Shown: positions 1-37,997 of the stretch, one piece after another
Numbering within the stretch: position 1 is the first letter of the stretch
Layout of the letters: each line of letters begins with the position of its first letter
Virus record (IMG/VR): IMGVR_UViG_3300042518_000947
Span: 1 to 37,997 of that record
Direction: 5' to 3' (one strand)
DNA: 37,997 bases
Source of the DNA: a virus
Notes under the pieces: generated by a model
The model's database searches: none
What the model was told of the DNA's origin: nothing
The model's input: the letters and a program-made list of their open reading frames with translations, nothing else
Translations under genes and position numbers: made by a program

Positions 1-207
1 CACGACCGACCAAGCGTCAGCGACCCACGCGACGCCTGCGAATCGACCGTCGCGGGTCTCGAAACGGTAGTGGTAGCAGCCATCGCCGCACTCAGGGGTC
101 GGCGGCCAAGCGCACTGCGGGCGCGGGTCGGCTTCGTCGATGAGGCCCGGGCGGTCGTTGGGGGCGGTGCAGGCGGCGAGGACGGCGGCGATGATGATGC
201 GGTGCAT
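1..207 (-). CDS. Putative small lipoprotein (partial, 3' end outside window)
   Basis: Reading leftward from an ATG at 207, the frame stays open to the window edge (69 codons, no stop), so the C-terminus is missing. The N-terminus MHRIIIAAVLAAC is a short signal peptide ending in a lipobox (LAAC), which predicts lipid attachment at Cys13 and anchoring in a membrane. The rest is Pro- and Cys-containing (Cys at about residues 32, 40 and 44), suggesting disulfides. A good ribosome binding site (AAGGGAG, 6 bases before the ATG) sets the start. It is divergent from the gene at 295. I do not recognise a family. In phages such lipoproteins can be outer spanins or superinfection-exclusion proteins, but that is only a guess here. 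Confidence 0.6.
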   Translation of the reverse strand, partial: MHRIIIAAVLAACTAPNDRPGLIDEADPRPQCAWPPTPECGDGCYHYRFETRDGRFAGVAWVADAWSVV

Positions 208-281
208 GATGTCTCCCTTCATTTGCTTTGTGCTTGACGCGGACCGGAATCTTACAACGTGCGGCGCGTGCTCGCGCGTGA

Positions 282-294
282 TACCGTGTGGGGC
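282..294 (+). promoter_or_regulatory. Possible -10 box of a leaderless promoter
   Basis: TACCGT at 282-287 lies 7 bases before the ATG at 295, and no purine-rich ribosome binding site is present. The same hexamer is the -10 box of the XRE promoter at 7961-7966. No convincing -35 hexamer sits 16-18 bases upstream, so this is weak. Confidence 0.28.
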
Positions 295-528
295 ATGTCG
301 ACCACCTACACCCCTCCTCCTTTCGACCCGCCGGACCTCCCCGTCGCATTCAGCGCGCTTTCGTCCGCCTCGCGGACTGCGCTTGCGCTGCTGTGGGTCG
401 GGACGCAGGCGTCGGCGGTCTCGCAACTGCTCGCGATTCAGGCCGTGGAGCTGGACGGCGCCGTGTACCGCCTGACGGTCCGCGGCTATCAGCTCGCCGC
501 GTGGGGCCGTGCGAAAGGGCTTCTCTGA
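295..528 (+). CDS. Small protein of unknown function, first gene of the lysis/surface module
   Basis: A 77-residue protein. An in-frame GTG lies upstream at 259, but the ATG at 295 is preferred because a -10-like TACCGT sits 7 bases before it, as in the leaderless genes elsewhere in the window. The N-terminus is Pro-rich (residues 5-15), followed by a hydrophobic helix-like stretch (about 20-48) and a basic C-terminus. It is not clearly a membrane protein. Its stop overlaps the ATG of the endolysin gene (TGATG), so the two are translationally linked. No family is recognised. Confidence 0.6.
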   Translation: MSTTYTPPPFDPPDLPVAFSALSSASRTALALLWVGTQASAVSQLLAIQAVELDGAVYRLTVRGYQLAAWGRAKGLL

Positions 529-1133
529 TGCTGACACCGTGGGACCCGGCGAGAGGTGCGCGCATCGTCGAGGCCGCCCTGTGCGAGTGGCGCCGGACGG
601 TCATCGAGCCGCCCATCGGCAACGCCGACGACATCCGGGCGTATCTCCGGGCCTGCGGGTTCGGGCGGGCTGACCAATACGCGGCCGATGGCGATGCCGA
701 GTGGTGCGGCGCCTTCGCGGCGTTCTGCTGTATCGCGGCCGGCACTCGGGCGGATGTCGTCCGGGTCAAGTCGAGCCCGGAGTCCGGCGACTTCGCCAGC
801 ACCTATCGCCTCGTCTCGCTGTGCCGTGCCGACCCGCGTCGACGCATCGACCGCGCGGAGGACCTTCGGCCTGGGGATGTCGCAGTCGTCGGGCGGGCCG
901 GGCGTCGGCCATGGGGCGAGCACGTCACCGTCGTCGAGGGCCGGGCGACCCGACGCGAGTTCGCCACCATCGAGGGGAACGCAACCGGCCGACTTGGCGA
1001 CGGGTCGACGGGCGAGGGCGTCGTGCGGCGCGTGCGCTCGGTACTGCCGACAGACCGGGTGCGAGGCTTCATTTTCGGGGTCAGACTGGCCCCTGACGAC
1101 TACATCGCGGAGGTGTCCAGTGGAGCAGAGTGA
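528..1133 (+). CDS. CHAP/NlpC-like cysteine peptidase, probable endolysin
   Basis: A 201-residue protein with the layout of a papain-fold CHAP/NlpC peptidase. The candidate catalytic Cys is Cys60 in EWCGAF, the His is His132 in GEHVTVVEG, and the third polar residue is Asn151 in IEGN. In the CHAP family these cut peptidoglycan cross-bridges or stem peptides, releasing progeny virions. There is no signal peptide and no obvious separate cell-wall binding domain, so export would need a holin; small membrane proteins follow at 2828-3847. The start overlaps the previous stop. The gene order (lysin followed by small membrane genes) supports lysis, although a virion-associated hydrolase is possible. 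Confidence 0.75.
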   Translation: MLTPWDPARGARIVEAALCEWRRTVIEPPIGNADDIRAYLRACGFGRADQYAADGDAEWCGAFAAFCCIAAGTRADVVRVKSSPESGDFASTYRLVSLCRADPRRRIDRAEDLRPGDVAVVGRAGRRPWGEHVTVVEGRATRREFATIEGNATGRLGDGSTGEGVVRRVRSVLPTDRVRGFIFGVRLAPDDYIAEVSSGAE

Positions 1134-1575
1134 GCGCCCGATGCGTCGGGCTCGTATCGCGGGCGCGCTCGCGCTCGTCGTGTTCGTGGTGACGTTCGGA
1201 CTCGCCGGGCTCGCCCGCGCGCAGGACGTCAACGGGGTCGTCGGTACTCGTCACGGGTGCGTCGACGCGACCATCGGGACGTCATGGACCGAGTTGACGT
1301 CCGCGTCGATGGAGTCGTCGACCGGGTCGGCGGCCCTCGCGGCGTCGCTGCACTGGACCGAACTGACCGTCAAGGCCCCGTCTGCGGCCGTCTACGTCTG
1401 CTTGGCTGGGGCTTCGTCATGCGGCGCCAACACCACGAACAAACTCAGCGTGGCGACCGGAGCGACCCTGGTCTTGCCCGTGACCGGGCTGTCACTCCAG
1501 ACCATCTCGCTGTACGGCACCGGCATCATCGGGTCCGCGGTGCAGGTCTGCGGATTCTTCCGGGTGCATCCGTGA
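1120..1575 (+). CDS. Exported protein of unknown function with signal peptide
   Basis: A 151-residue protein starting at GTG 1120, behind a strong GGAGGT with 5-base spacing, and overlapping the end of the endolysin gene by 14 bases. The N-terminus is a basic stretch (RPMRRARIAG), then about 20 hydrophobic residues, then ARAQD, a good signal peptidase I site. The mature part is rich in Ser, Thr, Ala and Val with a beta-like pattern and three Cys (in YVCLAG, SSCGAN and QVCGFF), as in small extracellular or surface beta-domains. No family is recognised. Being next to the fibre-like protein at 1572, it may act at the cell or virion surface. A secreted protein in this place is unusual. Confidence 0.65.
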   Translation: MEQSERPMRRARIAGALALVVFVVTFGLAGLARAQDVNGVVGTRHGCVDATIGTSWTELTSASMESSTGSAALAASLHWTELTVKAPSAAVYVCLAGASSCGANTTNKLSVATGATLVLPVTGLSLQTISLYGTGIIGSAVQVCGFFRVHP

Positions 1576-2831
1576 GCGCCCGGGTCTTCGTCGCGCTCGC
1601 TCTTGGCGTCGCGCTCGCGGTCGTCGGGACTATCGCCACGGCCGGCACGTCGTACACCCCGCCCGCATCGTCCGGCGGCGGCGTCGAGGGGGACGGCACG
1701 GGCATCACGGATGCGTCGGCGTTTCGAACGGAGCTCGGTCTCGGGACCGCGGCCGTGCTCGACACGGGGACGACCGCAAACAAGGTCGTCAAGCTCGACG
1801 CAATGGGGAAGCTTCCTGCCGTCGATGGCTCCGCGCTGACGAACATCGGCGGCGGACTGCCGACCGGCGGGTTGACCTCGCAGGTGCTCCAGAAAGCATC
1901 AAACTTCAACTACGATACGTCGTGGGTCACGCTTGGGGGGGCGGCCTACTACGAGGCATCCTCGTTCGAACCGGCCGACGCAACGCTGACCGAATTGGCC
2001 TCGCTCGTCTGGTCGAGCGGGACGCAGATTCCCGCGTTCCTTGGGACTGACACGGCGTCACTCCTGACGGTGGGGACCGGCGCGCTCGGCATCGTGCAGC
2101 TCGACGGCGACGGCAAGCTGCCGGCGGTCGATGGGAGCGCGCTGACCAACGTCTCCGCGTCGCCGTATACGGCCGACTCGTGGGATACCGTATGGGAGGG
2201 CGCAGACGGCGCGACGGGGTGGACGTTCTCCGCAAACGGTGGCATCGGCACCGTAGACGGCAAGACGGCGGCCCGCATCACGGGCGGGTCGAGTAGTTCA
2301 GAGTCGAGCTACTACAACATCGCCGGGTCTGCTCCCGATGGCTCGTTTGAGGTCCGATGGATGGCCTATGTGAGCGACTACTACGTCACCGGCGATTGGC
2401 AGACTGCGTGGAAAATCTGCGCATTCGGCAAGCGCATCCTCCCGGCGTTCAGCGCGTCCGGCATGACCTTGTACAAGTCGACGGGCGCGTCCGGCGTCGG
2501 CCATCCGAACTCGGCGGTCTTGCTGAATGAGTGGGTGCTCATCACGATGCGCGTGACGTCGCCTGACACCGGCAATACTGCGCCCGATACGCTGGGGGTG
2601 CAGGCACAAATCTGGCTTGGCGAACACCTCGTCTACACGGGGCTTGTGGACCCGGTGAACTCGGCATCTGGGAGCGCAGACCAAGCGGCCGGTGTGTTTT
2701 CGGTGGACCGCTACACTTCGACGGGCACGACGGCCGTTGCGTGGGTCGCGTACCGGGACGGGTTCAACGCGGCCCCTCCATCCTACACCTACCGAGGGCA
2801 GGGCTACGCGGCATCGGTGGCGGCGCCATGA
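1572..2831 (+). CDS. Fibre-like protein with N-terminal signal/anchor segment
   Basis: A 419-residue protein. The GTG start overlaps the upstream stop (GTGA). Residues 1-25 form a hydrophobic signal or membrane anchor, then a Gly/Ser linker. Two copies of a motif ending GKLPAVDGSALTN (encoded near 1792-1848 and 2098-2154) are typical of phage tail-fibre and collar proteins. From about residue 196 a long C-terminal region rich in Trp, Tyr, Gly and Ser looks like a lectin or LamG-type beta-sandwich and could bind glycans. The oddity is the export signal: normal tail fibres assemble in the cytoplasm without one. It could be exported and cell-surface displayed, or the first helix could be a virion anchor. 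The fibre-like character is well supported; its place of action is not. Confidence 0.6.
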   Translation: MSARVFVALALGVALAVVGTIATAGTSYTPPASSGGGVEGDGTGITDASAFRTELGLGTAAVLDTGTTANKVVKLDAMGKLPAVDGSALTNIGGGLPTGGLTSQVLQKASNFNYDTSWVTLGGAAYYEASSFEPADATLTELASLVWSSGTQIPAFLGTDTASLLTVGTGALGIVQLDGDGKLPAVDGSALTNVSASPYTADSWDTVWEGADGATGWTFSANGGIGTVDGKTAARITGGSSSSESSYYNIAGSAPDGSFEVRWMAYVSDYYVTGDWQTAWKICAFGKRILPAFSASGMTLYKSTGASGVGHPNSAVLLNEWVLITMRVTSPDTGNTAPDTLGVQAQIWLGEHLVYTGLVDPVNSASGSADQAAGVFSVDRYTSTGTTAVAWVAYRDGFNAAPPSYTYRGQGYAASVAAP

Positions 2832-3016
2832 CCGGCCGATGGTCGCGGACTGCTCTTGTTGGACTCGCGGCGGTCGCTGGGCTGACGGTGCTCGGCGTCG
2901 CCGGTGTGCTCATGGGTCAGTTGACAGGCTCGGACCTCGTCGCGTTGGCCGGCACGTATGCGGCCGTCATCGGCACGGTCGCGGGTCGGGCGCAGGGACC
3001 GGGGGGCTCGCCGTGA
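2828..3016 (+). CDS. Small membrane protein, holin candidate
   Basis: A 62-residue protein whose ATG overlaps the upstream stop (ATGA). A short basic N-terminus (TGRWSR) is followed by two hydrophobic segments, about residues 7-27 and 33-52, separated by a short Gly/Ser turn, with a polar C-terminus. Small size, two membrane helices and a place just after an endolysin fit a class II holin, which would form the membrane hole that lets the lysin reach the wall. Family membership cannot be shown from sequence alone, and one of the next membrane genes could be the holin instead. Confidence 0.6.
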   Translation: MTGRWSRTALVGLAAVAGLTVLGVAGVLMGQLTGSDLVALAGTYAAVIGTVAGRAQGPGGSP

Positions 3017-3231
3017 CGCGGCTCGTCCAAGCCCTTGTGGCGCTTGCCCGGTGGGTGTTCGTGCGCGGACGGTCGCAGGCAGAGTCGCAGGCGCGCGCCC
3101 GTGACGCTGCGGCAGATGCCCGGCGAGACGCGGACGAGTCGAACCGCATCGCGGATGAATACGAGCGGCTCGACATCGAGGAACACGCGCGCCAGACGCG
3201 GGCGCGCAATGACGTGGAGACGTCGCGATGA
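3013..3231 (+). CDS. Small membrane-anchored coiled-coil protein
   Basis: A 72-residue protein starting at a GTG that overlaps the previous stop (GTGA). Residues 2-17 form a short hydrophobic helix (LVQALVALARWVFV), followed by a highly charged region rich in Ala, Arg, Glu and Asp with heptad-like spacing (about 22-70). This is the shape of an inner-membrane spanin or a membrane-bound lysis regulator, but the hydrophobic helix is short and amphipathic. It lies within a run of four such small genes downstream of the lysin. Confidence 0.55.
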   Translation: MTRLVQALVALARWVFVRGRSQAESQARARDAAADARRDADESNRIADEYERLDIEEHARQTRARNDVETSR

Positions 3232-3530
3232 TGCTGTCAGTGGTGCTCGCACAGGCTGTGACTGTCTGCCCGGTGCATGTCGAGGGTGACACGGGTTACC
3301 CCGTACCCATCGCTCGGCAGTGCGTGGCCCCGGTCGCCGGACTGATCTATCCGTGGGACCATGACCGGCTGGACATGGAGGCCGCGGCACAACTCAGGCG
3401 CAACGCCGAGACGATTCACCGGCTCGAAACGGTCGCCGCGGAACACGCGGACGAACTGCACCCGCTTGGGTGGGTCCTGACGGGCGCGCTGCTCGGCGCC
3501 GGGCTGCTGTACCTTGCGGGGTCGCCGTGA
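3228..3530 (+). CDS. Small membrane protein with N-terminal hydrophobic leader and C-terminal membrane helix
   Basis: A 100-residue protein whose ATG overlaps the upstream stop (ATGATG, a second in-frame Met follows). The N-terminus is hydrophobic (MLSVVLAQAVTVC) and may be a short leader. The middle has an acidic/basic helix (about residues 48-76), and residues 79-97 form a Gly- and Leu-rich membrane helix at the C-terminus. The two hydrophobic ends around a soluble middle could give an N-out or hairpin topology. No family is recognised; the context suggests lysis. Confidence 0.55.
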   Translation: MMLSVVLAQAVTVCPVHVEGDTGYPVPIARQCVAPVAGLIYPWDHDRLDMEAAAQLRRNAETIHRLETVAAEHADELHPLGWVLTGALLGAGLLYLAGSP

Positions 3531-3847
3531 GTACCGCTGAGGCGCTGTCGATGCTGGGGAGCGTCGTCGGCATCGTCGGCGGACTTGGCGCCGTCGGCGT
3601 GCTCGTCGTTCGGTGGGTCGTCCGCGACTCGACGGAGCCGATGAGGGTCGAAATGCAGGGCATGTCGACGGACCTGCGCGTCACGCTCGCCGCGCTCCGC
3701 GAACGGGTCGATCAACACGGCCACCGTATCGAAGAGTTGGAGGACCGCGTCGGCCGCGTCGAGGCGGACAAGGTCGGGCGGGCGGAAATTGACCGGGCCC
3801 TGCGTAAGATTCCGGCCGGCGGGACGCACAAAGACTCTGAGGAGTGA
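3527..3847 (+). CDS. Membrane-anchored coiled-coil protein, holin/spanin-like
   Basis: A 106-residue protein starting at a GTG that overlaps the previous stop. Residues 7-29 form one strong membrane helix (Gly/Val/Leu-rich). Residues 35-80 form a charged coiled coil (ALRERVDQHGHRIEELEDRV), and the tail is basic. One N-terminal helix plus a soluble coiled coil is the layout of haemolysin XhlA-type holin accessory proteins and of inner spanins. It may work with the other small membrane proteins of this operon in membrane disruption. Confidence 0.6.
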   Translation: MSTAEALSMLGSVVGIVGGLGAVGVLVVRWVVRDSTEPMRVEMQGMSTDLRVTLAALRERVDQHGHRIEELEDRVGRVEADKVGRAEIDRALRKIPAGGTHKDSEE

Positions 3848-4103
3848 GTATGCGCGTCCTGCTCGTCGGCGAGGCCCGGTCACTCTCGGACGCAGTCGCC
3901 GAGGTGATGCCGGGCGCGGTCACTGTCTGTGAGGAGACGTTTGCGGGCGCCATGTCGGCGCTCGATACCCGGCCCTGTCTACTCATCACGCCTGACCGCG
4001 TCGGACGGCCGGGTGATACGGGTAGCGGGCTCGACCTCGCCTGTTCTGCGAGAGCCCGGAAAGTGCCGTGCATCCTCGTTTCCGAGGTGTGGCACGATGG
4101 AGC

Positions 4104-4895
<792 letters not shown>

Positions 4896-4899
<4 letters not shown>

Positions 4900-5189
4900 G
4901 GGCGCCACTCCGGGACCGAATCGAGTGCGGCGTGTTCGGCGTCGGTCAGGTACACGACCTGAACGAGCGACCGGCCGGAGACCGGGCCGGACGTGCGCGC
5001 AGTCACGCGGCTTTTGATCGGGTCGATGCCGCGCACGGCGACGCCTTCCACGGCGCCTGCGCGTGACCACGACCAGATTTTCCGGGCCGTGCTGAGCGTC
5101 CACGTCCCCGCGGCGAGGTCGAGCGAATCGAGCTCTCCGAAGAACACCCCTGCCATGTTGTCTCGAATCAGAACGTACTGAGGTCCCAT
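4896..5189 (-). CDS. DUF6948-like small protein
   Basis: A 97-residue protein. The N-terminal part (YVLIRDNMAGVFFGELDSLD, then WTLSTARKIWSWSRAGAVEGVAVRG) follows the pattern of the DUF6948 family as I recall it: a beta-rich domain with a paired 'AGVF.GEL' and 'ARKIW.WS.A' signature, often in phage early regions, with no known biochemical function. A ribosome binding site (GAAGGGAAG) lies just upstream of ATG 5189. The stop overlaps the GTG of the Gly-X repeat gene, so the two are translationally coupled. The family assignment is from memory of the motif. Confidence 0.6.
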
Positions 5190-5240
5190 GTTTCTTCCCT
5201 TCGCTTTCCTCTCAGTGATGCACAGCCGGGCCCGTTGCGT

Positions 5241-5612
5241 TTACGAGCGAGCCCACTCCGCGATGTCGGTATCGCTCATGCCCGCGAATGGCCGGTCGCT
5301 GTACCACGGGGACACGTCAGGGATGAATCGCGGTGAGGTGACGGGCGCCTGCTCCTGCCGAGGTGCATGCCGCTCTTGCTCGCCCTCGCGCACCGTCGAC
5401 TCGACCTCGGTCCACATGCGGTTGACGCACTGTTTGGGGTTGCGCGTGCCGACGATGCGCGCGACTGCCGACCACTGCCGCGGCTGAATCGACAGCACCT
5501 TGATCGACCCGTTTGATGCCGCGATCAGAACGTCTCCGAGCCATGACCGGCGCGTGACGTCCTCGTACGCCGCGTGCAGCCGGTCGATTTCTTCCTGAGT
5601 CCACTTCGACAT
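5241..5612 (-). CDS. Myb/SANT-like DNA-binding protein
   Basis: A 123-residue protein. ATG 5612 is chosen because AAGGGG lies 6 bases upstream; an in-frame upstream ATG at 5636 lacks such support. The N-terminal half has the tryptophan-spaced pattern of a Myb/SANT three-helix domain: KWTQEEIDRLHAAYED (helix 1), PRQWSAVARIVGTRN (helix 2 and turn) and PKQCVNRMW (recognition helix). About 20 extra residues sit between helix 1 and helix 2. The C-terminal half is Pro/Arg/Glu-rich and probably disordered. It lies directly downstream of recT, so it could be a regulator or a DNA-binding helper of recombination or replication. Confidence 0.6.
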   Translation of the reverse strand: MSKWTQEEIDRLHAAYEDVTRRSWLGDVLIAASNGSIKVLSIQPRQWSAVARIVGTRNPKQCVNRMWTEVESTVREGEQERHAPRQEQAPVTSPRFIPDVSPWYSDRPFAGMSDTDIAEWARS

Positions 5613-5685
5613 GTGTTTCCCCTTCATGTGGCGCACCGCGCGCCCCGCAACGCCCCATGGGCGCTCCGGGCCGGGCGGCCCGTCA

Positions 5686-6576
5686 TCAAAGCGGCAGTTC
5701 GTCCTGGTCGACCGGCTCGCGGTCTCGCGGGTCCTCGTTCAAGCCGGTCGGCTCGGGCGGCATCTGGGGCACGGCGAGCCACGCGAGGAACTGCGCGCGC
5801 TTGCCGTTCGTCAGGGCCTTGCAGGCCCATTCCAATCGGGCGCCGTTCCATTCAGCCATCGGAGGGATGTCCGCGTCAGTAATCTCGGATACCCACGCCC
5901 TGAAGGCGGACGGGGCGGCGCCGAGGTCGGCGAGGATGCCGGCGAGGCGCTCGCGGAGGACCTTGACGTCGTGGTCCGGTGTGGGCTCGGGCGCGATGCG
6001 GTCCTTGAGGGGTTTCCGGGCGGTCGTGGTGGATGCCGGTGCGGATGGCGTGACGTCGATGACTCGGTCCACCTTGAGCGGCTCGACGCCGTCGAGTTCG
6101 TCGGGGTCGTAGATGCCGAGCATGAGGTCCGGGTATGCCGCGCGGACGATGGCCGAGAGGCATCGACTCTTGAGCATGGCGCCGGGGTATTTTTTCCAGT
6201 TGTCCTTCCCTGTCAGGCCAGCTCGCTGCGCGTCGTCCCAGGTGAACGACATCCGCATCGGCTCCGGCCACCCGACGCGCTGTGTCTCGTAGGTCGCGAC
6301 CGTGGCCGACAGCTCGACAGGCCGGAGGTACACGCAGACCGAGCGGTCGCGCATGCACAGTGCGGCCATGAGGTCGGCGCTCATCGTCGGCTTGCCCTCG
6401 ATGACGTGAACCGAACGAATCGACTGCATCGGAGCGAGCCCGAGTTCGGCGCCGAGTTGCAGCGTCAGGAACACGTCAGCCGGCCGCTGCCGGAGGTGCT
6501 TTGGCAGGAGGTCGGCGGGCGCGAGAGTCTCGGCCATGCGGACGAGGTTGGTACTTTGGTCGAGGTTGGTACTCAT
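5686..6576 (-). CDS. recT: RecT-family single-strand annealing protein
   Basis: A 296-residue protein. The RecT family binds single-stranded DNA left by a 5'-3' exonuclease and anneals it to a complementary strand. The RecT core is seen as AGxxFGLAPM-like ELGLAPMQSIRSVHVIEGKP at about residues 48-67, followed by SADLM, then the downstream W/K-rich block (DNWKKYPGAMLKSRCLSAIVRAAYPDLMLGIYDPDEL) typical of the family. The C-terminus is acidic (PVDQDELPL), as in other phage annealing proteins that contact the host SSB. ATG 6576 overlaps the exonuclease stop (ATGA) behind GAAGGGG. The pair with the YqaJ-like nuclease makes the function likely. Confidence 0.88.
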   Translation of the reverse strand: MSTNLDQSTNLVRMAETLAPADLLPKHLRQRPADVFLTLQLGAELGLAPMQSIRSVHVIEGKPTMSADLMAALCMRDRSVCVYLRPVELSATVATYETQRVGWPEPMRMSFTWDDAQRAGLTGKDNWKKYPGAMLKSRCLSAIVRAAYPDLMLGIYDPDELDGVEPLKVDRVIDVTPSAPASTTTARKPLKDRIAPEPTPDHDVKVLRERLAGILADLGAAPSAFRAWVSEITDADIPPMAEWNGARLEWACKALTNGKRAQFLAWLAVPQMPPEPTGLNEDPRDREPVDQDELPL

Positions 6577-7481
6577 GCTTTCCCCTTCGATGCAGTGACT
6601 CTGACGCTTCGTGAGATTTCGCCGCGTCGCGTCAGGCTCGCGGCGATGTCCGGGTGATTCGTGCGGAGTGTCTCAAGGTCGATTGTCTCCCTTTGCGAGA
6701 CGACCACCGATACCGTTGCGCCGCCGGCCCGGTACTTCTTGAGCATGCCGGCACTATCTGCCGCGCGCAAGAGGGATTCGCGGGCCTGCTCTTTTTGCGC
6801 GGCGGCCTCGCGTTCGGCCGCTGCGGCGTCGAGGTACGCCCGGACGGCGCCGTCGCAGTCGAGGATGGGCAGCGGGTTGCGCTCGACGTAGACGGGCACG
6901 GGCGGCTCGACGCCGTCCTGCACCGACTGCCAGAACGCACGGAGCTTCGGCACGATGGCCGAGGTGTACCAATCGAGGTCGATGGGCACGTCGACGCGGA
7001 TGGTGTCCCATGCGCCGCCGACGCGGCACACGGCGAGCGCGGCCCGCTCGATGCCGGTGACCCATGCGTAGTGGTGGAGTTGCAGGGTCCAGTCGTCCGG
7101 CACGGTTGTTGGGTCGGCCGGGTCGATGGCCTTGCGACTCATCTTGCAGTCGATGATGAAAATTCCGCCTTCATCGGACCCGAACGCATCGAGCGTCGCC
7201 CCGGCCCACGTTTCGACCGGATGCCGGATGGTCTCCTGTGCCCACGCCGGACCGTGCGGCGTGTCGGCGCCCGACAGGACGGTCCCGAGTCCGGCGGCCT
7301 CGAACTCCCGGAGGATGAACCCTTCCATGTGGTGCCCGGCTCGCATGATGGGCGATGCGCCGGACTTCGACGGGTCGAGGCCGCGCTTCTGTCGCCACAC
7401 TGCGACCGGGCCGCGGTACTCACTGACGCCGAGAATCGCCCCAACGTCGGAGCCGCCGATGTAGGTGGTTCGGTCATCCAT
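6573..7481 (-). CDS. YqaJ-type (lambda exonuclease-like) recombination exonuclease
   Basis: A 302-residue protein of the PD-(D/E)xK YqaJ/lambda exonuclease family, which degrades one strand of double-stranded DNA to feed the annealing protein. Visible motifs are TYIGGSDVGAILG near the start (family N-terminal signature), G49-xxx-E53 (GHHME), Asp98 in GATLDA, the core Asp111-x-Lys113 in IIDCK, and the following LQLHHY. ATG 7481 is preferred: AAGGA lies 8 bases upstream, while the ATG at 7490 touches its own AAGG. It starts inside the end of the preceding small gene and ends overlapping recT. Confidence 0.85.
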   Translation of the reverse strand: MDDRTTYIGGSDVGAILGVSEYRGPVAVWRQKRGLDPSKSGASPIMRAGHHMEGFILREFEAAGLGTVLSGADTPHGPAWAQETIRHPVETWAGATLDAFGSDEGGIFIIDCKMSRKAIDPADPTTVPDDWTLQLHHYAWVTGIERAALAVCRVGGAWDTIRVDVPIDLDWYTSAIVPKLRAFWQSVQDGVEPPVPVYVERNPLPILDCDGAVRAYLDAAAAEREAAAQKEQARESLLRAADSAGMLKKYRAGGATVSVVVSQRETIDLETLRTNHPDIAASLTRRGEISRSVRVTASKGKA

Positions 7482-7743
7482 GGTAGACATCCTTGATTGC
7501 TTGGATTGCCGCATTCTGAACGGCCGCGCGCAGTCGACTCCGCAACTGCAGGGCGGCCATGAACTGACCGCCCTCGTCTTCGACCGACACCGGAACCGCA
7601 TCTTCGATTGCATCCAACATGGAATCAGCCATGCTCTGGATGATGCCGGACGCCCGGCTCCGCTCGTCGGCGATGCCGTACTCTGGTGGGTCGAGCTGGT
7701 AGTCGCCCGCGATTCTGCTTCCGCCGATGGTCACGAAACGCAT
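7474..7743 (-). CDS. Small protein of unknown function in the recombination operon
   Basis: An 89-residue protein with a GGGAG ribosome binding site 6 bases before ATG 7743, which starts one base after the XRE stop. The first 40 residues are polar; the rest (about 33-89) looks all-helical with a pattern of Ala/Ile/Leu and charges, and may dimerise. No cysteine pairs or catalytic motif is seen. It lies between the repressor-like gene and the exonuclease and overlaps the latter, so it probably acts early, perhaps as a recombination accessory. No family is recognised. Confidence 0.65.
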   Translation of the reverse strand: MRFVTIGGSRIAGDYQLDPPEYGIADERSRASGIIQSMADSMLDAIEDAVPVSVEDEGGQFMAALQLRSRLRAAVQNAAIQAIKDVYHG

Positions 7744-7744
7744 G

Positions 7745-7954
7745 TCACACTCCCTTCATCAGTAGCACCACGGGTACGCCCAAGGCGCGCGCCATGGCGG
7801 CGATGGTTTCCGGCGTCCATCCACGGTGGCCCAGTTCAAGGGCCGCGACGGCGGACTGCCGGGTGTTGAGACGGCCTGCCACAATCTCTTGCGTCAAGCC
7901 GAGGTCAGTGCGGAGTTGCCGCACGTTTGCGCTGATTTGTTCGTTTGCAGTCAT
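7745..7954 (-). CDS. XRE/Cro-type helix-turn-helix repressor-like protein
   Basis: A 69-residue protein that is essentially one HTH_3 domain: helix 1 SANVRQLRTDLG, helix-turn-helix LTQEIVAGRLNTRQSAVAALELG, then PETIAAMARALGVPVVLLM. Such proteins bind operators as dimers. The ATG lies 6 bases after a -10 box with no ribosome binding site, so the message appears leaderless. It is first in the leftward operon with exonuclease and recT, and the control region with three repeats lies immediately upstream, so autoregulation is likely. It has no dimerisation or cleavage domain, so it is more Cro-like than CI-like. Confidence 0.85.
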   Translation of the reverse strand: MTANEQISANVRQLRTDLGLTQEIVAGRLNTRQSAVAALELGHRGWTPETIAAMARALGVPVVLLMKGV

Positions 7955-7960
7955 GGGGTG

Positions 7961-7989
7961 ACGGTAAGGCCGGTGCGGATATTCGTCAA
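7961..7989 (-). promoter_or_regulatory. Leaderless promoter of the leftward early operon
   Basis: On the minus strand: TTGACG (7989-7984), 17-base spacer, TACCGT (7966-7961), then 6 bases to the ATG at 7954. The start codon falls at the expected transcription start, so the mRNA would be leaderless. Confidence 0.7.
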
Positions 7990-8051
7990 GCGGATTTCGG
8001 CGAAAAATGAATCAGCGGGCATGGCCGAGAAATCCTTGACGCGGATTCACG
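7975..8051. promoter_or_regulatory. Candidate operator repeats in the divergent control region
   Basis: Three related sequences: GCGGATATTCG (7975-7985), GCGGATTTCG (7990-7999) and GCGGATTCACG (8041-8051). The first two flank the -35 box of the leftward promoter, and the third directly follows the TTGACG of a possible rightward promoter. A regulator bound here could control both directions; the XRE protein or the HTH protein at 8563 are the candidates. Confidence 0.5.
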
Positions 8052-8064
8052 AACTGCGGACGAT
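8036..8064 (+). promoter_or_regulatory. Possible rightward early promoter
   Basis: TTGACG (8036-8041), 17-base spacer, GACGAT (8059-8064), about 26 bases before the ATG at 8091, with GGAGG in between. The -10 box is imperfect. A similar pair, TTGACG-N17-GATGAT, occurs at 10373-10401. Confidence 0.35.
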
Positions 8065-8090
8065 GGGCGGGCGCATCGGAGGCGCACGGT

Positions 8091-8399
8091 ATGAGACACG
8101 ACTGGTTCTGGACAGGCATGGCATTCGCTGCAGGGTTCGCGTGTGCGGTCCTCGTCGGGGCTCGCAACGGGGAGCAGATGGCGGAGGAGGTCGGCCGCAT
8201 CGTCGAGACATGTGAGGCACAGTGCTCGGCGATGACGACCCGGCACCAGACGGAGTGCATGGACCGATTCGAGGTGGTCGGCGATGCGCTCCGCGAACTC
8301 GGAGACCGCTGCGTGCTCAGCGTCCCCGTGGGTGACCGACTGCGCGTCACGCGGACGGTGCGCCCGATGCCGGGGGTTCCCGATGACCCGGAGAACTGA
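8091..8399 (+). CDS. Small membrane-anchored protein of unknown function
   Basis: A 102-residue protein behind GGAGG with 8-base spacing. Residues 5-24 (WFWTGMAFAAGFACAVLVGA) form a single membrane helix or uncleaved signal anchor, followed by a mainly helical soluble part with several Cys (in ETCEAQCSA, TECMDR and DRCVLS) and a basic/Pro-rich end. It is first in the rightward early operon, next to the control region. Early phage membrane proteins of this size often act in exclusion or host takeover, but nothing specific is visible. Confidence 0.6.
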   Translation: MRHDWFWTGMAFAAGFACAVLVGARNGEQMAEEVGRIVETCEAQCSAMTTRHQTECMDRFEVVGDALRELGDRCVLSVPVGDRLRVTRTVRPMPGVPDDPEN

Positions 8400-8553
8400 G
8401 GATGCGGCCCGCGCGCTACTCGCTGCGGCCAAGATGGACCGGGCTGACCGCGGGCGAACGATGCTCGTCCCGCGTGCTCTCGTCGATGCGCTGCGGCGGG
8501 CGGTCGATGAGGATAGCCGGGAGACCGTTGACGTCGCCAAAGCGGACAAGTAG
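8383..8553 (+). CDS. Small basic protein of unknown function
   Basis: A 56-residue protein starting at ATG 8383 inside the end of the previous gene, behind GGGGG with 7-base spacing. It is strongly charged (TRRTEDAARALLAAAKMDRADRGR) and predicted helical, without Cys or membrane segments. The -35 box of the next gene's promoter lies inside its 3' end. No family is recognised. Confidence 0.5.
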   Translation: MTRRTEDAARALLAAAKMDRADRGRTMLVPRALVDALRRAVDEDSRETVDVAKADK

Positions 8554-8556
8554 ACT
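8528..8556 (+). promoter_or_regulatory. Leaderless promoter of the replication operon
   Basis: TTGACG (8528-8533), 17-base spacer, TAGACT (8551-8556, matching TAGRRT), then 6 bases to ATG 8563. No ribosome binding site is present, so the transcript probably begins at the ATG. Confidence 0.75.
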
Positions 8557-8562
8557 AACCGC

Positions 8563-8757
8563 ATGAACGTCAAGCTTTTCGATTCGGCCCGTGAGCGATA
8601 CGGGCTCTCTCTCCGGGCAGTAGCCAGGCGCGTCGGCGTATCGCACGCGGCAGTTGTTTTCTGGCGGCAGGGCAAAGTGAGCCCGCGCATGGAGCATGCC
8701 AGACGTGTCGCGGACCTGCTCAACGTCGATTTCGGCGACCTCTGGGGCACCCCGTGA
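8563..8757 (+). CDS. Helix-turn-helix (XRE-like) regulator
   Basis: A 64-residue single-domain HTH protein: helix 1 FDSARERYG, HTH LSLRAVARRVGVSHAAVVFWRQG (about residues 15-37), then helices MEHARRVADLLNVDFGDLW. It resembles the DNA-binding part of Cro/CI-type and plasmid copy-control regulators. It is expressed from its own leaderless promoter and overlaps the replication gene (GTGA), so the two are co-translated. Together with the divergent XRE gene at 7745 it gives a two-regulator arrangement like an immunity or replication switch. Confidence 0.8.
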   Translation: MNVKLFDSARERYGLSLRAVARRVGVSHAAVVFWRQGKVSPRMEHARRVADLLNVDFGDLWGTP

Positions 8758-9614
8758 GTTGGCTGCGTCTCGATTCCGACTACGCCAGTGACGGCACGTT
8801 GCGCCGGTGCAAGGCCGTTCAGTGGTGGCCGCTCATCCTCTGCGCCATGAAACGCGGGGGCGGCGTCGCATCGGATGACGATATCAGCCCTGAAGTTCTC
8901 GCGGACATCGGCCAGGGCTCGGAGGACGCGGCGCGTCTCGCGGTCGAGCGGCTCAAGGCGTCGGGCAAGCTGATTGAGGTTCCGGGCGGGTGGTCAACGC
9001 CCGGATGGTCGGAGCATCAGCCGGACCCGACCGCGAGTGACCGCGCCCGCCGATACCGCGAACGGAACCGGGCCGCATCGGACGCAGCGGACGAACGCGC
9101 GTCACGGTGCGTCACGGTGACGTCACGTGATGAAACGGTGCGTCACGGTGACGTCACGGCCGAAAACGGTTCGTCACGCCAGACAGGACATACAAGACAG
9201 GACATACATACAGATCACTCCGAGAGAGAGGCGGCGGTAACAACGTCGCGCGCACGCGCGGACGACCCGCCGACCCCGCCACCGCCGACCCGGAAACCCG
9301 TGGGTGCAGTCGTGGAGGCGTTCCGGGCGACGCAGTCTGGCCGAGAGGCGATGATGGTCGCACCGAGGACGGTGCAGGAGCTCGGCGCCATGGTGGACGC
9401 CCACGGGGAGGCGACCGTCATCGAGGCGATTGGCCGGGCGGCGGATAGCTGCAAACCGCCGCTTACCCTCGCGTACCTGCGCCCGGTCGTCGAGGCAGTC
9501 GCACGGGGTGAGCCGAGAGGGAAACCGCGCGTCTCGACGACGTCGAGGCACTTCGACACGAACCGCCGAACCGAGGACTTTGGCCCGCAGCCCATGCCAC
9601 CTGGGGAGATTTGA
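8754..9614 (+). CDS. Phage replication initiation (replisome organizer, O-like) protein
   Basis: A 286-residue protein. The N-terminal domain (residues 1-80: WLRLDSDYASDGTLRRCKAV, then ISPEVLADIG, AVERLKASGKLIEVPGGWSTPGW) is a winged-helix of the kind seen in phage replisome organizers. A basic stretch RARRYRERNR follows. Residues about 115-165 are low-complexity because the DNA there holds repeats (9099-9208). The C-terminal part (VVEAFRATQSGREAM onward) is helical and may contact the helicase or its loader. The next gene encodes a DnaC-like loader, the O-P/DnaD-DnaC style order. GTG 8754 overlaps the HTH stop. Confidence 0.7.
   Translation: MSWLRLDSDYASDGTLRRCKAVQWWPLILCAMKRGGGVASDDDISPEVLADIGQGSEDAARLAVERLKASGKLIEVPGGWSTPGWSEHQPDPTASDRARRYRERNRAASDAADERASRCVTVTSRDETVRHGDVTAENGSSRQTGHTRQDIHTDHSEREAAVTTSRARADDPPTPPPPTRKPVGAVVEAFRATQSGREAMMVAPRTVQELGAMVDAHGEATVIEAIGRAADSCKPPLTLAYLRPVVEAVARGEPRGKPRVSTTSRHFDTNRRTEDFGPQPMPPGEI
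9099..9208. other. Candidate replication origin: iterons inside the initiator gene plus tandem 14-mers
   Basis: Six GTCACG units start at 9101, 9111, 9122, 9142, 9153 and 9173, so spacings are 10, 11, 20, 11 and 20 (whole helical turns). Within them a 24-base segment is perfectly repeated (9104-9127 and 9135-9158, 31 bases apart) and contains the palindromes GTCACGGTGAC and GTGACGTCAC. Next come two tandem perfect copies of AGACAGGACATACA (9181-9194, 9195-9208), the most A-rich stretch nearby and a candidate unwinding element. An origin within the initiator gene is known for lambda O. Confidence 0.65.
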
Positions 9615-9617
9615 GCG

Positions 9618-10376
9618 ATGGTCGAGGAGTTGCAAGCGGTCGTGGCCGAGATGATGGCCACCATCAAGGTCGAGCCGGCGAAACCGCTACAGGTCGTGAC
9701 CGGCATCGTCGGCGACTACTGCGTCCGCACCGTGACCGGCCGATGCGGCGCAGGGTGCGACGGTGGGTTCACGCGAGTCCAGCGGGGAGGGTACGAGGTC
9801 GTCAGCCCATGCCGGGAGTGCGGCCCCATCATGTCGGCTGCGCGGAGGTACAATGCAGCCCGTTTCCCGGCCGAATTCGCCCGGGTGCGGGAGGAGTGGC
9901 GGTATCACCCTACCCTGGACGCCTGCGAGGCCGTGGCGGGCGACGTAGCGGCCGGGAGGGGCAGGGTGTGGTACGGGCCGACCGGGACCGGCAAGACCTG
10001 GACCGCTGCGGCCGTCGGGCTCGCCCTTGTCGAGCGCATGCCGGTCCGGTGGCTGCATTGGCCATCGCTCGTCGCGGCACTGAAAGACGAGTGCGGGGGC
10101 GGCGGGCAACTCGGGGCGGTCATCGCGTCTCGCGTCGGGTCGACCGGCGTGCTCATCGTCGATGAACTGTGCGGCCGGTCGACGGACTTCGAAGGCGAGA
10201 TTGTCGAGCGGGTCATCGGGACCCGTGCCGAGTCGTCGCCGCTCATCGTCACCACGAACCTGACGGCGGAGAAGGCACGCGATTACGTCGGTGACCGGGT
10301 GTGGTCGCGACTCGGGCGGGCGTGCCGCGTGGCCGAATTCGGCGGAATCGACCGGCGGGCCGCAAAATCAGGTTGA
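9618..10376 (+). CDS. DnaC-like helicase loader ATPase
   Basis: A 252-residue AAA+ ATPase of the DnaC/IstB type. Walker A is GPTGTGKT at residues 120-127 and Walker B is VLIVDE at 178-183, followed by a sensor 1 block (SPLIVTTNLT) and an Arg-rich end (VWSRLGRACRV) fitting sensor 2/arginine finger. The N-terminus carries a four-Cys candidate zinc site (GRCGAGC and SPCREC), as in other phage loaders. The expected role is loading the host or phage replicative helicase at the origin in the upstream gene. GGGGAG precedes ATG 9618. The order initiator then loader supports the call. Confidence 0.85.
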   Translation: MVEELQAVVAEMMATIKVEPAKPLQVVTGIVGDYCVRTVTGRCGAGCDGGFTRVQRGGYEVVSPCRECGPIMSAARRYNAARFPAEFARVREEWRYHPTLDACEAVAGDVAAGRGRVWYGPTGTGKTWTAAAVGLALVERMPVRWLHWPSLVAALKDECGGGGQLGAVIASRVGSTGVLIVDELCGRSTDFEGEIVERVIGTRAESSPLIVTTNLTAEKARDYVGDRVWSRLGRACRVAEFGGIDRRAAKSG

Positions 10377-10401
10377 CGTCGCGGCACTATCTGCGGATGA
10401 T
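10373..10401 (+). promoter_or_regulatory. Possible internal promoter before the middle genes
   Basis: TTGACG (10373-10378), 17-base spacer, GATGAT (10396-10401), then a strong ribosome binding site. It lies in the only sizeable gap (46 bases) of this operon. The -10 box is imperfect. Confidence 0.35.
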
Positions 10402-10408
10402 TGGCGAT

Positions 10409-10422
10409 GAAGGGGGTGAATC
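10409..10422 (+). promoter_or_regulatory. Conserved extended ribosome binding site, copy 1
   Basis: GAAGGGGGTGAATC directly before ATG 10423. The same 14-mer precedes ATG 27461, and a 13-mer variant precedes ATG 12055. It pairs widely with the 16S rRNA tail (AAGGAGGTGATC-like). Confidence 0.6.
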
Positions 10423-10803
10423 ATGGCCGGTGACCAGCTGCTTAGCCTGACGGCGGTCCGTGAGTGCTCCGACGAGGACGTTCACGCCGAGAATCGGCGT
10501 CTGCGCGCGCTGATGGACGCGATGGCGCGGGCCGTCCCGTGCGCGGCTGCGCTCGTCGAGGTCCTGTGGACCGAGGACGGGCGGATGTCGTACGTCTTCT
10601 GTGTGCCCGGCGAGAACGAGGCGGCGGCCGGCGATGCGCTGGTCAAGGCGATATCCAATGCCGGGTTCCCGTGGGGCGTGGCGCAGGATATCGCCATTGA
10701 GGGCATGCGCGCTGTGCTCGCCCGCCACGGGCTGACAGCGGAGGCGAAGGAGGAATGCGCGGAGTTCGCCCGGCGCGTGGCCGAGGCGGCGAAGGAGGAG
10801 TGA
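10423..10803 (+). CDS. Protein of unknown function
   Basis: A 126-residue protein with the conserved extended ribosome binding site. An N-terminal helix (VRECSDEDVHAENRRLRALMDAMARAV) suggests a short coiled coil. A small alpha/beta middle (AALVEVLWTEDGRMSYVFCVP) and a helical, Glu/Ala-rich C-terminus follow. No catalytic motif or cofactor site is seen and I do not recognise a family. Its stop overlaps the next ATG (TGATG). Confidence 0.6.
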   Translation: MAGDQLLSLTAVRECSDEDVHAENRRLRALMDAMARAVPCAAALVEVLWTEDGRMSYVFCVPGENEAAAGDALVKAISNAGFPWGVAQDIAIEGMRAVLARHGLTAEAKEECAEFARRVAEAAKEE

Positions 10804-11222
10804 TGGACGCCAAGATGCAAGCGGCCGTGCAGCTCGCAGGGTTGACCGACGCGGAATCGGCGCTGTTGGAATTGGTGTGGGACTCGCCCGCTGAGGGCAC
10901 GGCGTTGGTAATCGCGGAGTCGGCCGGCATCGCCCGGCGGTCGTTCTTCCGTGCCGTCCGGTCGCTGCAAGGCCGTGGGCTCGTCAACGCCGTGGGTGTG
11001 CAGGGGAGCGGGTTCCGGGTCGTTCGTTCGGATGATGCTGAATCGCGGCTGAAGGCGCTCGCGGTGGCCGCACTGAACGGAGAGCAAGCCGGTGCCGAGT
11101 ACACGGCGCTTTCGGATGTCGAGGCCGCGCGCCGCGACCGGGCGCGGTACTGCTACGCGGTCGGGCACGGTCCGAAGTGGGCCATGGAACTTGGCCGAAG
11201 GATGGCAGAAGGGGAGGTGTGA
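10803..11222 (+). CDS. Winged-helix/HTH-like protein
   Basis: A 139-residue protein. Residues 12-62 fit a winged-helix: LTDAESALLELVWDS (helix 1), GTALVIAESAGIARRSFFRAVRSLQGRGL (helices 2 and 3, with a MarR/RepL-like pattern) and VNAVGVQGSGFRVV (wing). The C-terminal part is helical and basic. It may bind DNA as a middle-gene regulator or assist replication. ATG 10803 overlaps the preceding stop and is preceded by GGAGGAG. The fold is supported by pattern only. Confidence 0.55.
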   Translation: MDAKMQAAVQLAGLTDAESALLELVWDSPAEGTALVIAESAGIARRSFFRAVRSLQGRGLVNAVGVQGSGFRVVRSDDAESRLKALAVAALNGEQAGAEYTALSDVEAARRDRARYCYAVGHGPKWAMELGRRMAEGEV

Positions 11223-11223
11223 C

Positions 11224-11463
11224 GTGCTGAATCTCGAAGAAATCAAGGCGCGGGCCGCTGCGGCTGATGTCCCCGTGCTCGTCGCGGAGGTCGAGCGGCT
11301 GCGGGCGCGGCGGGCAAAGGTCTGCGAGTGCGTCGGTGTCACCATGGGGTATGAGCAGGGTATGACCGTCGTCGCGGGGTTCTTTGACAGCTACGTCTCG
11401 GCGATGGTCGACTGCCCGCACTGCCACGGAACCGGCGCGGTCATCGTGGAGGGTGACGCATGA
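11224..11463 (+). CDS. Small protein with a zinc-knuckle-like C-terminus
   Basis: A 79-residue protein starting at GTG 11224 behind GGGGAGG. The N-terminal half (LNLEEIKARAAAADVPVLVAEVERLRARRAK) is a helical segment resembling the start of phage Ead/Ea22-like proteins. The C-terminal half has CEC and a DnaJ-like knuckle CPHCHGTG, together enough for one zinc site. It overlaps the next gene (ATGA). The function is unknown; nucleic-acid or protein binding is likely for such knuckles. Confidence 0.55.
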   Translation: MLNLEEIKARAAAADVPVLVAEVERLRARRAKVCECVGVTMGYEQGMTVVAGFFDSYVSAMVDCPHCHGTGAVIVEGDA

Positions 11464-12062
11464 AGACCGTCCGACTCATTTTCAGCGACGAGATGGCCCG
11501 CGCTGTCGTCTCGGGCCGCAAGACGGTCACGCGGCTGCCGGTGATGCCGCAGCCCGAGGGCATGCATGTCTCAGACGAGGGCAATGTCCGGGTTCGACTG
11601 CTTGACTGGCGCGGGCGCTGGATGTTCGACTCATACGTAGCAAAGCACTTTGCATCGACCGGCGACTTGCTCATCGGGCGGGAGTGCTGGGCGCCGAACG
11701 ACGGGCACGAACCGTTATACCGTGCCACCGATGGCGAGGTCGGATGGCGACCGCTCTCTGGGTGGCGCCCCTCCATCCACATGCCCGACCGCGCGGCCCG
11801 CATCCGCCGCCGGGTCGTGTCGGTCACGGTCGAGCGGCTGCAGGACATCAGCGAGGCCGACGCGGTGCGGGAGGGTGTCGAGCGCGATGAACGCGGGTGG
11901 CTGAACCCGCGACGCAACCGGGCGAACTCGACCGCCACGGTGCATTCCGCGCGGCAGGCGTTCCGGCTGATGTGGGATGACGTCTACGGGTCGAGGGGGC
12001 TTGGGTGGGACGTCAACCCGTGGGTCTGGCCCATCGAGTTCGAAGGGGTGAATCATGGGTGA
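11460..12062 (+). CDS. ASCH-like domain protein (phage morphogenetic-protein-like)
   Basis: A 200-residue protein. The pattern LIFSDEMARAVVSGRKTVTR near the start, GDLLIGRECWAP, then GWRPSIHMPDRAARIRRRVVSVTVERLQDISEADAVREGV and the C-terminal FRLMWDDVYG with NPWVWPIEFE matches a common phage/prophage family related to ASCH domains. ASCH folds bind RNA or modified nucleobases; the phage family has no proven activity. It lies directly before a DUF5131 gene, overlapping it by 8 bases, an arrangement that suggests joint function. Its 3' end carries the ribosome binding site of that gene. Confidence 0.7.
   Translation: MKTVRLIFSDEMARAVVSGRKTVTRLPVMPQPEGMHVSDEGNVRVRLLDWRGRWMFDSYVAKHFASTGDLLIGRECWAPNDGHEPLYRATDGEVGWRPLSGWRPSIHMPDRAARIRRRVVSVTVERLQDISEADAVREGVERDERGWLNPRRNRANSTATVHSARQAFRLMWDDVYGSRGLGWDVNPWVWPIEFEGVNHG
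12042..12054 (+). promoter_or_regulatory. Conserved extended ribosome binding site, copy 2
   Basis: GAAGGGGTGAATC before ATG 12055, inside the 3' end of the ASCH-like gene; one G shorter than the copies at 10409 and 27447. Confidence 0.55.
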
Positions 12063-13014
12063 CAAGACCGGAATTTCGTGGACCGACGCCACATGGAATC
12101 CGCTGCGCGGGTGCTCCAAGGTTAGCCAGGGGTGCAAGCACTGCTACGCCGAGACGATGGCCGCGCGCTTCTCTGGACCCGGGCAGCCCTACGAGGGCAC
12201 CATCCGAGATGGACGCTGGAGCGGGCTGATTCGGCTCGTGCCGGAAAAGTTGAACGAGCCGCTCCACTGGAGGCGACCGCGGCGCATCTTCGTCAACAGC
12301 ATGTCCGACCTGTTTCACGACGGCGTGCCGTTCGAGTTCATCGCGGCCGTCTTCGGAGTCATGGCCGCGTGCCCGCAGCACACGTTCCAGGTGCTCACGA
12401 AGCGGCCGGCGCGGGCGCTGGAGTTCTTCCGGTGGGCGGAGGGCAACAACCATTCCCACCCTGAGACGATCTGCCTGCATTACTCCCGCGCGTACACTGC
12501 CGCGCCGACGCCCGGGCGCTACTCGTGGCCCATCCCCAACGTCCACCTCGGCGTGTCCGTCGAGGACCAGGCTACGGCAGACGAGCGCATTCCGCTTCTG
12601 TTGCAGAGCCCGGCGGCGGTGCGGTGGGTGTCGTACGAGCCGGCGTTGGCGGCGGTGGACTTCTCGGCCTACATATGGAGTCCGCCGGACGAAGACCCGC
12701 GCGATGTCGGATATGAGTATGGGCCGTGTCCGGCGTATCTCGAATGGGTCATCGTCGGCGGCGAGTCCGGCCCGAACGCGCGGCCATTCCACGTGCAGTG
12801 GGCGCGCTCGACGGTCGCGCAGTGCAAGGCTGCGGGCGTGGCCTGTTTCGTCAAGCAGATGGGGGCGAACGTCGAGTTGCCGCCCGACGAGATGGAGCGG
12901 ATGACCGGGCACCGCACGACGACTCACCGATGGAGGCTCAACGACAAAGCCGGAGCCGACCCGTCCGAATGGCCCGAAGACCTGCGCGTACAGGAGTTTC
13001 CGCATGTCCCCTGA
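12055..13014 (+). CDS. DUF5131 / phage Gp37-Gp68 family protein, radical-SAM-like Cys motif
   Basis: A 319-residue protein. The start TGISWTDATWNPLRGC, followed by Cys20-x6-Cys27-x2-Cys30 (GCSKVSQGCKHCYAE), is the signature of DUF5131 (Gp37/Gp68). The three-Cys motif resembles a radical SAM iron-sulfur cluster site, but activity is unproven. Further family blocks are RRIFVNSMSDLFH, QVLTKRPAR, PNVHLGVSVEDQATADERIPLLL, WVSYEPAL, WVIVGGESGPNARPFHVQWAR and CFVKQMGA. The partner TcmP known beside some members is not present. The setting between ASCH-like and acetyltransferase-like genes hints at nucleic-acid modification. Confidence 0.85.
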   Translation: MGDKTGISWTDATWNPLRGCSKVSQGCKHCYAETMAARFSGPGQPYEGTIRDGRWSGLIRLVPEKLNEPLHWRRPRRIFVNSMSDLFHDGVPFEFIAAVFGVMAACPQHTFQVLTKRPARALEFFRWAEGNNHSHPETICLHYSRAYTAAPTPGRYSWPIPNVHLGVSVEDQATADERIPLLLQSPAAVRWVSYEPALAAVDFSAYIWSPPDEDPRDVGYEYGPCPAYLEWVIVGGESGPNARPFHVQWARSTVAQCKAAGVACFVKQMGANVELPPDEMERMTGHRTTTHRWRLNDKAGADPSEWPEDLRVQEFPHVP

Positions 13015-13426
13015 CCGCCTCGAAATCGCCCAGCGTCTCGCCGCGTGCCGCCATTGGCGGTGGCTGCCGGGGATGCTTGCGACACCCGAACGGCCGGATA
13101 TGGCGTGGTGCGGTTCCGTCCGCGTGCATGCACACGACCGTGATGCAGGGATGTTCGAGCTCGGGGGTGCAGCGTTCATGCGCGACATCGGCCGCATCCC
13201 TGACCTCGATGACGACCTGACGCGCCTCGGCGTGCTCGCGGTCGTGCGGCGGGCGTGGAAGTGCCACGCATGGACCGCGCCGTATGTGCAATGGTCGCCC
13301 GAAGGAAACCTCGATTGGTTCATGGTCGAAATACCAGTGGCGCCGACATACGACGCGGGACGGGCGCGCTTCAATGGCCCGACCGAAGAATCCGCTCTTC
13401 TCGCCGCACTGGAGGCCGCGCCATGA
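13004..13426 (+). CDS. Protein of unknown function (CRHWRW-type phage protein)
   Basis: A 140-residue protein behind AGGAG with 7-base spacing, overlapping the DUF5131 gene by 11 bases. The N-terminal LAACRHWRWLPGM segment is one I associate with many phage hypothetical proteins; aromatic residues and Pro are frequent. A paired pattern of charged helices and short strands follows, with TEESALLAALEAAP at the end. No active site is visible. It overlaps the next ATG (ATGATGA). Confidence 0.6.
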   Translation: MSPDRLEIAQRLAACRHWRWLPGMLATPERPDMAWCGSVRVHAHDRDAGMFELGGAAFMRDIGRIPDLDDDLTRLGVLAVVRRAWKCHAWTAPYVQWSPEGNLDWFMVEIPVAPTYDAGRARFNGPTEESALLAALEAAP

Positions 13427-13860
13427 TGATCGTGCCGTGTACGATTTCTGACGCAAAGGCGTTTGTCGCGCAGCATCACAGGCATCATACGGCACCGCAG
13501 GGCGGCCTTTTCGCGGTAGCCGCCGAAAGCGGCGGAAAGGTCGTAGGTGTGGCAATTGTCGGGCGTCCTGTTGCCCGTATGTCCGACGACGGATGGACGG
13601 CAGAGGTCACACGGCTTTGCGTCGTCGATGCCCCAAACGCATGTTCTGCGTTGTATGCGGCGTGTTGGCGTGCTGCGCGAGCTCTGGGATGGAGGCGACT
13701 GATTACATACACCCTCCCACAAGAGGGCGGGGCGTCGCTGAGGGGTGCAGGATGGAAATGCGTTGGTGCGGCCGGCGGCGGGTCGTGGTCTCGCGACGAT
13801 AGGCCGAGGGTCGACAAGCACCCGTTGCAAGAGAAACTCAAATGGGAAGCCGCGCCGTGA
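13423..13860 (+). CDS. XF1762-like GNAT-fold acetyltransferase-like protein
   Basis: A 145-residue protein that fits the XF1762 family: MIVPCTISDAKAFVAQHHRHH, then VVGVAIVGRPVAR, EVTRLCVVDAPNACSALYAACWRAARALGWRRLITYTL, SLRGAGWKCVG, GGGSWSR and a terminal basic/Trp tail. The order of blocks (strand pair, Asn/Ser-containing helix, LITYT strand, GAGW motif) is that of GNAT acyltransferases. Phage Mu Mom, a DNA adenine modifier, has a related fold with a similar C-terminal half, so nucleic-acid modification is possible, but this is inference. The first of two ATGs overlaps the previous stop. Confidence 0.7.
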   Translation: MMIVPCTISDAKAFVAQHHRHHTAPQGGLFAVAAESGGKVVGVAIVGRPVARMSDDGWTAEVTRLCVVDAPNACSALYAACWRAARALGWRRLITYTLPQEGGASLRGAGWKCVGAAGGGSWSRDDRPRVDKHPLQEKLKWEAAP

Positions 13861-14081
13861 AACACATGACCGAAGAGGAAGCTGTCGCCGCGTTTAGCGC
13901 AGAGGTGTCTGCGCTGCTGACCCGATGGCGGGCGACCATTTCGGCGGCTGACCACTGGAGTGGATACCCCGAGTGCGGCGAGGACATTCGCATGACGGCG
14001 AGTATCGAGGTTATGCACCCGGACGGGTATCCGCGATTCATGGATATCGACCTCGGTCGATACCTGGATGGTGAGCGATGA
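13857..14081 (+). CDS. Small protein of unknown function
   Basis: A 74-residue protein. GTG 13857 is chosen because it overlaps the upstream stop in a GTGA junction, the common form in this operon; an ATG at 13842 is in frame but lies deeper in the preceding gene. The N-terminal half is helical (TEEEAVAAFSAEVSALLTRWRATI); the rest looks beta-rich with Asp/Tyr (IRMTASIEVMHPDGYPRFMDID). No family is recognised. Its stop overlaps the ATG of the micro-ORF at 14078. Confidence 0.5.
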   Translation: MKHMTEEEAVAAFSAEVSALLTRWRATISAADHWSGYPECGEDIRMTASIEVMHPDGYPRFMDIDLGRYLDGER

Positions 14082-14146
14082 AGAACAAGCGAAACACCCG
14101 GCCCGGCCGGGCATTGGAGGCGTTGGCGAGAGGCGGGCAGCCATGA
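14078..14146 (+). CDS. Micro-ORF of 22 residues bridging two genes
   Basis: The frame begins at an ATG that overlaps the upstream stop (ATGA) and ends at a stop that overlaps the recU-like ATG at 14143 (ATGA). The product MKNKRNTRPGRALEALARGG plus QP is basic. This exact tiling on both sides suggests that ribosomes pass through it and that it couples translation of the neighbours, whether or not the peptide has its own role. Confidence 0.45.
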   Translation: MKNKRNTRPGRALEALARGGQP

Positions 14147-14622
14147 GCCGCGCGTCCCGAGCTAACGGCGAGGCGTTCGAAGCCGCGCTCGACGCCTATC
14201 ACGCGCACCTTGCGGCCCGCGGCATTGCGTGGATTCGGCGGGTGGGGACGCCGGTCAAAGTGCTTGGCAAGACGTCGCAGGACGCCCGGGGCCGGACTTA
14301 CTTCCGAGCGGCGTTCGACGGGCATCAGGGGTGCGATTTTCAGGGGTACGCAGCGAACGGCGTCCACATCGTTCTTGAGGCCAAGTCTCACGCCGGGCCT
14401 GACGCATGGGACTCCGGCGGCATCAGCGAGCGGCAGTGGTCGGAACTCGTCACGGCTGAGGACTGCGGGTGCATCGCTGGCATCCTGCTTCGTGCCTGGG
14501 GCGAAACTCGGCTGATGTCGCCTTCGGAACTGTGGCATCATGTCGAGACGGTCGGACGGCGGACCGTGCGGCAGTCGGACGAAGTCGGGCAGTCGATTCG
14601 CGGGGTGGAGTGGTGGCGATGA
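14143..14622 (+). CDS. RecU-like Holliday junction resolvase
   Basis: A 159-residue protein with the RecU/PD-(D/E)xK resolvase layout: SRANGEAFEAALDAYHAHL at the N-terminus (N-x-GxxFE, the family start), then RVGTPVKVL (the P-x-K block), GCDFQGYAANGVHIVLEAKSH giving Asp64 and the catalytic E-x-K, and ISERQWSEL in place of the usual HQ helix, followed by the core strand CIAGILLRAW. Such enzymes cut four-way junctions made by recombination, matching the exonuclease/RecT pair. Its position before the terminase genes suggests debranching of DNA before packaging. Confidence 0.75.
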   Translation: MSRASRANGEAFEAALDAYHAHLAARGIAWIRRVGTPVKVLGKTSQDARGRTYFRAAFDGHQGCDFQGYAANGVHIVLEAKSHAGPDAWDSGGISERQWSELVTAEDCGCIAGILLRAWGETRLMSPSELWHHVETVGRRTVRQSDEVGQSIRGVEWWR

Positions 14623-15461
14623 CCACTGATGAGGCAAGAGCAACGTTTCGATGCGGCCCATACGCTTGCACGATGCCGGGCACTGACTGTGCCAAACGGC
14701 ACGCGACGGCCGTCCAGACACGCGACGCCCGGCGTGGCAAGTGCATCGCATGCCCCGATGGCGCGCAGAGGGCGTCCGCGCTCGGCATCGGTCGACCGCG
14801 GTGTCCTGCGGCGCCTGATGGTATCGTGTGCGGCGCTGCGCCTGAGCCGGGCCGGCGGACGTGCCGGGCGCACAGGGCACACGAGGAGGTCACGCGCCCC
14901 GTGGCCTACGAGCGCAGGGACGCAACCGAGTACGATGCGGCACCGGCTGAGCCTGTACCGCCGACAGGACGGAGGGTCCCGGTTTCTCCGATGGACATGG
15001 ACTGCCGGAGATGTCGGCGCCGGTACGTGACGTCGAGTCGGTCACCCGAAGCAATCCGCGAGTGGTGCCCGCGGTGTCGAGACTCGGTGCGTGGCATGCT
15101 CCGGCGGGCGTATCGCGACGACTCGCCGGAGACCATGCGGCGCGTGCTGCTCGGAGACGTCGACATCGAGATTGACCATGCCCCGTCCGCCACGGTCAAG
15201 GCTGGGGTGGTCGAGTGCTGTGAGTGCGGCCGGGTCGGGACCCGGCGCTTGCTAGAGGGTGACCCGCTGCGCCCGTGGTGTCGCGGTTGCCGCAATCGGG
15301 CGGCGAAGGCGCTGCGAGTGCGCGGCATCGATCCGCAGTCGGCGGACCTCGTCCGGTGGCTGTCGACACCGAAGGAGCAGCGCGCCCGGCCCGCATACTA
15401 CGAGCGGCACGAGTGCCCGACTTGCGGACAGCGAGTAAGGCGGAGCAGAGTGAAGCGATGA
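14619..15461 (+). CDS. Multi-zinc-ribbon protein of unknown function
   Basis: A 280-residue protein with many paired cysteines: CIAC; CGAA with CRAH; CRRC with CPRC; CCEC with CRGC; and CPTC near the end. These make at least three or four treble-clef or ribbon-like zinc sites. An Asp-rich stretch (GDVDIEIDHAPSA) sits in the middle; IDH resembles the start of some HNH modules, but no full HNH motif is visible. ATG 14619 overlaps the recU stop. It lies just before the small terminase gene. HNH-type proteins help cohesive-end packaging in some phages, so a relation to packaging is possible but unproven. Confidence 0.6.
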   Translation: MTTDEARATFRCGPYACTMPGTDCAKRHATAVQTRDARRGKCIACPDGAQRASALGIGRPRCPAAPDGIVCGAAPEPGRRTCRAHRAHEEVTRPVAYERRDATEYDAAPAEPVPPTGRRVPVSPMDMDCRRCRRRYVTSSRSPEAIREWCPRCRDSVRGMLRRAYRDDSPETMRRVLLGDVDIEIDHAPSATVKAGVVECCECGRVGTRRLLEGDPLRPWCRGCRNRAAKALRVRGIDPQSADLVRWLSTPKEQRARPAYYERHECPTCGQRVRRSRVKR

Positions 15462-15925
15462 AGGTGAAGAAGCAATTCAGCGCCGACGAACCGCTCCCGC
15501 CGAAACGGCCATTCAAGCTACCGCATTGGTCGGACCCAGAACTTATCGAGCGGATGGCCGCTTCGATGCGGATGGGGTGCTCGGAGGTCGCAGTGTCGCT
15601 CCGTGAGGGGCTGTCCGAGCGCATCATCTCGGTGTGGCTCGTCCAGTGGCGCGACGAGTTGGGGCGCCTGATGGAAGCGCATGCCGAGGGAAAGGACATC
15701 GAACCGTCCCCGATGTTTGAGGCGTTAGCGCCTCTCGCGCGTGCGCGGGGTGAGTGGCTGTGCGATGCTGAGGTCAAGGCGCTTGCGGGCGACCCCGGCG
15801 CAATGTGGGCGCTCCCACGCCGGTGCTCGGCGATGTGGGGGACCAAGGACCATGTAACCGTCGACTCCGGCCCGTCGCCGGACAAAGAGGTCGCGGCGGC
15901 ACTTCGGAAACTGAGGGGGGAATGA
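15458..15925 (+). CDS. Putative terminase small subunit
   Basis: A 155-residue protein. After a Pro/Lys-rich start, residues 25-70 form a helix-turn-helix-like region (DPELIERMAASMRMGCSEVAVSLREGLSERIISVWLVQWRDEL), the usual DNA-recognition part of small terminases. A helical middle and a charged C-terminal tail (DKEVAAALRKLRGE) follow, as in subunits that contact the large terminase. ATG 15458 overlaps the previous stop. The large subunit follows three genes downstream, which supports the role, though the fold call rests on pattern. Confidence 0.55.
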   Translation: MKVKKQFSADEPLPPKRPFKLPHWSDPELIERMAASMRMGCSEVAVSLREGLSERIISVWLVQWRDELGRLMEAHAEGKDIEPSPMFEALAPLARARGEWLCDAEVKALAGDPGAMWALPRRCSAMWGTKDHVTVDSGPSPDKEVAAALRKLRGE

Positions 15926-16272
15926 TGGACCTGCGAGGACTTGCGGCCCGAGAGTGCGCCCGGCCGGAGCCTGCGCCGAAACCCGGCACCGTCGACGTGA
16001 CGGCGCATCTGCTCGCCATGATGCGCGCGTCCGGCGTGTCGCCCGATGTCGTCGCTGACATCGAGGCTCGGGCCGCGTTCGGCCGGCAGAAGTACGGCAC
16101 GACCCTCCACGCCGACAACGGCCGCGACCATGCCGTCGACCTGCGGCAGGAACTTGCGGACGCCTGTCAGTACGCGGCGGCCGGCATCATGGCCGGGCAG
16201 TCGGAGGATGTCGCGCGGGTGCTCGACCGGTACTTGGTGGTCCTGTCGTGGCTGCGGAGGTTGGCGCGATGA
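15922..16272 (+). CDS. MazG-like / all-alpha NTP pyrophosphohydrolase-like protein
   Basis: A 116-residue helical protein. The block RAAFGRQKYGTTLHADNGRDHAVDLRQELADACQYAAAGI is typical of MazG-like/dCTPase-like proteins: an Arg/Lys-Tyr-Gly element, then Asp and the EL-x-DA-x-x-Y helix whose acidic residues bind Mg2+. Enzymes of this fold hydrolyse nucleoside triphosphates to monophosphates, which in phages can shape nucleotide pools or alarmones. The first of two Met codons overlaps the small terminase stop. Finding it between the terminase genes is a common mosaic insertion. Confidence 0.6.
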   Translation: MMDLRGLAARECARPEPAPKPGTVDVTAHLLAMMRASGVSPDVVADIEARAAFGRQKYGTTLHADNGRDHAVDLRQELADACQYAAAGIMAGQSEDVARVLDRYLVVLSWLRRLAR

Positions 16273-16556
16273 CCTACGAGCAGGGTGTGGCTTGGCTTGA
16301 GCGCAGCGGGTTCGCCGCGTCGTCGTCCGTCAGGTCACGGTGGCTGACGAGCATGCCCGGCGGGCAAGCGCTCGTTGAGGTATCCTACGTGTGGGCCGTC
16401 GGTCGGAAGCCATGGGGCGCCCGCATCGGCCTTGCGGTCGGAGAGGGGGCGACACCTGCCGCGGCGCTGAGGCGCGTCGCGAAGGCGTGCCGCGCCCTCT
16501 GCTCCGACGAGATGATGACCTGCGGCTACATCGACGGGTTGACGGTGACGAAGTGA
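16269..16556 (+). CDS. Protein of unknown function, paralogue of the next gene
   Basis: A 95-residue alpha-beta protein. Pattern: LERSGFAASSSVRSRWLTS, a beta strand with VEVSYVWAV, then GLAVGEGATPAAALRRVAKACRAL. The same blocks, in the same order, are seen in the following gene (LVESWGFKPHDLRREWSAT, VVVECVP, AGVGVNPDDAMRDAVRAIER). I infer a tandem duplication with strong divergence. The function is unknown. The start and stop both overlap their neighbours. Confidence 0.6.
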   Translation: MTYEQGVAWLERSGFAASSSVRSRWLTSMPGGQALVEVSYVWAVGRKPWGARIGLAVGEGATPAAALRRVAKACRALCSDEMMTCGYIDGLTVTK

Positions 16557-16849
16557 GTGCCAAAATGCCGATTTCCGATGCTGTGGCACTGGTCGAGTCG
16601 TGGGGCTTCAAGCCGCACGACCTGCGCCGCGAGTGGTCGGCGACGATTGACGGGCTCGACGTCGTGGTCGAGTGCGTTCCGTGCGCGGGAGTTCGGCGGT
16701 TCGAAGTCCGCATGAACGGCATGCTCGCGGGTGTCGGCGTCAACCCGGATGACGCGATGCGCGATGCGGTCCGCGCCATTGAGCGCACCCGGCGCAAGTT
16801 CGGGATATTGGCGAAGACGTTCGGCAAGTTCGCAGGGGTCGACGGGTGA
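16553..16849 (+). CDS. Protein of unknown function, paralogue of the preceding gene
   Basis: A 98-residue protein starting at a GTG that overlaps the previous stop (GTGA); an in-frame ATG at 16565 is possible. It shares the layout of the previous protein: N-terminal helix with W-GF, a central beta pair, and a C-terminal helix with P-x-x-A-x-R. It ends with an additional basic tail (RTRRKFGILAKTFGKF) that could touch DNA or the terminase. Its stop overlaps the large terminase GTG. Confidence 0.6.
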   Translation: MSAKMPISDAVALVESWGFKPHDLRREWSATIDGLDVVVECVPCAGVRRFEVRMNGMLAGVGVNPDDAMRDAVRAIERTRRKFGILAKTFGKFAGVDG

Positions 16850-18264
16850 AGCCCGGCGGCATCGGGAGCTTTGATTGGTTCCCGTGGCAGGCCGACGCGC
16901 TCGGGTGCGTGCTCGCACCGGACGGCCGACCTGTCGCATGGGCCGGCGGCAAGGGGTCCGGCAAGTCGGTGGTTGCATGCGCGGGCGCCGTGCTCGTCGC
17001 GTCAACCCGGCCGGGCGCTGAGGTGGCGCTCGTGATGGACACGTACAAGAACCTGCGGGACATCCACCTCCCCATTCTGTCGCGCATGGCTGCAAGTGCA
17101 GGGTTCACGCACCGGCCGTCCGATGCCGAGTTCGTCGGCCCCAGCGGGTCGGTGATTCGAATGCGGCACCTTGACACGGTGGGTGACCCGCGACTTGGTG
17201 GGAGCCCCATCGAGGGCATGAATCTGCACGCCGTCTTCGCCGACGAGTGCCAACAGATTGACCCGCGATATTGGGGCACGTTCAACGAACGGGCTCGCGT
17301 GACCGTGACGGATGTGCAGGGTGTGCCGTGCCTGCCGCGCGTGGTGACCTCCGGGCTGCCGGTGTCAACGTGGTGGTGCGCCGAGACGGCGAGGGCCGGC
17401 GGGCGCGTCTTCCGGCCGAAAACGCGAGACAATACGGCGCTCGACCCGAGCTATGAAGCGAACCTCCGCGCGACCTACACCGAGCGCATGGCCCGGGCGA
17501 TGCTCGACGGTGAGGAGTACGCGCCAGAGGGCCAAATCGTCGAGGAGTACCGGGCCGCGCTCGAGCCGCACGGCACGCTGACGGACTGGACGCCGGACCC
17601 TTCGGCGTGTCGGTTCGTCCTCGCGATGGACCTCGGATTGAACAACCCGCATGCCCTGTTGGCGGCCGAGGATGCAGAGCGCGGCCGGTGGGTCGTCATC
17701 CGCGAGTGGTACTCGACGGGGCGGCCTATCACCATTGCGGAGTTCTGCCGGCGCATCGGCCGAGACTGCGTGCCGCGTCGCGTGTGGAAGCCAGGAGCCC
17801 TACCCATCGACGAGGTCGTGACCGACCCGGCTGGTGCTGCGCACTCGGCGCACACCGGGCACTCTGACCTTGACCTGATTGCGCTCGCCCCGCCGGACGG
17901 TCTCGGGTTGCGCCCGCTCGTCGAGACCATCCCCGAGAGGCGTTCCGTCGTCGGGTCGCTGAATCGGATGCGCCTCGCAATCGAGCGAGGGCGGCTGCTG
18001 ATTCACCGCTCCGTGTACGAGGCCGGGCTGCGCGACGACTCCGGGCGGTCTCTGCATGCGTCGCTCGTCGGGTACAGGTGGGACCCGCGCGGGCGGGAAG
18101 AGCCGATGAAGGACGGCATCACCGACCACGCTGTTGACGCCCTCCGCTACCTGTCGCGGCGGGTCCTGTGGCATGTTGTCGAGGCTCCGGCGTTGCCGGG
18201 CGCGGCGTCAAGGCCCGCGCCGGTCGCGTCCGGTGTCCGGTCGTCGGGCAGGGTGGCGAGGTAG
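16846..18264 (+). CDS. terL: Terminase large subunit (ATPase and nuclease)
   Basis: A 472-residue packaging motor. The ATPase domain has Walker A GGKGSGKS (residues 34-41) and Walker B ending in Asp133-Glu134 (AVFADEC), followed by the coupling motif region (VVTSGLP). The RNase H-like nuclease domain shows Asp262 (LAMDLGLNNP), Asp327 (VTDPAG) and Asp427/Asp431 (TDHAVDALRY), the metal-binding acidic residues that cut concatemers. The length is usual. GTG 16846 overlaps the previous stop. It is the last gene of this operon; a palindrome and a new promoter follow. Confidence 0.93.
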   Translation: MKPGGIGSFDWFPWQADALGCVLAPDGRPVAWAGGKGSGKSVVACAGAVLVASTRPGAEVALVMDTYKNLRDIHLPILSRMAASAGFTHRPSDAEFVGPSGSVIRMRHLDTVGDPRLGGSPIEGMNLHAVFADECQQIDPRYWGTFNERARVTVTDVQGVPCLPRVVTSGLPVSTWWCAETARAGGRVFRPKTRDNTALDPSYEANLRATYTERMARAMLDGEEYAPEGQIVEEYRAALEPHGTLTDWTPDPSACRFVLAMDLGLNNPHALLAAEDAERGRWVVIREWYSTGRPITIAEFCRRIGRDCVPRRVWKPGALPIDEVVTDPAGAAHSAHTGHSDLDLIALAPPDGLGLRPLVETIPERRSVVGSLNRMRLAIERGRLLIHRSVYEAGLRDDSGRSLHASLVGYRWDPRGREEPMKDGITDHAVDALRYLSRRVLWHVVEAPALPGAASRPAPVASGVRSSGRVAR

Positions 18265-18265
18265 C

Positions 18266-18281
18266 GCGCAACCGGTTGCGC
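18266..18281. promoter_or_regulatory. Perfect 16-base palindrome upstream of the head promoter, operator candidate
   Basis: GCGCAACCGGTTGCGC starts one base after the terL stop and lies 11 bases before the -35 box of the head promoter. The flanking sequence adds TGCGCA twice (about 18282-18299). A dimeric activator or repressor could bind here. A hairpin is possible, but no T-run follows, so a terminator is less likely. Confidence 0.5.
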
Positions 18282-18292
18282 TGCGCACGGTG

Positions 18293-18321
18293 TTGCGCAC
18301 TTCCGCCGGTCCGTGTAGGGT
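18293..18321 (+). promoter_or_regulatory. Leaderless promoter of the head operon
   Basis: TTGCGC (18293-18298), 17-base spacer, TAGGGT (18316-18321), then 6 bases to ATG 18328. GTGTAGGGTGCG here is identical to the tail operon promoter (24052-24063). Confidence 0.75.
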
Positions 18322-18327
18322 GCGGCC

Positions 18328-19644
18328 ATGACCCTACTCGGCCGCGTCGACGAGGTCCGCGCCCGCGCTCTACTGAGCACGGACGAGCGCCCGTCTGCGC
18401 CGATGGGGGTCGGAGGTGGCTACGTCACCGGGCTCGGGGCAGTCTACGAACCAGCGACGGCCAAGCGGGCGCATCCTGAGAGAATGAGGCTGTTCCGGGC
18501 GGCGAAGGTCGCGGCCCCCGTCTACCTCGCCTCGCAGATGTGGTCCAACACCCTGCGCCTTGCGACCCCGTCCATTGAGGCGGCCGACGACTCGCCCGAA
18601 TCCGAGAGCTACGCGGAGCACGTCCGCGCCAGTCTCGGCATCGGCACCGTCTCGCCGGTCGGCGTCCGATGGTCGGAGGTGTTCGCGGAACTGCTCGGCG
18701 CCGTCGAGTACGGATTTAGCCTGCACGAACTGGTGTGCATCGATGTCGGCGGGCGGTGGTACACCGTGCTGGAGCACCGCGACCAGGCGAGCGTCAGCCA
18801 TTGGTTGTGGTCGGCCCGCGACGAGTGGGTCGGGGCCGTGCAGCAACCGCGCGACCGATTTAGCGGCGGAATCACGCTGCCGGCGGGTCGACTGCTCCGG
18901 TTGACGTGGTGCCCGGAGTCGCGGACCGATGCGTCCGGCATGGGCTACCTGCGGCCGATGGAGCCGCTTGCGGCGGACTACCAGTTGCTTTCGGCCCTCC
19001 GCGCCGTCGCTGCGCAGCGGTGGGCGGTCCCGACGCCGATTGCGACCATCTCGGCCGAGGATGAGGCTCGCAAGGGTCAGGACGCTCGGACCGACGCCGA
19101 AGACCTTCAGGTCATGCTTGCGGCCTACGCATCGGGCGACCGGGCACACATTGTCCTGCCGTCCGGGTGGACCCTGTCGAGCTACGGCGGAGAGTTCCGG
19201 CTTTCGGACATCGAGGCGTCCATCGACTCGACGGCCCGCCGCATCATGGAAGTCCTACTGCAGCAATACCTGATGTTGGGGTCGGCGAACGCCGGAGGGT
19301 CCTACTCTGCGAGCGAGACGCAGCTTTCGGCGATGCGCGGGGCCGCGCAGGGTGTGCTTGAGTGGCTCGCGGAGCAGGTGTCGGCGCTCTACATCCCGCG
19401 CTGCATCGAGTGGGCGTTCGGCGACGTCGACCCCATGAAGCTGCCGCGCCTGCGGTTCGACGGGCTGTCGAGTGAGGTGTTCATGTCGCACCTTGCGGCG
19501 CTGCCGGGGCTTGTCGCGTCGCGGGTCGTCCCGTTGACCCGGGAGCTGCAAGAGGCCGTTGGCCGGGCGCTCGAAGTGCCTGAGCCTGTCGCGCCTGCGT
19601 CCATCGCTGAGGCCATTGCCCCGCCAATGCCGGAGGTGGAGTGA
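18328..19644 (+). CDS. Mu-like (DUF935-type) portal protein
   Basis: A 438-residue portal protein. It fits the DUF935/Mu gp29-like portals: an early block with RLFRAAKVAAPVYLASQM, then VRWSEVFAELLGAVEYGFSLHELV, WYTVLEHR, AGRLLRLTWCPE, GYLRPMEPLAADYQLL, and a long C-terminal helix region (IMEVLLQQYLML, LEWLAEQVSALYIPRCIEWAFG). Portals form the twelve-fold ring at one capsid vertex through which DNA enters and to which the tail attaches. It starts without a ribosome binding site, 6 bases after a -10 box, so it is probably translated from a leaderless message. Order terL-portal-protease supports the call. Confidence 0.85.
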   Translation: MTLLGRVDEVRARALLSTDERPSAPMGVGGGYVTGLGAVYEPATAKRAHPERMRLFRAAKVAAPVYLASQMWSNTLRLATPSIEAADDSPESESYAEHVRASLGIGTVSPVGVRWSEVFAELLGAVEYGFSLHELVCIDVGGRWYTVLEHRDQASVSHWLWSARDEWVGAVQQPRDRFSGGITLPAGRLLRLTWCPESRTDASGMGYLRPMEPLAADYQLLSALRAVAAQRWAVPTPIATISAEDEARKGQDARTDAEDLQVMLAAYASGDRAHIVLPSGWTLSSYGGEFRLSDIEASIDSTARRIMEVLLQQYLMLGSANAGGSYSASETQLSAMRGAAQGVLEWLAEQVSALYIPRCIEWAFGDVDPMKLPRLRFDGLSSEVFMSHLAALPGLVASRVVPLTRELQEAVGRALEVPEPVAPASIAEAIAPPMPEVE

Positions 19645-21260
19645 TGCCCCTCCGGCGCACCGCCTCAGAGTCGGTCCGGTCCGCCGTCCGTCGCGGCCTC
19701 GCGATGTACGATGAGGGCAAGGGTGGCGACGGGCTCAAGCCGGAGACCGTGCGCCGCGCCCGCAGCATCGAGGCCGGCGAGGCGCAGTCCATCGAGTGGC
19801 TCACTGTCGAGGCGCCTGCATGGTTCGCGCGTCACGACGGAACCCGGCCGGAGGATGTCGAGGGCTCGCCGTGGCAAGTCGCGTGGCTCCTGTGGGGCGG
19901 CGACGCAGGACGCGCATGGGCCAACCGGGAGAAGGAACGCCGCGCCCGGATGGAGGCGGCAGGAGAGACCACCATGGCGATGACGGTGCCGACCAAGGAC
20001 GGGCAGGGGCTTGGGGGCTTCCTTGCGGAACTGAAGGATGCCGCGCGCTCGAAGTTGATCGGCCCGGCGGCGTCCGAGTCTGATGCGTGGGTCCGACTCG
20101 AAGACGACACCATCACCGGGTCGGAGTTCGTGGCCAAACTCTGCACGTCGGAATCTGATCAGTACTACCGCATCCCCTACACTCGCGGCGACGACGGCCG
20201 CATCGTGCTCGGCGATGCCGTGCCGGTCGACGAAGTGACGACCTACGTCACCGCGGAGCCGCCTCCGGTGTCGATGGGTCTCGTGCTCGAATCGCTGCCG
20301 GTGCATGCGCCGCCGACCGAGGGATTGACTCGCGGGCGACCGGTGCAACTTCTCCGCGTCGGCCCGCTGCATGACCCGATGACGGGGGCGCATCTGCTCG
20401 ACGTCACTGACGACCTCTGCGCGGGCATCGCCCTCGCGGCGTCGCGTCAGGGGTACGGCGTGCCGGTGGACATGGGGCACGCGCTCTACTCGGACGGCGA
20501 CGGGGCCAAGCTCTATGGTCGTCTCGTCGAGGTCGAAGCACGCCCCGGGTCTGGTCTGTGGGGTGTCCCCGAGTGGACGGAGGCCGGGCGCTCGCTGCTC
20601 TCGGCGTCTCCGGGGCTGTACTACCTCTCGCCGACGTTGCTCGGCGCCCCGAAGGACCCGAAGACCGGCGAGACGCTGCCCGGTCGCATGCTCCATTCCG
20701 TCTCTCTGACCGCGCGGCCTCGTCAGGACGCGCTCGAATCACTGGCGCTCTCGCAGGGCGCCGCAGCCGGGGCGCGGAGCCCCACAGGAGGCCCCATGGC
20801 GGGGAATCAGGGGACCGGCACCCCGAAGCCGGACGATGTGGTCACGCTGTCGCAGGCGGAACATTCCGCCTTGCTGCTCGCGCAGACCGAACTGACCAAG
20901 GTCAAGGCGGACCTCTCGGCCAAGGACGCCGAGGCCGTCACGCTCGCGCAGCGGGTGACCGCTCTCGAAGGCGCGGCCCTCGCCCGCACCGTCGAGGACG
21001 AGTGCGCCGCGGCCGAGAAGGCGGGCAAGGTGGTGGGGCCGGCGCTGCGCAAGGTGCTGCTGTCGATGCCGCAGGCCGACCGCTCCACGCTGCTCGGCGA
21101 ACTGCCGGCGTCGCGGCCGGTGGCGCCCATCGGTCATGGCGACCGGGTCGAGGCCAAGGACCCGAAGGACCCGGCCGTCGTGACCGAGGCCGTCAAACTC
21201 GCCCGCGAAAAGGGCATCGAGTACCGTGAGGCTCTTCGCCTCGCGCAGGGGGTGGCGTGA
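19644..21260 (+). CDS. Mu I-like capsid maturation protease with C-terminal scaffold
   Basis: A 538-residue protein. ATG 19644 (behind GGAGG, TGATG junction) is preferred over GTG 19641. Residues about 1-100 resemble a module often found in phage head genes (ESVRSAVRRGL, SIEAGEAQSIEW, WQVAWLLWGGDAGRAW). The protease part (about 190-370) follows the Mu I pattern: VQLLRVGPLHD, GVPVDMGHALY with a likely catalytic His, AKLYGRLVEVEAR, YYLSPTLLGAP and GRMLHSVSLTARPRQ. The C-terminal 150 residues form a coiled coil (TELTKVKADLSAKDAEAVTLAQRVTALEG) that acts as scaffold and has its own internal start at 20796. Confidence 0.8.
   Translation: MPLRRTASESVRSAVRRGLAMYDEGKGGDGLKPETVRRARSIEAGEAQSIEWLTVEAPAWFARHDGTRPEDVEGSPWQVAWLLWGGDAGRAWANREKERRARMEAAGETTMAMTVPTKDGQGLGGFLAELKDAARSKLIGPAASESDAWVRLEDDTITGSEFVAKLCTSESDQYYRIPYTRGDDGRIVLGDAVPVDEVTTYVTAEPPPVSMGLVLESLPVHAPPTEGLTRGRPVQLLRVGPLHDPMTGAHLLDVTDDLCAGIALAASRQGYGVPVDMGHALYSDGDGAKLYGRLVEVEARPGSGLWGVPEWTEAGRSLLSASPGLYYLSPTLLGAPKDPKTGETLPGRMLHSVSLTARPRQDALESLALSQGAAAGARSPTGGPMAGNQGTGTPKPDDVVTLSQAEHSALLLAQTELTKVKADLSAKDAEAVTLAQRVTALEGAALARTVEDECAAAEKAGKVVGPALRKVLLSMPQADRSTLLGELPASRPVAPIGHGDRVEAKDPKDPAVVTEAVKLAREKGIEYREALRLAQGVA
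20796..21260 (+). CDS. Nested scaffold protein (internal in-frame start)
   Basis: Inside the protease gene, in the same frame, AGGAGG (20786-20791) stands 4 bases before ATG 20796. The 154-residue product starts with MAGNQGTGTPKPDD and is mainly a coiled coil with a charged C-terminus. In lambda (C/Nu3) and Mu (I/Z) a separate scaffold is made in just this way from the 3' end of the protease gene and directs capsid assembly before being removed by the protease. Confidence 0.65.
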   Translation: MAGNQGTGTPKPDDVVTLSQAEHSALLLAQTELTKVKADLSAKDAEAVTLAQRVTALEGAALARTVEDECAAAEKAGKVVGPALRKVLLSMPQADRSTLLGELPASRPVAPIGHGDRVEAKDPKDPAVVTEAVKLAREKGIEYREALRLAQGVA

Positions 21261-21652
21261 TGGATCGCATCGAAATCACCTGCATCGCGTCCGGGACCGT
21301 GACCAAGGGGCAGGCGGTCAAGTGCACCGGGCAGTCCGGCGGCAATCTCGTGGTCGCGCAGGCGACGGCGGCGACGGATCTGTTCTACGGCATCGCCCTG
21401 GAGACGGTCGCGACGGGCAAGCTCGTGCGCATCTGCTACCACGGCAAGTGCGAGGCCATCGCGGCCGGGGTCATCACGGCGGGCACGCACAAGCTGCTCT
21501 CCGTGACGTCGGACGGCGAGTTGGAGCCCTACGCCGTGGGCGACATCCCGGCGGCGGTGTTCCTCGGGTCGAAGAAGGGTTCGGCGACCGCCGCGGCCAA
21601 CGACATCATCGACGTGCTCGTGATTCACGGCGCCGTCGACACCATCGAGTAA
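21260..21652 (+). CDS. DUF2190-type capsid decoration protein
   Basis: A 130-residue all-beta protein. The pattern ITCIASGTVTKGQAVKCTG, DLFYGIALETVATGKLVRICYHGKCEAIAAGVITAG and the closing GSATAAANDIIDVLVIHG matches the DUF2190 family, found beside major capsid genes and thought to stabilise the shell by adding trimers on its surface. ATG 21260 (TGATG junction) is preferred over GTG 21257. It stands between the protease/scaffold and the major capsid gene, as expected. Confidence 0.82.
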   Translation: MDRIEITCIASGTVTKGQAVKCTGQSGGNLVVAQATAATDLFYGIALETVATGKLVRICYHGKCEAIAAGVITAGTHKLLSVTSDGELEPYAVGDIPAAVFLGSKKGSATAAANDIIDVLVIHGAVDTIE

Positions 21653-21666
21653 AGGAGGACTGAGAC

Positions 21667-22716
21667 ATGCCCGTCAGTTACACCTCGTATCGGGCCGTGG
21701 ACTCGGAGTTCTCCGGGTTCCTCGCGACCACGAAACCGAAGCAGGACTACGTCGGCCGGGTCATGACCCCGCGCATCCGGGTCAACAGCCCCGACTTTGC
21801 CGGCAAGATCTGGGTTGACACGCACGTCAGCGCCATGGGGACGCCGCAGTCGCTCGTCGTCGCGCCCGGCGCCCCGCTCCCGAAGATGACCACGGCCGAC
21901 CCGTCCACCGTGAGCTACGAGACCGTGTGCTACGGCCTCGCCTCGAACGGCATCCCGAAGCGCGGCGCGGCCCGCAGCAAGCTCCCGGTGGACCTCGTGC
22001 AGCGGGAGATGAGCATTCTTCAGGATGCCCTTCTCATCGCCGAAGAGGTCCGGTACGCCACGCTCTACCAGACCTCGGGCAACTGGACGACCACGGCGGC
22101 GTGCAACTCGCTCGGCGGCGCGGCCAAGTGGTCGAGCCGGACGGCGACCCCGTTCAGCGACCTCCACGAATTCCTGGAGACCTACCACGCGGCGGCACAC
22201 GGGTACTTCGCGACGGACATCTGCATCCCGTGGCACGTCGCGCAGGCGATGTGCCGCACGTCGGAGGTCCGCGGCGCCATGGTCCTCGTGTCGAGCACGG
22301 AGACCGGCGTCGGGCAGGTCAGCCCGGTCCTGACGATGGATGCCCTTCGCGCCCGGCTGCTCTCGGAACTCGGGCTCCGCGCGCACTTCCCCGCCACGCG
22401 GTACAACACCGCGAACCTCGGGCAGGCGCACGCTGAGGGCTACGTGTGGACCGATACCGTGTGGCTCGGTCGGCTCGACGCCGACGCGGTGCAGGACGGT
22501 GCCAACATCCGCACGGTCGCCACGGCCGCTCTCGGCGTCGACGAGGTCAGCACCCTCATTTCGGCCGGGCTCGGTGACATGGGCGGCATCATGTCGGCCG
22601 GCGTCGACGAACTGATGCCCTCGCAGGGGGACGTCTACATCCCCTACGTGCAGCACGCGGCCGACGAACTCGTCATTTCCGCCGACCTCGGCGCGACCCT
22701 GACGGACTGCCTCTGA
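21667..22716 (+). CDS. Major capsid protein
   Basis: A 349-residue protein. It has the strongest ribosome binding site in the window (AAAGGAGG, 8 bases before the ATG), fitting the high output needed for a capsid subunit. It lies right after protease, scaffold and decoration genes. The sequence has blocks often seen in capsid proteins of the DUF2190-associated type: FAGKIWVDTHVSAMG, LVQREMSILQDALLIAEEVRYATLY, HGYFATDICIPWHVAQAMCR and VWLGRLDADAVQDGANIRTV. The fold (HK97-type) is inferred from length, position and composition. Confidence 0.85.
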   Translation: MPVSYTSYRAVDSEFSGFLATTKPKQDYVGRVMTPRIRVNSPDFAGKIWVDTHVSAMGTPQSLVVAPGAPLPKMTTADPSTVSYETVCYGLASNGIPKRGAARSKLPVDLVQREMSILQDALLIAEEVRYATLYQTSGNWTTTAACNSLGGAAKWSSRTATPFSDLHEFLETYHAAAHGYFATDICIPWHVAQAMCRTSEVRGAMVLVSSTETGVGQVSPVLTMDALRARLLSELGLRAHFPATRYNTANLGQAHAEGYVWTDTVWLGRLDADAVQDGANIRTVATAALGVDEVSTLISAGLGDMGGIMSAGVDELMPSQGDVYIPYVQHAADELVISADLGATLTDCL

Positions 22717-23009
22717 TGCGCGTCCGATTCCGCCCGCTTCACCCCGGCGCCGTCGCTGCGCATCGCGGAGGCGGCGTCTTCCGCGCGGGCGACGTCGTCG
22801 AGTTGAGCGCGGCGGACATCGACCGCATCAACGGCGGTACGCCCGGCATCGACGGAGCCCCGGCGCTCGTGCCTGTCACGGGCGTCGAGGCTGCGGCCGA
22901 CTTCATCGCGGCCATCAGCACTCCGACCCCGGTTAACCCCGAGACCGATGCGGCGGTACCGGATCCGGCCGGGCCGGTCAAGCGCACGCGGGGCAAGCGG
23001 GGCGGCTGA
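22716..23009 (+). CDS. Small head-associated protein
   Basis: A 97-residue protein whose ATG overlaps the capsid stop (TGATG). The N-terminus has a beta/helix pattern (RVRFRPLHPG, GVFRAGDVVELSAADIDRINGG) like small proteins that follow capsid genes; the C-terminus is Pro-rich and ends with a basic tail (KRTRGKRGG). It may connect the head to DNA or the neck. No firm family. The next gene also starts with a TGATG overlap. Confidence 0.6.
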   Translation: MRVRFRPLHPGAVAAHRGGGVFRAGDVVELSAADIDRINGGTPGIDGAPALVPVTGVEAAADFIAAISTPTPVNPETDAAVPDPAGPVKRTRGKRGG

Positions 23010-23941
23010 TGTACACCGCGCACCCCGGCGCCCCGCACGTCGAGGCGTGCTGCGCCGGGGCGCTCACTCTCGCGGCGGAGTTGCCGGACGCCATCGTCCG
23101 AGCGATTGCGGCGCGCGAGGAACTCGGAGACCGGGCGGCCGGCCGAGTCGGGGAACAACTCGCGCGACTCGCCGACATGCTCGGTAGCGCGGTGGTCGAT
23201 TGGCTTGAACGCGGCGGGCCGGACGGTGTCCGCGGCCGGGCGTTGGCCATGTCGCTGCAGGATGCCCTTGCGATTCTCGACGCGCTTGAGGTGGACGGAG
23301 TGCCGTACCTGCGCACCATGCGCGACGAGTGGGCCTCCGACCTCGGGCGCATCGCGGCGTCAGTGCTGCGCGACTCGGGGACGATGGGGCTGACGGGTCT
23401 TGACGTCGAGGCGTGGGCGCAGGTCCAGGCCGGGGCGTTGCAGAATGCCGCGGCGTCGTGGGATACGAAGGTCCGGCGGTATCTTGGAGAGGCCGTACAG
23501 CGCGCGGCGATGGAGGCGCAGTACGTCACCCCGTCCGTGGTCGGGCAGCGCATCACCGAGATGGTGCAGGACTTGACGCCGACGACCATCACGGAGGCGC
23601 GGACGGCGACAGCGGCGTATGACCGGACGATTCAGGCCGGCATCGCACAGGCCGCGGACCCGAAGGGTGACCGACTCGTGTACATCTCGGTTGGCCCCGT
23701 CGACGGCCTGCAGCGCAGGTTCTGCGCTGCGGTCGTGGGCAAGTCGTGGACGCTCGACCAACTCGGCCGATTGCGCAACGGGACGCCCGGCATGCCTGTA
23801 GTTGACTTTCATGGCGGGTACAACTGCCGGCACCATTGGGTCCCGATGTTCCCGACTCAGGCGGCTCGCCGCGGATACGAACCGGCGACCGCGGCCGACG
23901 TACTCATGGTGAACGCGGTGAGTGGTCGCAAGCGGCGTTGA
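23009..23941 (+). CDS. Mu F-like head morphogenesis (minor head) protein
   Basis: A 310-residue protein. The C-terminal part carries the Mu F-like signature: ITEARTATAAYDRTIQAGI, VYISVGPVDGLQRRFCAAVVGKSWTLDQLGRLRNG, then GGYNCRHHWVPMF with a C-x-H-H motif. The N-terminal 200 residues are mainly helical. Mu F-like proteins attach to the portal and are injected or needed for head completion. The tail (SGRKRR) is basic. It is the last gene of the head operon; a terminator follows 45 bases later. Confidence 0.8.
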   Translation: MYTAHPGAPHVEACCAGALTLAAELPDAIVRAIAAREELGDRAAGRVGEQLARLADMLGSAVVDWLERGGPDGVRGRALAMSLQDALAILDALEVDGVPYLRTMRDEWASDLGRIAASVLRDSGTMGLTGLDVEAWAQVQAGALQNAAASWDTKVRRYLGEAVQRAAMEAQYVTPSVVGQRITEMVQDLTPTTITEARTATAAYDRTIQAGIAQAADPKGDRLVYISVGPVDGLQRRFCAAVVGKSWTLDQLGRLRNGTPGMPVVDFHGGYNCRHHWVPMFPTQAARRGYEPATAADVLMVNAVSGRKRR

Positions 23942-23985
23942 CACGCGGCCGGCGGCCGTGCATGCTCGAACGCGGTCTCAGGACC

Positions 23986-24025
23986 AACGCCCGTCGGTCC
24001 CCCTTCCCGGCGGGCGTTTCTTTTT
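23986..24025 (+). terminator. Rho-independent terminator at the end of the head operon
   Basis: AACGCCCG (23986-23993) and CGGGCGTT (24011-24018) are perfect complements, followed by TCTTTTT. It separates the head operon from the tail promoter 7 bases downstream. This is the clearest hairpin plus T-run in the window. Confidence 0.85.
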
Positions 24026-24031
24026 GCGGCG

Positions 24032-24060
24032 TTGCCGTGCGGCGCCCGACGGTGTAGGGT
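24032..24060 (+). promoter_or_regulatory. Leaderless promoter of the tail operon
   Basis: TTGCCG (24032-24037), 17-base spacer, TAGGGT (24055-24060), 6 bases, ATG 24067. It has the same geometry and the same 12-base core as the head promoter at 18.3 kb. Confidence 0.75.
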
Positions 24061-24066
24061 GCGCCC

Positions 24067-25077
24067 ATGCGCCGAGAGTTCGTGACATCACAGACGGTCG
24101 TGTTCCGGTGGACTCCGCCGGATGGGTACTCCGTCGCGTCTTCGGCCACGCTGTCGGTGCGGCTGTCGGCCGGCGCAGTCGGCGGCGCGATGACCCGGCG
24201 GGCGGCCGACACCGTCGCCGCGGTGAGCACGGACCGGCGGCGCCTGACCCTGACGTGGGGCGCGGACGGCGCGCTCATCATGGATGAGGCACAGCCCGGG
24301 CTGTGGGCGTACATCGACGACGGCGCGGAGGGGCAGGTTCCGGTCCGACTGCTGCGCATGGTGTCCGATTCCGGGCTCGCGGGCGTCGTCGAACTTGCCG
24401 AGCCTCTCCCCCACGAAATCGGGACCGGTGGCTCGTTCACCGTCCAACTGTGGCAGCGGTCATTCTCGGCGCCCGCGACCCCTGAGATGTGCTCATGGTC
24501 GGTGACCTGGGCGCGCAAGCTCGGCGGCGGCATCGCCGAAACGGTCGTCGACTCGGGCGTCGCGTACATCGTCCGCGCGCTGTGGGAAACCGGCCTGACC
24601 CATCAGCGGCTCGTCGAGTGGTCGCCTTTCCTCGCGACTGACCTGCCGCCGGGGCAAGCGTCGTGGGCGCCGCAGATTGCCCTCGCGCTCGACCGCGTGC
24701 GGGCCGACGTGCAGCGGCGACTGCCGGCCGGCGTCGACGTGGGGCAGACCCGCGGGCATCAGTTCTGCCGGGCGCATTCGCTCGCCGCGCAACTCCTCAT
24801 CCTCCGGGCGCTCGTCGCGGGAGGTCGCGACCGTTCGGCGGCTGTCGAGTCCACTGAGGCCGAGTACGTCGCCGAACTCGATGGGCTCTTTGCCGCGGGC
24901 CTCGATTGGGTCGATGCCGATGGTGACGGCGTGCTCGACGCGGGCGAGGGTGACCGGGCGTCGGGCCGAGTTCGGCTCCTCGCTCACACGCAGTCGACCC
25001 GATATCAGGACGCGACCGAGTCGGACTCGGAGGAGCGTGACCCGTTCGTGCGGGTGCGCGTCGAGGCGCAACGCTGA
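24067..25077 (+). CDS. Neck/connector-type protein with an EF-hand-like loop
   Basis: A 336-residue protein, first gene of the tail operon, starting 6 bases after a -10 box without a ribosome binding site. The N-terminal third is beta-rich (VVFRWTPPDGYSVASSATLSVRL); a helical part follows (WAPQIALALDRVRADVQRRL, FCRAHSLAAQLLILRALVAGG). Residues 283-294 (DADGDGVLDAGE) match all ligand positions of a canonical 12-residue EF-hand/dockerin calcium loop. Position after the head genes suggests a head-tail adaptor or neck protein. The loop may bind Ca2+ to stabilise the joint. The family is not recognised with certainty. Confidence 0.6.
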   Translation: MRREFVTSQTVVFRWTPPDGYSVASSATLSVRLSAGAVGGAMTRRAADTVAAVSTDRRRLTLTWGADGALIMDEAQPGLWAYIDDGAEGQVPVRLLRMVSDSGLAGVVELAEPLPHEIGTGGSFTVQLWQRSFSAPATPEMCSWSVTWARKLGGGIAETVVDSGVAYIVRALWETGLTHQRLVEWSPFLATDLPPGQASWAPQIALALDRVRADVQRRLPAGVDVGQTRGHQFCRAHSLAAQLLILRALVAGGRDRSAAVESTEAEYVAELDGLFAAGLDWVDADGDGVLDAGEGDRASGRVRLLAHTQSTRYQDATESDSEERDPFVRVRVEAQR

Positions 25078-25673
25078 TGGGCGTGCGCGTCACCACCTCG
25101 GGCAACCCGCCGCGGCCCCATCGGCTGACGGTGGCCATGATGCGAGACCTCGCTATTGCGTCGATGTCACAGGTGTCGGAGCGGACGCATAACCGCGGGC
25201 TCGACATTCGGGACCGTTCGTTCGCGAAGTACTCGACTGAGCCGCTCAAGCTGTACAAGCGTTCTTCGACCGGCCGGGCGCTCGCGCCCAAGGGCGGTGA
25301 TGGTTTCCCGTGGGTGCGCGGCCCGAAGCAGCGCACCGGCGGCTACGATGCGACCCGAATCGGGCAAGAGGCTGGTCGGTTCTATGCGGGTGGGTACCGA
25401 GCCTACAAGCTTGCGAGTCGCAAGGGGCTGACCAATCGCAACGGTGCGGCCGGTGTCGAGGTCGACCTCGTGCTTTCCGGCGCCCTTGCCAGGGCCTACC
25501 GCGTCGTCAACGTGACGTCCCGTTCGTTCCGCGTCGGAATCACCGGCAATGCGCAGCGGTACGCCGGCGCAGTCGACGACCGACGCCCGTTCATGGGGCA
25601 GAGTCCGGATGACTCGCGGGAAATCGAACTGATTCTGGTGGAACTCTTGGAGGGCCGCCATGGGTCTCGCTGA
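25077..25673 (+). CDS. Mu G-like virion morphogenesis / tail completion protein
   Basis: A 198-residue protein starting with a TGATG overlap. The layout fits phage virion morphogenesis proteins: RTHNRGLDIRDRSFAKYSTEPLKLYKRSS (the Arg/Lys-rich arm with 'DI-G..F.PYS'-like core), then GAAGVEVDLVLSGALARAYRVVNVTSRSFRVGITG, the usual 'L.LTG.L...' beta block, and RRPFMGQSPDD near the end, close to the typical 'R.FLG.S..D' motif. Such proteins complete the neck or tail tip before joining. The next gene starts 14 bases before its stop. Confidence 0.65.
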   Translation: MGVRVTTSGNPPRPHRLTVAMMRDLAIASMSQVSERTHNRGLDIRDRSFAKYSTEPLKLYKRSSTGRALAPKGGDGFPWVRGPKQRTGGYDATRIGQEAGRFYAGGYRAYKLASRKGLTNRNGAAGVEVDLVLSGALARAYRVVNVTSRSFRVGITGNAQRYAGAVDDRRPFMGQSPDDSREIELILVELLEGRHGSR

Positions 25674-26115
25674 GGCCATTGCCGGACTTGTCGCGGTCGT
25701 CGAGGGCGTCACGCCGTCGGCGGCGGCCACATACCGGTTCACGCGGCACCCTCCGCAGTCGCGCGGCCTGCTGTACGCATCGACGCGGACGCGGACTTTC
25801 GACATCGGCATCGGGCCGCCCCGTGAGTCGGACCGGACCACGGACGGCACGGTCGACTACCTCGTGACCGACATGGTGGTCGAGGTCGTCTACCCGCTTG
25901 CGGCGTGGCGGTCTCGCGATGAACTGCATGCGGCGATGTCCGGCGACGCCGCGGCGCTGACGTCGGCCATTCGTCCGCCGTCGGCGTGGTCGACGTGGGC
26001 GCATGAACTCTACGTTCTCGGCGGCGACGTAGGGCGAGACGAAGTGGCCGGCACGGACGGCGAGCCCGTGGCCTACGTACTCTCCATCCCTCTCACTGTA
26101 CACACGGAGGTCTGA
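25660..26115 (+). CDS. Putative tail terminator-type protein
   Basis: A 151-residue alpha/beta protein behind GGAGGG with 5-6-base spacing. It has the usual size and place of tail terminator/minor tail U-like proteins, just before the major tail protein. Pattern: N-terminal helix (LAEAIAGLVAVVEG), a strand with RTFDIGIG, a strand VDYLVTDMVVEVVYPLAAW and a last strand AYVLSIPLTVHTEV. Terminators cap the tail tube at the correct length. No sequence motif proves the call. Confidence 0.5.
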   Translation: MGLAEAIAGLVAVVEGVTPSAAATYRFTRHPPQSRGLLYASTRTRTFDIGIGPPRESDRTTDGTVDYLVTDMVVEVVYPLAAWRSRDELHAAMSGDAAALTSAIRPPSAWSTWAHELYVLGGDVGRDEVAGTDGEPVAYVLSIPLTVHTEV

Positions 26116-26117
26116 CC

Positions 26118-27446
26118 GTGGCATCTCTCGGCATCATGGCGGGCGCACGAATCACCATCGCGCCCGAAGACACGTTCGCTTCCCCGTCGACGACCGAGGC
26201 GCGAGACATCGACATCTCCGGGCTGTCGACGGCGTACCCGCTGCAGGTGACCAGGGCGTCGTGGAAGCAAGCGGCCGAGGCCGGGCGGCTCTCCGTGCGG
26301 GATATGGCGCTCACGTCGTTCCAGGGAGGCAACCCGCCGGTGGTCGTGGACGCGGCCGTCAAGGCGTCCGGTCCGGTCGACAGCATCACGGGGGAACTGG
26401 AACTGGTCTTGCCCGGCCGCGGGTTCGGCGCCAACGACCCGGACAGCACCGCCCTCGGCGTCATCCTCAACTCCGCGCTCTCTGCGGAGGTGCGCACCCC
26501 GGGCACGTCGTTCGTCGGGACCTACGCCAGCGCCAACACCATGACGCATGCGTCGGGCGACGACGGAGAGGTCGAGGTCGGCGACATCATCGTCGTGAAA
26601 CAGACGAACGCGACCTATCGCGCGTGCAAGGTCACCGCGTACAACTCGGGCACGCGCACCATCACGACCCTCGAACCGCACGGCATCCCGGCGGCCGGTA
26701 CAGCGACCGTGCGGCAGTGTCACATGTACTTCGCGCCTGCATCGACGTCGCCGGCCGGCGGGTCGTTCGTGGTCGAGATGTCGACGCCGGACGAGTTGCA
26801 CTCCCGCCGATACGTCGGATGCGTCATGACCCGGTTTGCCGTGCGGACGACCGAGAACGGTGGCATCGAGTACGTCATCGGCATCCGGGCGCACGATGGG
26901 GAACGGGACACGGCCCCGGTGCTGACGGCTGCGGCTCCGCTGCCGCTTGGCGTGAGTGGGACAACTCCACTTGCGGCGCGGGTTGCTCCGCTGCTCGTTT
27001 CGCAGAATCACTCCGCGTCGTCCGCGCCGTATTCCGGGACGGCGTCGGCGCTTCCTGCCCGGTCGTGGTCGGCATCGTTCGATGCGGCCCTTGCTCCGGT
27101 CGCAGACCAGGGGACCCGGTGCCGCGCGTCGGACTGCGAGGTCGCCGACGTCCGCGTGACCGGCGAATTCGTGCAGTCGAGCCCTTCGACCGGCGTCGAC
27201 TGGCAGACCGTGACCCGGCTGAGTCGCAAGCACTCGGCGGCGTTCACGGCGGCCGGCGCCGACGCGGCGGGCAACGGCATGGGGGTGTGGGTCGGCTCGG
27301 TCGAGTGCCAGGAGGACCCGGGCATCACGTTCGACGAACAGGACCGGACGCAGGTGGTGTCGTTTCGGGCCGGCGACTACTCCGGCGACGACTCCACGGA
27401 CATCGGCAAGGTCAACGCGGCGGCGATTCTGTTCTTCGTCGCCTGA
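26118..27446 (+). CDS. Major tail (tube) protein candidate
   Basis: A 442-residue beta-rich protein, GTG 26118 behind CGGAGG (7 bases). It lies between the presumed tail terminator and the tail assembly chaperone, the normal place of the tail tube gene. Beta-strand blocks include GARITIAPEDTFASPSTTEARDIDISG, VRDMALTSFQGGNPPVVV and FAVRTTENGGIEYVIGI, typical of tube proteins made as one long chain with an internal duplication. 442 residues is longer than average, so an extra surface domain is likely at the C-terminus. Confidence 0.65.
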   Translation: MASLGIMAGARITIAPEDTFASPSTTEARDIDISGLSTAYPLQVTRASWKQAAEAGRLSVRDMALTSFQGGNPPVVVDAAVKASGPVDSITGELELVLPGRGFGANDPDSTALGVILNSALSAEVRTPGTSFVGTYASANTMTHASGDDGEVEVGDIIVVKQTNATYRACKVTAYNSGTRTITTLEPHGIPAAGTATVRQCHMYFAPASTSPAGGSFVVEMSTPDELHSRRYVGCVMTRFAVRTTENGGIEYVIGIRAHDGERDTAPVLTAAAPLPLGVSGTTPLAARVAPLLVSQNHSASSAPYSGTASALPARSWSASFDAALAPVADQGTRCRASDCEVADVRVTGEFVQSSPSTGVDWQTVTRLSRKHSAAFTAAGADAAGNGMGVWVGSVECQEDPGITFDEQDRTQVVSFRAGDYSGDDSTDIGKVNAAAILFFVA

Positions 27447-27460
27447 GAAGGGGGTGAATC
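27447..27460 (+). promoter_or_regulatory. Conserved extended ribosome binding site, copy 3
   Basis: GAAGGGGGTGAATC before ATG 27461, identical to copy 1 at 10409-10422 and on a gene of a different module. Confidence 0.6.
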
Positions 27461-27979
27461 ATGGCGCTCAAGCGAGCGGTGCGCGGTGGGCAGTCGGTGC
27501 GACTCCCGCTGCTGTGTGACCCGGACTATCGGGCGGGCGTCCTGACGCGACTGACCGCGGCGGACGACCGCGGGGCGCGCGAGGTCGAACGGGTGGCCAT
27601 CGCGGACGAGGAGGCGCGGCTTGCGCTCTCACTCGACCCGACCGTGCTGCTGACCCCGTGCGCCGATGTGACGCATGTCGTGGTCCGGGGGCTTTCCGGG
27701 TCAGAGGTCGGCGCGGCCGACGATGAGGCCATGGCGAGCGCGCGGCCCTTCGTCGGTGCTCGGGCGGACGGAATCATCGCCCGAGGCCTCGTCCGGGTCG
27801 ACGGGTTCGACTTCGAGCGCAAGGGCGGACTGTACCCGGTCGCGGAGCTTGCCGACGCCGTCGGCGCCGCGGCATGGTCGGAGCTTCGGGCCGAGATTCA
27901 CGCGCGGATTCTCCGGTTCTCTGACCTGGGGGAATCGGTCGCCTCGTCCTCCGCGCCCTCGTCCGGCGGGGCGCGATAG
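27461..27979 (+). CDS. Tail assembly chaperone candidate (upstream frame)
   Basis: A 172-residue protein between the tail tube and tape measure genes, the usual place of the G/GT-type chaperones that keep the tape measure soluble and guide the tube. The N-terminus (RLPLLCDPDYRAGVLTRLTAADDRG) and the helical end (ADAVGAAAWSELRAEIHARILRF) fit such helical chaperones. The last 15 residues (GESVASSSAPSSGGAR) are low-complexity, as if the real coding continued in another frame. The frame at 28003 may be joined by a -1 frameshift (27928-27934). Confidence 0.65.
   Translation: MALKRAVRGGQSVRLPLLCDPDYRAGVLTRLTAADDRGAREVERVAIADEEARLALSLDPTVLLTPCADVTHVVVRGLSGSEVGAADDEAMASARPFVGARADGIIARGLVRVDGFDFERKGGLYPVAELADAVGAAAWSELRAEIHARILRFSDLGESVASSSAPSSGGAR
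27928..27934 (+). other. Possible -1 translational slippage site
   Basis: GGGGGAA with codon phasing G_GGG_GAA lies 3 bases after the -1 frame becomes open (27925) and 45 bases before the upstream stop. The P-site codon re-pairs fully; the A-site pairing is imperfect, so the site is weaker than lambda's GGGAAAG. Confidence 0.35.
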
Positions 27980-28002
27980 AGAGGGACGGGGGTAGCGTAT
28001 GG

Positions 28003-28305
28003 GTGTGCTCGGACTGCGACGGACGCCTCGAATCCCACCCGGACGCGGTTCACGCGCTCGACGAGGACTGCAAGCCGGCGTTCAGTGCGTGGCCGGGCGG
28101 TCCGACGTCGCCGGTGTGCGTCGATTGGGCGGCGCGGGACCCGTGGGTCTCGTATGCCCTGCAGGCTGCGAGGTGGTCCAATGCCGGTCAGGCCATCGGG
28201 GCACTCGACGACCTCCCGGCGGCGCTCGTCGACGCGGTGCTGACCGTGCGTGCCGAGTGGGACGCCGTCGAGGCCGAAAGGATTCGCCGTGATTCGTCGC
28301 GTTGA
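28003..28305 (+). CDS. Tail assembly chaperone candidate (downstream frame)
   Basis: A 100-residue protein in the -1 frame relative to the upstream chaperone gene. GTG 28003 is the first start codon, but the frame is open from 27925, so it may instead be the C-terminal extension of a frameshifted product. It contains CSDCDGRLESHP, then a later Cys pair (EDCKP, PVCVDW), possibly a zinc site, and a helical end (GALDDLPAALVDAVLTVRAEWDAVEAERIRR). Gene order (tube, two overlapping frames, tape measure) is that of G and T in lambda. Its end overlaps the tape measure start by 17 bases. Confidence 0.55.
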   Translation: MCSDCDGRLESHPDAVHALDEDCKPAFSAWPGGPTSPVCVDWAARDPWVSYALQAARWSNAGQAIGALDDLPAALVDAVLTVRAEWDAVEAERIRRDSSR

Positions 28306-30022
28306 GTATGAGGTCACCGTCGACGGGGCGACCGCAACGGCCAAGGCGTTCGACGGAGTGGCAGCGGCTGAGGGCCGAGCGGCTAAGGCCGCAGACGGCC
28401 TTGATAGGTCACTTCTCGAACTCGAAAAGGAGTCGGAGCGGGCTCGGCGGGCGCAGGAACGACTGCGGGCTGAGGCCGTGCGTCTTGTCGACGCCGAGGA
28501 GGGTGTTCGGCGGACGACCGTTGCGGCGACGCGTGCGCAGGAGAAACTGAACGCCGAAATCAACGCCGCTGCGCAGCCAATGAACGTGGCCAAGGTGGCA
28601 GCCGAAGGGTTCGGCGCCGGCATGACTCTCATCATGCGGGCGGCCTACCTCCTGCCCGGATTCGGCTTCGCCGGCATCCTGCTCGCCATCGGCGACGCCG
28701 CAGAATGGGTGTACGAGCAATTTCAAGGCATGGCCGGCTCGACCAAGGCTGCAACGCTCGAAATCCAGTATCAGGCGGCGATGGTCCGCGACCATACGGA
28801 ACTACTGAAGAAGCAGGCCGACGCTGCGCGAGAAGTGGCGCGTGCGATGTATGAGGCGGGTGAGGCAGTCGTTTCTCAGCAGGGCGGGATATCGTCGATG
28901 CTCGGCGGCCGTGGCGTACTTGCGGCGGCAGGGCTCGGCGGCGAGGCCTACGAAATCGAGAGCGAGCGAAAGGAGCTGAAGGACCGCGCTGCTGCAATGC
29001 GCAAGGCCGGCGAGCAGCTCATCAAGGACTACAACGCGGCATCGCTCGATGTCGAGGGCACCATGGCTGCTCCGGCAATCAAGGCGGCCATGGAGGCGCG
29101 CGCCCGCGCAATCGAGGAGGAGGCGCGCACCATCAAGCGTATCGGTGACACCCTGCGCGACCGAGAGGTCGACCTGATGCGTGAGGCGAAGCGCATCATG
29201 GGCACGGGCGACGGCATCGCATCGCGCACCGCTGAGGCGGCAAAGGCTGCGCGGGCGGAGCCGAAAGAGCGAGAGGTGTCGGATGATGAGGTGTACAGCC
29301 TGATTTACGGAGGCCGGGCCGGGCCGAAGTACGTTCAGCCGACGCCTTCGATGGAACCGAACCTGTCGAACATCCCCGGCGTCGCATCGGTACAGGTCGC
29401 GGAGGGACTGCGGCAGATGCAGACCGAGGCCGCCAAGACCCGCGACATCATGTCCGAGATGTGGACCGGCACGAAGGACGCGTTTGGCGGCATGGCCGAA
29501 AGCGCGATGAACGTCGGCGGCATCGTGGTGCAGGCGCTCTCGACGATGACCGGCGCGGTCGGCAGCATGATGACTAACATCATCATCAGCGGCGAGGCCG
29601 GCGCGAAGGGGGTGGCCAAAGCGGCCGGAAACGCCCTCGCAGGCATCTCGGCGCAGGCGTTCGGGTACTCGGTCTTGCTCGGCGCCCTCGCGGCGGCGGC
29701 TCAGCTTACGGGGCCGATTCTCGGGTTTGCGGCTCCCGGTCTTGCGTCGGCGGCCGGTGTCATGGCTGCGGCCGGCGGCGGTCTGGCGGTCACCGCGCGT
29801 TTGCTCGGGGCCGACAAGCTCGGAGGCGGGGCGGCCGGCCGAGGCGGTGCAGGGACATCACCCGGCGGCTACGGCGCGGCCACGGCGACCAATCCCTACG
29901 GCGGGCCGGGCCAACAGAGGACGACGGTGCAGGTCTACATTGACGGGGAACAGGTCACTCGGGCCGTGCGGGTCCGCGAACAGCGCATGGCCCTGTCCGG
30001 CGGCATCATGGGGGGGGCGTAA
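28289..30022 (+). CDS. Tape measure protein
   Basis: A 577-residue protein starting at GTG 28289 behind AAAGGA. Residues 1-100 form a long charged coiled coil (SLLELEKESERARRAQERL, then EAVRLVD). Two hydrophobic regions follow, one at about 115-150 (MRAAYLLPGFGFAGILLAIG) and one near 460-520 (GYSVLLGALAAAAQLTGP onward), separated by helical Ala/Glu/Lys-rich stretches. The C-terminus is Gly-rich. This architecture is that of tail tape measures, which set tail length and enter the host membrane during injection. At about 0.15 nm per residue it implies a tail near 87 nm, short for a siphovirus. Confidence 0.85.
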   Translation: MIRRVEYEVTVDGATATAKAFDGVAAAEGRAAKAADGLDRSLLELEKESERARRAQERLRAEAVRLVDAEEGVRRTTVAATRAQEKLNAEINAAAQPMNVAKVAAEGFGAGMTLIMRAAYLLPGFGFAGILLAIGDAAEWVYEQFQGMAGSTKAATLEIQYQAAMVRDHTELLKKQADAAREVARAMYEAGEAVVSQQGGISSMLGGRGVLAAAGLGGEAYEIESERKELKDRAAAMRKAGEQLIKDYNAASLDVEGTMAAPAIKAAMEARARAIEEEARTIKRIGDTLRDREVDLMREAKRIMGTGDGIASRTAEAAKAARAEPKEREVSDDEVYSLIYGGRAGPKYVQPTPSMEPNLSNIPGVASVQVAEGLRQMQTEAAKTRDIMSEMWTGTKDAFGGMAESAMNVGGIVVQALSTMTGAVGSMMTNIIISGEAGAKGVAKAAGNALAGISAQAFGYSVLLGALAAAAQLTGPILGFAAPGLASAAGVMAAAGGGLAVTARLLGADKLGGGAAGRGGAGTSPGGYGAATATNPYGGPGQQRTTVQVYIDGEQVTRAVRVREQRMALSGGIMGGA

Positions 30023-31266
30023 TGGCAGTTGCAGGCATCCTCGCAGGTTTCGACGCGCTCCCGTGGGCAGGGGTGACCCTGTACAGCCGAAACAGCACGA
30101 ACGTCACGGCACCGGCGGCCGGCACGATGCACGATTCCGGGCACTACCCGGACGCGGTGGCGCTGCTCAACGGGTGGCAGCACTACCGCCTGATGAACGC
30201 GGTCATGCAAGCGACGTGGGGAATCGCCGGGACGCCGACCGTCACAATCAACGCCGACGACCGTGTCGTCTTGACCGTGACCGGCGCGGCCGGGACGCTG
30301 ACCCTGACACCGGGCACGTCCGACCCGTGGGGGTGGGGCGGCGTGCTCACGTCCGTCACCTCGGGCGGCGCGGAGGTCGTCACCGCGACCCGCCCGTGGC
30401 GACGCGGGCCGGTTGTGCTCGATGACGAGGCCGTCTTTACGGTCGACGACGGCGTTGGAGTCGAGGAGCAGCCGGCGCACATGACGCAGGTCCACTCGCT
30501 CCCCGCGTACATCGGCGGGCTCGGGACGCCGGACGCCGACGGCGTGACCGAGACCCTGGAGAAGTGGGACAACACGGCGATTGACAGCACGAACCGCCGC
30601 ATTCGGTGGGGCATCGACGCGGAGGGGCGCACGTTCACCTCGTGGCCGTCTTTCGGGCTCGGGTCGGGCTACACGGTGACGTGGGCGTCTGCGACGTTCC
30701 GCCGGGCGCTTGGGTTCACTGGGTCGGAAACGGCCGTGCTCGACAACGGGCTTTACGTCCTGACGTCCACCTACCCGGCCCTTGGCGTGCTCATCGCCCG
30801 CATGGGGCTCGCGGTGCTCGACCGGTCCGCGCGTCTCGTCGGGTCGTCTGCTGACACGCTCGGCGGCGACGTCGTCGGGCGGTCGTGGGCGGCGTACCGG
30901 GAGGTCGACGTCTCGATGATGGTCCGGGGCGGTCTCGGGGTCGTCGACTCCCAGCCGTACCGAGACGAAGAGAACGTGTGGCTCCGGCGGGTCGCTCCGT
31001 ACCTGCATCGCGGCGCACGATGCACCGTCTGCCCGGACTGGTCGGACGCGCGTATCGGCCGGTCTCTCGTCGACCAGTTCAGCGACGCGAGCACCCCGGC
31101 GGCGTTCTCGCCGTACGTGCGCTCCGATGCCGGCGGCATCATGGGCCGATTCCGGTCGCAGGTGACCGGCGATTCCCCGGACGCGCAGGCGCTCCGGTTC
31201 GGCGGCCGGGTGCGCACCATGTCCGAGCCTATCTCGCTGCGACTGCGGCGGCTCGCCGATGGCTAA
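30022..31266 (+). CDS. Distal tail / baseplate protein
   Basis: A 414-residue protein directly after the tape measure, in the place of distal tail proteins. It is beta-rich with many Trp and Gly (QATWGIAGTPTVTINADDRVVLTV, DPWGWGGVLTSV). A Cys pair (GARCTVCPDW) lies in the C-terminal third. The start overlaps the tape measure stop (TAATG) behind a run of G. The exact homologue is not recognised; the position gives the call. Confidence 0.55.
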   Translation: MAVAGILAGFDALPWAGVTLYSRNSTNVTAPAAGTMHDSGHYPDAVALLNGWQHYRLMNAVMQATWGIAGTPTVTINADDRVVLTVTGAAGTLTLTPGTSDPWGWGGVLTSVTSGGAEVVTATRPWRRGPVVLDDEAVFTVDDGVGVEEQPAHMTQVHSLPAYIGGLGTPDADGVTETLEKWDNTAIDSTNRRIRWGIDAEGRTFTSWPSFGLGSGYTVTWASATFRRALGFTGSETAVLDNGLYVLTSTYPALGVLIARMGLAVLDRSARLVGSSADTLGGDVVGRSWAAYREVDVSMMVRGGLGVVDSQPYRDEENVWLRRVAPYLHRGARCTVCPDWSDARIGRSLVDQFSDASTPAAFSPYVRSDAGGIMGRFRSQVTGDSPDAQALRFGGRVRTMSEPISLRLRRLADG

Positions 31267-32365
31267 CGACGTCCCGGCCGGACTCGGCGCCGTTTCGATT
31301 GGCGGCCTGCTCTCGGGTGCGCCGCTCAAGGCGTCGGCAATCGCATCGCTCGGGCAGGCGGTCAACTCGGTTGCCGCGCGCATCGGGTCCGGCACGCCCC
31401 GCATCTGTCAGGCGTGGCCGCGCTCGGGGTCTTCGGCCGGGTCGGAGTCGCACCACTTCGCCTATAACGAAGCGGCGAGCACGAAGCTCGCGGAGTGGCG
31501 TATCCCGGACACGCGGGGTGCAACGGCCGTCGACTGCTACGTCTACGGCAAGAGCACGGGCGGGACGGGGACCGTCAAGTTCACGTCGGTTATCGACGGA
31601 AGCAATACGGGCGACATCTCGCTCGACGGGACGGCCAAACTCCACGGCCCGTACTCGCTGAGTATCGACACGTCCGGCGGGTACGAGACGGTCCGGCTGT
31701 ACGCCGACGCGACCGGCGGGCAGGTGTTCGTGGATTCCGTTCTCGTCGTTGTGCCCGAGCAGACGTCACCGCTCGGGACGGGCGATGTCGGCGCAGGCAT
31801 GACGGCCATTGACGCGGGCGAGATTGCAGAGGGTGAGTCACTGTCGGCCGACCTCGGGCGTGCGATGCGCGCGACGTTGGTCGCGGCACGGACGGTGCCG
31901 CACGTCTACGTGCAGTGGTCGTCCCTGAAGGGCCTCATCGAACCGGTGCCTGCCGAGTCTGAGGCAGGCCACATGCGGCAGATTCCGCACTCGTGGCCTG
32001 TGCTGCGCCTGCCCGATGCCGGGCGTGACGGGGTCGACCTGACGGTGTATGCGCGGCTGAAGGGTCGGGACGGCACGACCCACTTCCGACTCTTGGCCGG
32101 CGTCGACGCCCTGCCGGGATACGTTGCAACCTGCGAAATCGAGGTCGCGCACGGCGCGGCTGAGGCGTGGTACACGTCGACCATCCGAGTCCCGCCGTTT
32201 CGGTCGCTGAAGAAACTCGGGGCCGGATTTGCCGACATCCGCTCGGCCCGACTTGTCGTGTGGCCCTGTATCGACGCGGCACCGCAGATGGCGAGATACT
32301 ACGGCCTCACGGACGCCGAGCGGACGACGTGCTCGGTGCTCTCCGTCTCCGTGTGGGGGGTCTGA
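31259..32365 (+). CDS. Tail-tip/baseplate-associated protein
   Basis: A 368-residue protein overlapping the previous gene by 8 bases. It begins with small-residue-rich helices (GGLLSGAPLKASAIASLGQAVNSVAARIG), then a beta-sandwich-like part (TAVDCYVYGKSTGGTGTVKFTSVIDG, GYETVRLYADATGGQVFVDSVLVVV) that looks like a carbohydrate-binding or galactose-binding-like domain. A second beta-rich part follows. A tail-tip role, possibly receptor contact, is inferred from the operon. Confidence 0.5.
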   Translation: MANDVPAGLGAVSIGGLLSGAPLKASAIASLGQAVNSVAARIGSGTPRICQAWPRSGSSAGSESHHFAYNEAASTKLAEWRIPDTRGATAVDCYVYGKSTGGTGTVKFTSVIDGSNTGDISLDGTAKLHGPYSLSIDTSGGYETVRLYADATGGQVFVDSVLVVVPEQTSPLGTGDVGAGMTAIDAGEIAEGESLSADLGRAMRATLVAARTVPHVYVQWSSLKGLIEPVPAESEAGHMRQIPHSWPVLRLPDAGRDGVDLTVYARLKGRDGTTHFRLLAGVDALPGYVATCEIEVAHGAAEAWYTSTIRVPPFRSLKKLGAGFADIRSARLVVWPCIDAAPQMARYYGLTDAERTTCSVLSVSVWGV

Positions 32366-32991
32366 TGGCGTCGCCTGTACCTACGTCGTTCACCCCTCCG
32401 AGCGCTGACGAAATCAGCCCCGATGCGCTCGTCTACGGCCGGACGCTCGTCACGCTCGCGGGCGCGGCGCACCACGTCCTTGCGTGGCACGTCCGGGGGT
32501 GGTGCTGCGTCGACATCTGGCAGGGGCCGGAGCAGACGACCCTTGCGACCGATTCGGGTATGGAGACGCAGACACCGGCCGCGGCATGGCTTGTTCTCGT
32601 GCCGTACTTCGTTCCGGTCGGCGTCGATTGGCTGCACGTCGCGGTGACCGCGCTCGCGCTCTCGGCTGAGGCGGGCGGGACGACACCGGAGGTCACTGTC
32701 AGCATCGAGGAGCAGAGCGGCACGCCTGTCGACGACGGCGTGACGTGGACGCGCGCCGATGGCTCCCTGCCGGGCCGGGTGACGCGCGATGGCGGCACGC
32801 TGCGCCTCGTTCCGTTTCAGGTCGAGACTGAACCGCGCACGGTGGCCGACCCGACGCCCGGCGCCCCCGGTGTACCGCGGCGCCTTTCAGTCGCAGGGTT
32901 CGCCGGGGGCGCGCTCATCCTGCGCATTGAGGGCACGCGCTGCCGGCCGATTGCGCTCCACCTTCTACCCGAGCCGAGGGCGACCCTGTGA
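32365..32991 (+). CDS. Tail-associated protein of unknown function
   Basis: A 208-residue protein starting with a TGATG overlap and ending in a GTGA overlap with the large tail gene. It is beta-rich (LVYGRTLVTLAGAAHHVLAWHV, DWLHVAVTALALSAEAGGTTPEVTVSIEE). No known motif is visible. Tight coupling with both neighbours suggests a structural part of the tail tip. Confidence 0.5.
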   Translation: MASPVPTSFTPPSADEISPDALVYGRTLVTLAGAAHHVLAWHVRGWCCVDIWQGPEQTTLATDSGMETQTPAAAWLVLVPYFVPVGVDWLHVAVTALALSAEAGGTTPEVTVSIEEQSGTPVDDGVTWTRADGSLPGRVTRDGGTLRLVPFQVETEPRTVADPTPGAPGVPRRLSVAGFAGGALILRIEGTRCRPIALHLLPEPRATL

Positions 32992-35900
32992 GCATCGACC
33001 GCATCGACCGGCGCCGAGTCGCGTGGTGTCTCGTCATCGACGGGTTGGCGCATCGGTACTACTCCGGTGCGGCCCCGGGCTCGAACCTGACGGCCGGGCG
33101 GATGACCGACTACGACACGACGGTCGTTCAGTCGCCGACGGACGTGGACGCGCTCGTCAGCGTCGGGGAGTTCTCCGCGAGCATCGACGACCGGGCGGGA
33201 ATCGCGGTCGAAGAGCCGTTGACCCTGACGCTGCTCGCGCGGGACGCGCACACGGCGGCCGGCGTCCGTGTTCACCCGATGCACACCATGATGCGTGTCG
33301 CAGGCCCGGCGGCGTCTCGCAACCGCATCCGTCTGCTGACTGCGCTCGGCCATGCGCCCGCGCTCGACGGCCCGGTCGACGTCGAGGTCGAGGACGATGT
33401 CAGCGGGTGGGGCCTGCCCGGACCCATCTACATCGGACAGGAGACGCTGTGGGCGGACGGCGCCGACGGCACGGGGTCGGACGTCGACCCGTACCGGTTC
33501 ACGGACTGCACCCGTGCGGCCGGTGGGTGGGCGGCGCAGGCTCACTACGTCGACGCGGCGGCCGGCGAGCAGCCCTACGTGACGTCAGACGTGGTCGCGT
33601 GGCGAGGGCGGCGAGCGCGGGTGTTTGTCGGGGCGCTGCTGTCGACCGGCGCGGTGGAGTCGTGGTCGGAGTATTACTCGGGGTTGCTCGACGGTCCTGC
33701 GCAGCATGCAGGCGAGGTGTTGACCCTGCGCATCGTGCCGTTGACGGCGGTCGTTCGATACCGGCTCGGGGTTGGGAGTGCGGCGCGGGTTGCGACGTCC
33801 GTCGATGGAGCTCATCGGTTCGTGCGTGGGACGGCCGACGAGGTTCGGTTGACTGCCGTGTGGCGGCTCGACGATGTCGAACTGAACGTCTCATCGGCTG
33901 ACGATGCAGCGGACACCGTCACGGTCGTCGGCGACGCGCTCGAATGGCTGACGATGATGGGGCTCGAGGACGGCGGCGCGGTCATCACCTACCGTGACGG
34001 CCTGGGGGTCGTCTACGAGGATACCGTGCAGTCAGCGTCCGGCGCCGTGCTGCAGATGTCGGCCGGGTCGACGCTGGTGACGGCGGTTGATGGCGGGCTT
34101 GACGGGTTCCACCCGGTCGTAGTGCGCATCAATGGCACGTACCGCGAAGAACTGCCGCTACTTCTGACCGACCCGGCAGGGGCGGCAAAGCAGGATGTGG
34201 AGTGGCCGGCGCGACTCGTCGAGGTCGTGAACGAGGGCGGCATCTCGCAGGACGGGCCGGTTGACTCGTGGGCTGACCCGTCTGCGGACTCGCATCAGGC
34301 GCGCATCGCCCGGGCGTCACTGCGGCTTGACGACTCTCCGGCCTTGCTCGCGTGGGTCGCGGACTGCGGCGAGCCTGCTCCGTCGCCGGTCGGGCGGTAC
34401 TTCATCGCGTCGGGCGGTCGGTCCGCGTGGTGCTGCATCCTGACGGCCGCAGGCGACATCACGGACGTGCGGGAGCGTGGCCGGGCATTCGCGGAGAACC
34501 GAAGCGGCGCGTTTGCCGGGCGGTGGCAACAGCTCGACGGCGACGTGACCCACCGATACGAGCGGCGGCAGGACCCGCACGCCTTCGCCCTCCCGCCGCA
34601 GGCTGTGTGGTTCTATCGCTCCGGCGAACAGTGGCTCGGACCGTTCTCCGCGAACATCTACACCGGGGCGGCGGGCGAAGAGCAACTCGTCCGCGTGACT
34701 ACGGCCGGGCCGGCGCGGCATGTGTGGATTGATGACGTCGAGTCTGCGACGCACCCGGGCACGGGCGAAACGGTCTACTTCTACCAAGTGGTCGAGCGGC
34801 ACCGCGACACCACACATTCCATCATGGTGCTCCAAGGCGAAGAGCCGGCGCAGGTCTCGGGCGTTGCGTCCGCGACCGACTCCGACCCCGGGGCGTACAT
34901 CCGCTCTCTGCTCGTCTCGGGCGTCGGCAACGGCGACCACGGCCCGGCGGATACCATGCCCATTGGTGCCAACCTGCCCGCATCGGCGGTCAATGGCACT
35001 GACTTCGCTCGACTCGCGGCGCCCGAGGCGCTCCGGCGGCAGGACTACGAGGCCGTCCGCGGCAAGACCATCGCAGAGCAGGTCGAGGGCTTGTTGATTG
35101 CGTGCGGGGCGCAACTCGCGGCCCGGTACATCTCCGGCGGATGGAAGCTCGGATTGGTGCCGCTCGGCATCCCGTCGACGGGCGATTCGGTGCTGACCCT
35201 GACGGACGATGATCTCGTCCCGGTCAACGAGTCGCCGGTCGTCGTGTCGGTGGACGGCCGGACGGTCCGGTCCGTGGTCGTGCGCATGCTTGCGGACCGA
35301 GCAGAGGACCCGGTTGAAACGCCGGTCGCCCTTGGCGTCGAGACTGCCGACGCGGGCGGTGACGCGGGACAGCCGATGACGCTCGACATTCCGGGCGTGG
35401 TGATTCCTTCGGCGGGCGGGCGCGCGCAAGCGGTCGTGGAGGTCGTTGCAGATCTCCGGGCGCGGGTCGGCGTGCCGCGGGTCCGGTGGTCGATTCGAAT
35501 CCGGGCGGACATGCCGGGCGCGCTGACTCTCGGGCTCGGCGACGTCGTGACCCTGACGAGCGCACACGCCTACGGCATCGACCCGACTGAGGATGCGAGC
35601 GGCGCGGTATGCCGGGTGCTTGGGGTCCGACGCGACCTCGTGGCAGGCACCCTGGACCTTGAGTTGCGGCCATACGCGGGGCTCGCAGGCGGGTGGGGGC
35701 CTGCGCTGTACGTGACGCAGGTCATCAGCTCGACCAAGGTGCGGGTGTCGGCCGCGCTGTACGCGGACGCGGACATCTCGCACTTTTCCGCGGGCGACGC
35801 CGTCGACTGCGTCCCGGTCGGCGATTGGGCCGGCAGGACGTCGACGACCATTGCGTCCATCGGCTCCGAACCGAGCATCACAACGGCCGACCCGCACGGG

Positions 35901-36035
35901 CTCGCGGTCGGCGACACCGTCCGACTGTCGGACTATACGAGCGCGACCACGGAACGCCCGGCCGTGGTGGGCTATGCTTGGCCGTCGTCGGACGCAGGCA
36001 CGGTGGACGGCGACCCGGGGCAGGTCATCGCGTAG
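32988..36035 (+). CDS. Large tail hub / tip attachment protein
   Basis: A 1015-residue protein, the largest in the window and last in the tail operon. The N-terminus (RRVAWCLVIDGLAHRYYSG) and the following blocks (VSVGEFSASIDDRAG, VDPYRFTDCTRAAGGWA) resemble phage tail hub/tip proteins that follow the distal tail gene. Repeated beta-rich units are frequent; a region at about 650-760 (GNGDHGPADTMPIGANLP, QDYEAVRGKTIAEQVEGLLIACG) fits the hub core of central tip proteins. It may hold the tip and lead to host binding. No tail fibre gene follows on this strand; the fibre-like gene is at 1572. Confidence 0.65.
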   Translation: MSIDRIDRRRVAWCLVIDGLAHRYYSGAAPGSNLTAGRMTDYDTTVVQSPTDVDALVSVGEFSASIDDRAGIAVEEPLTLTLLARDAHTAAGVRVHPMHTMMRVAGPAASRNRIRLLTALGHAPALDGPVDVEVEDDVSGWGLPGPIYIGQETLWADGADGTGSDVDPYRFTDCTRAAGGWAAQAHYVDAAAGEQPYVTSDVVAWRGRRARVFVGALLSTGAVESWSEYYSGLLDGPAQHAGEVLTLRIVPLTAVVRYRLGVGSAARVATSVDGAHRFVRGTADEVRLTAVWRLDDVELNVSSADDAADTVTVVGDALEWLTMMGLEDGGAVITYRDGLGVVYEDTVQSASGAVLQMSAGSTLVTAVDGGLDGFHPVVVRINGTYREELPLLLTDPAGAAKQDVEWPARLVEVVNEGGISQDGPVDSWADPSADSHQARIARASLRLDDSPALLAWVADCGEPAPSPVGRYFIASGGRSAWCCILTAAGDITDVRERGRAFAENRSGAFAGRWQQLDGDVTHRYERRQDPHAFALPPQAVWFYRSGEQWLGPFSANIYTGAAGEEQLVRVTTAGPARHVWIDDVESATHPGTGETVYFYQVVERHRDTTHSIMVLQGEEPAQVSGVASATDSDPGAYIRSLLVSGVGNGDHGPADTMPIGANLPASAVNGTDFARLAAPEALRRQDYEAVRGKTIAEQVEGLLIACGAQLAARYISGGWKLGLVPLGIPSTGDSVLTLTDDDLVPVNESPVVVSVDGRTVRSVVVRMLADRAEDPVETPVALGVETADAGGDAGQPMTLDIPGVVIPSAGGRAQAVVEVVADLRARVGVPRVRWSIRIRADMPGALTLGLGDVVTLTSAHAYGIDPTEDASGAVCRVLGVRRDLVAGTLDLELRPYAGLAGGWGPALYVTQVISSTKVRVSAALYADADISHFSAGDAVDCVPVGDWAGRTSTTIASIGSEPSITTADPHGLAVGDTVRLSDYTSATTERPAVVGYAWPSSDAGTVDGDPGQVIA

Positions 36036-36234
36036 GCGGCGGCAGGGCAAGAGGCCTGCGCCCTCGGCCGGATGCGCAGTCAGCGAGCATGAGCGCGAGG
36101 TCGGCGAGTTCCATACGCCGAACCCAATCCGCCCGCAGCGAGTCTGTGCCAGAACCGGGCGGCGTCAACGCCAGCGCGCCGACGAGGCTCGAAAACGCGG
36201 CCAGCGACAGGCGCATGATGCAGACGGGCGTCAT
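36025..36234 (-). CDS. Small exported protein
   Basis: A 69-residue protein on the minus strand with a strong ribosome binding site (AGGAGG, 5 bases before ATG 36234). Residues 7-23 (MRLSLAAFSSLVGALAL) form a signal or membrane segment; then a Leu/Ala-rich helix and a basic, Pro-rich tail. Its end overlaps the tail gene stop by 11 bases, convergently. The function is unknown; small secreted proteins at such ends can be lysis or exclusion factors. Confidence 0.55.
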   Translation of the reverse strand: MTPVCIMRLSLAAFSSLVGALALTPPGSGTDSLRADWVRRMELADLALMLADCASGRGRRPLALPPPTR

Positions 36235-36252
36235 ATCATCCTCCTGGACAGG

Positions 36253-36435
36253 TCATCGGGCGAGGACGCGGATGACCGCGCTCATCATCTCGTCAGTGAG
36301 TCGGCCGCGCTCCATGGCCTTTGCGAGGGCCTGATACTTCAGGCCGGCGAGGTCCGCGAGTTCCCGCATGTTGCGGGGGGCTCGCATGGCCTCGAAGTTC
36401 GCGCGGAGTGTGGCGCGGATGCCGGCGGGGGTCAT
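36253..36435 (-). CDS. Small HTH-like protein
   Basis: A 60-residue protein 9 bases downstream of the helicase-methyltransferase stop, with GAGG 7 bases before the ATG. The segment MRELADLAGLKYQALAKAMERGRLTDEMMSAVIRVL looks like a helix-turn-helix of the XRE/Cro type without the last helices. It may regulate this leftward group. Confidence 0.5.
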   Translation of the reverse strand: MTPAGIRATLRANFEAMRAPRNMRELADLAGLKYQALAKAMERGRLTDEMMSAVIRVLAR

Positions 36436-36444
36436 CGCTGTGCC

Positions 36445-37997
36445 TCAGAAGAGCGAAAGCTGGGACTTCGCGGATTCGAGATTGCGGACGGCCTGGCGAA
36501 AGTAGCTCGTCTTGAGTTCCACGCCAACAAACCGCCGCCCCATCTTGATTGCTTTGAACCCCTCCGAACCGATGCCTGCGAACGGGGACAGGACGAGATC
36601 GCCCGGCGCCGACCATAGGTGGATCGCTCGTTCGATGACCTGGAGTTGAAGCGGGCAGATGTGGCGCTCGTCTTCGTGTTCGCGGGCGCTCATATATTGG
36701 AGCGTGTCCGACGGGTTGATGTCCATCCACACGGGCGACGCATACCGCTGCCACATGCCTACCGGCAGGTCATCATCATCTCCGGTATGTGTGACGGGGG
36801 TGGTGTTCTGCCCTGGCTTGCGCATGGTGACGAGATAGTCGGCGATGCCCTGCCGCGACATGCACGAGTCTTTCTTGATTTGCTTGTGCAGCAGTCCGAG
36901 CGCCTTGGTGCGCTGCATCGCCGTAACCGGATCTTTCCAGATGCAGACTTCGGAGTGATAGATCCATCCATCCTCGACGAACATGCGGATCAGTTCTCCG
37001 CGGAAGTCCGTTATGCCGATGAAACCGTCGCGTTCCTTCGATGTCGGCAGGTTCATGCAGTGGAAGCTGAGGAGTCGACCGGGCATCGTAACGCGGAGAA
37101 GTTGGCGCACCAGAAACCGGAAGTGATCGTAGAACTCCGAATGACTGCGGCAGTTGCCCATGTCGCGGTCGGATGCACTGTACGTGTAGAGGCTGGCGAA
37201 CGGTGGCGAGAACACAGAGTAGCCGATTGAGTCGGATGGCATCCGAGAGACGGTCTCGACACAGTCGCCATGGTGCATCGTCCATCCGTCTCCGGACACG
37301 ACCGACTCCGAGTATGCCGCATCAGTCGCATTGGACGCATTTTCGATCTCGGCCATCATCCCTCCTCGCATCTTCGTGACCATCTGGGAAACCATCTCGT
37401 CGGATGCTGCCTGTTTCTTCTTGATGCTTTCGAGCACGAGGATTTCGGCGTCCGAAGTGACAATGTGGACGTCGACATCGCAAGCCTGCCCGAATCGCCA
37501 CTGGCGGCGGACCGCTTGATAGAACTGCTCGTAACTGTGCGACAACCCGACGAACACCATGCAGTGTGACTGCTGCCAGTTCATGCCAAATCCCGCGATT
37601 TTCGGCTTGGTGACGAGTACTCGCACAGTCCCATCTGAGAACCCCGACATGGTTGCGACTTTCGCATCGTCTGTGGTTGCGCCGGATACCTGCGCGGCCC
37701 CGCCAATGGCGGACGTCAGTGCGTCGCCTTCGTCGTTCAGTTCACACCACACGATCACCTGTTCATCTGTCGAGTTGGCGATACCTGCGGCCTTGTCGAC
37801 CCGCGCGGCCAGTGTCGACCTCCGCGCAGCGCGCTGTTCGTTGAGCGATGCGGCGGGTGCCCCGAACAGATCCCCGTCGCGCTTGATGTCCGATGCGACG
37901 GTGTGGGTGTGGATTCGCAGTTCAGGCAACGAATACCCATCGTCGTCGAATCCAATGTCAGACGGGCGCCGAATCATCATCGCCCACGATGCAACCC
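36445..37997 (-). CDS. Helicase-DNA methyltransferase fusion (partial, N-terminus outside window)
   Basis: The frame runs open to the window edge past the first ATG at 37980, so the N-terminus is missing; at least 517 residues are present. The visible N-terminal part is the end of an SNF2-type helicase: VRVLVTKPKIAGFGMNWQQS (motif V), then VFVGLSHSYEQFYQAVRRQWRFGQ (motif VI with arginine fingers). A linker leads to a methyltransferase: motif IV FSPPFASLYTY and, further on, motif I LSPFAGIGSEGFKAI, with VGVELKTSYF after it. Motif IV before motif I is the beta-class order for N6-adenine or N4-cytosine methylation. It may protect phage DNA or act as a translocating methylase. Confidence 0.8.
   Translation of the reverse strand, partial: VASWAMMIRRPSDIGFDDDGYSLPELRIHTHTVASDIKRDGDLFGAPAASLNEQRAARRSTLAARVDKAAGIANSTDEQVIVWCELNDEGDALTSAIGGAAQVSGATTDDAKVATMSGFSDGTVRVLVTKPKIAGFGMNWQQSHCMVFVGLSHSYEQFYQAVRRQWRFGQACDVDVHIVTSDAEILVLESIKKKQAASDEMVSQMVTKMRGGMMAEIENASNATDAAYSESVVSGDGWTMHHGDCVETVSRMPSDSIGYSVFSPPFASLYTYSASDRDMGNCRSHSEFYDHFRFLVRQLLRVTMPGRLLSFHCMNLPTSKERDGFIGITDFRGELIRMFVEDGWIYHSEVCIWKDPVTAMQRTKALGLLHKQIKKDSCMSRQGIADYLVTMRKPGQNTTPVTHTGDDDDLPVGMWQRYASPVWMDINPSDTLQYMSAREHEDERHICPLQLQVIERAIHLWSAPGDLVLSPFAGIGSEGFKAIKMGRRFVGVELKTSYFRQAVRNLESAKSQLSLF

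Follow-up and report, generated by a model that had tools for sequence, protein, structure and literature searches.

A candidate theta-type replication origin embedded in the initiator-like gene of an uncultivated high-G+C phage

It is proposed that the theta-type origin from which this phage replicates lies within its initiator gene, at positions 9101-9208 of the viral record IMGVR_UViG_3300042518_000947, together with low-stability DNA extending to about 9220; we put the probability of this reading at about 0.88. The whole record, called the window here, comprises 37,997 nt of viral DNA with about 69% G+C. Repeated candidate binding sites lie within the initiator-like gene, a low-stability candidate DNA unwinding element (DUE) is adjacent to them, and the gene for a helicase loader is next door. 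The design, an initiator-borne origin, is of an already known kind; what is new is the lineage, which has a binding-site sequence of its own.

The early region and its initiator-like gene

The candidate origin belongs to a group of genes comprising an HTH pair, RecE/RecT, an initiator-like gene and a gene for a DnaC-like loader, which together look like a typical temperate-phage early region:

5686-6576, minus strand: RecT-like annealing protein (PHROG 561, 2.3e-35)
6573-7613, minus strand: RecE-like exonuclease (PHROG 434, 4.4e-49)
7745-7954, minus strand: divergent HTH repressor-like gene (PF01381, 5.3e-10)
8563-8757, plus strand: Cro/CI-type HTH protein, directly 5' of the initiator gene (PF01381, 1.4e-10)
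8754-9614, plus strand: initiator-like gene, 286 aa, GTG start (PHROG 2447 match)
9618-10376, plus strand: DnaC-like helicase loader, IstB/DnaC AAA+ ATPase (PHROG 50, E=5.3e-19; PHROG 3277, E=2.7e-18; PF01695, 8.7e-11)

The two HTH genes are a cI/cro-like pair, the product of the 8563-8757 gene being a likely early-operon regulator, and the PF01695 match of the 9618-10376 product lies above the cut-off, which points to a putative AAA+ DnaC-like loader. Four further observations concern other parts of the window. Between the divergent HTH genes (7954-8091) a TTTCGGCGAAA-like symmetry, found by eye and unlike the origin dyads, is a possible repressor operator. About 38 copies of a degenerate CGTACC-like hexamer at 4635-4864 form the highest-scoring tandem repeat (159) in the window; they lie within overlapping ORFs in which they would encode (PV)n or (GT)n, and the GC skew goes negative there. 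At the end of the record an ORF at 36445-37980 (minus strand) fuses a helicase C-terminal domain to an N6/N4 DNA methylase; G+C is lower there (58-64%), and this part was possibly acquired recently. A DUF5131 protein is encoded at 12055-13014 (PF07505, 7.5e-81), and a similar ORF is found near the loader in the record G001 (L016).

The initiator-like protein has a conserved N-terminal part (about aa 1-113) and a conserved C-terminal part (about aa 177-254) separated by a divergent linker, and it is in the linker portion of the gene that the origin repeats are located. Its match is PHROG 2447, "replication initiation protein" (E=2.9e-4), with DnaD-like families scoring weaker. Pfam and NCBIfam searches with this protein returned no match, nor did a comparison with PF09681 (Phage_rep_org_N); the test for a Phage_rep_org_N/DnaD-like relationship gave weak hits to PHROG 10469 (E=0.011) and PHROG 186 (E=0.04), and hhalign against 13 replisome organizers gave colinear but weak alignments (E=0.02/0.01, probability 2-4%). 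An O-like PHROG is absent among the initiator matches up to E 0.1; the candidate origin is taken to work like lambda ori, and we do not file its initiator as a member of the lambda O family. The AlphaFold model of the initiator, built from three sequences, has a pLDDT of 48 and values below 50 for aa 115-180, a fold too poor to judge. Foldseek matches of this model, many of them winged-helix proteins, all had E above 1 and none was significant; they were left unused because of that pLDDT.

Iterons, dyads and the tandem 14-mer

The features of the candidate origin are as follows:

9101-9178, plus strand: iteron array of six GTCACG, starting at 9101, 9111, 9122, 9142, 9153 and 9173
9104-9127, plus strand: 24-nt direct repeat ACGGTGCGTCACGGTGACGTCACG, copy 1, perfect, read in frame as R-C-V-T-V-T-S-R
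9135-9158, plus strand: ACGGTGCGTCACGGTGACGTCACG, copy 2, perfect, 31 nt on, read as T-V-R-H-G-D-V-T
9110-9122 and 9141-9153, unstranded: odd dyad CGTCACGGTGACG inside the 24-nt repeat, half-site offset 6
9117-9126 and 9148-9157, unstranded: palindrome GTGACGTCAC inside the 24-nt repeat, half-site offset 5
9181-9208, plus strand: tandem 14-mer AGACAGGACATACA x2, perfect at 9181 and 9195, candidate DNA unwinding element

The preliminary description of this DNA had reported six GTCACG units facing one side of the helix, a perfect 24-base block containing two palindromes and repeated 31 bases apart, and a perfect 14-base tandem directly after the array, and all of these were recovered at their exact positions. 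The units are spaced 10, 11, 20, 11 and 20 bases, and their helical phasing is pronounced (R=0.95 at 10.5 bp per turn, p~4e-4 against random non-overlapping spacings). Two GTGAC, at 9117 and 9148, are minus-strand half-sites and bring the array to eight half-sites (GTCAC/GTGAC) in all. GTCACG shows no excess in the window as a whole (59 copies vs 55.6 expected), and six of its copies lie on one strand within 78 bp; apart from the hexamer tract at 4.6-4.9 kb, none of the other 80-bp stretches listed holds a non-repetitive 6-mer more than three times. Exact copies of CGTCACGGTGACG or GTGACGTCAC are found nowhere else in the window. When the gene was redrawn 1000 times with synonymous codons for the same protein, half-sites per 80 bp reached at most 6 (8 observed) and the longest near repeat at most 17 nt (24 observed). 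The half-site cluster exceeds both the synonymous-codon and the spacing nulls and is far from chance.

By nearest-neighbour calculation, no 28-bp or 40-bp stretch of the 38 kb record is less stable than the tandem 14-mer. It had earlier been described as A-rich against a G+C-rich genome, and A+T indeed makes up 53% of the 45 nt that follow the array, vs 32% of the initiator-like gene. The codons of the 14-mer region are also rarer than those of any other 10-codon window in the genes scored; AGA, ATA and ACA make up 0.4%, 1.5% and 3%, respectively, of their amino acids' codons, and the joint codon probability of the region, 10^-10.9, is below that of every one of 20,000 synonymous draws. No repeat appears in the protein, because neither period, 31 nt or 14 nt, is a multiple of three and both run out of frame; the 24-nt repeat encodes two different peptides, since its copies, 31 nt apart, are read in two frames. 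The out-of-frame periods, the rarest codons and the lowest stability indicate that it is the DNA rather than the protein that is constrained at the repeats, as had been suggested for the linker at the outset. A DnaA-trio-like spacing was sought by eye in the 14-mer and none was seen. Cumulative GC skew, one of the checks put forward in the preliminary description, climbs through the region without a turning point and lends no support.

A relative with altered half-sites

No DNA similarity to the window was found in the annotated phage collection, and tblastn of the initiator against phages returned nothing. Scans of viral and genome contigs, run with the single initiator sequence and with an initiator alignment, found two records only, G004 and G006, and a search with the loader alignment recovered the same two. 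They had been reached through a terminase search and are near-identical, and therefore count as one independent relative lineage; in another terminase relative (L008) an initiator match is absent. The initiators of G004 and G006 are 53 and 52% identical to that of the window over aa 2-259 (51% overall) and differ from it in linker length, and a loader gene occupies the same place in G004, its product being 35% identical to the window's loader.

At all eight half-sites, on both strands, G004 carries GTAAC/GTTAC in place of GTCAC/GTGAC. The geometry is retained: its dyad CGTAACGGTTACG has a half-site offset of 6, as in CGTCACGGTGACG, its palindrome GTTACGTAAC an offset of 5, as in GTGACGTCAC, its plus-strand sites are phased (spacings 21, 11, 10 and 20; R=0.96, p~0.002), and in each of the two phages 9 nt separate the last half-site from the GACAGGACA repeat. 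The 14-mer tandem is nearly letter-perfect in the relative while the iterons seem to have changed specificity: 26 of its 27 positions are identical, the best-conserved 27 columns in a gene that is 59% identical, and conserved residues use identical codons in 7/7 cases within the tandem vs 54/118 elsewhere (Fisher p=0.005). In G004 the tandem is only the fifth least stable 40-bp site in 19.8 kb, the sites ahead of it being other, probably intergenic, ones. A search of the viral collection with the 14-mer tandem pattern returned G004 and G006 only; a shortened pattern added one record, apparently Tsukamurella phage TIN2, in which the single copy was judged a chance match.

Covarying half-sites next to a fixed 14-mer are the pattern to be expected if a binding protein and its sites had co-evolved beside a conserved unwinding element, and at the level of sequence the comparison with G004 is the best evidence for the origin reading. 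Conserved linker amino acids with diverged DNA repeats had been named as an outcome that would count against an origin, and the opposite is seen in the relative. The repeats had also been considered specific to this phage, which holds only in part, as the 14-mer is shared with G004 and G006 and GTNAC clusters are also seen in the initiator genes of several other phages.

Precedents, alternative readings and a proposed mechanism

The closest precedents of the window's candidate origin are those of the lactococcal phages Tuc2009 and r1t, of lambda and of SPP1. The replisome organizers of TP901-1 and Tuc2009 bind direct repeats in their own genes, which act as ori (PMC8965321). In the Tuc2009 rep gene, whose GenBank note reads "contains origin of replication", the linker holds 11-bp repeats and, after them, 15-bp A-rich tandems, and r1t orf11 likewise has an 11-bp x3.6 repeat and then a 15-bp x2.7 A-rich tandem in the linker, in a gene order of RecT, initiator (orf11) and DnaC-like loader. 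Within this P335 group (Tuc2009 Rep2009/ORF16, TP901-1 ORF13 and r1t ORF11-ORF12), Tuc2009 and r1t show the linker anatomy of the window, with repeats preceding A-rich tandems. However, the iteron sequences of these phages are unrelated to those of the window and form no GTNAC clusters, whereas the window has half-site dyads, 69% G+C, RecE/RecT on the other strand and an initiator too diverged for family models. The lambda/Stx ori lies in the middle of the initiator gene O, with inverted-repeat iterons bound by dimers, an adjacent A+T-rich, strand-asymmetric opening region and the loader gene next door (PMC5043065, PMC7466680). The window shares with lambda the placing of the (here candidate) origin inside the initiator gene, the adjacent putative opening region and the neighbouring loader gene. 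In lambda, by contrast, the iterons number four and are 19 bp long, the A+T tract spans 40 bp, and a tandem 14-mer has not been described; no sequence relation between the window's candidate origin and lambda was found. The lambda loader P is not known to be DnaC-like. The lambda-like origin originally suggested stands as far as the initiator-borne design is concerned, but the nearest precedents in anatomy are Tuc2009 and r1t. In SPP1, oriL lies in gene 38, with direct repeats within the initiator gene and a DUE, and the helicase loader is gp39 (PMC6316719). SPP1 also has a second origin, oriR, whereas the window has no second copy of the dyads, and no protein relation of the window to SPP1 was found.

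Thirteen replisome-organizer genes, sampled by similarity to the Phage_rep_org_N (PF09681) protein of phage Arian, were inspected for comparable repeats. GTNAC clusters are present in the linkers of five, not all independent (Butyrivibrio phage Arian, Streptococcus phages Bonnie and Javan331, satellite Javan99 and Campylobacter phage CJLB-5), with codon-shuffle p from 0/200 to 0.035; a further linker cluster occurs in bajarodcaudo virus 3, outside the Phage_rep_org_N family. All six clusters are followed by an A-rich, T-poor coding strand, and in phage Arian GTCACG recurs at 11-bp steps before (TAGATA)n. The DUE units of the Phage_rep_org_N genes with GTNAC differ from the window's, and their likeness to the window lies in DNA anatomy, with at most a putative protein relationship to its initiator. 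These clusters are a lead, not a law, because the motif was chosen after the window had been viewed and 8 of the 13 genes are without it. Two other candidate initiator-borne origins were noted along the way. The O-like gene of bajarodcaudo virus 3 (L024, 1057-2001) contains a GTCACAAAGTGG-type 12-mer x4.8 and then an A-rich tract, with a loader-like gene directly downstream, and a hypothetical replication gene of the Actinoalloteichus plasmid pGBA129-24a (L025, 1394-2266) carries a perfect mid-gene 22-bp x2.5 repeat and is followed by genes for an ATP-binding loader-like protein and a DnaB-type helicase.

The same DNA could be an operator array, at whose dyads a Cro/CI-type regulator (from 8563 or 7745) or the initiator itself controls early transcription with no role in replication. 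The two HTH genes close by and the resemblance of the dyads to operator half-sites speak for such a function, which we nevertheless consider unlikely, as no exact copy of the dyads exists between the regulator genes or elsewhere in the window, as they lie within coding DNA next to a low-stability tandem for which an operator has no use, and as initiator genes of other phages show the same arrangement. The chance that the repeats were born by slippage and are retained merely as a flexible, low-complexity linker seems very slim: the region is indeed a linker, its length varies between relatives and the model has a pLDDT below 50 for aa 115-180, but neither the 31-nt nor the 14-nt period keeps the reading frame, the half-sites covary on both strands in the relative, and the tandem combines the rarest codons among the genes scored with identical codons at all of its conserved residues.

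Plasmid iteron arrays can titrate initiators, and packaging sites are carried on phage DNA, usually at terminase genes, so that, on general grounds and not from any result obtained here, a packaging, recombination or incompatibility/titration site for the initiator has also to be weighed. We regard it as hardly probable, since the terminase gene, the usual place for packaging, is at 16846, about 7 kb from the array, since unwinding better suits a low-stability tandem, and since titration would add to an origin function and not replace it. An origin in the initiator gene, as the preliminary description had it, is supported by the linker position, the phased dyads, the low-stability tandem, the rare codons, the loader and the covariation.

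By analogy with lambda, SPP1 and Tuc2009 (PMC5043065, PMC6316719, PMC7466680, PMC8965321), we propose that the initiator, probably as dimers, would bind the phased GTNAC dyads and that bending or wrapping of the array would strain the DNA, upon which the adjacent tandem 14-mer would melt under the strain; the initiator and the DnaC-like loader would then put the host replicative helicase onto the exposed strand. It is conceivable, if on balance doubtful, that the tandem 14-mer is more than A+T-rich filler and acts sequence-specifically in unwinding or in helicase loading, being recognised in duplex or in single-stranded form, in which case the A-rich, T-poor 14-18-bp tandems beside the initiator-gene iterons of Tuc2009, r1t and Arian would be its counterparts in a shared two-part origin code.

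For an uncultivated phage lineage of high G+C, the analysis provides a candidate origin defined at the sequence level. It also uncovers a natural experiment, in which a one-base-pair switch of the half-site (GTCAC to GTAAC) at all copies has left dyad geometry, phasing and the unwinding repeat unchanged, and which makes it possible to test directly which residues of the initiator determine iteron specificity and whether or not the DUE repeat is read by sequence.
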